From positions 1 to 43,919 of the forward strand of contig JBFLYA010000005.1 of NCBI GenBank assembly GCA_040757115.1: 43,919 nucleotides of DNA, in the 5' to 3' direction. The translations under genes and the position numbers were made by a program. Source of the stretch: a bacterium (GTDB lineage Bacteria; UBA9089; CG2-30-40-21; SBAY01). Under the pieces are notes generated by a model, which ran no database searches, was not told where the DNA came from, and was given only the letters and a program-made list of their open reading frames with translations. The first letter of the stretch is position 1; each line of letters opens with the position of its first letter. Of this stretch, positions 1 through 43,919 are shown one piece after another.

Positions 1-198
1 CCCTATTCACCTGAATTAAATCCAGTGGAACGGCTTTGGGATTGGATACGGAGATATTATCTTAGTAACCGAATTTATCAGGGTTATGATGAAATAGTGG
101 ATGTTTCTTGCCAGGCTTGGCTGGAAGTAACTAACGACAATGAACGCTTAAATTCTATGTGTTGGTTCTCTTGGATTAAATCGGCAGAAATTAATTAG
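1..198 (+). CDS. IS630-family transposase, C-terminal fragment (cut by window edge)
   Basis: The open frame runs from the first base to a TAG stop and gives 65 residues. It begins PYSPELNPVERLW, the classic 'SPxLNPIExxW' segment of DDE transposases of the IS630/Tc1-mariner type; the E of NPVE is the third catalytic acid of the DDE triad. The rest of the gene lies upstream of the window, so it cannot be told whether the element is intact. The following gene is on the opposite strand with only 15 bp between the stop codons. Identification of the family is firm; activity is unknown. Confidence 0.85.
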   Translation, partial: PYSPELNPVERLWDWIRRYYLSNRIYQGYDEIVDVSCQAWLEVTNDNERLNSMCWFSWIKSAEIN

Positions 199-213
199 AA
201 TTGATATTACTTG

Positions 214-1101
214 TTAATTATCAGGTTTTGTTGCCCAGCGGTTGTGAAACCAGAGCCATTGGTCAGGATACTGATGAATATATGATTCTAACCTCTTTGT
301 TAATCTTTGTGTATTTTCCACAATAGCGGTTTTTATATTTGGGGTAGTGGTTAATTGACAGGGAGGTTCGATAATAATCTGATGTTGATTATTTTTTATT
401 CGAATATCAAAGATAGGGATTAATTCTGCCCCAGTCCGCATGGCAAAAACTACAGGCCCTGGAGGAGTTGATGCAGGTCTGCCAAAAAAATCAACGAATA
501 CTCCACCTTTCCCGCCATCCTGGTCACCAATTATCGTTATAATCTCATTATTTTTGAGAATTTGAAAAATCTCTTTTGGAGCGACTGTGTGAAATATAGT
601 TTTAGTTTTGAACTTAGTTCGTTTCTGTTGAATTAGTTTTTCGACGAACACATTTTTTTGACGACGAATCATAAGATTCAAATTATAGCCTTTAAGTATT
701 AAGGCTTCAGTCATAAGTTCCCAATTTCCTATATGTCCGCTATAAATAATGACCCCCTTACCTTTTTTTTTAGCCCTCTCTAAATTTTCTAATCCTTTAA
801 TACGCACAAAGTTATTCACATTATCTTTATTAAGTCTGGGGAATAAGATAAATTCAATCAGGCTTTTGCTCATATTTCTAAAGGCATTAATCGCCAATCG
901 CTTAATTTGCTTTTTATCATATTGGTCTTTAAATGCATGAGTGAGATTATCAATCGCCAGTTTTCTTCTTTTAGCATCCAAAATATAACCAATTTCCCCT
1001 AACCGATTAGCTAACCAATAATTTATCCGCCAGGGTAATGAAGTAATTAAATCAGATAATATCTTTACGGCGATAAATTCAAGGTAATGTTTTACTTGCA
1101 T
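214..1101 (-). CDS. LpxL/HtrB-type lysophospholipid (lipid A) acyltransferase
   Basis: A 295-residue protein of the usual length for the LpxL/LpxM family, which transfers an acyl chain onto lipid A precursors at the inner face of the cytoplasmic membrane. Residues about 121-129 read SGHIGNWEL, the HX4(D/E) catalytic motif (His123, Glu128). A second family block, GDQDGGKGG followed by VDFFGRPASTPPGP, lies near residue 195-220. A weakly hydrophobic N-terminus probably holds it at the membrane. It starts 47 bp after the end of metF on the same strand and is probably co-transcribed with it. It supports a lipid A-bearing outer membrane. Which acyl donor or LpxL/LpxM/LpxP role applies cannot be read from the sequence. 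Confidence 0.85.
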   Translation of the reverse strand: MQVKHYLEFIAVKILSDLITSLPWRINYWLANRLGEIGYILDAKRRKLAIDNLTHAFKDQYDKKQIKRLAINAFRNMSKSLIEFILFPRLNKDNVNNFVRIKGLENLERAKKKGKGVIIYSGHIGNWELMTEALILKGYNLNLMIRRQKNVFVEKLIQQKRTKFKTKTIFHTVAPKEIFQILKNNEIITIIGDQDGGKGGVFVDFFGRPASTPPGPVVFAMRTGAELIPIFDIRIKNNQHQIIIEPPCQLTTTPNIKTAIVENTQRLTKRLESYIHQYPDQWLWFHNRWATKPDN

Positions 1102-1148
1102 TTATTCAATTTAAACCCTTGTAATTATTTATGAACCCTTTTGACCAG

Positions 1149-2033
1149 TTACACAGAAGCCATTTCCAATATCTCTGGCACAATCTCTTCCTTGCCAATA
1201 GCCATGATATGGATGCCTGAACAGATATTTTCTTGTTTTATTTGTTTAATCTGTCTGGCGGCAATTTCTATGCCTTTTTGGAGTGCTTTACCTTTTTCTA
1301 CGCTTGCCATTTCATCAATAAGTTCTTGAGGAACAGTAACGCCCGCAACATTGGCATTAAGATATTTTGCCATACCAACGCCAGTCAGGACTAAAATACC
1401 GGCTAATATCTTCACATCAAATTGTCTGGCATATTCCATAAATTTCTTAAGCATGTCCATATTATAAACGGCTTGCGTCTGGAAAAATTCTGCACCTGCT
1501 TTGATTTTTTTGCGGAATTTTAATAATTGGGAATCCATTCGGTCAGCCTCTGGGGTAGCAGTTGCTCCAATACAAAATTCTACTCCTCCATCAAGTTGTG
1601 TCCCGCCAAGGTCTTTACCCTGGGTTAAAGTTTTAACCGCAGAGATTAACTGCACTGAATCTAAATCAAAAACCTGTTTGGACCCTTTATGGTCACCAAG
1701 ACTAATATGGTCTCCAGTTAAGCAAAGGACATTGTGAACACCCAGCACATAGGCGCTAAGCAAATCTGACTGCAATGCCATTCGATTTCGGTCACGGCAG
1801 GTCATTTGTAAAATTGGTTCACCACCATAATCCTTGATAATATGACAGGCGGCAAGAGAAGAAAGTCGCATTACCGATGATTGATTATCCGTAACATTCA
1901 ACCCATGCACTTTGTCTCTCAACATCTCAATATGATGAACCATCTTCTCAATATTTGTTCCTTTTGGCGGCCCAATCTCCGAAGTAATGATAAATTCGCC
2001 TGATTTAAGGGCATCTTTAAATGGCTGTTTCAT
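1149..2033 (-). CDS. metF: 5,10-methylenetetrahydrofolate reductase (MetF type)
   Basis: A 294-residue TIM-barrel reductase that converts methylene-THF to methyl-THF, using FAD in the family. The start MKQPFKDALKSGEFIITSEIGPPKG is replaced here in short form: the block SEIGPPKGTNIEKM is typical of MetF, and DNQSSVMRLSSLAA, LCLTGDHISLGDHKG and FFQTQAVYNMD (residues about 50-200) are further family blocks. In a genome with CdhD and CooS (both in this window) its likely main role is the methyl branch of the Wood-Ljungdahl pathway, with methionine synthesis also possible. No MetV partner is next to it. The promoter at 2333-2361 lies about 290 bp upstream, so the mRNA would carry a long leader. 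Confidence 0.9.
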   Translation of the reverse strand: MKQPFKDALKSGEFIITSEIGPPKGTNIEKMVHHIEMLRDKVHGLNVTDNQSSVMRLSSLAACHIIKDYGGEPILQMTCRDRNRMALQSDLLSAYVLGVHNVLCLTGDHISLGDHKGSKQVFDLDSVQLISAVKTLTQGKDLGGTQLDGGVEFCIGATATPEADRMDSQLLKFRKKIKAGAEFFQTQAVYNMDMLKKFMEYARQFDVKILAGILVLTGVGMAKYLNANVAGVTVPQELIDEMASVEKGKALQKGIEIAARQIKQIKQENICSGIHIMAIGKEEIVPEILEMASV

Positions 2034-2332
2034 TATTTTCCCTCCTTAAGTCTGGTAAATGGTAACTGGTGAATGGTAATTAGTTATCAATTACCGATTT
2101 CCTGCTTTTTAATTTCGTGAAATTCTATTAATAGAAATTTCTTTCACTTTTGGTCATTTATAGTTTTGCTGTCTTTAATGACTTCATTAAAGTAGTTAAT
2201 ATATCTGAATTTTTTAGCTCATGATTGTTTCTTTGGACTACACATTTGCCCTTGTCGTTAATATAAGTTTGTGTATGTGTTGATATTGATTCAACATCTC
2301 CAAGCAATTTAAAGCCTCTGCAAATTTCTTCA

Positions 2333-2361
2333 ATTATACGCATAATTATCAATTTTGTCAA
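2333..2361 (-). promoter_or_regulatory. Consensus sigma70-type promoter, probably for metF-lpxL
   Basis: On the minus strand TTGACA (plus 2356-2361) is followed after exactly 17 bp by TATAAT (plus 2333-2338), a full match to both hexamers. Transcription would start near 2326 and run into metF, whose start is at 2033, leaving a leader of about 290 nt. The leader includes a palindromic hairpin at 2117-2147 around the core TTCTATTAATAGAA. A 67-codon frame over 2158-2361 begins inside the -35 hexamer and so cannot be made from this promoter. Confidence 0.75.
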
Positions 2362-2378
2362 GATTTTTCTACTGAAAC

Positions 2379-2584
2379 CAGCAATTCTCGGTGAATTTTA
2401 TGGAGTGCGGTGGCAAGCCACCGCTTTCAGAGTCCGTCTAAAGCAAGCGTTATCTACTGAAGAGAAACAAAGCGAAAGCAATCTTTCGCACTCCATAAAA
2501 TAAAAATCTCAGCGAAAAATATTTTCCCTCATCCCCCTCAAAACCCCATTAAATCACGGTTCTTCCATTCACCGAGAATTGCTG
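2379..2584. mobile_element. 206-bp MITE with nested inverted repeats and 9-bp target duplication
   Basis: Perfect 18-bp terminal inverted repeats, CAGCAATTCTCGGTGAAT (2379-2396) and its reverse complement (2567-2584), are flanked by the 9-bp direct repeat TACTGAAAC (2370-2378 and 2585-2593). Inside lies a second 15-bp inverted pair, ATTTTATGGAGTGCG (2395-2409) and its complement (2487-2501), and next to it the palindrome GCGGTGGC-AA-GCCACCGC (2406-2423). No gene is encoded. The target duplication makes a past transposition event very likely; the helper transposase is not visible in this window. Confidence 0.8.
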
Positions 2585-2712
2585 TACTGAAACCTGTGAT
2601 TCAGACACTGGACATCAGACACAAGGCTATAGACTCTATTTATGCAGGAAATTACTGACATTTGGGAAACCATCCTCAAAACTTCACTCCCTGAATTTTT
2701 CCCTACTCCTTA

Positions 2713-2863
2713 GCCTGGAAAGAAATTGCAGGACTCAGAGATATTCTCTCACATGAATATTTTGGAATAGATATAGATGAAGTGTGGAAAAATAGTTAAT
2801 GATGACATTCCTGAATTAAAAACCCAAATCGAAAATATTAGACTGTTGGAGGAACTTTTTTAG
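2713..2863 (+). pseudogene. HepT-like (DUF86) toxin remnant, frameshifted
   Basis: Reading from 2713 gives WKEIAGLRDILSHEYFGIDI, containing the RX4HXY active-site motif (R..H.Y) of HepT-family RNase/AMPylation-target toxins. The frame is broken after DEVW by a one-base shift; the next frame continues IVNDDIPELKTQIENIRL to a stop at 2861-2863, which is the expected HepT C-terminus. The N-terminal half is missing or unrecognisable (a short frame from 2642 ends at a stop just upstream). No MNT nucleotidyltransferase partner is present. This is a decayed toxin, not a working gene. Confidence 0.65.
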
Positions 2864-2923
2864 AATCTGATAGAACCAATCCTTGATACTCAATGTTCAA
2901 GTTTTTTAAAGGTATAAAGATTT

Positions 2924-3406
2924 AACCGCAAAGAGCGCAAAGGAAGATTTCGCAAAGGACGCAAAGGAAGGGAAATAGGTCTATGAACGAAAACGAACTT
3001 TCAAATATCGTTATTGGTATGGCTATAAAAGTTCATGATGCATTAGGTCCTGGATTGCTTGAATCAGCTTATAAAGAATGTTTAGCATACAAAATTGCGG
3101 AACAAGGATTATTGGTTGAAAAAGAAAAAACATTACCATTGACATTTGAACAGGTTAAACTTGAATGTGGTTATAGAGTAGATTTGTTGGTTGAAAAGAA
3201 ATTAATCATAGAAGTTAAATCTCTTGAGGCATTAACAGAGATACATTTAGCTCAGATATTAACTTATTTAAAATTGTCAAATTGTAAATTAGGATTGCTT
3301 ATAAATTTCAATGTATTAAGACTCAAGGAAGGAATTAAAAGGGTGGTGAACAACCTATAATCTTTGCGTTCTTTGCGGTTAATTTCTTTGCGTTCTTTGC
3401 GGTTAA
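2924..3406. repeat. Inverted 'CGCAAAGA' word repeats framing the GxxExxY gene
   Basis: The sequence AACCGCAAAGAGCGCAAAGG starts at 2924, just before the GxxExxY gene, with a second related run (GCAAAGGACGCAAAGGA) at about 2953. On the far side, immediately after the stop codon, two copies of TTTGCGTTCTTTGCGGTTAA (3363-3406) are in inverted orientation. The gene therefore sits as the only cargo between inverted repeats. Similar arrangements with other words recur at 23.7, 27.4 and 33.6 kb. Confidence 0.6.
2983..3360 (+). CDS. GxxExxY protein (PD-(D/E)XK nuclease-like fold)
   Basis: A complete 125-residue member of the GxxExxY family. The naming motif appears as GLLESAY near residues 30-36, and the family's second block YRVDLLVEKKLIIEVKS (about 68-84) carries the D...E-x-K acids of a PD-(D/E)XK-like active site. 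The C-terminal LLINFNVLRLKEGIKRVV is also typical. The molecular function of the family is not established. It lies between inverted 'CGCAAAGA' word repeats and the start codon follows directly on them. Three to four decayed relatives occur elsewhere in the window, so this is the one intact copy. Confidence 0.85.
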   Translation: MNENELSNIVIGMAIKVHDALGPGLLESAYKECLAYKIAEQGLLVEKEKTLPLTFEQVKLECGYRVDLLVEKKLIIEVKSLEALTEIHLAQILTYLKLSNCKLGLLINFNVLRLKEGIKRVVNNL

Positions 3407-3640
3407 AAAAGGATAAACCACTTAATCTTAAAAAATTTGATAATTCACTACAAGTAGTTATCCGTCATTTAATTTTAAGTAAAGTTTTGACTAATAACTG
3501 CTATAGTTACAAAAAACTCAACCACGATTTGCGAAGACTTTTTCAAAAGTAAGTCTTTTAAAATCAAGAAGTTCTCATTTGCGAGGTAGCAAATGGATAG
3601 GTTTTTGGATTTAAAAATTGATGGATTTGCGAAAAAATAC

Positions 3641-3669
3641 TTGACAGAGGTGGTAAAGTGGTGTATTAT
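3641..3669 (+). promoter_or_regulatory. Strong sigma70-type promoter ahead of a non-coding stretch
   Basis: TTGACA at 3641-3646, a 17-bp spacer and TATTAT at 3664-3669. It has the same geometry as the promoters before rny, the 12266 gene and the 24193 gene. No plausible plus-strand gene follows before the next coding region, which is on the opposite strand, so the transcript is either a non-coding RNA or what remains of a lost gene. Confidence 0.6.
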
Positions 3670-3675
3670 CTAATA

Positions 3676-3862
3676 AAAGGTAGGAAGAAGTTAATTTTTT
3701 TAAGATGGCTTTCTGACAATTTAACGATAGAGTTCAGGTGCGGCGGGGAGAATTACCACTAAAGTTTGATAGCCAGATAAAACTTTGAGAGACCACAAAA
3801 CTCTGACCACGGCACAGTCCCCCGCCGTCAACTGCAACGCAGGGTTAGACAAAAGCTTTGAT
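3676..3862 (+). ncRNA. Candidate structured RNA of unknown class (attC-like fold is an alternative)
   Basis: Downstream of the promoter a long stem forms between GGTGCGGCGGGGA (about 3739-3751) and TCCCCCGCCGTCAACTG (about 3819-3835). The enclosed arm holds an inner hairpin, AAAGTTT...AAACTTT. A small CTGC-AAC-GCAG hairpin follows the closing stem. None of the diagnostic blocks of tmRNA, RNase P, SRP RNA or common riboswitches is present, and no ORF with a ribosome site is seen. The outer ends, ATTTAAC (near 3719) and GTTAGAC (near 3847), fit the R''/R' boxes of an integron attC site, and the stem has single-base bulges as attC sites do; both readings are inference. The 3' end is not defined by a clear terminator. 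Confidence 0.4.
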
Positions 3863-3938
3863 TCGCTGTCTTTTCCTTTTCCTCTGCCTCACCGAATTAT
3901 TGTGCATTCCACATTCACGGTTTGACCCCCATCTCCCC

Positions 3939-4514
3939 CTAACTTTCTGATAGTCTCTCTATAATTTGAAAAAGCAATTTCCTATCAGTCAAAAATATAG
4001 CAATAAGAGTTATTACCCACAGTATCATAAAATATATTGCCGCAGCTTTCCAGTTGGTTAACTTCCTTTCTAACTTTCTGATAGTCTCTCTATAATTTAA
4101 ACGAATATAATTGATATGTTCATTCATTTCGTCTTCATTCACTTCCTTTTTTGTCCAGGCAATCCAGTCATTTCTTTCTTTTTCTTCCTCTTTCCGCTTT
4201 TTTTCTTCTTCTTTAGCCCGTCTATATTCTTCACGCTTCCGCTCTTGCTTTCGCTCTCGCTCTAGCGTTTGCTCTGCAAGAGTATGAATGTGAACTTCAT
4301 AACCCATTTGCTTCAAAGCCTGAATTCCCTCTAGGGTAATCCGCCAACCCGGTTTTGTCCCAAAGAAGTATTCCTCCACAAGTTTCTCACTCCAATGTTT
4401 AACTAATCTCTCTGCTTTCAATTTCTCAAAATCTGAAGAATAGATTCTCCCTTCTTCTATCAGGAATCCGCTTAATTCTGAATCTATTTCTTCACTTACT
4501 TTTACTTTTTCCAT
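3939..4514 (-). CDS. Uncharacterised protein: winged-helix-like N-terminus, charged coiled coil, C-terminal membrane anchor
   Basis: A 191-residue protein with no family I recognise. Residues 1-85 look globular (GWRITLEGIQALKQMGYEV resembles the end of a winged helix). Residues about 85-120 are a Lys/Glu/Arg-rich coiled coil. A single hydrophobic helix at about 157-177 is followed by a short tail, so it is probably a tail-anchored inner membrane protein. The last ten codons come from a 28-bp sequence that also occurs, in another reading frame, 131 bp upstream within the gene (see findings), so the present C-terminus may be secondary. Neighbours are a candidate RNA and a toxin-antitoxin pair; no functional link is evident. 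Confidence 0.6.
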   Translation of the reverse strand: MEKVKVSEEIDSELSGFLIEEGRIYSSDFEKLKAERLVKHWSEKLVEEYFFGTKPGWRITLEGIQALKQMGYEVHIHTLAEQTLERERKQERKREEYRRAKEEEKKRKEEEKERNDWIAWTKKEVNEDEMNEHINYIRLNYRETIRKLERKLTNWKAAAIYFMILWVITLIAIFLTDRKLLFQIIERLSES

Positions 4515-4744
4515 TTTATTTTCCGCCTTATTTCCCTGCCTGCCTGTTAAAGTTGTTTCAATCCTTGTTTTTAATGGAAGTTGGGTTGTTACTCGTTTTT
4601 TAACAAGAGATTATACAGTTCTGTATATCATTCCATTTGGGATGTTATCCAGAAAACGGATATTACCACATTCATAAACAAAACATCAGCACTATCAGAT
4701 TTGAGATTATGTTAGCCACCCACCGGTACGAAAAACACACCAAA

Positions 4745-5089
4745 CTAATACTCAATCACTGCGGCAATCGCTACGACAATTGATTTCATAACTACTGGGG
4801 AAATGATGCCCAGTTTCTGAACAAATCGTTGAGTATCAACACCACGTAGTTGTAAGGTGTCAACAGCTGATGTCTTTGTTAAGCCGTTTATGCTATCTGG
4901 CATCAGTTTAACATGCCAGACATTTTGTGCGAAGTAATCCTTCCACTCAGTTAGTGGAGCAACCAACCTAATGGGCAACATACCAACGGAATCAGAACTG
5001 ACAACAACAACTGGACGAGTCTTTCGGATTTCCGCACCAATGGTTGGGTCGAGACTTACTAACCAAATCTCACCACGATTAATGCTCAT
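4745..5089 (-). CDS. MazF/PemK-family endoribonuclease toxin
   Basis: A 114-residue protein of typical MazF length. The start INRGEIWLVSLDPTIGAEIRK and the block RPVVVVSSD match the MazF barrel; RPVVVVS carries the conserved Arg of the catalytic site, and SAVDTLQLRGVD corresponds to the conserved T/S-D segment. The family cleaves single-stranded mRNA at short specific sequences; the specificity here cannot be predicted. Its start overlaps the end of the upstream antitoxin-like gene by 11 bp, the usual arrangement of a type II toxin-antitoxin operon with coupled translation. Confidence 0.88.
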   Translation of the reverse strand: MSINRGEIWLVSLDPTIGAEIRKTRPVVVVSSDSVGMLPIRLVAPLTEWKDYFAQNVWHVKLMPDSINGLTKTSAVDTLQLRGVDTQRFVQKLGIISPVVMKSIVVAIAAVIEY

Positions 5090-5339
5090 AAATAAAATCT
5101 CCTGCTTGCCATTTTTGACGTTCGTTTGCTGTTTGCTCGTAGTGAGCTACCATCTTCTCAGCTTGTTGTGCCATAAGTTGACGTCGTTCATTCAAAGGAA
5201 GCTGCATAAAATCGATTTGAGATGACACATCTGTTTCTTTATCAGCCAATTCAAGCAACAAACTGTATGCACATTGAAGATTTGTTGTTGGGATTTGTTT
5301 AACTAATTTTTGAATCTTAGAGTAAGTAATCGTTTCCAT
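5079..5339 (-). CDS. Antitoxin of the MazF-type pair
   Basis: An 86-residue protein directly upstream of, and overlapping, the MazF-like toxin. The N-terminal half (TYSKIQKLVKQIPTTNLQCAY) is helical and the C-terminal part (RRQLMAQQAEKMVAHYEQT...WQAGDF) looks like the extended, toxin-wrapping tail seen in many antitoxins. It does not show the AbrB/MazE or Phd sequence pattern clearly, so the antitoxin class is left open. An AAGGAG ribosome site precedes the start (plus strand 5345-5352). Assignment rests mainly on position, size and overlap. Confidence 0.75.
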   Translation of the reverse strand: METITYSKIQKLVKQIPTTNLQCAYSLLLELADKETDVSSQIDFMQLPLNERRQLMAQQAEKMVAHYEQTANERQKWQAGDFIYEH

Positions 5340-5412
5340 GTTTATTTCTCCTTTCTGCTCTATATCTTATTTAGATTTTCTTACAAATAGGGTTGTTATG
5401 GGCTAACCTTAG

Positions 5413-5590
5413 ATTATCCTGCCTATTGGCAGTTTTTATTTTACTGCATTATAAGTTAGGCTATTTATAGAGTAGCATAAATAAAATATTCTGTCAAGAA
5501 GAATTTTAATATCAAAATTAGAAAATACTGAAAAATAACATCCTAAGTATTATCCTGCCTATTAGCGGTTTTTATTTTACTGCATTATAA
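5413..5590. repeat. Pair of 42-bp direct repeats
   Basis: Copies at 5413-5454 and 5549-5590 begin ATTATCCTGCCTATT and end TTTACTGCATTATAA; 40 of 42 positions agree. They lie upstream of the toxin-antitoxin operon in a 725-bp gene-free gap. No ORF is associated. Confidence 0.8.
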
Positions 5591-5657
5591 ATTTTTTCGA
5601 CCTGTGCAGGTAGAAAATTAAGGAAGCAGATTTTTAATAGTAAGCGGGTGGATTTAG

Positions 5658-5726
5658 TAAGCGGATTTAACGGATTTAGCGGAAAAAGAAATAAAAAAAA
5701 TCCGCTCAATCCGTTTAATCCGCTTA
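5658..5726. repeat. Inverted repeat of 'GCGGATTTAACGGAT' words
   Basis: TAAGCGGATTTAACGGATTT (from 5658) pairs with AATCCGTTTAATCCGCTTA (ending 5726) around a short A-rich loop. On RNA it would form a long hairpin. A frame of 60 codons read across it on the minus strand is an artefact of the repeat. Confidence 0.75.
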
Positions 5727-5885
5727 CAATAAAAAATGTAATCTGTTTAATCAATTATCCTTTTATTTCTAACTGCACAGGTGGAAACTTATTTACGGCT
5801 GTGGACTACGGTTGATGGAATGTATAGCGGTTATTAACTGGAAGTTTACATAGGATAATACCCATAAATAAGGCATGAGAATAAT

Positions 5886-6010
5886 CGTTCCGTTAGGAAC
5901 ATAATATCGGTAGGAATAGATAGACAAATCAATCAGTTCCGTAGGAACGATATATTGGTAGAAAATTTATGGAAAGCCATTTACCGATATATTGTCCCTA
6001 TGGGACATTA
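5886..6010. repeat. REP-like block with three GTTCC(G)TAGGAAC-type hairpins
   Basis: Three related units occur: GTTCCGTTAGGAAC with ATAATATCGGTAG (from 5887), GTTCCGTAGGAAC with GATATATTGGTAG (from 5936), and an inverted unit CTACCGATATATTGTCCC-like ending near 6006 (ACCGATATATTGTCCCTATG). This head-to-tail plus inverted arrangement is typical of repetitive extragenic palindromes. No gene is seen here. Confidence 0.65.
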
Positions 6011-6064
6011 TTTGTATTTCTAAGTAAAGTTTTGAATAATAACTGCTATAATTTCAGAGACCAT

Positions 6065-6949
6065 TTAATTTTCTTCGTGTCCTTTGTGTTCTTCGTGGTG
6101 AATAGTTATCTCTATTTTACTCCGTGTTCGTAGACCAAAATCGTGGCTAACCCTATCATCTGAAAGCCCAGGCTGATAATGTTCAACAAAGTAACCTGTG
6201 ATTACTTCGTTATCCCCTTCTTCGATAAAAAAGCAAGCAAAACCTACTACTTTGACCATTGAAGGGATAGGTTTAAAAATTTCGACAACCGGTATTTTTA
6301 ATAATTTAGGACATTGTGCTGAGAAATTATTTATACGACAATCACTTTTACAAGCACCAGTAAAAAGGCTGACTAATTCTTCCAATTCATTCTCTTTTAG
6401 TTCACGCAGGTTAAAGATATTACCTACTTTAAGTGTTTTAGAAAATGCAGACCCAAAATCCAGCCCGACTAATTTTTCTTCCAACAAATTCGTTTCTGGC
6501 TGTCTGGCAAGTTTATACAAAAAACCAAAGTTTAACCCCGAAGGTCGAATAATTCCCAGAGAAATAGTTTCTAATTCAGTAATAGGGCAAATCGTTCTTA
6601 AAATCTCTGCCTGTTTTTGGAGAAATAATGTAATTGTTTTCTTACCAACAAGCCAGGCAAAATAAGTATTGATGGATAAGGATTTATTAATGGTTATCTT
6701 ATTTAGGGAGGGACTGATAATTATTTCCTCATCATTTAACAAAATACCATAATTTTTTGCCATTTGTTTTATCTTTTTATTAGTCGCCCGGGGTGTATCG
6801 ATTAAAATAGCCCCTTCTTTAATTATCTCCTCCAAATATCCTTCTACTCTGTTTTTTATCAAATGTAGCCGGATGACATCCGTAATTAATCCGACTAAAA
6901 AAAGACCCAGGATAATGGCAACTATTATTAAAATCTTATTTAACATCAT
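6065..6949 (-). CDS. Membrane-anchored protein with Tad-like N-terminus, function unknown
   Basis: A 294-residue protein with one N-terminal hydrophobic helix (LIIVAIILGLFLVGLI, about 6-22) followed by a large probably extracytoplasmic domain. The helix followed by a helical, polar segment resembles TadE/TadG-type pilus-assembly proteins, but similarity is weak. It contains four cysteines in a cluster (CKSDC...C near residue 205-222 and C later) that could form disulfides. It starts 3 bp after the GYF_2 lipoprotein gene, so the two are translationally coupled. The last residues, HHEEHKGHEEN, come from an intergenic repeat: the DNA reads as a near-copy of the common element end (plus 6099-6109) followed by a CACGAAG word, so the native C-terminus has probably been replaced. 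Confidence 0.6.
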   Translation of the reverse strand: MMLNKILIIVAIILGLFLVGLITDVIRLHLIKNRVEGYLEEIIKEGAILIDTPRATNKKIKQMAKNYGILLNDEEIIISPSLNKITINKSLSINTYFAWLVGKKTITLFLQKQAEILRTICPITELETISLGIIRPSGLNFGFLYKLARQPETNLLEEKLVGLDFGSAFSKTLKVGNIFNLRELKENELEELVSLFTGACKSDCRINNFSAQCPKLLKIPVVEIFKPIPSMVKVVGFACFFIEEGDNEVITGYFVEHYQPGLSDDRVSHDFGLRTRSKIEITIHHEEHKGHEEN

Positions 6950-6952
6950 ACC

Positions 6953-7300
6953 TTACTCACCTTCATCTTCCTCAGGTTGAAGCCCATAGGTTACATTTGG
7001 AATTAAAGGTATTTCTTTTTTATCCGAGAGAGATTCAATGTGTTGCGACCTATCTTTAGTTAATACCGCTTGTAATTCTGAGAACTCTTTAGCCAATTTA
7101 TACCCTATTTTGCCTTTTTTCACCAGGGTATCAGGCAATACCCTTCCCTCTTCACACCAGAGTTTAAGTTCCTTTAGCTCTATTGGACCATATTCCTTAT
7201 CGACGAAAATATACCATTTATCCTCAATAACTTCTTTATTATCAAAGGATTTACTACATCCTGAAGAAATTACGATAGAGAGAATAATTAACCATCTCAT
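6953..7300 (-). CDS. Lipoprotein with GYF_2 (DUF4339) domain
   Basis: A 115-residue protein with a signal peptide and lipobox-like ISSGCSK (Cys15), so it is probably a lipoprotein. Residues about 28-75 (WYIFVDKEYGPIELKELKLWC...GRVLPDTLVKKG) match the GYF_2 domain pattern 'W-Y...G-P-x-x-x-x-x-L...G-x-l-x-x-d-t-x-V', a presumed protein- or peptide-binding module. The downstream gene follows after 3 bp. The long gap to the propeller gene upstream contains an inverted repeat, so whether all three form one operon is open. Confidence 0.75.
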   Translation of the reverse strand: MRWLIILSIVISSGCSKSFDNKEVIEDKWYIFVDKEYGPIELKELKLWCEEGRVLPDTLVKKGKIGYKLAKEFSELQAVLTKDRSQHIESLSDKKEIPLIPNVTYGLQPEEDEGE

Positions 7301-7342
7301 AATAACCTCCAGAAAAGTAACCAGTAGGCAGTCAAGTTAATA

Positions 7343-7496
7343 GGACGCAGATTTTCGCAGATTATCAGGATAATAAAAACTAAAATGATACTATAAAGAC
7401 ACAAAGATTAATTACTCGGTAGTGTTAAATAACTAAAAGTTTAATTGTATCCTGGTAACTAAAAAATCTTGAAAATCTGCGTTTATCTGCGTTCCC
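7343..7496. repeat. Inverted repeat of 'GACGCAGATTTTCGCAGAT' words
   Basis: GGACGCAGATTTTCGCAGAT (from 7343) and AAAATCTGCGTTTATCTGCG (from 7472) face each other across about 110 bp. The right arm ends two bases before the stop codon of the propeller gene. The same word class frames 41337-41484. Confidence 0.7.
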
Positions 7497-7497
7497 A

Positions 7498-9036
7498 TTA
7501 TTCCATTTTAATTGCCTGAATACAGAAATCACAGCCACCAAAATATAAAATCTGATTATGAATTGTCGGCGTTGAACGAAGGTTATTTTTAATGTAATAT
7601 TTTTGCAGGATAGTGCCATCCAGCGAACTTAAGGCAAATAAACATCCTTTATCCTGACCAGATTTGACTCCATAATAAATTATCCCATCTGAGATAACCG
7701 GGGAAGATTCTATTTTAACTCCTAAATTTCGTCTCCATTTCAGTTCAACTTCATTATTATCTTCTTTTAAGCAAATTGCAACACCTTCTCCAGTGCCAAA
7801 GTGGATAAGTTTTTCTCCGTTAAAAGTTACTTGAATTACTGGCGAAGAAAGAATATCAAAATGGCTAATATTTATCTCTGATGTATCATAAGCCCAGGAT
7901 AATTCCTCAGATTGAATATCTACCGCATAGATATAATATTTTCCAGCGGTGAAATATACCTTGTTGGCAAATATAGTTGGTTTGCATCTAATTGGTTCTA
8001 AAGAGCCTGTCCAGGGATATGCCCATTTTAATTCCAATTTTCCTGATCTGAGTATCTTAAGTGCCCTTAATTTACCGTCATTTGAGCCAAAGTAAATAAT
8101 TTCATCTTTAATCAATGGTGATGAAATAATCGAGCCAGAAGTAGAATAATTATCAATTATCTTACCGCTGTCAATATTTATGGCATAAAGTTTTCCCTCC
8201 ACACTGCCTACATAACAAGTATCTTTGAAAATCACTGGAGAAGAATTACACCAGATATAATCTTCTCGACCATAGCCATCGCTAATCAAGGTAGGCGAAA
8301 GCCCTTGCGGAGAACCAGTCATAGTATCTAATCTATAAAGATAGGTAAATCTCTGTGGATTGTTTTCAGCATTAACTACAGTGAAGTAAAGGCAATTATT
8401 ACTTATTACGGGATTAGATTGAATACAACAGCCACCTCGATTAAGTTTATAATTTTCATATTCTACTGCCACGCCATTTTTATCATAGAGGATGCCGGAA
8501 GATGTATCGAAACTCCACAATCTTCTGCCCGTCGTTATATCAAGTGCATACATAAATCCTGAAGTCACTCCGCAATATAAAATATCCTCCTGGATAACAG
8601 GCGAAGAATGAATATGAGACCTGGTATCAAATTCCCATATTTTTTGCATAGGTTGATGATAGGCGACAGCCCGTGTATTTATCTTTTGGTGACTAAAACC
8701 GAATATTACCCCAGAGATAAGCCTTATTTTTTTAGTTAAAAGGATTTCTATCTTCAAATCTTCTGTTTTAATCAAAATATTATCTATCTCAAAACCACTT
8801 TTTTTAATAAAATCATTTACAATCAAATTTACCCTGGAAATTCCTTCTAAAAGATAAAAAGCACCTTTAGAGGCTGACTGCTCACAGATTGTTATCATTC
8901 CTGATTTCAATTGATAGATTCTTTTTAAATCAATATTCAGGAGTATAATTTCCATCAAGAAAAATAAAATTAAAGATGATAGAGATAGTGCCTGGATAAA
9001 AATATTATCTTTTTTTGCCAACGATATATTCTTCAC
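7498..9036 (-). CDS. Membrane-anchored PQQ-type beta-propeller protein with Tad-like N-terminus
   Basis: A 512-residue protein. One hydrophobic helix (about 13-33) is followed by a segment, residues 34-125, that resembles the TadE/TadG pilin-like start (polar helix after the anchor, then a beta region). From residue about 130 on there are at least six propeller blades of the PQQ/outer-membrane BamB type, each with a signature such as LYCGVTSGFMYALDITTGRRLWSFDT in shorter form: YALD-x-x-TG-x-x-LW. No dehydrogenase motifs or catalytic residues are seen, so it is more likely a scaffold than an enzyme. Start is GTG with AGAGGG upstream. A promoter at 9057-9085 drives it divergently from rny. Confidence 0.75.
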   Translation of the reverse strand: MKNISLAKKDNIFIQALSLSSLILFFLMEIILLNIDLKRIYQLKSGMITICEQSASKGAFYLLEGISRVNLIVNDFIKKSGFEIDNILIKTEDLKIEILLTKKIRLISGVIFGFSHQKINTRAVAYHQPMQKIWEFDTRSHIHSSPVIQEDILYCGVTSGFMYALDITTGRRLWSFDTSSGILYDKNGVAVEYENYKLNRGGCCIQSNPVISNNCLYFTVVNAENNPQRFTYLYRLDTMTGSPQGLSPTLISDGYGREDYIWCNSSPVIFKDTCYVGSVEGKLYAINIDSGKIIDNYSTSGSIISSPLIKDEIIYFGSNDGKLRALKILRSGKLELKWAYPWTGSLEPIRCKPTIFANKVYFTAGKYYIYAVDIQSEELSWAYDTSEINISHFDILSSPVIQVTFNGEKLIHFGTGEGVAICLKEDNNEVELKWRRNLGVKIESSPVISDGIIYYGVKSGQDKGCLFALSSLDGTILQKYYIKNNLRSTPTIHNQILYFGGCDFCIQAIKME

Positions 9037-9056
9037 TCTTCTACCCTCTAATATCT

Positions 9057-9085
9057 ATTTTAATAAAATATATCATTTAAGTCAA
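9057..9085 (-). promoter_or_regulatory. Promoter of the propeller gene
   Basis: On the minus strand TTGACT (plus 9080-9085), 17 bp, TAAAAT (plus 9057-9062). It lies back to back with the rny promoter, with only 9 bp between the two -35 hexamers, so one regulator could affect both. Confidence 0.6.
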
Positions 9086-9094
9086 TAAAAAAGG

Positions 9095-9123
9095 TTGACA
9101 ATTTTTAAAAAATAATGTATTAT
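9095..9123 (+). promoter_or_regulatory. Promoter of rny-ymdB
   Basis: TTGACA at 9095-9100, 17-bp spacer, TATTAT at 9118-9123. The start codon of rny is 200 bp further on, with a MITE-like inverted repeat between promoter and gene. Confidence 0.65.
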
Positions 9124-9149
9124 ATAATTACTTGAATTTTAAAAATTTC

Positions 9150-9304
9150 GGGTAGTGTTCGATTAAGTGTTAGGAGATAAACAAAATGTATATAAATAAA
9201 ACCATTACAGGAAAAAAATATAAAAATATTTATCAAATCAAATTTCCCACCTTTGTTTCTTCCTGGGGTTTGACATAAAAACACACTTCAATAGAACATC
9301 ACCC
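9150..9304. mobile_element. 155-bp MITE-like inverted repeat in the rny leader
   Basis: GGGTAGTGTTCGATTAAGTG (9150-9169) and its imperfect complement, CACTTCAATAGAACATCACC (9284-9303), form long terminal repeats. The sequence resembles ends of transposons of the IS256 group, but that is from memory and not checked. No target duplication is obvious. A 30-codon frame at 9186-9278 with an AGGAG upstream lies entirely inside and is probably not a gene. Confidence 0.5.
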
Positions 9305-9326
9305 ATTTTAAGGGGGTGTAAAGATA

Positions 9327-10868
9327 GTGGAGCAAGGTAATATTATCTTACCTGTCCTTATTACAGGGCTTCTGTGTGCTATTTTGGGTTATCTGGGTCG
9401 TAAATATCTCGAAAAGGTTAAAACCTCTTCGGCTGAAGAAATAAGTAGACAGATACTTGCTGAGGCAGAAGAAGATGCGCAAAGAGTAAAAAAAGAAGCA
9501 CTTCTTGAAGCAAAAGATGAGTTGTATAAGGAAAAGACTGAATTTGAACGGGAAACTCGAAACAGACGACTTGAACTTGAAAAATTAGAGACAAGACTTA
9601 GACAGAAAGAAGAAAGTTTAGAACAAAAATTGGGTAAATTAGAGAGAAAAGAAAAAGAAAACCAAAATCTACAAGATATACTTCAGCAGGAAAAAAAGGA
9701 AATAGAAAGGTTAAAATCAAACCAGATTAAACAATTAGAAAGTATTTCAGGATTAACTTGTGATGAAGCCAAAAAGATGTTGATTCAAAGTATTGAAAGC
9801 GAGATTAGACATGAAGCGAATAAAATGATAAAAGAGATAGAGGATGATGCAAAGAACACTGCGGAAAAGAAGGCTAAATGGATAATTTCTCAGGCTATTC
9901 AAAGATGCGCGGCTGAACAGGTAGTTGAAACTACAGTCTCTGTAGTTGCATTACCAAGTGATGAAATGAAAGGAAGAATAATTGGTCGCGAAGGACGGAA
10001 TATAAGAACCATTGAGAATTTGACTGGTGTGGATTTGATTATTGATGATACGCCAGAAGCAGTTATACTCTCGGGCTTTGACCCCATAAAAAGGGAGATT
10101 GCTAAAATTTCATTAGAACGATTGATTACAGATGGAAGGATTCATCCCGCAAGAATTGAAGAGGTAATTGCAAAAGTAGAAAAGGATGTAGAACAATCAC
10201 TAAAAGAGGAAGGCGAGAAGGCTACTTTTGATCTCGGTGTTCATGGATTTAACAAGGAAATGCTGTATTTACTGGGTAAATTGAAATTCCGTACCAGTTT
10301 TGGTCAAAATGTCTTACAACACAGTATCGAAGTTGCTCAATTAGCCGCTCTTATGGCCGCAGAACTAAATGTAGATGTCCCTTTAGTTAAACGAGCCGGA
10401 TTACTCCATGACCTTGGCAAATCAATCGATTCTACCGTAGAAGGTTCACATGCTTCTATTGGCGCCGATTTATGCCGTAAATATGGTGAATCACCTGAAA
10501 TAATACACGCTATCGCCGCTCATCATGGAGAGGTTGAACCAAAAACCGTAGAAGCAGTCTTAATTCAAGCCGCAGATGCTGTCTCGGCCGCAAGACCTGG
10601 TGTCCGAAAAGAAAGCCTGGAAAATTATATCCGCCGATTAGAAAAATTAGAACAAATTGCTACTTCTTTTCGTGGTGTAGAAAAATCTTACGCAATCCAG
10701 GCTGGTAGAGAACTACGGGTTATCGTCTCATCTAACGAAATAGATGAAGCAGAATTATTTGCTCTGGGAAGAGAAATTGCTAAAAAGATTGAAGAAGAAT
10801 TAGAATATCCAGGTCAGGTTAAAGTAACCATAATTAGAGAAACCCGTGAAGTAGTTTATGCAAAATAA
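9327..10868 (+). CDS. rny: Ribonuclease Y
   Basis: A 513-residue protein of standard RNase Y length, the membrane-bound endoribonuclease that starts mRNA decay. An N-terminal helix (about 7-25) anchors it; residues 30-200 are a long Glu/Lys coiled coil; a KH domain at about 205-270 carries [15 protein letters not shown]; the HD domain at about 330-425 shows HSIEVAQ and [10 protein letters not shown] with the metal-binding His-Asp near residue 361. Start is GTG, chosen because the hydrophobic anchor follows at once and AGGGGG lies 10 bp upstream. ymdB follows closely, a pairing seen in many bacteria. Confidence 0.95.
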
Positions 10869-10929
10869 AAAGTAATCGGTGACGAAAAAACCTTTTACCG
10901 ATTACCTGAAGGAGGGGACAGAATATATC

Positions 10930-11715
10930 TTGAGAGTTTTAGTTATAGGTGATATTGTCGGAAAAAAAGGAAGACAGGTAATTAAGGCATTATTACCTAA
11001 GATTAAACAAGAATATCAAATTGACCTCTGTGTAGCCAATGGTGAAAATCTTGCTGGCGGATTTGGATTAACTCAAAAAACAGCAAATGAAGTCTTTACT
11101 GCGGGCGTAGATGTTCTAACCAGTGGTAACCATGTCTGGAGTAAAAAAGAAGTCTATGAAATAATAGAAAATGAAAATATCTTAAGACCCCTTAATTATC
11201 CCACTGGAGTTCCCGGAAGAGGATATAATCTTTATAAAGTCCAAAATGACTTGTTATGTGTGATAAATTTAGCCGGAAGAGTTTTCATTGATGAATTAGA
11301 TTGTCCATTCCGGGTCGTCCTACCTGAAATTACTAAAATAAGAGAAAAGACAAAAAACATAATTGTAGATATGCACGCTGAGGCTACTTCGGAAAAAGTA
11401 GCTATGGGCTGGTATTTAGACGGAAGGGTAAGTGCAGTCATTGGCACACATACCCATGTTCAAACCGCAGATGAAAGAATATTGCCTGAAGGAACCGCAT
11501 ATATTACTGATGCCGGAATGACTGGTCCTCGAGACTCAATTATTGGTATAAAAAAGGAAATAGTTTTAAAAAAATTCCTGACTCAAATACCATTAAGATT
11601 CGAAGTGGCTAAAGGTATAGGTCAAATTGGCGGCGTAATCGTTGAAATTGATACCTCTACGGGCAAAGCAAAAAGTATTATCAGAATACAACAATTTCTT
11701 GAGGAAGAAAATTAA
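10930..11715 (+). CDS. ymdB: YmdB-family metallophosphoesterase
   Basis: A 261-residue calcineurin-like phosphoesterase; Bacillus YmdB hydrolyses cyclic nucleotides and affects motility/biofilm choice. All metal-site blocks are present: GDIVGKKGR near the start, ANGENLAGGFG, TSGNHVW, VDMHAEATSEK and GTHTHVQTAD. I place the start at TTG 10930, preceded by GGAGGGG; an upstream ATG-like frame from 10879 would add 17 residues, but those bases are an intergenic inverted repeat (GTAATCGGT...ACCGATTAC). The gene follows rny by 61 bp. The stop codon lies in the 8-bp target duplication of the element that begins at 11718. Confidence 0.9.
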   Translation: MRVLVIGDIVGKKGRQVIKALLPKIKQEYQIDLCVANGENLAGGFGLTQKTANEVFTAGVDVLTSGNHVWSKKEVYEIIENENILRPLNYPTGVPGRGYNLYKVQNDLLCVINLAGRVFIDELDCPFRVVLPEITKIREKTKNIIVDMHAEATSEKVAMGWYLDGRVSAVIGTHTHVQTADERILPEGTAYITDAGMTGPRDSIIGIKKEIVLKKFLTQIPLRFEVAKGIGQIGGVIVEIDTSTGKAKSIIRIQQFLEEEN

Positions 11716-11717
11716 AT

Positions 11718-11957
11718 GTAAGCGTTCAGCCACAGAGGCACAGACTTCACAGAGAATTAAGGAAATTAGCCACAAATGGATACGAATTAACCTCTGACAT
11801 CCCATAAATGTAGTGCGAACCTTTAAGTTCGCCTTTTGGCTTGCCAGAAGCGAATCTAACGCCTCGCACTACAAATCTTTTTGTATTTGTGTTCATTCGT
11901 GGTTATATATTCCCTCTGTGTTCTCTGTGACTCTGTGGCTATATCCTGAACGGTTAC
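11718..11957. mobile_element. 240-bp GTAAC-family element with exact 8-bp target duplication
   Basis: Termini GTAAGCGTTCA (11718-11728) and TGAACGGTTAC (11947-11957) are inverted repeats; inside them are inverted 'CCACAGAGGCACAG' words and a hairpin of AGTGCGA...TCGCACT type. The element is flanked by AATTAAAT on both sides (11710-11717 and 11958-11965), an exact 8-bp duplication. The left copy contains the ymdB stop codon. No ORF is inside. A longer relative in opposite orientation is at 25852-26322. Confidence 0.8.
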
Positions 11958-11993
11958 AATTAAATTATTAGTCATTAGTATTTAGTAAGGCGT

Positions 11994-12180
11994 CAGTGAT
12001 TTGGGGGGATGAACATTAACCTCCGGAGGACAGAGCAATGAAAATAGTAGGCAAGTAGGTAGTAGGTAAGTAGGAAAGGGATAAAGGATGTGCACGGTAT
12101 TCCTCTTCTGGGGGCAATGTCTCCCCCTTTCCTACTTTCCTACTCTCCTACTTCCTACTTTCCAGGGGAATCCCTCATTT
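11994..12180. repeat. Leader-like repeat (11994-12047) joined to an inverted 'AGTAGG' repeat
   Basis: Positions 11994-12047 hold CAGTGATTTGGGG, ACATTAACCT, GGAGGA and ATGAAAATAG in that order; the same order occurs on the minus strand at 31742-31795. It is followed by AGTAGGCAAGTAGGTAGTAGG (12045-12065) in shortened form AGTAGGCAAGTAGG, whose complement CCTACTTTCCTACTCTCC occurs near 12134-12160, giving a long imperfect hairpin. The rest of the 550-bp gap holds no gene. Confidence 0.5.
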
Positions 12181-12213
12181 CAGTGACGCATTACAGTATT
12201 TATTAAATTTTTC

Positions 12214-12242
12214 TTGACAGTTAGATTAGATTATTGTAAAAT
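12214..12242 (+). promoter_or_regulatory. Promoter of the 12266 gene
   Basis: TTGACA at 12214-12219, 17 bp, TAAAAT at 12237-12242. The start of transcription would fall near 12249, so the leader is only about 17 nt and begins almost at the GGAGGG ribosome site (12251-12256). Confidence 0.7.
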
Positions 12243-12265
12243 AATAAACTGGAGGGAAAAAAGAT

Positions 12266-12634
12266 TTGCCTACAGAAATAGATTATAACAGGATAAAAGA
12301 GATTGTCAAAGAAGTCTTAAGTGAAGAATTGTCATTAAAAGAGGCAGAAATCGAATTTGGGGAAAAATGGACAGGTGGAGAATTAATCATACGACCTAAA
12401 AATACAAACCTTGCACCAAAACATATCCCTTTAGAAGTATTTTTTCACAAAATAGTTATGATTCGCGACCGACTGAGAGTCCTGGAACAAAAAATTAACT
12501 CAAACACTAAATTCACCGATGAAGAAAAGCTAGAAATGCAACAATATATTACTCGTATTTATGGTAGTTTGACGACTTTTAATCTGTTGTTTAAACGCAA
12601 ATCAAGTTATTTTGTCGGAGAGGGAGGAAAATGA
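12266..12634 (+). CDS. Conserved-looking hypothetical protein, 122 residues
   Basis: Not recognised. The protein is soluble and mostly helical: an acidic N-terminal helix (YNRIKEIVKEVLSEELSLKE), a short beta-like stretch (GGELIIRPKN), then two helices (FFHKIVMIRDRLRVLEQKI and FTDEEKLEMQQYITRIYGSLTTFNLL) and a basic, aromatic tail. No Cys, no signal peptide and no membrane helix. It starts with TTG at 12266, nine bases after GGAGGG, and has its own well-formed promoter, which makes it very likely a real gene. An element-like terminus (ATAAGCGTTCA, 12635-12645) begins right after its stop codon. Confidence 0.7.
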   Translation: MPTEIDYNRIKEIVKEVLSEELSLKEAEIEFGEKWTGGELIIRPKNTNLAPKHIPLEVFFHKIVMIRDRLRVLEQKINSNTKFTDEEKLEMQQYITRIYGSLTTFNLLFKRKSSYFVGEGGK

Positions 12635-12669
12635 ATAAGCGTTCAGGTAAATAGTTACCAATTACCAAA

Positions 12670-13073
12670 TAGGGTTCTGCAAAATAGGATTTGGGAGAGA
12701 CAACAAATAAATATCAAATATTAAATATCAAAATGCAAAATTACAAATCAAATTTCAAAAAGGAAGTAGCAGGGTTTCTCAAAGAGTTGGAGGAATTTGG
12801 TAATATCTTTGCTTCAAGTATTTTAACGCTGAAAGGAAAGAGATAATTTTACTGAACTTTGGCAAAGATAGTTGATAGTTGATAGTTTATAGTTGATAGT
12901 AGATAGTTGAAGGACTATAGACTATAAACTATAAACCATAAACTATAAACTATACACTATACACTATAAACTATAAACGAGTTTTGCATTTTGCTCTTTG
13001 GAGGAAATTGATAAAAATAGAGGTTTTAAATACCCGCTTAAAAACTACAGTTTCTTAGTTTTGCAGAACTCTA
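12670..13073. mobile_element. 404-bp insertion with 15-bp terminal repeats and 13-bp flanking direct repeat
   Basis: TAGGGTTCTGCAAAA (12670-12684) and TTTTGCAGAACTCTA (13059-13073) are inverted with one mismatch. Outside them ACCAATTACCAAA is found on both sides (12657-12669, 13074-13086). Inside is a run of short words GATAGTTGATAGT... and its complement ACTATAAACTAT... (12867-12978), forming a long AT-rich hairpin, and a short broken frame (FKKEVAGFLKELEEFG) I cannot assign. Confidence 0.55.
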
Positions 13074-13104
13074 ACCAATTACCAAAAAAGAGGAGGGAAA
13101 AATA

Positions 13105-13197
13105 ATGGGGCAAAAAAGTAAGGTGAAGAAAAAGGCACAAAAATCTATCGAAGAAAAGCGTAAAGAGAAAAAGGAAAAGAAAGATAAGAAAAAATAA
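13105..13197 (+). CDS. Very basic 30-residue protein
   Basis: ATG at 13105 is preceded by AGGAGGG with 7 bp spacing, one of the best ribosome sites in the window. The product starts MGQKSKVKKKAQKSIEEKRK and is 30 residues long; more than half are Lys or Arg, with a few Glu. Such a composition fits a small nucleic-acid- or ribosome-associated protein, but no family is recognised. It is too short for routine gene calling. It may have been in one transcription unit with the 12266 gene before the 404-bp insertion. Confidence 0.5.
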   Translation: MGQKSKVKKKAQKSIEEKRKEKKEKKDKKK

Positions 13198-13219
13198 GAT
13201 GTGTCCGTAAGTGAAATCA

Positions 13220-13300
13220 GGTAATCGGTTATCGGTAATCAGGTAATCAGTAGCTCAGATAAGGTGTTAAAAAACCGCTTACCGATAACTGATTACTGGT
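13220..13300. repeat. Inverted 'GGTAATCGGTTATCGG' word repeat
   Basis: GGTAATCGGTTATCGGTAAT (from 13220) pairs imperfectly with ACCGATAACTGATTACTGGT (13281-13300). On RNA it would form a hairpin with a loop of about 25 nt. It separates the 30-codon gene from the beta-helix gene cluster. Confidence 0.6.
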
Positions 13301-13340
13301 ATAGCGTTCTATAAGTAGATATAACAATATAAAGTTTTTG
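13300..13340. repeat. 41-bp exact direct repeat, copy 1
   Basis: Begins TATAGCGTTCTATAAG and ends AAAGTTTTTG. It is identical over 41 bp to 24578-24618, 11.3 kb away. Both copies lie a few hundred bases upstream of a gene. Confidence 0.85.
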
Positions 13341-13575
13341 GTAACCGTTGAGGTAATCCTTTACCGCAGAGACGCAGAGAAACAGAGAGGAAGATATCTT
13401 TTTTTTTCGCGTTTTTCGGTGTTTAAAAAGACTGAAAGTAAGTATTAAAAGATTAATAAACAACGAAAGACCTGAAATGCACACAAAAAAGGAAATTTCT
13501 GTCTCTGGTGAATAGATTTTAATTTTTTCTCTGTGTCTGTGCGTCTGTGCGGTGAAAAAAAGGAAAACTATTCAC
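13341..13575. repeat. Element of 'CCGCAGAGACGCAGAG' class abutting the beta-helix gene
   Basis: Starts GTAACCGTTGAGG, with ACCGCAGAGACGCAGAGA at 13363-13380, and ends with the inverted words TCTGTGCGTCTGTGCGGTGA (about 13535-13554), then AACTATTCAC (13566-13575) directly before the ATG of the beta-helix gene. The interior holds no intact ORF. A GTG-initiated extension of the downstream gene into this repeat is therefore not credible. Confidence 0.55.
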
Positions 13576-16500
13576 ATGAAAAAGATTCTTAAATATTTAA
13601 CAGTAGGTATTATTTTAGGTATAAATATAGGGGTTTATGCGGCTGATTTGTATGTGCCAGGGTCATATACAACTATCCAGTCTGCAGTAAATACCGCAAC
13701 AACTGGGGATACCATTTATGTTGGAACTGGAACTTACAATGAGGCACTCTATATCAACAAAAGTATTGCCCTGGTTGGAGCAGGAGCGGATGTTTGTACA
13801 ATTACCACAACTGGGCTGGGATATGTAAATGTAGTAACCTTTGACGGTACGGGTGGAACAATAACAGGCTTCACCATCAGAGAAACATATATGTATGGAA
13901 TATATTGCATAAATAATGCAAATCCTGTAATCACCAACAACACAATATCAGGAAATAATTATGATGGTATTTTCTGTTTCGATTCTTCTCCAACCATTAC
14001 CAACAACATAATCTCAGGAAATCGTTATAAGGGTATCTATTGCGATTCTTCCTCCCCATTCATCACAAACAACATCATTGTCCGAAATAGATCTCATGGC
14101 ATCTACTGTGATAATTCTTCCCCATCTACTATGAACAATATTATTACAGAAAATGGAATAAGTAAGGATTCCTATGGTATCTATGTCCGCTCTGGTAATC
14201 CTACTGTTGATTACAACTGTGTCTGGGGAAATGGTTCTAATACTACCAATAATTACTACAATTGTGTTGTTGGATTATACAATATATCCCTTGACCCTCA
14301 ATTTATAGGGCAAGATGATTATCACCTTAGTTCTAATTCTCTCTGTATTGATGCAGGTTCAAACACAGCCCCAGGGATTCCAGAAAAAGATAAGGATGGA
14401 AACACAAGGATAGTCAATGACAGGGTTGACATAGGTGCCTATGAATATCAAGGAAGCCCTACAGGTCTATATTCTCTCTCGGGAACAGTTACTGATACAA
14501 ATGGCAATCCCATTTCCAATGCATTGGTAAAAGTAATCTCTGAGATTTTAATAAAGAGTCCAGCAAAGAGTCCAGGTAGAGGAGAGGCAATTACAGACAA
14601 TAATGGTAGTTTTACAATTAGCAATCTTCCTTTTGGAACATATACCATTCGGGCATCATCTGTAGGTTATTACCAATCTTACAGGAATCTTCTTATAAAT
14701 GGCCAAATCTCTAATATAGAATTTAAAATGGTTTCTACCCAATCACTTACCATTTATGTGAATAGGGACAATACTTCAGGGACAGAGAATGGTTCATTAG
14801 AATTTCCTTACACGACTATTAATAGAGGTGTTGATAATTGCTTTAAAGGAGGAACAGTTTTTGTTTCTTCTGGAATTTATAATGAGGCAATTTATATTAA
14901 CAAAAGTATTAGTTTAATTGGACAAGGGGCAAATGTTTGTACAATTACCACAACCGGGCTGGGATATGTAAATGCAGTAACCTTTGATGGCGCAGGTGGA
15001 ACAATAACCGGTTTCACCATCAGAGAAGCAGGCTGGGATGGAATATATTGCATAAATAATGCAAATCCAACCATTACCAACAACACAATTTCAGAAAGTA
15101 GATTGCTGGGTGTTCACTGCAACAATTCTTCTCCAACCATTACCAATAACACAATCTCAAAGAATGGGGGTAATGGTGGTATCAGATGCTGCAACAATTC
15201 TTCTCCAACCATTACCAATAATATAATATCGGGGAATGGCAGGCATGGCATCTCCTGCGAATACTCCTCCCCAACCATCACCAATAATACAATTTCAGAG
15301 AATGTGGAGGATGGTATTCTCTGTTTCAATTCTTCTCCAACCATCACCAACAATACAATCTTAAAGAATTTGAATTATGGTATCCACTGCAAATATAATT
15401 CTTTTCCAACCATCACCAACAACATAATATCAGGAAATCGTTATGCGGGCATCTATTGCGATTATTCCTCCTCCCCATTCATCACAAACAACATCATCGT
15501 CCGAAATAGATATCATGGCATCTACTGTAATAATTCTTCCCCATCTATTATGAACAATATTATTACAGAAAATGGAACAAGTACGGATTCCTATGGTATC
15601 TATGTCTGCTCTGGTAATCCTTCTGTTGATTACAACTGTGTCTGGGGAAATGGTTCTACTACTACCAATAATTACTACAATTGTGTTGTTGGATTATACA
15701 ATATATCCTTTGACCCTCAATTTATAGGGCAAGATGATTATCACCTTAGTTCTAAATCTCTCTGTATTGATGCAGGTTCAAACACAGCCCCAGGGATTCC
15801 AGAAAAAGATAAGGATGGAAACCCAAGGATAATCAATGACAGGGTTGACATAGGTGCCTATGAATATCAAGGAAGCCCTACAGGTCTATATTCTATCTCG
15901 GGAACACTTACTGATACAAATGGCAATCCAATTTCCAATGCATTGGTAAAAGTAATCTCTGATATTTTAATAAAGAGTCCAGTAAAGAGTCCATGTAGAG
16001 GAGAGGCAATTACAGACAATAATGGTAGTTTTACAATTAGCAATCTTCCTTTTGGAACATACACCATTCGGGCATCATCTGTAGGTTATTACCAATTTTA
16101 CAGGAACCTTCTTATAAATGGCCAAATCTCTAATATAGAATTTAAAATGGTTTCTACCCAATCACTTACCATTTATGTGAATAAGGATAATACTTCAGGG
16201 ACAGAGAATGGTTCATTAGAATCTCCTTACACGAGTATTAATAGAGGTGTCGATAGTTGCTTTGAAGGAGGAACAATTCTTGTTCCTCCTGGAATTTATA
16301 ATGAGTCAGTTTATATCAACAAAAGTATTAGTTTAATTGGAGCAGGGGCAAATGTTTGTACAATTACCACAACTGGGCTGGGATATGTAAGTGCAGTAAT
16401 CTTTGATGGCGCAGGTGGAACAATAACCGGTTTCACCATCAGAGAAGCAGGCTGGGATGGAATATATTGCATAAATAATGCAAATCCAACCATTACCAAC

Positions 16501-18057
16501 AACACAATTTCAAAAAGTAGCATGGTGGGTGTCTACTGCTACAATTCTTCTCCAACCATCACCAATAACAGAATTTCAGAGAATTGGGATGATGGTATCT
16601 TGTGCTACAATAATTCCTCTCCAACCATTACCAATAACACAATTTCAGAAAATAAATGGGAGGGTATCAGGTGCAATAATTCCTCTCCAACTATCACTAA
16701 CAACATCATCGTCCGAACTGGAACAACAAGTTTAAACTCTTATGGTATCTATGTAATATCTGGCAGTCCAATCATTGATTATAACAATCTCTGGAATAAT
16801 GGGTTAACTGGTAGCCAAAATTATTGCAATTGCTCTCCTGGGACCCATGACATCTCTGAGAATCCTCGATTTATAAGTGAAACAGATTTCCATCTTACCC
16901 CATATTCACTTTGTATAGATGCAGGCTCAAATACCGCTCCAGGAATTCAAGAAAAAGACAAGGATGGCAATCCAAGAATAGTAAATGGAATAGTTGACAT
17001 TGGTGCTTATGAGTATCAAGGAACATTTACCGTGATTATCTCCTTTACCGGCTCATCTACATATTCAAACGAAAAGACCTTAACAGAAACAATAGAAGAA
17101 AGGAATTTAATGCTAACCAGTGAGGATTCAAATATAGTTTTCAATGAATTTAAGAGGATAAATATAAAGACAGGTGGATTCACAGATAGGGGGTTTTTCA
17201 AAGGAACCCTTACGATGGATAATAACAATTGCTTGTTTAAAGGTATGTCTTATCAAAAAGGAACAGTCTCATTCCTTAATGGTGTGATAGAGGGATATGC
17301 ATCAGGAATAATGGAATTAGTCTTTGAGGACTCAAGTTATACTGGCACCCTTACTTTAACCCAGATGGGGGATGAAGTCTTTTTAAGCACAAGGGCAATA
17401 AAGGGAAGTATAGAATCTTCTGAACCTGATGCATCAAATAAAACCGTAACATTAGAGCAGAAAATGATAGAAGGGGAAATTACTCTTACCTTAACTATAG
17501 TCAGGATAGAAAACGAAGGTTTTTGTGTTATTTCATATAATTCTGAAGAGGGCACGGGCGAGGGTTATGCCTATGTCAAAGAAAAGACTCTTGATGGTTT
17601 CCTTAAGAATCCAATCTATGGCTACATCTTAGCAATCCTTGAGGACCCTCCAGAGGTAACGATAACAAGGATTGACCCCCTTATGCCACCTATGGCCGAT
17701 CTGGATGTTAGAATTTGTGGTCCTGATGGGGCAAGTCCAGGCCAGATAATAACCTATGTGATTGTTCTAAGAAATGGTGGGTTAAAGGAGGCTTTTAATA
17801 GGTCTGTTGTAGCAGTTTTACCCGATGTTGAGTTTATCTCTACTTCCCCAGGTGGGATATATAGTTATCCATTCCATACCGTCCGTTGGAATCCTACTAA
17901 TATCCCTGCTAAAAGTATTATCAACTTTAATTTTCAGGTAAGAATTCCGTGGGGACTTCCTCTAGGAACTCAGATTGCCCCCACAGTCCAGATTGTTCGG
18001 ACGGATGAAAATGAAGCCTTTTATGAGGAGATGGAACTACAATGGTCAGAATATTAA
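13576..18057 (+). CDS. Large exported beta-helix protein with three helix blocks and two CarboxypepD_reg-like domains
   Basis: A 1,493-residue surface or secreted protein. I start it at ATG 13576, which gives a clean signal peptide (MKKILKYLTVGIILGINIGV, then YAADLYV) nearly the same as that of the 22486 gene. Architecture: beta-helix block A (about 25-290) of right-handed DUF1565/NosD type with coils such as NNSSPTITNNTISEN; a carboxypeptidase-regulatory-like beta-sandwich (SGTVTDTNGNPISNALVKV, about 300-390); block B; a second such sandwich; block C; then a beta-rich region and a DUF11-like domain (PGQIITYVIVLRNGG, near 1380-1480). The middle is a tandem duplication of 1,419 bp. No catalytic residues are evident; adhesion or polysaccharide binding is possible. 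The 3' end overlaps the next gene by 16 bp. Confidence 0.85.
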   Translation: MKKILKYLTVGIILGINIGVYAADLYVPGSYTTIQSAVNTATTGDTIYVGTGTYNEALYINKSIALVGAGADVCTITTTGLGYVNVVTFDGTGGTITGFTIRETYMYGIYCINNANPVITNNTISGNNYDGIFCFDSSPTITNNIISGNRYKGIYCDSSSPFITNNIIVRNRSHGIYCDNSSPSTMNNIITENGISKDSYGIYVRSGNPTVDYNCVWGNGSNTTNNYYNCVVGLYNISLDPQFIGQDDYHLSSNSLCIDAGSNTAPGIPEKDKDGNTRIVNDRVDIGAYEYQGSPTGLYSLSGTVTDTNGNPISNALVKVISEILIKSPAKSPGRGEAITDNNGSFTISNLPFGTYTIRASSVGYYQSYRNLLINGQISNIEFKMVSTQSLTIYVNRDNTSGTENGSLEFPYTTINRGVDNCFKGGTVFVSSGIYNEAIYINKSISLIGQGANVCTITTTGLGYVNAVTFDGAGGTITGFTIREAGWDGIYCINNANPTITNNTISESRLLGVHCNNSSPTITNNTISKNGGNGGIRCCNNSSPTITNNIISGNGRHGISCEYSSPTITNNTISENVEDGILCFNSSPTITNNTILKNLNYGIHCKYNSFPTITNNIISGNRYAGIYCDYSSSPFITNNIIVRNRYHGIYCNNSSPSIMNNIITENGTSTDSYGIYVCSGNPSVDYNCVWGNGSTTTNNYYNCVVGLYNISFDPQFIGQDDYHLSSKSLCIDAGSNTAPGIPEKDKDGNPRIINDRVDIGAYEYQGSPTGLYSISGTLTDTNGNPISNALVKVISDILIKSPVKSPCRGEAITDNNGSFTISNLPFGTYTIRASSVGYYQFYRNLLINGQISNIEFKMVSTQSLTIYVNKDNTSGTENGSLESPYTSINRGVDSCFEGGTILVPPGIYNESVYINKSISLIGAGANVCTITTTGLGYVSAVIFDGAGGTITGFTIREAGWDGIYCINNANPTITNNTISKSSMVGVYCYNSSPTITNNRISENWDDGILCYNNSSPTITNNTISENKWEGIRCNNSSPTITNNIIVRTGTTSLNSYGIYVISGSPIIDYNNLWNNGLTGSQNYCNCSPGTHDISENPRFISETDFHLTPYSLCIDAGSNTAPGIQEKDKDGNPRIVNGIVDIGAYEYQGTFTVIISFTGSSTYSNEKTLTETIEERNLMLTSEDSNIVFNEFKRINIKTGGFTDRGFFKGTLTMDNNNCLFKGMSYQKGTVSFLNGVIEGYASGIMELVFEDSSYTGTLTLTQMGDEVFLSTRAIKGSIESSEPDASNKTVTLEQKMIEGEITLTLTIVRIENEGFCVISYNSEEGTGEGYAYVKEKTLDGFLKNPIYGYILAILEDPPEVTITRIDPLMPPMADLDVRICGPDGASPGQIITYVIVLRNGGLKEAFNRSVVAVLPDVEFISTSPGGIYSYPFHTVRWNPTNIPAKSIINFNFQVRIPWGLPLGTQIAPTVQIVRTDENEAFYEEMELQWSEY
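14041..16509 (+). repeat. In-frame 1,419-bp tandem duplication inside the beta-helix gene
   Basis: Sequence around 14041-15090 recurs at an offset of exactly 1,419 bp (473 codons) at about 15460-16509; for example 14281 matches 15700 and 14941 matches 16360. Differences are scattered single bases, so identity is high (roughly mid-90s by eye). On a finer scale each helix block contains repeats of about 60-70 bp built on TCTCCAACCAT(T/C)ACCAA. Confidence 0.85.
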
Positions 18058-19157
18058 AGGTTTTTCTATTAACACTCATTTTTATTGTTTTTGAATTACA
18101 AAATCTTAACCTTTTTGCAAATGAGATAGAAGGATTTAAACATATTCTTTCTGGAGAACTTCCTAAAGAAATGCCGAATAATTATTATGGTTTTGTTGCT
18201 GATATTTATGGTAATGAGCACGAATTTATTGTTTTTCAAGCAGGTAATTTTATTATGACGGCACAGTTTGAAAATAACAATTTAAATATTGTTCATCAAA
18301 TTCCATTTCAAGAAATAAATTTATGGGTATGTGGTGATTTAAACAAAGATAAAAAGGATGAAATAATTTTTATAAAAAGTCCTTCTATTCAAACTTATGA
18401 GTGGGGAGAGGGTAAATTTTTAAAAAAAGAGTATAACTTGCCTCAACTATCAAATTACGAAATACATCAAGCAATAGTAGGAGACATTGATAATGACGAT
18501 ATTAATGAGATTATATTATTTGCAAAGAATACACAAGAAAATTCACAAGGTGAAGAAGATGAAGGATTTAAGTTATATTTATTTATTTTGAAACGGCAAA
18601 AAGAAAAAATAAAAATAATTTGGTCAGATAAAGGGAAAATGGGATTTTATGATCCTCGTGTTGTTCCACCTCCAACACTCGTTTGCGTTGGAGATATATT
18701 TAATAGAAGTAAAAATCAACTTGTAATAATGGAAACCCAGTCAGATGTAAGTCCAAGTGGATTTAATCTTCTAATGTGGTCCAAAAATCGTCTCAAACTT
18801 GATCAAACAGTTATGTTTGCTAATAACAAAATATGGTCTTCTGAAGAATGGGAAAGTGAGCATCCTGAAGAAAAGATAACATCTTTTGTTTGGTATACAT
18901 TTGATATATTTAAAATAAACAATCAAATACGAATTTTAGCTCCTATTTATGATGGGAAAAGTATCCCCTCTGATACATATCAAGGATTAATAAAAATATC
19001 AGGGAATAGATTTGAAGTAGAAGAAATATTAAAACCTGTTGAACTTAAGGAAAGGGGACAAATTCTCCCTAATATCGTGCATTGTATAAATATAGATGGG
19101 AAAGGCAAAGGTCTCCTTCACATAACAGCTGATGACAAATATCATTTTTATAGATGA
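18042..19157 (+). CDS. Exported FG-GAP/VCBS-like repeat protein
   Basis: A 371-residue protein with a signal peptide (MVRILKVFLLTLIFIVFELQ, cleavage near residue 27). Two calcium-loop-like motifs, GDLNKDKKDEIIF (about 103-115) and GDIDNDDINEIIL (about 148-160), resemble FG-GAP/VCBS propeller repeats. No enzyme motif is seen. Its start codon is inside the last codons of the beta-helix gene (16-bp overlap), so translation is coupled. The first five codons and the overlapping DNA are the same as at the start of the 19173 gene, which suggests these two downstream genes once followed duplicate upstream genes. Confidence 0.65.
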   Translation: MVRILKVFLLTLIFIVFELQNLNLFANEIEGFKHILSGELPKEMPNNYYGFVADIYGNEHEFIVFQAGNFIMTAQFENNNLNIVHQIPFQEINLWVCGDLNKDKKDEIIFIKSPSIQTYEWGEGKFLKKEYNLPQLSNYEIHQAIVGDIDNDDINEIILFAKNTQENSQGEEDEGFKLYLFILKRQKEKIKIIWSDKGKMGFYDPRVVPPPTLVCVGDIFNRSKNQLVIMETQSDVSPSGFNLLMWSKNRLKLDQTVMFANNKIWSSEEWESEHPEEKITSFVWYTFDIFKINNQIRILAPIYDGKSIPSDTYQGLIKISGNRFEVEEILKPVELKERGQILPNIVHCINIDGKGKGLLHITADDKYHFYR

Positions 19158-19188
19158 GGAGATGAAAATCCAATGGTCAGAATATTAA
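19153..19188 (+). pseudogene. Leftover C-terminal tail of a lost beta-helix gene copy
   Basis: In the frame beginning at 19153 the DNA reads DEEMKIQWSEY-stop. The real beta-helix gene ends YEEMELQWSEY-stop at 18057, in the same position relative to the next gene's ATG (16-bp overlap). This 36-bp piece therefore looks like the end of a second copy of that gene, left behind by recombination. It also overlaps the stop of the 18042 gene. Confidence 0.55.
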
Positions 19189-20165
19189 ATAAAATTATCT
19201 TGGTTTTGACAATGTTATTAATCTGGTTTAGGATGGCAGATGCTAATCCATGGGAAGTTAAGCCATGGAAAGAAGGTATGCTAATAGAAGAAACAGAATG
19301 GGGTCAAAAAGATGACCTTGAATACTTCCAGAAATTGGGTGATTTAGAAATGAGAGAGAAACTTATTGGGCAATATGAAAAAGAAGGTGGAAAACAGATT
19401 GGTTTTATAGGGATGCTCCTTTTAGAAAAAGATCCTACTAGCAGAACAATGGCTGCAGAGATATTAGGAGGGGGTGGCGAGGATTGGCTTGCCCGAGAGA
19501 ATACACCAGACCCAATTGCCGTCCCCCAGCTTATATATGCCTTAGAGAAAGACCCTTCTTGGGAGGTAAGAACTACAGTTGCATATTGGATATATTATAA
19601 ATTTCCCAAAGACCCACGGATTATTCCAGCACTAAGGAAGGCATTGAATGATGAATCTATTTATGTTAAACATTATGCCGCAACCAGTTTATTGGGATTG
19701 AAAGAAAAGGACATTTTAGTTATAAAGACTTGGGCAAATACCTATTTCTCATTAGATTCAAAGCCAGTAGGAGACTTTAGGCCTAGAGGGTCAAGTGCTT
19801 TGGTTGATATACCTTTAGCAAGGCCATATCTTCTTAAAGCAATGATGTATCATAAAGATATAGAGATGCGTATAATCATAGCTATGGGTTATTACTCCAA
19901 TAAGAAGGCAGACAAGACACTAAGAGAGGTTGCTTTAGTTACCCTACTTGAGGCTCTAAAAATCCCTCCTTACACACCTCCGTATAATGTAAGTGAATGG
20001 TTAGCAGTTAAAATAGCCCAAACATTAGGAGAAAACATAGATGATCTTATAGGTAATCAATTTGCAATAGATGCATTAAAAGAAGCAATGAAGATTACTA
20101 TACGTAAGCAAAGGATTGAAGAGCTATTGAACAAGATTGAGGGAAGAAATGAGAATAATAATTAG
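19173..20165 (+). CDS. Exported HEAT-repeat protein
   Basis: A 330-residue protein with a signal peptide (hydrophobic 7-20, cleavage near ADA-NP at residue 24-25). The middle, residues about 110-190, holds HEAT/PBS-lyase-type repeats: VPQLIYALEKDPSWEVRTTVAYWI and IPALRKALNDESIYVKHYAATSL in full pattern, a motif of paired helices used for protein binding. The ends are less regular. It lies between other exported proteins on one strand, overlaps the next gene's start by 17 bp, and probably belongs to the same operon. No enzymatic function is indicated. Confidence 0.7.
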   Translation: MVRILNKIILVLTMLLIWFRMADANPWEVKPWKEGMLIEETEWGQKDDLEYFQKLGDLEMREKLIGQYEKEGGKQIGFIGMLLLEKDPTSRTMAAEILGGGGEDWLARENTPDPIAVPQLIYALEKDPSWEVRTTVAYWIYYKFPKDPRIIPALRKALNDESIYVKHYAATSLLGLKEKDILVIKTWANTYFSLDSKPVGDFRPRGSSALVDIPLARPYLLKAMMYHKDIEMRIIIAMGYYSNKKADKTLREVALVTLLEALKIPPYTPPYNVSEWLAVKIAQTLGENIDDLIGNQFAIDALKEAMKITIRKQRIEELLNKIEGRNENNN

Positions 20166-22383
20166 TTTAATAATTGCTTTATTATCTATATCACAAGATG
20201 GACTTGCATATAATAGAGATTCAGCAAGTGAATACATACAAGACTGGGCAGTGGATCCCAACAACACACAACACAATGGCTGGAATTCGGATTACAACTT
20301 TTATGGAAATCCTCAAGGAAGAGGGGCAGATTGTGCAAACTTTGTCTCCCAAGTACTTAGAAGTGGATGTTATAGCCAGGAGATAGATAATTCGGGGATG
20401 GGAGACAATAGAGGTGGTATCCCTTCCTGTGAGGATTTAGATAATTTTTTAACCACAGGAGATAGATCAGATCATAATGAACTTACACGAATAAATGGTA
20501 GATTTGCTGCTCCACCTAATGATCTAGAAGTAGGTGATGTAATAATTTGGGGTTCTCCTCAAACAGGACAAAGCCACCATGCGGTAGTAGTTGCGTCAGT
20601 TACTACAAACCAGCAAGGTGCAATAACCAGAATTGGATATGCCGCTCATACAAACCCTCATGATAATGCAACCCTGTATAACAATGGTAATTGGAGAGGA
20701 ATATCAACTTATCCCGAACTCAATATCTATCACATTAATCCCTCACCTTCGCAAGATCCACATCCTGATGACCGTCCAGGAGAAGGAAGAGTTATATCAA
20801 CAACAGGTAGGGAAGGAGATGAAGTGTTTGCACCACCAACAATAATCGTTGTAGCCCATGACCCAAATGCAAAGTATGGAAAGCAGGGGATGGTAAATCC
20901 TGGAGAAATTTTAGAATACACCATAGAGTTTGAAAATGAGGGCGAGGGAATTGCTTATGGGGTTTATATCACAGATATATTAGACAAAGACTTTGATGAT
21001 TCTTCTCTTTGGGTAGGTGACGTTAAGAGAATAGATGAAAATGGAAATGAAACAGAGGCAAACTTTGCATACAGATATGACCCTAAAACAAGGATGATTA
21101 CTGTATTTGTTGATAATGGAGGAGAGGTTTTGTCAAAGAATGGAGGGAAGTTTAACATAAGGGTCCCGGTAAGGGCTGATGCAACGGAAGGAATGGTTAT
21201 TGAAAACTATGCTACGGTATATTTCCCAAGTGTTCCTGAAGAGACAAAAACAAATGCCATTGTTTCTGTAGTCCCTTATGAAACAAGAATGCTCTTAGAA
21301 TCTCCTTCTGTTCAATACTCTGACTCAATAATCCTTCAAGCAAGCATTACTACTACAACAGGAGAAAAGCCTGTGCCTTATGGAGAGGTGAAATTTGCCT
21401 GGGAAAAAGGAAACCAGACTACAAGGACAGATAAACAAGGAAATTGCTTTGGCTATTTTGATGAAGATATTAGTCCTGGAACCTATGCCGCAACCTCTAT
21501 CTTTGCAGGTGATGGATTCTATTACCTTCCAGCAACAGATACAAAAGGGATAAAGGTATTAAAGGAAAATACCTCAATATCTCTCTTAAGTTCAGATATA
21601 AAAGAGGAAGGAACAAGCAATATAACCATAAAGATGGTGGATGATGACGAATCAGAGATTTTACATCAAGAAGACGAGCCAAAGATAATATACCTTGAAT
21701 ACTACAATGATGGTTGGCAGACCATTAAACAAGGGACATTAACAGGCAAAGAAATAAATTTTGAATTTACACTTCCTGTATTAACAAATCCAATAACTTT
21801 AAGAGCAAGATTTCAAGGGGATACAAGATATAATTCTTGCTCTGAAATAATAACACTTGAATCTTCAACAATTAAAGTATTCCCGGAACAAGGAGAGGCA
21901 GGACAGGAAGTAACATTAGAAGGTAGTGGATTTGGCACCAATTCCATTATTTATATTGATTTTGGAACGCATCTGACCATTGCGACAACTACCTCAAATG
22001 AATTTGGCACATTCCAGACTACATTTATTTTAGATAAGCAGTCACAAGGGACAAAGACAATTAGAGCAAGAGATGCCTATGGAAATTATGCAATAACGAT
22101 ATTTAAACTTATAAATATCCTTATATTTGCACCAAATAATAATAACGCCTTTGCCTATCCAAATCCATGGAGGGGTGAAGGCGATATTTACTTTGCCAAT
22201 GTAAGTGAGGGTTCAACAATAAAAATTTACACCATAGCCGGTGAGGAAATAGACAGGATTGATGTAACTAAAAATCCTCAAAGATGGGATGTCAAAAGCA
22301 AAAGAATTGCCTCAGGTATCTATATCTATTGCATTACAGGCAAAGGCGGCAAGAAAATAGGAAAGATAGGGGTGATAAAGTAG
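20149..22383 (+). CDS. Exported multidomain protein: Amidase_6 domain, DUF11-like, Ig-like, IPT/TIG and C-terminal sorting-like domain
   Basis: A 744-residue protein. Start ATG 20149 gives a signal peptide (MRIIISLIIALLSISQDGLA) and follows GAGGG; a TTG four codons upstream is less likely. Residues about 22-200 match Amidase_6 (NlpC/P60-like), with the catalytic Cys in GADCANFVSQVL and His in GQSHHAVVV. Then come a DUF11-like domain (NPGEILEYTIEFENEGEG), two Ig-like segments, an IPT/TIG domain (PEQGEAGQEVTLEGSGFG) and a C-terminal FlgD/T9SS-type domain (AYPNPWRGEG...IYTIAGEEI...SGIYIYCITGKGGKKIGKI). It may be a cell-wall or peptide amidase presented at the surface. It overlaps the HEAT gene. 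Confidence 0.8.
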   Translation: MRIIISLIIALLSISQDGLAYNRDSASEYIQDWAVDPNNTQHNGWNSDYNFYGNPQGRGADCANFVSQVLRSGCYSQEIDNSGMGDNRGGIPSCEDLDNFLTTGDRSDHNELTRINGRFAAPPNDLEVGDVIIWGSPQTGQSHHAVVVASVTTNQQGAITRIGYAAHTNPHDNATLYNNGNWRGISTYPELNIYHINPSPSQDPHPDDRPGEGRVISTTGREGDEVFAPPTIIVVAHDPNAKYGKQGMVNPGEILEYTIEFENEGEGIAYGVYITDILDKDFDDSSLWVGDVKRIDENGNETEANFAYRYDPKTRMITVFVDNGGEVLSKNGGKFNIRVPVRADATEGMVIENYATVYFPSVPEETKTNAIVSVVPYETRMLLESPSVQYSDSIILQASITTTTGEKPVPYGEVKFAWEKGNQTTRTDKQGNCFGYFDEDISPGTYAATSIFAGDGFYYLPATDTKGIKVLKENTSISLLSSDIKEEGTSNITIKMVDDDESEILHQEDEPKIIYLEYYNDGWQTIKQGTLTGKEINFEFTLPVLTNPITLRARFQGDTRYNSCSEIITLESSTIKVFPEQGEAGQEVTLEGSGFGTNSIIYIDFGTHLTIATTTSNEFGTFQTTFILDKQSQGTKTIRARDAYGNYAITIFKLINILIFAPNNNNAFAYPNPWRGEGDIYFANVSEGSTIKIYTIAGEEIDRIDVTKNPQRWDVKSKRIASGIYIYCITGKGGKKIGKIGVIK

Positions 22384-22406
22384 AGGACAGAAGACAGATT
22401 ACTAAT

Positions 22407-22456
22407 CTCGCAAAGGCGCCAGGTTGTAACCTTTGCGAGCTTTGCGCCTTTGCGAG
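22407..22456 (+). repeat. CTCGCAAAGG repeat forming alternative hairpins
   Basis: CTCGCAAAGG (22407-22416) can pair with either of two identical partners, CCTTTGCGAG at 22430-22439 or at 22447-22456, the second pairing also including GCGC. It lies 24 bp after the stop of the amidase gene and 30 bp before the next gene. There is no T-run, so a Rho-independent terminator is not clear. Confidence 0.6.
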
Positions 22457-22485
22457 AAATATAATATCATAAAGGTATTTTTCAG

Positions 22486-23664
22486 ATGAAAAAGATGTTT
22501 AAATATTTAATACTATCGATTTTTTTAGGTATAAGTATAGGGGCTTATGCTGCAGATTTATATGTCCCCAGCCAATACAAAACTATCCAGAAGGCAGTGA
22601 ACAAGGCAAAGACAGGGGATAAAATTTATGTTGCCCCGGGCATTTATAAAGAGAGTATTACCATTAAAAAAGGGATTAGCCTGATAGGAATAAACCCGGA
22701 CAAATACATCATAACCTCTTCCCATCTCAAAAATGGAAATACCATTATCTTTGAAGGGAAATCTGCCAATGGGACAATCACCGGCTTTACTATAACCGGG
22801 GCAAAAGGCTTCTTAGATAGAGGTAATGGAATACTCTGTTGCGACGGAGCAAGTCCTGTGATTATGAAAAATAGGATAAAGGGGAATGAGAATGGTGGTA
22901 TTTTCTCCTGGCACTCTTCTCCGAATATTATAAAAAATATCATTTCGAAGAATAGATGTGCTGTTGACTTTTCCGATTCTGATTCAATTATTTCAAATAA
23001 TATGCTCTTGGATAACAGATTTGGAATTACTTGCTCAGAATCTTCTTTAACCATTACTAATAATACAATATCAAGAAATAGTTTGAATATTGGTAGTGAT
23101 GACTCTTCTTATATAACCATTACCAACAATCTCATCTCAGAAGGAAAGAATGGCATAGGAGGCAATAAATCTTATCTTACCATCACAAATAATACAATTG
23201 TAGGAAATAAACGAGGAGGGATCAATGTTGGAAATTCTCAGATAATCATTATGAACAACATCATTGCCAAGAATGGAAAGAACATTGCACAGAATGGAAA
23301 AGGGGAAAGAAAGACAAGATGTGGAATTGATTGCCGAAATTCAGATATTAAAGGAGATTTCAACTGTTTTTTTGACAATGGTCCAGGGATTAGAGGGACA
23401 CAGAATTATTGTTTGGCTCCTCCTAAACCCCCACAGCCTCCAGACGAGCCAGAACACTACATCTACAAATCCCATTTAGGGGCAAATGAGATTCAAAAAG
23501 ACCCAAAGTTTATCAGCGAAACTGATTTCCATCTAAAGCCATTTTCTCCTTGCATAGACAGAGGTTCAAACAAAGCCCCAAAACTTCCCAGGAAAGACAA
23601 AGATGGGAAGGAAAGGATAATCAATAAGAGGGTTGACATAGGTGCGTATGAATATTCAAAGTAA
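22486..23664 (+). CDS. Exported right-handed beta-helix protein
   Basis: A 392-residue protein with signal peptide MKKMFKYLILSIFLGISIGA and the mature start ADLYVPSQYKTIQKAVNKAK, the DUF1565-type opening of parallel beta-helix proteins. Coils with repeated N-x-I (ITNNTI, IIKNIISKN, IMNNIIAKN) run from about 75 to 270. The end, DKDGKERIINKRVDIGAYEYSK, matches the block ends of the 13576 protein, so this is a single-block paralogue. A run of proline near residue 310 (APPKPPQPPDEPEH) is an insertion. No catalytic residues are recognised. It closes the exported-protein cluster. Confidence 0.8.
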   Translation: MKKMFKYLILSIFLGISIGAYAADLYVPSQYKTIQKAVNKAKTGDKIYVAPGIYKESITIKKGISLIGINPDKYIITSSHLKNGNTIIFEGKSANGTITGFTITGAKGFLDRGNGILCCDGASPVIMKNRIKGNENGGIFSWHSSPNIIKNIISKNRCAVDFSDSDSIISNNMLLDNRFGITCSESSLTITNNTISRNSLNIGSDDSSYITITNNLISEGKNGIGGNKSYLTITNNTIVGNKRGGINVGNSQIIIMNNIIAKNGKNIAQNGKGERKTRCGIDCRNSDIKGDFNCFFDNGPGIRGTQNYCLAPPKPPQPPDEPEHYIYKSHLGANEIQKDPKFISETDFHLKPFSPCIDRGSNKAPKLPRKDKDGKERIINKRVDIGAYEYSK

Positions 23665-23926
23665 TTATTCAGCCACTGATTAACACGGATTAGCACGGAT
23701 AAATAGAATGAGTTTAAAATATGAAAAAATAACAGAGGATATTATCGGAGGAGCCTATGAAGTTTACAATGTTCAAAGGTTTTATGGCTTTCTGGAAAAA
23801 GTTTATCAAAAAGCATTGCAGGTTGAATTATTGTAACGAAAACATTTAGCAGAATTAGAATATCCAATTAAACTAAAATACAAAGAAGTTATTGGTGGTG
23901 AATTATTTGTAGATGAAAAAGTTATT
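23663..23926 (+). pseudogene. Truncated GxxExxY gene behind a 'CACGGATTAACACGGAT' word repeat
   Basis: The left end reads GTAATTATTCAGCCACTGAT (from 23663) with CACGGATTAGCACGGATAAA, the same class as the arm at 29950-29990. From ATG 23708 the frame gives ITEDIIGGAYEVYN and GFLEKVYQKALQVELL, the GxxExxY motif region, then a TAA in place of a Lys codon, then LAELEYPIKLKYKEV and GELFVDEKVIV. After 23926 another element begins and the rest of the gene is absent. So it is broken by a stop and by truncation. Confidence 0.75.
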
Positions 23927-24117
23927 GTAACCGTTCACCGCAGAGACAAAAGAGTTCGCAGAGAAAAAATTAAAATCTATGGACGAGACGCTTAACATCC
24001 CTGATTTTCATCAGGGCAAGCTCTTGAGTACAACAACATTAAACTGTTAGCTGATTTATTTCTATGTCTTCTCTGTTCCTCTGCGTCTCTGCGGTAAATT
24101 ACCACCTGAACAGTTAC
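23927..24117. mobile_element. 191-bp GTAAC-family element with GxxExxY remnant
   Basis: Termini GTAACCGTTCA (23927-23937) and TGAACAGTTAC (24107-24117), with inner words ACCGCAGAGAC and CTGCGTCTCTGCGGT. On the minus strand the interior still shows NVVVLKS-like codons and a 22-bp insert containing the hairpin CCCTGATTTTCATCAGGG, also found in the 33596 element. It is inserted into, or joined to, the broken GxxExxY gene. No target duplication. Confidence 0.65.
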
Positions 24118-24132
24118 AGGAAAAATTTTACT

Positions 24133-24161
24133 TTGACAAAAAACAAGATTTATGGTATAAT
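24133..24161 (+). promoter_or_regulatory. Promoter of the 24193 gene
   Basis: TTGACA at 24133-24138, 17 bp, TATAAT at 24156-24161: both hexamers are consensus. The ribosome site GAGGGG (about 24178-24183) follows. Confidence 0.75.
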
Positions 24162-24192
24162 TTAAAAAGAATGATACGAGGGGATTTAAAAA

Positions 24193-24573
24193 ATGAATAA
24201 AAAATTAGCCTTAGCAGAAGAGTTTTTGGAAGAAGGGAAACTTGAACTTAAAAGATATGAGGCGACAAAGAAGGAAACATCTTTATGGCAAGCTTGCGAA
24301 AAGGGGTGGGCTACAGCTGCCTGTGCTCTAAAGGTAGTGAATCCAAAGATTAGGCGTCATGCTGACTTCGGAAAGACCGCTACACAATTGGCTAAAGAAT
24401 ACGGCAATCTTGATTTAATGCATGGTGAAGCCTGTGGTGAAATGCTTCATCGTAGCGGTTTCTATGAACATGCGTTGGATAAAGAGGTTGTAAAAGAAGG
24501 GCTTTTTTCTATTGAAAGTTTTTTAAATTTAATAGATAACATTCTATTAAATGGAAAAAAAGAAAAAACCTAA
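24193..24573 (+). CDS. Small helical protein, HEPN/PaREP1-like
   Basis: A 126-residue all-helical protein. The first half (LALAEEFLEEGKLELKRYE, then LWQACEKGWATAACALKVV) resembles the HEPN-like fold of the PaREP1 family, in which a helix with a conserved 'AxEKxWxAxxxAxKA' pattern is central. No RX4-6H RNase motif is obvious (a possible HRSGFYEH lies near residue 90), so enzymatic activity is doubtful. It has its own consensus promoter and a good ribosome site. The 41-bp repeat starts five bases after the stop codon. Family assignment is tentative. Confidence 0.55.
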   Translation: MNKKLALAEEFLEEGKLELKRYEATKKETSLWQACEKGWATAACALKVVNPKIRRHADFGKTATQLAKEYGNLDLMHGEACGEMLHRSGFYEHALDKEVVKEGLFSIESFLNLIDNILLNGKKEKT

Positions 24574-24577
24574 CGAG

Positions 24578-24618
24578 TATAGCGTTCTATAAGTAGATAT
24601 AACAATATAAAGTTTTTG
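24578..24618. repeat. 41-bp exact direct repeat, copy 2
   Basis: Identical to 13300-13340. Here it is followed by TGTATAATACC (24619-24629), whose TATAAT could serve as a -10 box for the gene group at 24663-25793. Confidence 0.85.
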
Positions 24619-24662
24619 TGTATAATACCGATAATAATATAGACTTTAGAAGGAGATATTAT

Positions 24663-24734
24663 ATGGCGAGGCAAGCGAAGCGAGGAATGATTAAGTTAAC
24701 GAGGGAAGAGATGTCCGAGCTCTGGAGATGTTGA
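24663..24734 (+). pseudogene. Short broken reading frame with good ribosome site
   Basis: After AAGGAG, ATG 24663 opens a frame MARQAKRGMIKLTREEMSEL that ends at 24732-24734. Skipping to the frame beginning ATG 24728 the product would go on MLRELKRRKGEEKNG and run into the next gene's start, so a single frameshift probably split a somewhat longer basic helical peptide. It could alternatively act as a leader peptide for the 24768 gene. Confidence 0.35.
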
Positions 24735-24767
24735 GAGAGCTCAAAAGGAGAAAGGGGGAAGAAAAAA

Positions 24768-25793
24768 ATGGCTGTATTCTCACAATCTTTAGTTCTTGAA
24801 AAAGCTAATCTTCCGAAAATAAAGAAAGCACTCCATAGACTTCATTCAGGCACAGGAGAAGAAACAATTGCATCTACAGGATTCTTGATTCGTGAACTAT
24901 CCAGACAAGCCGCAACACCAGAAGTTCAGGAAATCATGAAACAACTTATTAATAGATTAATTCGCGATTCACATAGTATATGTGTGAGTATTAGAGACAG
25001 AGCGATTAAAGAATTAGGAAAGTTAATCAATGAATTAGTTAAATCGAAAGATTTAGAAGGATTAAGATATGTGGCAAGGGCAAGTTATTTTAGTGATAAT
25101 AGAAATAAAGCCCTTAAGGAATTAGTTAGATTTGAAGACCTCAAAGGATTAAGATATATCGCCCAGTGGGGAAGATTTAGAGATATTAGAAACAAATCAG
25201 TTGCAGAATTGGCTAAATTTAAAGATACAGAGGGACTGCGATTTGTTGCTCAGTGGAATATGTATCGGGATACGGCTAATCGCGCGGTTAAAGAACTTGA
25301 AAAATTAACTGAAAAATTGGTTAGATTTAAAGATAGAGATGGTCTGAAATGCTTGATAATCTTCAGTAAAGATAGAGAGGCTCAACGCAAAGCAATAGAC
25401 GGATTAGAAAAATTGTTAGATGAGTTAATCAAATCTAAAGACTTAGACTCTTTACGATATGTCGCCGCATTAGGTAGTAATAGAATAAAACGAAATAGGG
25501 CGGTAGAAGAAATTAATGATTTAAAATCTCTCAAATATGTAGTCAGGTCTACTAAAGGTGTTTATAAAGATACTTGCCTTAAGGCGGTGCAAGAGTTAGA
25601 AAAATATATTGATGAAATGATGAAAACTAAAGATAGAGAAGGATTGGAGTACTTAGCAGAATTTAGTTCTAATGAATCTATATGGAAACAAGCAATTGAA
25701 GAAATACATAAGATAAGAGAGGTAAGTCAGGAAGATAAAGTTACCGAATCTTTACAAAAAATCCTTCTACCAAGAAAAATTGGGGGTGAATAG
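24768..25793 (+). CDS. Helical-repeat protein of unknown function (KDxEGLRYVA repeats)
   Basis: A 341-residue soluble protein, mostly made of about seven copies of a 28-37-residue unit: KDLEGLRYVA, then a short variable part, then RNKAVKEL. Examples are KDLEGLRYVARAS, EDLKGLRYIAQWG, KDTEGLRFVAQWN, KDLDSLRYVAALG and KDREGLEYLAEFS. It resembles HEAT/armadillo solenoids, and so probably binds a protein or nucleic acid, but it matches no named family that I know. The N-terminal 80 residues are helical without the repeat. The ribosome site is GGGGGAAG; no signal peptide. Confidence 0.65.
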   Translation: MAVFSQSLVLEKANLPKIKKALHRLHSGTGEETIASTGFLIRELSRQAATPEVQEIMKQLINRLIRDSHSICVSIRDRAIKELGKLINELVKSKDLEGLRYVARASYFSDNRNKALKELVRFEDLKGLRYIAQWGRFRDIRNKSVAELAKFKDTEGLRFVAQWNMYRDTANRAVKELEKLTEKLVRFKDRDGLKCLIIFSKDREAQRKAIDGLEKLLDELIKSKDLDSLRYVAALGSNRIKRNRAVEEINDLKSLKYVVRSTKGVYKDTCLKAVQELEKYIDEMMKTKDREGLEYLAEFSSNESIWKQAIEEIHKIREVSQEDKVTESLQKILLPRKIGGE

Positions 25794-25851
25794 AATCTTA
25801 GTAATCAGTAAAGAAGTTCTCGCTAAACGGTAAAGGTCAACTTCATTTTCT

Positions 25852-26322
25852 GTAACCGTTCAGGAATATAGTCACAGAGAACACAGAGGGAATATATAAT
25901 CACGAATGAACACGAATAATAAAAAGATTTGTAGTGCGAGGCTTTAGCCTCGCTTCTGGCAAGCAGGAAAGCGAACCTAATTGCTTTTTCATAAATAGGT
26001 TCCTCTTTTGGGGAGAGCGATAGCAAGAAGAACTTTAATGTAAATATCAAAATGCAAATATCAAAATTACAATGCAAAATGCAAAAATACTTGTAAATTA
26101 ACAAAGTAGCTGGAGAATATTTTGATTTTTGATTTGTAATTTTACATTTTGATGTTTGATTTTTAATTTATTTTATGGTATTCCAGAAAAGTGGAAGTTA
26201 ATTTTGCAAAAACCATAAGGTTCGCACTACATTTATCGAATGTCACAGGTTAATTCGTGTCCATTTGTGGCTAATTTCTCTAATTCTCTGTGAACTCTGT
26301 GCCTCTGTGGCTGAACGGTTAC
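25852..26322. mobile_element. 471-bp GTAAC-family element with internal insertion
   Basis: GTAACCGTTCA (25852-25862) and TGAACGGTTAC (26312-26322) frame inverted 'CACAGAG' words. The outer thirds are the reverse complement of the 11718 element (for instance TTGTAGTGCGAGGC on the left and CGAATGTCACAGG on the right), while 25990-26210 is an extra AT-rich piece with AATATCAAAATGCAAA-type words and their inverse. The 93-codon frame read on the minus strand is not a gene. No target duplication. Confidence 0.65.
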
Positions 26323-26326
26323 GGAA

Positions 26327-26735
26327 GTAGAAAGTAAAGAAAACATCACTCCTCACGCCTATCTCCTTACCTCCCACCTTCTATCTCCTACCACTATTTT
26401 CATCCTCCTTGTGTCCACCCTGTGGACATGTCCGTTTCTCCTGAAAATAGTTAATTAGAGATTAGAGAATTAGTGAATTAGAACCTGCACTCTTGCTAAT
26501 CTCTAATCTCCAATCTCTAATCTCTATGCCCGATTTTCATCCTCCTTTGTGCCCACTCCCTGTGGGCATGAGCGTTTCTTCTGAAAATAGTTTTTTCACG
26601 CAAAGGTAATTTTTCCCTTATTTCCCTTTGCGTTCTTTGCGTGCTTGGCGTGAAACTTCCTTTCCCCTGAAAATATCCGCAGATTTCGCCGATTACACAG
26701 ATTTTTCTCCTTAATTTATCCTCTACTGCTGATTC
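26327..26735. repeat. Modular repeats: two copies of the short hairpin element and two inverted-word modules
   Basis: 26327-26450 is a near copy of 31557-31682. It contains hairpin element copies at 26396-26449 and, in the next module, 26533-26589 (minus-strand sense). Between them GATTAGAGAATTAGTGAATT pairs with AATCTCTAATCTCCAATCTC-like words; after the second copy, TTTCACGCAAAGG (from 26594) pairs with CCTTTGCGTTCTTTGCGTG (26632-26652). This accounts for the gene-free stretch before the tRNA. Confidence 0.6.
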
Positions 26736-26810
<75 letters not shown>

Positions 26811-26938
26811 ATTAAGTTGATTGGTCATTGAAATTTATTTGTAATTTGGTATTTGTGATTTGGAATTTTGTGATTTTCAATTGATTTAACCGTTACTTCA
26901 GACGGCTAAATAGTTACATAACTTATTTCCTTGTTTCC

Positions 26939-27328
26939 TTAACACTTTATTGTCTGATTTTTTTCTTGTTTTTTAATCTCCTTCCAATGAGCAATGACCT
27001 CTTGTGAATTATTAAACTTCAAATCGCCAAATACATGTGGATGTCTGCGTGTAAGTTTTTCACAGATGCCGGTTAAAACATCCTGAATGTCAAACAGCCC
27101 TTTTTCTTTTGCCAATTGAGCCTGCATCACAATTTGCAACATCAAATCGCCCAGTTCTTCTTTTAATCCATCAGGTTCTTCATTCTCAATCGCTTCGAGC
27201 ACTTCATAAGTTTCTTCAAGTAAATAAGGTTTAAGGGATTGAGAGGTTTGTTCTTTATCCCACGGACAACCGTTTTCACCACGTAATCTGGCAATTATCT
27301 CAACTAATTGTGTAAATTGCTCTTTCAT
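26939..27328 (-). CDS. mazG: MazG-type nucleoside triphosphate pyrophosphohydrolase, short form
   Basis: A 129-residue protein matching the N-terminal MazG domain: RLRGENGCPWDKEQTSQSL at about 14-32, EETYEVLEAIEN with the metal-binding acids, and EELGDLMLQIVMQAQLA (EExxD) at about 57-73. The family hydrolyses (d)NTPs to monophosphates. The sequence stops at HWKEIKKQEKN, the point where longer MazG proteins go on into a linker and second domain, so it is either a genuine one-domain form or a 3'-truncated gene. The last residues (QTIKC) look non-native. It lies downstream of tRNA-Cys on the same strand only by position. Confidence 0.85.
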   Translation of the reverse strand: MKEQFTQLVEIIARLRGENGCPWDKEQTSQSLKPYLLEETYEVLEAIENEEPDGLKEELGDLMLQIVMQAQLAKEKGLFDIQDVLTGICEKLTRRHPHVFGDLKFNNSQEVIAHWKEIKKQEKNQTIKC

Positions 27329-27432
27329 TTTATTCGGTAAAACAACTATTTTTTATCAGTGGGTCTAATTTCTTCAATTATCCCATAGACAGAGACATAA
27401 AGTACTGCAATTCCAGCAATTGTAAAATAAAT

Positions 27433-27724
27433 GTAACTATTCACCGCAGAGACGCGGAGACACAGAGAAAAAATTAAAATCTATTGGCTATACGCTTAAT
27501 TCCATCTCTTAGAACAGAAACATTAAAATTGATCAATAAACCTATCCTTTTATTCATCATTTTTAGATAGGTTAAAAGTTGAGCTTCGTGAATCGGAAGT
27601 AGTTGCTCGACTGCTTTTAATTCTACGATAACTTTTTCTTCAACTAAAAGATCTATCCGGTATCCACAATCTAATTTAAATCCTTTTTTCTTTGTTCCTC
27701 TGCGTCTCTGCGGTGAATAGTTAC
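27433..27724. mobile_element. 292-bp GTAAC-family element carrying the C-terminal half of a GxxExxY gene
   Basis: Termini GTAACTATTCA (27433-27443) and TGAATAGTTAC (27714-27724), each directly joined to inverted CCGCAGAGACGC words. On the minus strand the interior (about 27690-27480) reads CGYRIDLLVEEKVIVELKA, then HEAQLLTYLKMMNKRIGLL and NVSVLRDGIKRIAN to a stop, which is the intact C-terminal half (about 66 residues) of a GxxExxY protein; the GxxExxY half is missing. The right end is one base from the stop codon of the SurA-like gene. Confidence 0.75.
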
Positions 27725-27725
27725 C

Positions 27726-28304
27726 TCATTTTTTACCTTCTTCCTTTTTACTACTTCCTAACAAAGTCAAATTCTTAGTAATCTTTGCCTCTTTTTTCAA
27801 TCCTTCTATCCATGTCTGAAACATCAATCGCGTTTTTGTCTCATCTTTTCGCATCATCATCCGTTTAATATCTTGTTTAATCTCATCAAATCCTTTTCCT
27901 GGGAACGCTTGAGATAATTGTGTTTGGTGAGTTTCGTAAAACTCTTTTGCCTCGTCATCGCTTATCTTGATTTTATCAAAGACCTTAACCTTAATTAACT
28001 CCTCAATCAGCATTTGATTTTTAAGCAGAGTTAATCGTTCTTGAACTTCCTTTTTGCGAGGCAAGCCTTCTTTTATTGCCTCTTGAATCATCAACTTTTC
28101 CGTAATCATCTGGTCTAAAAGTTTCTCCTTCATCGCTGGTGTAGTAAGCATAGATTGATAAGCAGGAGGAAGATTACGAAATTGGTCTTCAAACTCTTTA
28201 AGTGTAATTTTTTCTCCTCTCACCGTAGCTAAAGTTGGGGATTTAGTCCCACAACCTGTTACAAGAAAACTCAAACAAATCAACACAATAAAATATTTGG
28301 ACAT
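27726..28304 (-). CDS. SurA-N-like periplasmic lipoprotein (no PPIase domain)
   Basis: A 192-residue protein. The signal peptide ends in a lipobox, LVTGCG (Cys18), so it is a probable lipoprotein. Residues 25-150 match the SurA/PrsA N-terminal chaperone domain: VRGEKITLKEFEDQF, LLDQMITEKLMIQEAIKEG and SDDEAKEFYETH. The parvulin domain that usually follows is absent, and it ends with a Lys-rich tail. It probably helps folding of exported proteins. A promoter at 28327-28355 and an AGGAGG ribosome site precede it, so it can be transcribed apart from the cyclase gene upstream. Confidence 0.75.
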   Translation of the reverse strand: MSKYFIVLICLSFLVTGCGTKSPTLATVRGEKITLKEFEDQFRNLPPAYQSMLTTPAMKEKLLDQMITEKLMIQEAIKEGLPRKKEVQERLTLLKNQMLIEELIKVKVFDKIKISDDEAKEFYETHQTQLSQAFPGKGFDEIKQDIKRMMMRKDETKTRLMFQTWIEGLKKEAKITKNLTLLGSSKKEEGKK

Positions 28305-28326
28305 CTTTTTTACCTCCTGTTGATAA

Positions 28327-28355
28327 ATTGTATCACATTAGTTATAAAAAAGCAA
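28327..28355 (-). promoter_or_regulatory. Promoter of the SurA-like gene
   Basis: On the minus strand TTGCTT (plus 28350-28355), 17 bp, TACAAT (plus 28327-28332). The AGGAGG site is at plus 28313-28318. The promoter sits just after the end of the cyclase gene. Confidence 0.6.
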
Positions 28356-28363
28356 GTATTTTT

Positions 28364-29710
28364 TTATTTCAAAACCTTTTCTTTTAAATTAATTGCTTCA
28401 TATACCTCGATTGGTTCTTCTAATCCTTTAATCATAATAGGTTCTAATTTAAGGAGATTTACTAAACTTGCTATTTTAAGATAAGTATTTTTATCAAGTA
28501 ATATTTGGTCTTTTTGGGCTAAGTTTTGAAGTCGAGCGGCTAAATTTACCCGCATTCCAATCGCCGTATATTCCATCCGTCTCTCAGAACCAATATTGCC
28601 TACTACTACCTCACCAGAAGTAATGCCTGCTCCAATATGAATAGATTCTTTCAGATTCTTATTAAATTCATTTAACATCTCTTTCATTTCTATCGCCGTC
28701 TTAACAGCTCGTAAAGCGTCATCTTCATGTTTAATTGGTGCACCATAAATAGCCATCAGCCCATCGCCCATAAACTTATCTACTGTCCCTTCATATTTAA
28801 AAACTACCTCAACCATCATCGTAAAAAACTCATTTAATAAATGCACTATTTTTTCTGCCGATAACTTTTCTGACACTTGAGTAAAACCACGAATATCAAC
28901 AAAGAGTGTCGTAACCTCTCTATACTCACCACCTAACCGAACACCTTCTATATTCTGTAAGATAGTATCTGCTACTTCTTTAGTTACATATCGTTCAAAG
29001 GTATGTTTCATCAATTGCTTTTCCTTCAAACTTCTTGCCATACGATTAAAGCTAAAAGTTAACTCACCCAGCTCATCTTTACTTTTAATAGGCAGGATAA
29101 TATCAAAATTCTCGTTACTAATTTCTTGTGCCCCTTTTGCTAATGTCGTGATTGGTTTAATAATAAATTTAACCAGGAAAATAGTGCCAATTATTCCAAT
29201 TAAAAGAATAATTAATGTCATCAAAATAATCCTATTTCGGGTTGCAAATAATATCTTATTAATCCCCTCCTTTGAAAAGCCAAGATAAACCGTGCCTATC
29301 TTTATGTCTTTTTGATAAATAGGGGTGCTAACATGAAATAGGTGGTTAGAGACTAAATTCTTATCCTCCTCATACAGCGTGTCTATTTTCATCATATCCT
29401 GATGTCCCTTAATTTTATCCTTTGCATCTACCACCACTATGTATAAAATATCCTTATCTTCTTCCATAGTGCGTTTAATTAAAGGGGAAAGGAAAAATTC
29501 AGGCTCTGGTTGGAGGAGTAATTTTTGGCTACTTTGGGCAATGAGTTTTAGTTGTGTCAAAATGCGTTTTTGTGTTTCGTCGGTAAGTGCCTTTTTCTGA
29601 TAGTCTAAGACACCCTTACCGATTAAAAGATAAATCCCAACAATGAGTAGACTAACGGCGAGGGTAAATTTAAGTTGTATTGATGTTTTTTTCTTAAATT
29701 TTGCTTCCAT
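28364..29710 (-). CDS. Membrane-bound class III adenylate/guanylate cyclase with HAMP domain
   Basis: A 448-residue protein. A first membrane helix (about 12-28), a periplasmic sensor segment of about 125 residues, a second helix (about 160-182) and a HAMP domain (about 183-235, IKPITTLAKGAQEISNENF) lead to the cyclase domain (about 255-440). Metal-binding acids are in FVDIRGF and FMGDGLMAIYG; NLAARLQ carries the transition-state Asn/Arg; Lys in TVDKFMGD favours ATP, so cAMP is the likely product. It would signal an extracytoplasmic stimulus. The start codon lies 40 bp from the end of the 29751 element. No cognate cAMP receptor is in the window. Confidence 0.88.
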   Translation of the reverse strand: MEAKFKKKTSIQLKFTLAVSLLIVGIYLLIGKGVLDYQKKALTDETQKRILTQLKLIAQSSQKLLLQPEPEFFLSPLIKRTMEEDKDILYIVVVDAKDKIKGHQDMMKIDTLYEEDKNLVSNHLFHVSTPIYQKDIKIGTVYLGFSKEGINKILFATRNRIILMTLIILLIGIIGTIFLVKFIIKPITTLAKGAQEISNENFDIILPIKSKDELGELTFSFNRMARSLKEKQLMKHTFERYVTKEVADTILQNIEGVRLGGEYREVTTLFVDIRGFTQVSEKLSAEKIVHLLNEFFTMMVEVVFKYEGTVDKFMGDGLMAIYGAPIKHEDDALRAVKTAIEMKEMLNEFNKNLKESIHIGAGITSGEVVVGNIGSERRMEYTAIGMRVNLAARLQNLAQKDQILLDKNTYLKIASLVNLLKLEPIMIKGLEEPIEVYEAINLKEKVLK

Positions 29711-29750
29711 TTTTAACTATTCATTCTTCACTGACTTCTTCTCTATTTTG

Positions 29751-30004
29751 GTAACTATTCAGCCGCGGATGGACACGGATGAAACACTGAAAATTCGTGA
29801 ATCGTATCCTGTATCCGTGTCCGTAATCAGGCTGAAGGCTGAAGGGCTTTTCTCCTTCTAACTTCCACCCCCTTAATCCCCGCCAGCGGGGGACAACCCG
29901 CCTCTGACCTCTGTCTTTTGTCCTCTGCCTTCTGCCCTCTGCCCTCTGTATTTATCCGTGCTAATCCGTGTTAATCAGTGGCTAAATAATTACTGAATAG
30001 TTAC
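29751..30004. mobile_element. 254-bp GTAAC-family element with exact 8-bp target duplication at the leuA stop
   Basis: Termini GTAACTATTCA (29751-29761) and TGAATAGTTAC (29994-30004) with inverted 'GGACACGGAT'/'ATCCGTGTTAATC' words. The flanks are CTATTTTG at 29743-29750 and CTATTTTG at 30005-30012, an exact 8-bp duplication; the right copy begins with the complement of the leuA stop codon. The interior also holds a GCTGAAGGCTGAAGG run and CCTCTGCCTTCTGCCCTCTG-type words. Confidence 0.8.
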
Positions 30005-31513
30005 CTATTTTGTTTGCATTAAGCGATTGATGGCATTAAGATATGCTTTAGCCGAAGCAACAATAATATCTGTGTCTGCCCCACGACCGACGAATATCCT
30101 TCCCTCTTTTTCAATACGAATAGTTACTTCACCCATCGCATCCATTCCACCTGTAACTGATTGGACTGCGAATTCAACTAATTTACAATTGGGATTGACT
30201 ATTTTATCAATGGCTTCGTAACTCGCATCTACCGGTCCTGAGCCAGCTGATTCTGTTTCTAATATTTGCCCTTTTGAAGTAATCAATTTTACCTTAGCCG
30301 TTGGTGTAATTTTATTTCCACACCACACCTCTAAAGAATCAAGTGAATAGGATTCTTCGACTATTGAAATTTCATCATTAATGATTGCCTCAATATCACT
30401 ATCTGTAATTTCTTTCTTTTTATCCGCCGTCTTTTTGAATACTTCAAATGCCTTTTCAAATTCATTCTCACTAATCTCATAACCTAATTCTTCTAATCTA
30501 TGTTTAAAGGCATGTCTTCCAGAAAGTTTTCCTAAGACAATTTTACTTGATGGAAGTCCAATACTTTGCGGGGTCATAATTTCATAAGTTGTTCGCTCTT
30601 TGAGGAAACCATCCTGGTGGATTCCGGATTCATGAGCAAAGGCATTTGCTCCGACGATAGCCTTATTGGGCTGAACTGGTATTCCTGTGTAGTGACTCAC
30701 CATTTTAGATGTTTTATAGATTTGGGTTGTATCCACATCGGTTTTAAGCCTAAAGAAGTCGGGTCTGGTTTTAACTCCCATCACGATTTCTTCTAAAGAG
30801 GCATTACCAGCCCGTTCACCAATGCCATTTATGGTGCATTCGATCTGTCGGACGCCCGCACGAATTGCGGCTAATGAATTAGCCACAGCCAATCCTAAAT
30901 CATTATGACAATGAACACTTAAAATCGCTTTAGAGATATTTGGGACATTGACGATGATATTTTTGATGAGATTGCCAAATTCTTCGGGAATAGTATAACC
31001 AACAGTATCCGGGATATTGATTGTTGTTGCCCCTGCAGAAATAGCTGATTCAATCATCTCGTATAAATATTCTACATCAGCCCTTGTCGCATCCATTGGT
31101 GAAAATTCAACATCATCGGTATAACTTTTAGCCAGGGCAACCATTTCTTTCACAATTTCGATTACCTCAGCCGGGGATTTGTGAAGTTGGTGTTCTATTT
31201 GTATGTTGGAGGCAGAGATAAAGGTGTGTATCCTGGGTTTTTTAGCGCCAGAGATTGCTTCCCATGCCCTATCTATATCTCCTTTTCGGGCACGAGCTAA
31301 GGCACAGATAGTTGGTCCTTCAATTGTTTGAGCAATTAGCCGAACTGCCTCAAAGTCACCAGGGGATGAAATTGGAAAACCAGCCTCAATAATATCTACC
31401 TGCAACCTGGCTAATTGTTTGGCAATCTCAAGTTTTTCTTTTATCTCCAGACTTGCTCCTGGCGATTGTTCGCCATCTCGTAATGTCGTATCAAATATGT
31501 ATATCTTCTCCAT
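30005..31513 (-). CDS. leuA: 2-isopropylmalate synthase
   Basis: A 502-residue enzyme for the first committed step of leucine synthesis (acetyl-CoA plus 2-oxoisovalerate). The catalytic barrel opens with [17 protein letters not shown]; the metal-binding HxH is in [29 protein letters not shown] follows, and the C-terminal 130 residues (from about 370) form the LeuA allosteric domain, so leucine feedback is expected. I place the start at 31513 ([11 protein letters not shown]) after TCAGGAGAA; a longer frame to 31579 is intergenic repeat. The acetyl-CoA supplied by the CODH/ACS branch would feed this enzyme. Its stop codon is in the target duplication of the adjacent element. Confidence 0.95.
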
Positions 31514-31925
31514 TTTATTCTCCTGAAAATAGGAAGTAGAGAGTAGAGAGTAGAGAGTAGAAAGTAAAGAAAACATCACTCCCCACGCTTATCTCCTCAT
31601 CTCCCACCTTCTATCTCCTACCACTATTTTCATCCTCCTTTGTGCCCACTCCCTGTGGGCATGAGCGTTCTCCTGAAAATAGGCTGAAGGCGAAAGGCTT
31701 AAGGCTGAAGATTTTTTATCCTATGTCCTTCAGCCCTCAGCCTATTTTCATCGCTCTTTCTTCCACAGGTTAATGTTTGTTTCCCCAAATGACTGACCCA
31801 TTACAAGTAGGAGAGTAAGAAAGTAAGAGAGGGAATAAGTAATTTTGGAAAAAACGATTTCCCTTGCCTACTTGCCTACTATCTACTTCCCTACTTTTTG
31901 GTGTTATGTTCGCCGAATTCCCAAT
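31514..31925. repeat. Gene-free stretch of modular repeats upstream of leuA
   Basis: 31557-31682 is a near copy of 26327-26450 and holds hairpin element copy 31626-31681 (minus-strand sense). A GCTGAAGGCGAAAGG run and its complement follow (31683-31740). 31742-31795 is the minus-strand partner of the 11994 repeat. 31806-31900 is an inverted 'AGTAGGAGAGTAAG' / 'CTACTTGCCTACTATC' module. No gene is seen. Confidence 0.6.
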
Positions 31926-32783
31926 TTATAAATACCCACCTTTACCCCTTTTAGGAGAGAGGCTGACGGTTAATAAAAAGATAAGTCCAGCAATAATAAC
32001 CATCACCGCACCTGTTGGCACGTTTAGTCCCTTGTTTAGATTAAGATAATATGAAATCCAGATACCCAGAAATGATGAGGTAACACCAAATATAGCCGAT
32101 AAAATAACGGCTTTGCGAATATTATAGGTCAGCTGACAGGCAGAGGCTGCCGGGATAATAATCATTGCCACAACTAATAACTCCCCAACTGCCTTTAAAG
32201 AAGAAACAATTGTGCCGGCGACTAAACAAAGGAGAAAATAGAAGAGGAAAGTAGCCGGAAGACCAGAGGCATCAGCTAAATCCTGATTATAAGTAATAAA
32301 ATAAAATTCTTTAAAAAATAGGAGAATAACAAGAATGACAATTATCGTCGTGACGATAAGTAATTGAATTTCAAAAGCAGATGGAAGAATAAGCGTGCCA
32401 AAGATATAATGGCGTAATTCTTCTGCTTGCTCAGGTAAAACACCCATCAAAAAAAAGCCAATGGCCATAGTAAAAGCAAAGAAAATACCGATGGAGGCAT
32501 CTAATTTTAGTTCTGCTCGTTTGCTAATATGTCCAATGAGTAATGCCGTGCAAAGGCTGATGATAAGTGCCAGTGCAATTGGGCTGATGTTCAGAATGAA
32601 TCCAAGAGCAACACCTGCAAAAGCCGCATTGGCAATCCCTACTCCCATAAAAGAAAGCCCTCGCAAAATAACAAATACCCCAACCAGAGAACAGCTTAAT
32701 CCTACCAACATTGCAATCAGTAAAGATTTTTGCACAAAACTATATTTTAGAAATCCATATAGTTCAAATCCAGACAGGTCCAT
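31926..32783 (-). CDS. Metal (Zn/Mn/Fe-type) ABC transporter permease, ZnuB/MntB family
   Basis: A 285-residue polytopic inner-membrane protein with about eight hydrophobic helices. The family block GLSCSLVGVFVILRGLSFMG...ANAAFAGVALG near residues 25-65 and GLPATFLFYFLLCLVAGTIVSSLKAVGELL near 180-210 (each quoted in part) mark the ABC-3 permease family. Start is placed at ATG 32783, preceded by GGGGGAG and one base after the ATPase stop; the TTG seven codons upstream is less likely. The final residues SPKRGKGGYL may be derived from a repeat. The metal cannot be told from sequence. Confidence 0.85.
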   Translation of the reverse strand: MDLSGFELYGFLKYSFVQKSLLIAMLVGLSCSLVGVFVILRGLSFMGVGIANAAFAGVALGFILNISPIALALIISLCTALLIGHISKRAELKLDASIGIFFAFTMAIGFFLMGVLPEQAEELRHYIFGTLILPSAFEIQLLIVTTIIVILVILLFFKEFYFITYNQDLADASGLPATFLFYFLLCLVAGTIVSSLKAVGELLVVAMIIIPAASACQLTYNIRKAVILSAIFGVTSSFLGIWISYYLNLNKGLNVPTGAVMVIIAGLIFLLTVSLSPKRGKGGYL

Positions 32784-32784
32784 A

Positions 32785-33570
32785 TTACTCTCCCCCTTCG
32801 TCAACTAAAAAGAAATAGTGATTATTATGAGAAAATATTGTTACTTTTACTTTATATAAATCACCTAAAACCTGTTCATTTAAGATTTCCTTAGGCGTCC
32901 CAATTTTATAGATAGACTGATTCAAACAAATTATCCTATCTAGCGATTTACTTAAAAGATTGATTTCATGGGCAACATAAAATGTGGTTATTTGTTGAGT
33001 TTGATGGATTTCGTTTATTAAGTTAATAATAACATTTTGAGTGCCAATATCGATGTTTGCAGTAGGCTCATCTAAAAGAAGCATTTCAGGTTGTTGAGCT
33101 AATACTCTGGCAACCGCAACTCGTTGTTGTTGGCCCGAGGATAGATGTCCAAATGGTGTATTCACATATTCTTTCATCCCTACTTTTTCTAATGATTCAA
33201 GCACTATTTTTTTATCTTCTTTAGCAGGGTTCTTGAAAAAGCCTATTCTGGCAAATCTCCCCATCATTACGACATCTCTGACTTTAATAGGGAAGTAACG
33301 GTCTATTTCTGGATTTTGAGGGATATAGCCAATTTTATTTCTAATTCTGCCTCTTAACCTGCCCTGTTTTCCCCAGATCTTAATTTTGCCCGAACTGGGT
33401 TTTAATAAGCCTAAAATGAGTTTCAGAAGGGTAGTTTTACCTGAACCATTAGGACCAATTATGCCGACAAACTCTCCTTTAAAAATACTCAAGTCTATAT
33501 TAGATAGTGCAATTTTTTCCCCATATTTAACTGTAATATTTGATAATTCAATTATTGTTTCTTTTCCCAA
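32785..33570 (-). CDS. Metal ABC transporter ATP-binding protein, ZnuC/MntA family
   Basis: A 261-residue ABC ATPase of normal length. Walker A GPNGSGKTT (about 37-45), Q-loop IPQNPEID, signature LSSGQQQR (about 141-148), Walker B MLLLDEPTANID and the switch HEIN are all intact, so it should be active. It pairs with the permease that follows by one base; the operon has no substrate-binding (ZnuA) gene in this window, so that partner must lie elsewhere or be replaced by one of the nearby lipoproteins. Its ribosome site is in TTTTCAGGAGAA, the same sequence as before leuA. Confidence 0.88.
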   Translation of the reverse strand: MGKETIIELSNITVKYGEKIALSNIDLSIFKGEFVGIIGPNGSGKTTLLKLILGLLKPSSGKIKIWGKQGRLRGRIRNKIGYIPQNPEIDRYFPIKVRDVVMMGRFARIGFFKNPAKEDKKIVLESLEKVGMKEYVNTPFGHLSSGQQQRVAVARVLAQQPEMLLLDEPTANIDIGTQNVIINLINEIHQTQQITTFYVAHEINLLSKSLDRIICLNQSIYKIGTPKEILNEQVLGDLYKVKVTIFSHNNHYFFLVDEGGE

Positions 33571-33595
33571 CTTTTTCTCCTGAAAATACTTTTTG

Positions 33596-33894
33596 GTAAC
33601 TGTTCACCGCAGAGACACAGAGACGCAGAGAAAAATACACCCCTACCCCCTCTCAAGAGGGGAAAATCTATGGACAATACGCAGAAATTCCATCCCTGAT
33701 TTTCATCACGGCAAGATTTTGAGTACAACAACATCAAAATTGATTAACAAATCTGACTTGCCTGCTGAACATTCGACAAGCAGGTCCTATGTATTTCAAT
33801 AGATGCACCAATAATCTTTTCTGTTATCTGATTTATTTCTATATCTTCTCTGTTTCTCTGCGTCTCTGCGGTGAATTACTATCTGAACGCTTAC
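33596..33894. mobile_element. 299-bp GTAAC-family element with decayed GxxExxY C-terminus
   Basis: Termini GTAACTGTTCA (33596-33606) and TGAACGCTTAC (33884-33894), with inner words ACCGCAGAGACACAGAG and CTGCGTCTCTGCGGTGA. On the minus strand the interior reads LINFDVVVLK, then a short insert with the CATCA-type hairpin that also occurs in the 23927 element, then FLRIVHRF; the frame is broken. The right end is two bases from the stop codon of the lipoprotein gene. Confidence 0.7.
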
Positions 33895-33896
33895 TC

Positions 33897-34505
33897 TTAA
33901 TGAGTATGAGTATGCGAATGAGTTTCTTCTTCTTGTTTCTTTCCAGGGATAATTTTCATACTTTCAATCATTTTCACGACCTTAGGTAGATCCTCTTCTT
34001 TATTTTGAAAGAAAACCGTAATCTGTAAATTCCTATTCTTAGGAAATGCCTCAATCCTTGTGCGATAAAATTCAGTAAAGAGTTTTTTATGTTTTGTTTG
34101 AAAATAATATGCATCAACATCTTTTATATCCATTTTTTCAACCTTGATTGGTTCGCCTAAAACACCTAATTCCTCAAGTATAAGTAAGGAGGCGGCACTC
34201 TGAAAATCCTCAGGATTTTCAAATGCCTTTTTATATTCCTTATGAACAGCATAAACATTTTCTCTCCAGAAAATTACTGCACATCTTGTTATTTTTTCGG
34301 AAGAAAAGCAAACGGCTTTGTTTTTATCCTCATTAACCTTTTCATATTCCGGAAATAACCTGATAGAAAATCCATTATTTGGACTTGTATAAAGTTGTCC
34401 CTCTTCTTCCAGATTAACTAATTTTTGATTAGTCTGTGGAGTAGGTTTATTACAACCTGCTCCAACTATTAACAAACATAGCACACTTAAAAAAATTTTT
34501 TTCAT
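33897..34505 (-). CDS. Lipoprotein with His-rich C-terminal tail
   Basis: A 202-residue protein with signal peptide and lipobox, VGAGCNK (Cys18). The mature part has a PsbP-like look (YTSPNNGFSIRLFPEYEK... with AFPKNRNLQITVFFQ and VVKMIESMKI), a fold often found in lipoproteins of unknown role. It ends EEETHSHTHTH: four histidines in alternate positions that could bind Zn or Ni. Its closeness to the ZnuBC-like genes makes metal handling possible, but this is inference; the tail is also close to a mobile element end. Start codon ATG with AGGAGG-like site upstream. Confidence 0.65.
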   Translation of the reverse strand: MKKIFLSVLCLLIVGAGCNKPTPQTNQKLVNLEEEGQLYTSPNNGFSIRLFPEYEKVNEDKNKAVCFSSEKITRCAVIFWRENVYAVHKEYKKAFENPEDFQSAASLLILEELGVLGEPIKVEKMDIKDVDAYYFQTKHKKLFTEFYRTRIEAFPKNRNLQITVFFQNKEEDLPKVVKMIESMKIIPGKKQEEETHSHTHTH

Positions 34506-34550
34506 TTCTTTTATTTTCCTCCTTTTTTATCACAGAGCAGAAAACAAAGG

Positions 34551-34916
34551 TTAGAAATCTGACCTCGTCCCTCTATCCTCAGTCTTCTTTTCCTTATCCA
34601 GTTGCAATGCCTTAACAAATGCCTCAACAGACTCTTTATCTTTACCCAATTGCTCATAGAGGTCGCCGAGTGTATAATACAATGAGGCATCCGTCGGGTC
34701 TAAGTCGATGGCTTTATTTAATTCCAAAACCGCTTTTTCGTAATCTTTCTTTTCAATATAATCGTCTACTTTTTTAAGGATTTGTTGTTTTTGAATACCT
34801 GCATCCTCTTGTAATTCCTGCATACTGGTAATAATCTTTGGTTGTTCTACTTCTTTTTTGGCGGGACAACCACTCAATATAAATCCTATTAATATAAAAA
34901 TTACCCATTTATTCAT
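34551..34916 (-). CDS. Small TPR lipoprotein
   Basis: A 121-residue protein with a lipobox ILSGCPA (Cys17). Residues about 50-115 form two TPR units (YIEKKDYEKAVLELNKAIDL and ASLYYTLGDLYEQLGKDKES), a protein-binding fold; the last residues TEDRGTRSDF look like translated intergenic repeat rather than native sequence. It is divergent from the STAND gene, with only 89 bp between the start codons. A role as an envelope assembly adaptor is possible but unproven. Confidence 0.75.
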   Translation of the reverse strand: MNKWVIFILIGFILSGCPAKKEVEQPKIITSMQELQEDAGIQKQQILKKVDDYIEKKDYEKAVLELNKAIDLDPTDASLYYTLGDLYEQLGKDKESVEAFVKALQLDKEKKTEDRGTRSDF

Positions 34917-34966
34917 AATTGATTAATTATACATTAAATATTTTTACCTGTCAACTTTTTTTCTTC

Positions 34967-34995
34967 TTGACTTTTTATAAAATTTATGATAATGT
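34967..34995 (+). promoter_or_regulatory. Weak promoter candidate of the STAND gene
   Basis: TTGACT at 34967-34972, 17 bp, TAATGT at 34990-34995. The -35 and spacing match other promoters here but the -10 is poor. If used, the transcript would start at or near the ATG at 35006 and be essentially leaderless; there is no good ribosome site before that ATG. Confidence 0.35.
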
Positions 34996-35005
34996 AGTAA
35001 TCGAA

Positions 35006-38000
35006 ATGGTTATTGATTTAGAACAAAAGGATAGTTTAAGATTTATACTTAAACAGAAATCCAGAGATTATTATTTTAAATTCTTTTCTATTCTTAATGA
35101 ACTTAATAAGATTCAGACAGGCGGAGATGTAGTCTATCATGCTCAACATGGAGTTAAACATTGTGAAATCGTAGAACAAAACCTAAATGACCTACTCCCG
35201 GCTACCCTCAAGCGTAAAATGAATCATAAGGAGATATTTTGTATGCTATTGGCGGTTTGGTTTCATGATGTTGGAGAAATATTTGATGAAAAAGGTAAAG
35301 GATATACGCATATCAGAAGTCATGATTATATTTATAAACATTATGAAGATTGGAAACTTGATGAATCTAATGCACATTTCATTACACAAATTTTAAAGGA
35401 ATCCGCAAAAGAAACAGAAGAAAAAATAATATTAGAAGATGACCGAACTTTAGTTAGGTTTTTAGCTTATTTACTTCGGCTATCAGATAAATTAGATATT
35501 GGAAATAGCAGTGTGCCTCGCGAACTTCTTACCCCCTGGAAAAGGTCATTTAAAGACCACACCGTGCTATCTCTTTTAAAGGAAAGATTTGATGTTGATT
35601 TGAAAATTGATTCAGAACACTGGATAATTTGTGCCTATTTAAACCCAAAATCAGAACTACTTGCTAACACAGAACTTATAAATGATATTTATGATAAGAT
35701 ACAAATAAGATTAAATAAAGACCTTGATTCTTTCAAAGAAGTTTTTTATCAAAATGGCCTGGGCTATCAAAAAATTAAACTCATTCTTTCATCAAAAATT
35801 AAAGAAAAGGAAGTTTTGGTGAAAAACAAACCCCTCCAAATTTCCCCTTACAAATTCCTTCATTATTATGAAACTTACGATAAAGATTTATTTTGGGGAC
35901 GAGAAGAGGATATTTCTAAATTTGTAGGTCATATTTTGATTAATAAATTAGTTGTTATCTATGGAGATGCCTTGATAGGAAAGACATCTTTGATTAAAGC
36001 CGGAATTATTCCAAAATTATCCGAAGGGAATATTGCTATTTACATCAATTGTAACCGTGACCCGTTGAATTTGATTAAAGAAGAGGTTGAAAAAGAATTC
36101 AAACGGGAGAGAATCCGAAGCTTCAAATTAGATAAATCATTGTCATTAGTAGATTTTTTCAAAAATATCGATTTACCTTATTCTATTATTATCTTTATTG
36201 ACCATTTTGAGAATTTCTTTAAACAGGTAGGTAAAGAGGCACAGGAAGAATTTATAAATGAAATAGCAACCTGCACTTATGCCGATAAACCTCTAGTTAA
36301 ATTTATATTTGCCATACAAAAAGATCTTTTTGTTCATTTAGGCAGTTTTAAGGATAGATTACCGGAGCTATTTCAGAACGCCTTTGAATTAACAAAACTT
36401 ACTGAATCTCAGGCATTAGAGGCAATTGAATGTCCAGCCAAATTGTTTAATATTGAATATGCCAGAGAACTTTTAGAGGCATTAATCTGGGATATTAGAG
36501 ATGAGCAAGATTTAATCCAGCCAATTCATATTCAAATCGTATGTAATAAATTAGTCCAAACCCTGAATCCTGAGTTGTTAAGGGATATATTACCCCAAAC
36601 AATAAGTTATGAATGGTATGATGACCTGGGTGGAGTTCAAGGGATTTTATCAGATTACCTTGAAGATACATTAAGAAAAATGAACGAGCTATCTGTGGAT
36701 GAAAAAGAGCAGGCAAAAGGTATTTTGAAGGTAATGGTTACTTCTTTTGACTCACATCCAGAAATGAATATCCAGCAAATCTGCTCTTTTATTAAAATTG
36801 AAGAAGATAAATTAAATATGATATTAGATTGTTTAGTAAATTATTCCCTACTGCGAAAAGTAAAAAAGGATACCTATGAATTAATTTCCAATTATTTAAT
36901 TAATAGTATTACTAAAAAGTGGCTAACTCGAAAAGATATAGAATTACGGCAGATTATTGAAAATATCAATAAGGCATTAGATGATTGGCGGGCACATCAT
37001 TGGCGAATGGATATTAACTTATTGAGTAAGGCATATCTATATCGAGAAGATTTACCTGCATCAGAAGAAACATTAGAACTTTTACTGCGTAGTTCTCTGG
37101 AACACAATTTCCCGGCGTGGTTCTGGATTCGTAAGATTGAACCTGACGAACTCAAGAAAGTGCTTGTTGATGCTATTAAAACAGCAGATAGTAATGGGAT
37201 AAAGAGAATTATTGATATTTTAGACAAAGATGGCATTTTAGCCTTAGACCATCTTATTCTTAGATTAAATGACCCGGTAACAGAGGTAAGAAAAGCCGTT
37301 ATAGAGGCGTTAGGTTGTCTGAAGGACCCAAGAACAATAGACTATCTTTTGCAAAGATTAAGTGATTCAGATTTAGATGTTCGAGATGGGACGATAAAAG
37401 CCTTATGTAATTTTGGTAGTCCAAGGATATTAGAGATATTTATTTCTCAATTAGAGAATTCAGATTGGCGAGTAAGAAAGGCGGCCGCAGATGGTTTAGG
37501 GATTTTAAAAGCATCTAAATCGTTGGAATTATTATTTACAAAAATCAATGACCCGGACTCTGAGGTTAGAAAATCAGTGGTGACGGCTCTGGGTAAACTG
37601 GGTAATCTCAAAGCCCAAACACCACTTATTCGTCGATTGAAGGATTCTCACGCGGAGGTAAGAGAGGCGGCGGCTAAAGCACTTGGGAATCTAAGTAGTG
37701 TGTCTGCGGTTGATGACCTTTTATTATGTTTTAATGATAAGGTTTGGCGAGTAAGAGAAGCCGCGGCTATTGCCTTAGGTAAATTAAAGGATGAAAAGGC
37801 ATTAGAGCCTTTATTAGAAATGGCGAATGACCCGGATACCGATGTTCGTAAGGCAGTTGCTGAGGCACTCGGTAATTTACAGACACCACGAACGATGCAA
37901 ATCCTGTTTAATATGCTTGCGGAATCTGAATGGTGGAAAAAAGAAATAGCCACTATTGCCCTTGGTAAATCAAAAGATACAAAGGCGTTAGAGCTTTTTC

Positions 38001-38398
38001 TGGAAGGATTAGATGACCCTGATTGGCGAGTTAGAGTGACAATGGCTAATGGATTAAAATTACTAAGTATAACTGATACAAAAATAGAAGATGCTATAAT
38101 TGAAAGACTTCGTGACCCACATGAAGAAGTTCGAAAAATAGCTATTATTGCCTTAGAAAACTTAGGCACAGAAAAGGCTATCACACCAATTATATCCTGT
38201 CTTAATGATTCTTATGAACCTGTCCGAATAGCCTGCGTTCAAACGCTTGGGAGTATTGGCAATTTAGATGTCTTAGAACCTTTGCTGAATGGAATCAATG
38301 ATAGCTCTCCAGAAGTTAAAAATACCTGCCTGGTAGCATTACAAAAAATTGATGAAAAATTCTATCGCAAAAATATTTTGGATAGTAGTGAGGTGTGA
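35006..38398 (+). CDS. HD domain - nSTAND1 ATPase - HEAT-repeat protein (STAND-type signalling/defence candidate)
   Basis: A 1,130-residue cytoplasmic protein. I start at ATG 35006, as the upstream 29 codons contain the promoter. Residues about 40-165 form an HD-like domain: HAQHGVKH, the doublet in WFHDVGEIF (about 86) and RLSDKLDIG supply the metal ligands. Residues about 285-560 are a STAND NTPase: PYKFLHYYETYDKDLFWGRE in shortened form ('LFWGRE'), Walker A GDALIGKTSL (about 319-328) and Walker B IIIFIDHFENFF (about 395-406), as in nSTAND1. From about 740 to 1125 there are about twelve HEAT/PBS-lyase repeats (DPDSEVRKSVVTALGKLGN type). Layout effector-switch-sensor fits STAND immune ATPases. 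The catalytic role of the HD part is inferred. It stands alone on its strand. Confidence 0.8.
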   Translation: MVIDLEQKDSLRFILKQKSRDYYFKFFSILNELNKIQTGGDVVYHAQHGVKHCEIVEQNLNDLLPATLKRKMNHKEIFCMLLAVWFHDVGEIFDEKGKGYTHIRSHDYIYKHYEDWKLDESNAHFITQILKESAKETEEKIILEDDRTLVRFLAYLLRLSDKLDIGNSSVPRELLTPWKRSFKDHTVLSLLKERFDVDLKIDSEHWIICAYLNPKSELLANTELINDIYDKIQIRLNKDLDSFKEVFYQNGLGYQKIKLILSSKIKEKEVLVKNKPLQISPYKFLHYYETYDKDLFWGREEDISKFVGHILINKLVVIYGDALIGKTSLIKAGIIPKLSEGNIAIYINCNRDPLNLIKEEVEKEFKRERIRSFKLDKSLSLVDFFKNIDLPYSIIIFIDHFENFFKQVGKEAQEEFINEIATCTYADKPLVKFIFAIQKDLFVHLGSFKDRLPELFQNAFELTKLTESQALEAIECPAKLFNIEYARELLEALIWDIRDEQDLIQPIHIQIVCNKLVQTLNPELLRDILPQTISYEWYDDLGGVQGILSDYLEDTLRKMNELSVDEKEQAKGILKVMVTSFDSHPEMNIQQICSFIKIEEDKLNMILDCLVNYSLLRKVKKDTYELISNYLINSITKKWLTRKDIELRQIIENINKALDDWRAHHWRMDINLLSKAYLYREDLPASEETLELLLRSSLEHNFPAWFWIRKIEPDELKKVLVDAIKTADSNGIKRIIDILDKDGILALDHLILRLNDPVTEVRKAVIEALGCLKDPRTIDYLLQRLSDSDLDVRDGTIKALCNFGSPRILEIFISQLENSDWRVRKAAADGLGILKASKSLELLFTKINDPDSEVRKSVVTALGKLGNLKAQTPLIRRLKDSHAEVREAAAKALGNLSSVSAVDDLLLCFNDKVWRVREAAAIALGKLKDEKALEPLLEMANDPDTDVRKAVAEALGNLQTPRTMQILFNMLAESEWWKKEIATIALGKSKDTKALELFLEGLDDPDWRVRVTMANGLKLLSITDTKIEDAIIERLRDPHEEVRKIAIIALENLGTEKAITPIISCLNDSYEPVRIACVQTLGSIGNLDVLEPLLNGINDSSPEVKNTCLVALQKIDEKFYRKNILDSSEV

Positions 38399-38460
38399 AA
38401 TTAAACATTTTCCAGCAATTCTTTAGCCATCTGAAGATGTAAATAAGGGAAAAATGGAAA

Positions 38461-38483
38461 AAGTGGGGCAGATTGTCCCACTT
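38461..38483 (+). promoter_or_regulatory. Perfect 7-bp hairpin before the CdhD-fusion gene
   Basis: AAGTGGG (38461-38467), nine-base loop, CCCACTT (38477-38483), followed by AAAAAGGAGG. It ends seven bases before the ribosome site, so it could modulate translation or be a regulator site. No T-run, so not a standard terminator for the STAND gene. Confidence 0.4.
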
Positions 38484-38503
38484 AAAAAGGAGGAAAAAAA
38501 TTT

Positions 38504-41215
38504 ATGATAGAATTACCAAAAGAAAAATATACTGGTAAAATTGGTGAAGTCGTTATTGGCAAAGATTTAAAGGTTGGCGGCGAAAATACCTTTCCTTTTT
38601 ATACCTTCGAAGGGGATTTGCCAAATGAACCCAGAATCGCATTGGAAGTCTATGACATCGAGCCAAAAGACTGGCCACAGGCTTGCCTTGAGCCATTTAA
38701 AGAGGTGGTTTCTGACCCGGTTGCCTGGGCAAAAAGATGCGTAGAATACGGGGCGGATATGATTTGTGTTCAATTGATTGGCACTGACCCAACCGCTGAG
38801 AATAAATCCGCGGAAGAAGCCGCAGAACTTTGTAAAAAAATCGCCGAGGCAGTGAATATTCCTATCCTTGTCTGGGGAAGCGGGAAAATAGAAAAGGATG
38901 CAGAGGTATTGAAAAAGGTCGCTGATGCCACTCAAGGTAAAAATCTGGTTTTAGCCCCGGTTCAGGAAAATAATTATAAAACAATCGGTGCGGTCGCCAT
39001 TGGTTATAAAAATAAAATCTCTGCCTCTGCTCCGATGGATGTGAATTTATCCAAACAACTCAATATCCTTCTTTCAAATCTTGGTGTTGCGGATGACCAG
39101 ATTATCATTGACCCCACTGCCGCTTCACTCGGATATGGAATTGAATATGTCTATTCAATTATCGAGCGAGCTAAACAGGCCGCTCTTACCCAAAATGATG
39201 TAAAATTGCAAATGCCCATTGTGGTTAATCTTGGCAAAGAGGCATGGAAGGTAAAAGAAGTAAAAATACCCGAATCTTATGAGACAAAACTGGGCAATAT
39301 TGGAGATGCCAGAGAAAGAGGTATCCTCTGGGAAGCCATCTCGGCTATGGGTTTGCTAATCGCCGGGGCAGATATTATTATCATCCGGCATCCAGAGACT
39401 CTAAAATTAGTTCGCAAGATTACAAATAAATTATTGGGTAAGGAAATAGAAAAAACTGCTGTGGAAAAACCAAAAGAAGAAATTAAACCCACGCCAGAAA
39501 TACCAAAACCTGCACTCCCAACAGATGTGTCTGAAGTGATTTTAAAACTTACGCAAGAGATAGAAATCCTGAAGAAACGATTAGACGAACATAAACCAGC
39601 TACGGTTAAGATTATTATTGAAGGTCCGGCAGAGGTCATAATCGAAAAAGTGGGTGAAGAAAAACCAACCGTTCCCTTTGTTGAGATGCCTGTAAAAAGA
39701 AAATCAGTCATTTCTCTTAAAGAAGTGATTATCGATGGGGTAGTTGAAAAATTTAGCTATGACTACGAGGCACGAGTTGAGGGACAAAAGGTCTCCTGCA
39801 AATTTGGAACAACAGGTGTTTGTTGTCGGCTCTGTGCTATGGGACCCTGCCGAATCTCACCAAAAACCGATAAAGGCTTATGCGGGGCAACTCCAGATAC
39901 GATTGCGGCAAGAAATCTTATCCGAATGATTGCTGTTGGCGCCTCATTATTTACTGATTATACTCGTTCTGCAGTAAAAAGAGTAGAATCAGAAGAGATA
40001 AAAACTTTTGCAGAAGAATTTGGCAGACATTCCGGAGAACCAGGATTTCTTAAATCTGTCCCGAAAAAAATATACAATATCTGGCAAAAAATGGATATTC
40101 TTCCCCGCGGCATCGACCGTGAAATTGTTGAATTGATGCATCGAACCCATATGGGTGTTGACCAGGATTTTAATAATCTCTTGCAGTGTGGTTTGCGAGT
40201 TGCCCTCTCCTCTGGTCTGGGAAGTACATTTATCGGCTCACAGGTTAAAGAGGCATTATCCCCACCAAAACAATTATCCACATTTTCACTTAATTTTATA
40301 GAAAAAGATGCCTTCAATATTATTGTGCCTGTGGAGTCACTCGACGCCTTTTATCAAGCCGCTGAAGAAACTGAGATAAAAACCCTTGCCAGACAATTGG
40401 GCATTCCAAAGATAAAAATTATAAATTTAGAAGATGTCATCAGCCAGGAAATGGCAATGATGACGGGCGCGATTGATGTCATTGTGGCTGATGAAACAAC
40501 ACCAATTTCCGCATTACTCATTGCCTCCTGCTACCATACCCGCGCATTTACACTAACTTCAATAGATATTGCCGGCGTAAAGAAGATGGATAATGCCAGT
40601 TCTATCTTAAAAAAGGCATTAGCCAACATCCAGAATCGCGGGGCAATGAACATCACGGAAAATGAACTGGAAATTACCTCAAAACTCCCGACTAATACAG
40701 ACAAAATAAAGGGAATAGCGATTGTTTTAAACTGCAAAGGAGACTATACGGAAACGATTAAGGAGCTTATTACCAATGATATTCTCGTTTTGCATGCGGG
40801 ATGTGGGAGTTTGGAATTGGCTAAAAACGGTTTGTTCAATAAGTCTGCTGTTCAGTTTGCCGGGAAAAATCTTGCCGCCTTTTGTGAGCAAGAGAATATT
40901 TCACCGTGCATTTATGTAGGCACCTGTATGGACATATCAAAGGTGATAGTGTCAATGATGTCTTTGGAGAATATTTTAGCAATCATCCCGGAATGGATAG
41001 GTGAAAAGGCGATTGCCCAGGCATTTTTTATGCTTGGTTGTGGACTACCAGTTATTCTGGGCAAGGATTTCTGGGTAAGTGGGACTAAAGAATTAGTTAA
41101 TCTCCTTTACAAAGATAACCCACTTGGGACAAGATTTATTTATAAAGAAGATAACATAGCCCAGGAAACATTAAATCTTATAAACCAGGAAACATTAAAT
41201 CTTATAAAAATGTAA
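38504..41215 (+). CDS. CdhD/AcsD (CODH/ACS delta subunit) fused to a degenerate Ni-CO dehydrogenase-like domain
   Basis: A 903-residue fusion. Residues 1-310 are the corrinoid iron-sulfur protein small subunit of the acetyl-CoA synthase complex (FYTFEGDLPNEPRIALEVYD, GTDPTAENKS, DPTAASLGYG, IIRHPET). A Pro/Lys-rich linker with a short coiled coil follows (311-425). Residues 426-895 are CooS-like. The FeS cysteines are kept: Cys432, 440, 441, 444, 449, 460. At the Ni site three ligands are kept (Cys744, 767 and 808) and EWIGEKAIA is intact, but the His of HGHEP is replaced (NIIVPVESL), the GMCCT segment is deleted and the Cys of DVQC is missing, so CO oxidation is unlikely. It may wire the corrinoid protein to electrons or dock it onto CooS. 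The tail is a 24-bp tandem duplication. Confidence 0.85.
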   Translation: MIELPKEKYTGKIGEVVIGKDLKVGGENTFPFYTFEGDLPNEPRIALEVYDIEPKDWPQACLEPFKEVVSDPVAWAKRCVEYGADMICVQLIGTDPTAENKSAEEAAELCKKIAEAVNIPILVWGSGKIEKDAEVLKKVADATQGKNLVLAPVQENNYKTIGAVAIGYKNKISASAPMDVNLSKQLNILLSNLGVADDQIIIDPTAASLGYGIEYVYSIIERAKQAALTQNDVKLQMPIVVNLGKEAWKVKEVKIPESYETKLGNIGDARERGILWEAISAMGLLIAGADIIIIRHPETLKLVRKITNKLLGKEIEKTAVEKPKEEIKPTPEIPKPALPTDVSEVILKLTQEIEILKKRLDEHKPATVKIIIEGPAEVIIEKVGEEKPTVPFVEMPVKRKSVISLKEVIIDGVVEKFSYDYEARVEGQKVSCKFGTTGVCCRLCAMGPCRISPKTDKGLCGATPDTIAARNLIRMIAVGASLFTDYTRSAVKRVESEEIKTFAEEFGRHSGEPGFLKSVPKKIYNIWQKMDILPRGIDREIVELMHRTHMGVDQDFNNLLQCGLRVALSSGLGSTFIGSQVKEALSPPKQLSTFSLNFIEKDAFNIIVPVESLDAFYQAAEETEIKTLARQLGIPKIKIINLEDVISQEMAMMTGAIDVIVADETTPISALLIASCYHTRAFTLTSIDIAGVKKMDNASSILKKALANIQNRGAMNITENELEITSKLPTNTDKIKGIAIVLNCKGDYTETIKELITNDILVLHAGCGSLELAKNGLFNKSAVQFAGKNLAAFCEQENISPCIYVGTCMDISKVIVSMMSLENILAIIPEWIGEKAIAQAFFMLGCGLPVILGKDFWVSGTKELVNLLYKDNPLGTRFIYKEDNIAQETLNLINQETLNLIKM
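41161..41208 (+). repeat. 24-bp perfect tandem duplication at the 3' end of the CdhD-fusion gene
   Basis: CCAGGAAACATTAAATCTTA plus TAAA occurs twice in succession (41161-41184, 41185-41208) and encodes NQETLNLI twice. The stop codon lies within GTAAGCGTTCA (41212-41222), an orphan copy of the GTAAC-family terminus. Confidence 0.85.
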
Positions 41216-41281
41216 GCGTTCAGGAATCAGCCATCAGTTGTCAGCATTTAGCCATCTTTTAGCTAAAAAAGCGAACTGATT

Positions 41282-41547
41282 ACAGGAGAAACTGGGCATG
41301 TCCCAGGAGTGGACACAAACGACGATGAAAATTAATGGGACGCAGATTTACAGGATTTACAAGATTTTAAAGAAAAACTACTAAGGCACTCTAAAAACAT
41401 CAAGAAACACTAATGGAATAACTATAGAAATACAATAATAAAAAATTAATTTTAATCCTGTTCATCTGCGAAAATCTGCGTCCCAATTTACATTTTCAGG
41501 AGAAACGCTCATGCCCACAGGAAGTGGGCACAAAGAAAGATGAAAAA
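41282..41547. repeat. Two hairpin elements flanking an inverted 'GGGACGCAGATTTAC' module
   Basis: Hairpin element copies at 41282-41332 (diverged) and 41492-41547 are in direct orientation. Between them GGGACGCAGATTTACAGGAT (from 41337) pairs with the words ending CTGCGAAAATCTGCGTCCC (41484). The rest of the 457-bp gap contains GAGTCCCGAACCCCGAGTCC words (near 41610) and ends with a CAGG next to the cooS leader. No gene is seen. Confidence 0.6.
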
Positions 41548-41672
41548 TGGGTTTGAGGGTTTAATGGTTCAGGTGAAATCAGGTTGAAGCCTGCGGCTAC
41601 CAGCCTTCCCGAGTCCCGAACCCCGAGTCCCGATTTTCAGGTAAACATTTAAACTGATTGGAGGTAAAAATA

Positions 41673-43640
41673 GTGGTTGTAACAACAGAAAAAGAAAAAA
41701 AAGTAGAAAAAAAGATTGATGAGTTAACCGTAGATAAAGCATCGATGGAAATGCTACAAAAAGCTAGAACGGCTAACATTGAGACCGTGTGGGATAGACA
41801 CGAGAAGATGAGTCCGAGGTGTAAATTTGGAGAAGGGGGAATATGTTGTCGTGAATGCGGAAAAGGTCCCTGTCGAATTACGCCTAAGGCACCACAGGGT
41901 GTTTGTGGTGCAGATGACGGTTTGATTGCCGCAAGAAATCTGGCTAAAATGACCGTGGGTGGCTCTGCCGCTCACTCAGACCACGGTCGCGCTGTTGCTG
42001 AAATATTCCTCGCCGCGGCTAAAGGGGAAGCCCCTGGCTACCAGATTAAAGATGAAATAAGACTTCATCAGGTCGCAAAATTATTTGGGATAAACACCGT
42101 AGAAAAGACAAATCAGGAAATTGCCATTGAAGTTGGCGAACTTGCCTTATCAGAATTTGGTAAGCAAGATGACGAATTAACATTCATTAAACGAGCTCCG
42201 GAAAAAAGACAGGAAATCTGGAAAAAACTGGGGATTGTCCCAGGAGGTATAGACCGCGAGGTAGTTTATCTAATGCATCAGATTCATACCGGCGTAAGTG
42301 ATGATGTTGAGGATATTTCTTTAGCCAATTTCAGGTGTAGTCTGGCAGATGGTTGGGGAGGGTCAATGATTGCGACTGAACTTCAAGATGTCCTTTTTGG
42401 TGCCCCTGTCCCCGTGAGGTCACGGGCCAACCTGGGTGTGCTTAAAGAAGATGAGGTAAATATCATTGTTCATGGACATGAACCGATATTATCTGAACTG
42501 GTCGTTGCCGTTTCTTCAGAGCCAGAAATGATTCAATTAGCAAAAGAGCAAGGAGCAAAAGGTATAAATATTGCAGGAATGTGTTGCACGGCAAATGAAA
42601 TCCTTATGCGACACGGCATTCTGCTTGCAGGTAATTTCTTACAACAAGAACTGGCAATTATGACTGGCGCGGTGGAGGCGATGATTGTGGATGTCCAATG
42701 TATTATGCAATCCCTGACTCCGGTTGCCTCCTGTTTTCATACCAAAATAATTACCACCTCAAAAAAGGCAAAAATTCCAGGTGCAATCCATATCGAGTTT
42801 GATGAACACGATGCCATAAATACCGCAAAAGAGATTGTTAAACGGGCTGTCTTGAATTTCAAAAATCGCAAAAAAGATGTCGTTATCCCAAAACAATCTA
42901 TGGAATTAATTGCCGGCTTTACCCATGAATATGTCAATTATATGCTTGGTGGAAGGTTTCGGGCTTCTTACCGCCCACTTAATGACAATGTTATCAATGG
43001 TCGGATAAAAGGTGTGGTTGGAATTGTGGGATGTAATAATCCAAAGGTGAAATATGATGCGGTGCATCTTGAAGTTACCAGAGAACTTATTGCCAATGAT
43101 ATTTTAGTTGTGCAGACAGGCTGTGCGGCGATAGCCTGTGCTAAGGAAGGATTATTATTACCAGAGGCCGCGGTGAAATATGCGGGTAAGGGATTAGCTG
43201 AGGTCTGTGAGGCAGTTGGTATGCCACCTGTGCTCCATTGTGGTTCCTGTGTGGATAATTCCCGCATCCTTATTGCCTGCACCGAAATGGTTCGTGAAGG
43301 TGGACTTGGGAATGATATTTCAGAATTACCTGTAGTTGGAATCGCACCAGAATGGATGTCCGAAAAGGCAATCGCCATTGGGCATTATGTTGTTGCCTCT
43401 GGAATTTTTACCATATTTGGCGTCACCTATCCTGTCATTGGCAGTGAATCAGCAAAAAAGATGGTTTTTGAGAAATATGGCGAGCTTGTCGATGGCAAAT
43501 TTGCTTTAGCCGTTACTCCATCAGAGATTGTCAATCTCACGATTGACCACATCAATAAAAAACGCAAGGCACTTGGAATTGATAAACCCAAAGAAAGAAT
43601 ATTGTATGATATGGAGATGAGACGAGAGCTTAAGTTTTAG
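41673..43640 (+). CDS. cooS: Ni-dependent carbon monoxide dehydrogenase catalytic subunit (CooS/AcsA)
   Basis: A 655-residue enzyme, close to the 620-675 of the family, reducing CO2 to CO for acetyl-CoA synthesis (or the reverse). D/B-cluster cysteines: C50, C58, C59, C62, C67, C78. His101/His104 lie in AAHSDHGR on the proton path. C-cluster ligands are all present: His267 in HGHEP, Cys304/305 in GMCCTANE, Cys343 in VDVQC, Cys454 in VGCNN, Cys484 in TGCAAIAC, Cys526 in CGSCVD, with Lys in EWMSEKAIA. Start GTG 41673 follows GGAGG by 8 bp; a TTG start five codons upstream would overlap that site. It follows the CdhD-fusion gene on the same strand after a repeat-filled gap. Confidence 0.95.
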   Translation: MVVTTEKEKKVEKKIDELTVDKASMEMLQKARTANIETVWDRHEKMSPRCKFGEGGICCRECGKGPCRITPKAPQGVCGADDGLIAARNLAKMTVGGSAAHSDHGRAVAEIFLAAAKGEAPGYQIKDEIRLHQVAKLFGINTVEKTNQEIAIEVGELALSEFGKQDDELTFIKRAPEKRQEIWKKLGIVPGGIDREVVYLMHQIHTGVSDDVEDISLANFRCSLADGWGGSMIATELQDVLFGAPVPVRSRANLGVLKEDEVNIIVHGHEPILSELVVAVSSEPEMIQLAKEQGAKGINIAGMCCTANEILMRHGILLAGNFLQQELAIMTGAVEAMIVDVQCIMQSLTPVASCFHTKIITTSKKAKIPGAIHIEFDEHDAINTAKEIVKRAVLNFKNRKKDVVIPKQSMELIAGFTHEYVNYMLGGRFRASYRPLNDNVINGRIKGVVGIVGCNNPKVKYDAVHLEVTRELIANDILVVQTGCAAIACAKEGLLLPEAAVKYAGKGLAEVCEAVGMPPVLHCGSCVDNSRILIACTEMVREGGLGNDISELPVVGIAPEWMSEKAIAIGHYVVASGIFTIFGVTYPVIGSESAKKMVFEKYGELVDGKFALAVTPSEIVNLTIDHINKKRKALGIDKPKERILYDMEMRRELKF

Positions 43641-43919
43641 TAAAGGGGGCTTTGGGGTCAGACCTCGAAAGCAGAATTAATCAAATTAAGTACCTGTTTA
43701 GCGTGGTCAGAGAACATGAAGGAAAAGTATCGAGTTATTACAAAACTATTTGAAATACAATAAGTTTTGTAATACAAAATTAAAAATTAAATATTAGTAA
43801 CCGTTCAGGCTATATATCAAAAGTGTAAGAAAGGGGATAAGGAGATAAGAGTGATATGGAGATAAGATAATAGAAATAGATTGAAATTTATAGAAATAGG
43901 TAGAAATTGATTGTGGAAA
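43641..43919. other. Gene-free end of window: hairpin, orphan element terminus and repetitive words
   Basis: TTACAAAACT (43738-43747) and AGTTTTGTAA (43763-43772) make a perfect 10-bp stem, possibly a terminator-like or element-derived structure. An orphan GTAACCGTTCA lies at 43797-43807. The last 100 bases are AGATAAG/AGAAATAG-rich words. A 15-codon frame at 43714 (MKEKYRVITKLFEIQ) may be a transposase start fragment. Nothing else is seen. Confidence 0.4.

Follow-up and report, generated by a model that had tools for sequence, protein, structure and literature searches.

A protein that joins an HD-type domain, a STAND ATPase and an array of HEAT repeats raises the question of whether it is an immune sensor, as an earlier note on this DNA had proposed, or a sensor built into the cell for other purposes. 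Its gene lies on the forward strand of the window, that is, of the whole stretch of 43,919 nucleotides that was analysed. The data presented below indicate that a built-in cell sensor is more likely than a typical phage-defence gene.

Gene structure and the STAND ATPase module

The frame is open throughout 34919-38398 (+) and is protein-coding from the ATG at 35006, the Met from which all eight orthologues align. The near-leaderless start described earlier applies to the window's genus (genomes G000 and G001), where the start occurs without a Shine-Dalgarno sequence, but not to the six orthologues of other genera, in which a clear one (gagagggg, gaggtg or ggaggc) is found 6-9 bases 5' of the start. 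The features discussed below are as follows.

35006-38398, +: HD-CE / nSTAND1 / HEAT protein of 1130 aa, ATG start, intact ORF
35006-35791, +: N-terminal HD domain with C-terminal alpha/beta extension (residues 1-262; Pfam HD-CE at 46-174, AlphaFold)
35159-35161, +: H52, first HD ligand, invariant in 15/15 aligned HD-CE domains
35264-35269, +: H87-D88, HD signature, invariant in 15/15 aligned HD-CE domains
35402-35404, +: S133, at the motif-IV His position; Ser/Thr in 8/8 orthologues, His in 7/7 other aligned HD-CE domains
35486-35488, +: D161, last HD ligand; Asp in 7/8 orthologues, Asn in G007
35846-37000, +: nSTAND1 ATPase (residues 281-665; Pfam PF20703, 9.5e-35)
35963-35989, +: Walker A GDALIGKTS (320-328), canonical GxxxxGKT, from the orthologue alignment
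36185-36202, +: Walker B IIIFID (394-399), from the orthologue alignment
36317-36319, +: Gln438, Arg in the other six orthologues (RKDFF/RRDFF), from the orthologue alignment
37241-38365, +: about 12 HEAT repeats with a 31-residue period (residues 746-1120; Pfam, AlphaFold, repeat comparison)

In Pfam searches all three domains scored above their cut-offs, with HD-CE at residues 46-174 (E=1.9e-9, 38 bits against a cut-off of 27), nSTAND1 at 281-665 (121 bits against 27.1) and HEAT_2 across about 750-1120 (3.9e-69), which bears out both the composition and the effector-switch-sensor order read earlier from the letters: N-terminal HD, central STAND, C-terminal HEAT. The earlier count of about twelve repeats is fair, the AlphaFold model having about 12 helix pairs over residues 744-1128 (pLDDT mostly 85-95) and matching alpha-Rep and PP2A-A HEAT solenoids. 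The protein thus belongs to nSTAND1 and, as a degenerate member, to HD-CE, and likely behaves as a STAND switch.

Both nucleotide-binding motifs noticed earlier, GDALIGKTSL (320-329) and the Walker B, are present, and GxxxxGKT and FID are kept in 8/8 orthologues, with Asp399 of the Walker B (IIIFIDHFE) invariant. The suspicion that the Walker A is atypical in its A-L-I did not hold: the motif is complete in all eight, and its variable positions differ among orthologues, four of which have SGV (GDSGVGKTS or GESGVGKTS) and two PWI (GEPWIGKTS). A defective Walker A was accordingly ruled out, A-L-I being natural variation. An Arg following the Walker B (R-x-D-F/Y) occurs in 6/8 orthologues and is replaced by Gln in G000 and G001; because the nSTAND1 relatives L020 (FSMREDY) and L021 (FIIREDY) have it as well, this Arg at position 438 is probably the sensor Arg of nSTAND1, lost in the window's genus.

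The match to nSTAND1 covers the whole module, and the protein shares with these STAND ATPases the intact Walker A and B motifs, a variable N-terminal domain and C-terminal repeats. The relatives (28-37% identity) differ in having winged-helix, SIR2 or Mrr N-termini and WD40, FGE or histidine-kinase C-termini, with no HD domain plus HEAT array, and in keeping the sensor Arg where the window's genus has Gln. Since the slot before nSTAND1 is occupied in these relatives by other domains (Trans_reg_C, SIR2_2 or Mrr_cat), the HD domain is very likely the output module. One of them, L020 (G003:C228:10852-11643), carries an Mrr-type nuclease ahead of an nSTAND1 with 37% identity to that of the window protein; this would be a related switch with its effector exchanged, in keeping with an effector role for the N-terminal slot. 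HD-CE itself is found elsewhere in front of HSP90-like ATPases, NB-ARC and nSTAND5, and at the C-terminus of a NACHT-HEAT protein (C53).

These exchanges, together with the tripartite layout, speak for an NLR/Avs-like antiphage receptor that has become fixed in the order, in which the HEAT array would bind a phage protein, nSTAND1 would oligomerise and the HD domain would deplete nucleotides or cut nucleic acid so that the cell stops: HD-CE sits on several ATPase switches (NB-ARC, nSTAND5, NACHT-HEAT, HSP90-like), and the same nSTAND1 core bears SIR2, Mrr or winged-helix N-termini. HD dNTPase effectors are also known in defence, as with the dGTPase CloA of Clover (PMC12265719), which is comparable in domain type as a regulated HD effector but has no STAND or HEAT part. 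Avs and other bacterial NLR-like antiviral STANDs share the effector-STAND-repeat sensor layout, but characterised Avs have a TPR-type sensor in place of HEAT, and they are patchy defence-island genes whereas the gene described here is core and vertical (see below). Matches to PADLOC models (E<=0.01) were confined to the HEAT region, and no known antiviral STAND model was matched. No HD-STAND-HEAT system was found in the literature, which is weak evidence given the limited literature covered, and HD domains are not mentioned in eLife 52696. Given also the distribution, HEAT array and HD site described in the following sections, we regard this antiphage reading as rather unlikely.

The HD domain and its ligand site

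The HD domain was compared in an alignment of 15 HD-CE domains, made of the eight orthologues and seven other members. All eight orthologues pass the HD-CE (PF24391) profile cut-off, and the window protein shares with the family the H, HD and D residues and the HD fold with its C-terminal alpha/beta extension; it nevertheless scores 38 bits, against about 100-175 in typical members, and the motif-IV His is missing across the whole orthologue group, so that none of them has the complete series of ligands (H, HD, H, H, D). The motif-III His has no fixed position among the aligned HD domains. Hence the description of an HD domain "with its metal ligands" stands for H52, H87, D88 and D161 but not for the fifth signature His, which is Ser133. 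Conservation of the HD ligands and P-loop among relatives, on which the immune reading had been made to depend, is likewise partial: the P-loop and the HD core (H, HD) are kept in 8/8, but the second signature His (motif IV) is missing from all eight and the last Asp from one. Judging from the alignment, what remains (H-HD-D) is possibly a one-metal site, short of the canonical HD-CE set.

The full-length AlphaFold model is weak over this part (pLDDT 30-45), and fold comparison was made with a separate model of residues 1-262 (pLDDT 74, pTM 0.78). A PDB search by sequence gave no useful match. Among solved structures, the best matches to the model were the PPX/GppA C-terminal (HD-like plus alpha/beta) domains (E=5.7e-4, 255 alignment columns), followed by Rel, YpgQ and other HD hydrolases, all with modest TM-scores; for PPX/GppA the TM-score is only about 0.35 and the identity 13-15%, and the PPX catalytic N-terminal domain is absent here. 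On these fold matches a nucleotide-type ligand for the HD domain is a reasonable inference.

In PPX/GppA the HD-like part is regulatory, and such domains being the top fold matches is one of several points consistent with a pseudo-enzyme, in which the HD domain would serve as a nucleotide- or protein-binding scaffold on the STAND switch. The loss of the motif-IV His and the unfixed position of the motif-III His point the same way, as does D161N in G007, where the HD region is still under purifying selection (dN/dS 0.11). This change, however, is that of a single MAG, and the invariance of H52, H87 and D88 in all eight orthologues goes beyond what a free pseudo-enzyme would need. A pure scaffold is in our view improbable.

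Distribution, neighbourhood and selection

One full-length copy was found in each of the 8/8 genomes examined of the order (Ca. Desantisbacteria), which represent three genera and two families and are all or nearly all MAGs. The orthologues are about 1123-1133 aa long and collinear save for short gaps. Identity to the window protein is 96% within the genus, 70-71% within the family and 42-43% within the order, against 98%, 80% and 67-68% for RNase Y over the same ranks; divergence thus tracks taxonomy, a pattern that points to vertical inheritance. When 386 genomes were searched with a profile of the HD region, the 378 outside the order gave no equivalent and only distant HD-CE matches. A wider scan of genome contigs with two peptide patterns, which can miss relatives, returned outside the order only relatives at the nSTAND1 level, and one matching record was Candidatus Desantisbacteria CG2_30_40_21. 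Searches of IMG/VR and phages gave no homologue, and plasmids gave none of full length, only partial matches (HEAT or nSTAND1); a mobile or viral origin was rejected on these grounds.

Other signalling and STAND genes of these genomes are distributed differently. The window's genome has three further HD-CE STAND genes (C26, C53 and C65) and G001 has one (C62), and for none of them did the remaining genomes of the order yield an equivalent HD-CE match. For the NACHT part of C53 a relative at 65% was seen in G003, split into two frames; for that of C109 none exceeded 33%. Overall, the other HD-STAND and NACHT-HEAT genes of the window's genome are present in 1-2/8 genomes and the window also has a class III cyclase signalling gene, which is common to the genus only; order-wide presence is therefore not trivial for signalling or STAND genes in this group. 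Two of these loci are of interest in themselves. L003 (G000:C53) is a NACHT-HEAT protein with a C-terminal HD-CE, hence the three parts in a different order, and its HEAT repeats are much alike. L002 (G000:C26:2219-6748) encodes HD-CE plus nSTAND2 with a frame break, then a frame with a class III nucleotide cyclase and NB-ARC, which brings HD and cyclase domains together in what looks like a single locus, with another STAND gene upstream.

In the window's genus the gene is flanked by a TPR lipoprotein gene upstream on the opposite strand and by a CdhD-CODH fusion downstream; in the second genus (g2) by genes for a LysM-M23 peptidase and a pterin-binding enzyme; and in the second family (f2) by that of a small unnamed protein, with various genes beyond. 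McsA/McsB/ClpC, named from sequence, occur upstream in G006, and among the neighbours in G007 is a Fic protein with SoFic-like PADLOC similarity; other PADLOC matches among neighbours are to generic ABC ATPase or TPR only. The flanks surveyed span a few kilobases in G002, G004 and G005, where contigs are short. The earlier note had held that constant housekeeping neighbours would speak against an immune role: nearest neighbours are indeed mostly housekeeping genes, but they differ between genera. In the flanks surveyed no defence island was found around the gene, nor any conserved partner, operon or regulon pointing to an endogenous ligand.

The CdhD-CODH gene follows on the same strand after 106-177 bp in G000 and G001, as might be expected if the protein were an AfsR/MalT-like regulator of the adjoining acetyl-CoA pathway genes (CdhD/CODH). 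Such a role is very improbable and was rejected, since this synteny is confined to the genus, the other genomes with flanks available having a different neighbourhood, and the Pfam search found no DNA-binding domain in the protein.

The fusion itself (38504-41215) joins CdhD, the CO dehydrogenase/acetyl-CoA synthase delta subunit, to a Ni-CODH/prismane domain in a single 903-aa ORF, and is followed by a second CODH-like gene at 41658-43640; long open frames matching both parts in G002, G009, G014 and G058 suggest that the fusion recurs. Elsewhere in the window, the short motif CTCTGTGNCTCTGTGG occurs at 11923 and 26295; it is a MITE-like repeat present 105 times across the genome (control 0), frequently as two inverted copies separated by about 190 bp. 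By eye, candidate MazF/PemK-type and HEPN-type proteins are encoded at 4745-5089 and 24193-24573, and large proteins with near-identical internal repeats of the right-handed beta-helix type (SPTITNNTIS...) at 13552-18057 and 22486-23664.

Pairwise dN/dS for within-family pairs is 0.06-0.31 in every domain (0.06-0.18 for most sufficiently diverged comparisons), and the HEAT array, at 0.12-0.25, evolves no faster than the others; all domains, HEAT included, are under purifying selection. Internal identity of the HEAT repeats is 32% in the first family (f1) and 46% in f2, with collinear arrays in the same register and a fixed repeat number, compared with 54% (best pair 77%) in C53 and 72% (best pair 97%) in C109. 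The repeats of the order-wide gene are therefore old and diverged, and those of C53 and C109 more homogenised. Such a pattern would be that expected from a fixed ligand surface and not from an arms-race sensor.

A proposed core STAND switch and its meaning

The proposal of an immune sensor is thus borne out as to layout only; vertical single-copy presence in 8/8 genomes, a non-diversifying HEAT array, housekeeping neighbours and an eroded HD site all speak against it. Indeed, four expectations of an accessory phage-defence gene failed here, namely patchiness, a defence neighbourhood, a diversifying sensor and an intact HD site.

We give an even chance to the protein being an order-core STAND signal ATPase with a cell-intrinsic signalling role and an HD output. 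At rest, the nSTAND1 module, probably ADP-bound, would be kept closed by the HEAT solenoid until that array binds an endogenous ligand or partner protein; nucleotide exchange would then let the protein open and oligomerise, clustering or exposing the N-terminal HD-CE domain. This domain would in turn serve as a phosphohydrolase with a one-metal (H-HD-D) site and a nucleotide-type substrate; where the HD site is further eroded, the output may instead be nucleotide binding. In this model the switching between closed and open states, the nucleotide substrate and the origin of the ligand in the cell and not in a virus are all inferred. Against the core reading, the protein evolves faster than RNase Y (43% versus 67% identity between families), defence genes are sometimes fixed in a clade, the order is represented by only eight genomes, and G007 has the Fic neighbour. 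A more specific version, possible but held with clearly less confidence, is that a complete NLR-like receptor has been fixed as a single-copy order core gene, where it would sense endogenous danger or homeostasis with a one-metal or pseudo-enzymatic HD output, as a bacterial counterpart of non-immune or guard-type NLRs.

With HD-CE/nSTAND1/HEAT the tripartite STANDs gain a further combination. Phage defence is at present the usual reading of bacterial STANDs, and the core-like example described here cautions that immunity should not be called from layout alone. One genome holds accessory-like HD-STANDs, patchy and with recently amplified repeats, beside a core-like one, and therefore offers a testable case for the same architecture serving also in fixed cellular signalling.

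Follow-up and report, generated by a model that had tools for sequence, protein, structure and literature searches.

The gene near the end of the window (the whole 43.9-kb contig analysed here, G000:C5, from a 4.3-Mb metagenome-assembled genome) encodes the CFeSP small subunit CdhD/AcsD joined to a CODH paralogue which, as judged from alignments, is maintained by selection without a normal C-cluster or proton relay and with complete B- and D-cluster cysteines. We give roughly even credence to the reading that the linker behind CdhD leads into a CODH pseudo-subunit, which forms a pair with the neighbouring CooS, contributes the wiring of the B- and D-clusters, and anchors the corrinoid protein. 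A conserved dead CODH copy would probably hold the enzyme complex together.

The open reading frame (38504-41215, forward strand, 903 aa) has an ATG start and a ribosome-binding site (aaggagg), and its features are listed in Table 1. The CdhD part matched Pfam PF03599 (E 7.5e-44), NCBIfam delta-subunit models (residues 2-327), NF003376 (residues 2-311; 391.8 bits against a cut-off of 280), and the CFeSP small subunit 2h9a_B (residues 2-309; E 5e-91), where PF03599 and NF003376 identify a full-length TIM-barrel CdhD/AcsD domain. Residues 1-312 aligned end to end with known subunits (2h9a_B, 4djd_D, and 9fzy_E), but the fusion adds a C-terminal extension of ~590 residues ending in a CODH-fold domain, whereas descriptions of the bacterial CFeSP known so far show a protein on its own. 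The fusion holds the sole CdhD found in its genome. The CODH part matched Prismane (PF03063, E 4e-61, above the cut-off) and scored 218.5 bits with TIGR01702, the catalytic CODH model, below the cut-off of 478. An AlphaFold2 model, built on an alignment that included intact CODHs, showed a compact CODH fold whose best PDB matches were all Ni-CODHs (TM ~0.8 by query length), placing the domain, together with PF03063, in the Prismane/CODH superfamily. The matches to PF03599, 2h9a_B, and PF03063 bear out the earlier note on this DNA, which had read the first 310 residues as CdhD/AcsD and the remainder as CooS-like.

Table 1. Features of the fusion gene and the adjacent CooS gene (positions in the window; residue equivalents in CODH-II numbering)
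Feature	Position	Strand	Basis and remarks
Fusion gene, CdhD/AcsD - linker - pseudo-CODH	38504..41215	+	903 aa; 98%-identical G001 orthologue; dN/dS 0.21
CdhD/AcsD domain (CFeSP small subunit), residues 1-312	38504..39439	+	Pfam, NCBIfam, structure matches
Linker, residues 313-412, Pro/Glu/Lys-rich	39440..39739	+	dN/dS 0.34
Pseudo-CODH domain, residues 413-903	39740..41212	+	dN/dS 0.19; AlphaFold2 pLDDT 83, pTM 0.80
D/B-cluster cysteines C432, C440, C441, C444, C449, C460, type II D-cluster	39797..39883	+	All kept; alignment
FTDYTR for HSDHGR: acid/base His93 and next relay His gone	39950..39967	+	Alignment
Lost His261 ligand site, NIIV-PVES for NIIVHGHEP	40325..40330	+	Alignment
Thr666 replacing C-cluster Cys333; Cys295 segment deleted upstream (~residues 626-631)	40499..40501	+	Alignment
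Kept C-cluster cysteines C744, C767, C808 (= C446, C476, C526)	40733..40927	+	Alignment
Kept Lys835 (= K563)	41006..41008	+	Alignment; Arg in standalone relatives
Intact CooS, all cluster ligands; without Arg208/Asp214 (MHR...GVD) motif	41658..43640	+	Profiles, alignment

For the ligand inventory, the fused domain and its standalone relatives (see below) were each aligned separately to 21 intact CooS, using CODH-II numbering. The D/B-cluster cysteines C39, C47, C48, C51, C56, and C70 were kept in all six pseudo-CODHs, as expected of a Ni-CODH with a B-cluster and a type II D-cluster. The C-cluster was incomplete: equivalents of C446, C476, and C526 were kept in every copy, and His261, Cys295, and Cys333 were lost from every copy. 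In the fusion, NIIVPVES stands for NIIVHGHEP, the 16-residue segment around Cys295 (GMCCT) is deleted, and Cys333 is replaced by Thr (DVQC to DETT). The acid/base His93 and a neighbouring His were also lost (AHSDHGR to LFTDYTR), as was the conserved Asp of LADGWGG, so that of the acid/base pair the fusion keeps Lys563 only, which is Arg in the standalone forms, and the His is gone in all. The His and the Glu replacing Cys295 that serve as hybrid-cluster ligands in HCP were likewise missing, the region that would carry them being absent. Retention was graded: the region of the B- and D-clusters keeps 88% of its invariant columns, the region around the lost ligands ~40%. Neither separately aligned set contained a missing ligand at a shifted position; such ligands would have overturned the list given in the earlier note. 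That list (B/D cysteines, three C-cluster cysteines, and Lys kept; His, GMCCT, and DVQC cysteines gone) agrees with the alignment and was slightly incomplete, since the losses of the His93 relay and the LADGWGG Asp were not on it. With the monofunctional or ACS-associated Ni-CODH/CooS (clades E/F; 6t7j, 6ytt, and 1su6) the pseudo-CODH has in common its fold, the B/D-cluster motif near the N-terminus, the Lys, and three cysteines of the C-cluster. It differs from them in lacking His261, Cys295, Cys333, His93, and the LADG Asp and in having four internal deletions, and its identity to them is about 30%. With three of six C-cluster protein ligands gone, the domain likely binds no Ni, and a normal Ni-Fe-S C-cluster and CO oxidation are very unlikely, while an altered Fe-S cluster on the three kept cysteines is possible.

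The same fusion, 98% identical at the protein level, is present in G001, a second and separately assembled genome of the genus, and is thus not an assembly artefact. Between the two genomes, Nei-Gojobori dN/dS was lowest for CdhD (0.12), followed by the CODH-like part (0.19), CooS (0.22), and the linker (0.34), and the intergenic DNA flanking the fusion was only 70% identical. Values for the standalone relatives were 0.15-0.20, and stops or frameshifts were found in none of the six pseudo-CODH copies. The independent G001 copy and the dN/dS values led us to reject a pseudogene or an assembly error. The selected, non-catalytic CODH domain that the earlier note had proposed is therefore well supported by purifying selection and by a family of homologues that share the same losses, none of which is a random pseudogene remnant.

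Standalone relatives of the CODH-like domain (581-626 residues) were found in four genomes, three of them from a sister family within the order and the fourth from a more distant family of the phylum, and they have lost the same ligands as the fusion. Four deletions lie at corresponding places in the fused and standalone forms, one of them measuring exactly 38 residues in both when aligned independently. A mixture-model tree united the two forms with support of 95/93, at a point where both branches are long. The family profile found members in 6 of 19 genomes of the phylum and in none of 367 diverse other genomes at E 1e-85, all carriers being Candidatus Desantisbacteria, a phylum that is small and uncultured. 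A pattern-limited profile scan of GTDB species genomes returned four Desantisbacteria pseudo-CODHs as the only ones among the best 80 loci, which were otherwise intact CooS, and a single-protein scan of genome contigs for relatives found nothing. The open-access literature searched described no CdhD-CODH fusion or conserved non-catalytic CODH subunit. CODH groups with altered ligands were listed by Inoue et al. in 2019, where matches below 200 bits were left out (PMC6344411). In BLASTP comparisons with five intact CooS, which are not the queries to which the survey cut-off applied, the standalone forms reached 133-199 bits, and they may have been filtered out of that survey by score. Groups A-4, A-6, D-1, and G-1 of the survey are also CODH relatives with altered active-site ligands and incomplete C-clusters, but they keep the last four C-cluster cysteines, whereas the pseudo-CODH has also lost the second ligand cysteine and has deleted segments (PMC6344411). 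Two other unusual CODH-like proteins were seen. One, of ~390 residues, lies between cdhD and acsB at the cooS position in a genome of another phylum (L048:5367-6644, G053:C88); its cluster ligands are gone, and it was a one-off among seven genomes of that phylum. The other is a second CODH-like protein of the fusion-bearing genome itself (613 aa, L217:4745-6583, G000:C144), which has Met at the Cys526 position (GSMID versus GSCVD), keeps the other motifs, and has a distant relative at L136.

The gene after the fusion encodes a full-length CooS with 642 bits against the catalytic CODH model (cut-off 478) and every ligand present, as had been read from the window at the outset. Its predicted TTG start at 41658 sits within the ribosome-binding site, and the GTG at 41673 is probably the true start. 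Arg208 and Asp214 were each kept in 23 of 24 CooS of a sample drawn without motif selection; the six pseudo-CODHs all keep both residues, and all seven CooS of the carrier lineages have lost both, among them the CooS of G004 and G018, two genomes in which no pseudo-CODH was detected. The CooS of G002, a genome without a pseudo-CODH, groups with the CooS of the second family (tree support 99/99) and keeps the MHR...GVD motif, so the loss looks independent in two lineages. The conserved columns lost from CooS in these lineages overlapped (P = 0.0004). Over all columns, complementary loss, in which the pseudo-CODH keeps what CooS has lost, was not significant (hypergeometric 0.20-0.27), and the Arg208/Asp214 pair alone stands out; this reciprocal loss is an exploratory finding in two lineages. 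A loss of Met69 in the B-cluster loop at first appeared specific to carrier CooS (kept in 85 of 85 others), but that comparison set had mostly been fetched with a pattern containing Met69, and the residue was kept in only 20 of 24 unselected CooS; the candidate was rejected, and only the unselected set was relied upon.

In the genus with the fusion and in G005-G007, cooS is a near neighbour of the pseudo-CODH, and in the latter three genomes cdhD is too. Elsewhere in the phylum, G009 and G014 have CdhD fused to a CooS with its ligands kept (1006 aa), and G003 has it fused to a CdhA of archaeal type with seemingly complete motifs (1130 aa), where the fusion sits beside an archaeal-type CdhC and RACo was not detected. 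CdhD-CODH coupling thus recurs in the phylum and seems, from these gene structures, to have arisen several times. In all of these fusions CdhD is N-terminal to CODH as in the window, but the CdhD-CooS and CdhD-CdhA fusions keep the C-cluster ligands, unlike the window fusion. The G003 locus (L033:3691-10278, G003:C223) is a bacterial gene set in archaeal style, comprising CdhE, the archaeal-type CdhC, and the CdhD-CdhA fusion, with RACo undetected. At other loci, CdhD lies in open reading frames of 1125-1235 residues directly after cooS at L106, L115, L116, L120, and L122-L124, of which L106, the one scanned, is a full ACS-CdhD fusion, and at L093 CdhD is fused to the C-terminal part of ACS; the hosts are Opitutaceae, Acidobacteriaceae, Syntrophaceae, and other bacteria. 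An apparent intein, likely including a homing endonuclease, interrupts the AcsB of G014 (L210:1310-4876, G014:C55) at the Cys-Gly-Cys motif that belongs to the nickel site of the A-cluster (TS|C...N|CGCFECI).

A PDDEXK_3 (GxxExxY) domain above the Pfam cut-off ends CdhD in G005-G007, G017, and G018, and it also ends the pseudo-CODH wherever this is a separate gene; in G017, the two proteins carry two of the three GxxExxY domains of the genome. The nuclease motifs of these domains look degenerate. The sets on CdhD and on pseudo-CODH were considered as closest relatives of each other, which was rejected, as they resemble each other (27%) no more than they resemble canonical copies (24%). A structure model of the standalone pseudo-CODH was of poor quality across its GxxExxY domain. 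Elsewhere in the two genomes with the fusion, PDDEXK_3 matches are numerous (47 in G000 and 44 in G001, many of them fragments, versus 1-8 in related genomes) and dispersed ~290-bp repeats occur, which suggests an expansion of mobile-like elements.

As for the pathway partners, the dedicated activator RACo (PF14574) was present in all six carrier genomes, and the fusion as a substitute for a missing reductive activator was rejected on this ground. AcsB and AcsC were not found in G000; the sister genome has both on small contigs, and its acsE/acsC locus continues differently in G000. Both genomes are repeat-rich and fragmented, and the absence reflects either loss or a missing contig. No intact CooS was found in G017, an 87% complete MAG.

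In CODH structures, each monomer's B-cluster serves the C-cluster of its partner. Electrons reach and leave the C-cluster through B and D, and the D-cluster forms the bridge between the monomers (PMC11474084). A heterodimeric CODH would need, on its non-catalytic side, a subunit of just this kind, with B and D retained and C missing. In our preferred reading, the pseudo-CODH and the intact CooS next to it would form a dimer in which the pseudo-CODH completes the D-cluster bridge and relays electrons through its B-cluster to the C-cluster of CooS, and the CdhD arm would tether the corrinoid protein (CdhD-CdhE) via the linker beside CODH/ACS. In a published model of ACS-CoFeSP, the subunit of CdhD type lies against the N-terminal domain of ACS (PMC12289521). 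The result would be a bacterial counterpart of the ACDS complex (CdhABCDE), which in archaea is permanently assembled. The archaeal complex shares the stable association of CODH, ACS, and CFeSP proposed here but has a separate CdhD and catalytic CODH alpha subunits throughout (PMC11474084), whereas in the fusion CdhD is joined to a CODH that is non-catalytic. In the sister lineages, the GxxExxY domains on both CdhD and pseudo-CODH may make the same coupling. We infer the pairing, the electron relay, and the tethering from a dN/dS like that of CooS, the shared ligand losses and deletions, the tree, the graded retention, CooS adjacency, recurrent fusions, the paired PDDEXK_3 domains, the Arg208/Asp214 loss, and the retained fold; the undetected AcsB/AcsC of G000 and CooS of G017, the dissimilarity of the GxxExxY sets, the long branches, the exploratory nature of the Arg208/Asp214 result, and the intact CODHs in the alignment behind the fold model count against them. 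Docking of the corrinoid protein on CooS, as the earlier note had suggested, gains indirect support from CooS adjacency, recurrent CdhD-CODH fusions, the kept D-cluster cysteines, and the motif lost in CooS. A bolder version, which we put forward tentatively and at clearly less than even confidence, is that Desantisbacteria have an obligate heterodimeric CODH of CooS and a C-cluster-less, B/D-wired, corrinoid-anchoring pseudo-subunit, with CooS having adapted to it through the loss of a motif now found in the pseudo-subunit only.

Several other explanations share parts of this evidence. The fusion could form a homodimer whose B- and D-clusters are an internal redox relay re-reducing Co(II) of the corrinoid protein, which would account for the complete B/D cysteines and the covalent link to CdhD; however, RACo occurs in every carrier genome, which makes an electron-donor role in Co(II) reactivation, the other function proposed at the outset, less likely, and CooS adjacency and the reciprocal motif loss would be left unexplained, so that we consider this relay improbable, albeit the least so of the alternatives. 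Slightly less probable still is that the domain catalyses a different reaction at a remodelled cluster, either HCP-like or of the [4Fe-4S]/[3Fe-4S] type bound by the three cysteines. The three cysteines and the Lys are kept, and altered C-cluster ligands are known from relatives of Ni-CODH, among which group D-1 matches the residues of HCP (PMC6344411), but the His93 relay, the LADG Asp, His261, and the Cys295 and Cys333 segments are all gone, Lys has become Arg in the standalone forms, and HCP ligands are not restored.

A maturation scaffold, in which the three C-terminal cysteines would hold an Fe-S precursor and hand it to CooS for its C-cluster, is similarly unlikely, by a small step more so. 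The invariance of the C446, C476, and C526 equivalents in all six copies and the nearby CooS are in its favour. Nitrogenase offers a precedent for a pseudo-copy acting as a scaffold, NifEN serving NifDK. The CdhD link and the strict retention of the D-cluster would nevertheless go unexplained, and most CooS proteins need no scaffold. The domain might instead be what is left of a duplicated CooS, decaying but retained through its fusion to the essential CdhD. The large deletions and the long branch suggest this, but it is largely refuted by a dN/dS of ~0.2, six copies free of stops and frameshifts, equally selected standalone copies, and invariant cluster cysteines; we attach very little probability to it. 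Just as improbable is a purely structural linker that crosslinks CFeSP copies with neither a CooS partnership nor an electron role, since a mere linker would hardly account for the invariance of the B/D-cluster cysteines, even though CdhD does have other fusion partners (ACS in L093 and L106).

The CODH structures described in the literature consulted have two like catalytic subunits, as homodimers or as alpha2 in the archaeal complex. If the heterodimeric reading is true, a selected dead subunit carrying the corrinoid protein breaks the two-fold catalytic symmetry of CODH, and a natural half-active CODH would be available in which electron transfer through the B- and D-clusters and the directionality of the tunnel could be addressed one subunit at a time. 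CODH surveys that filter by score or by complete motifs may overlook conserved non-catalytic members of this kind. The acetyl-CoA pathway is an ancient route of CO2 fixation that is often placed at the root of carbon fixation, and the fusion, if it works as proposed, would show how this pathway can assemble into a channelled complex in bacteria.
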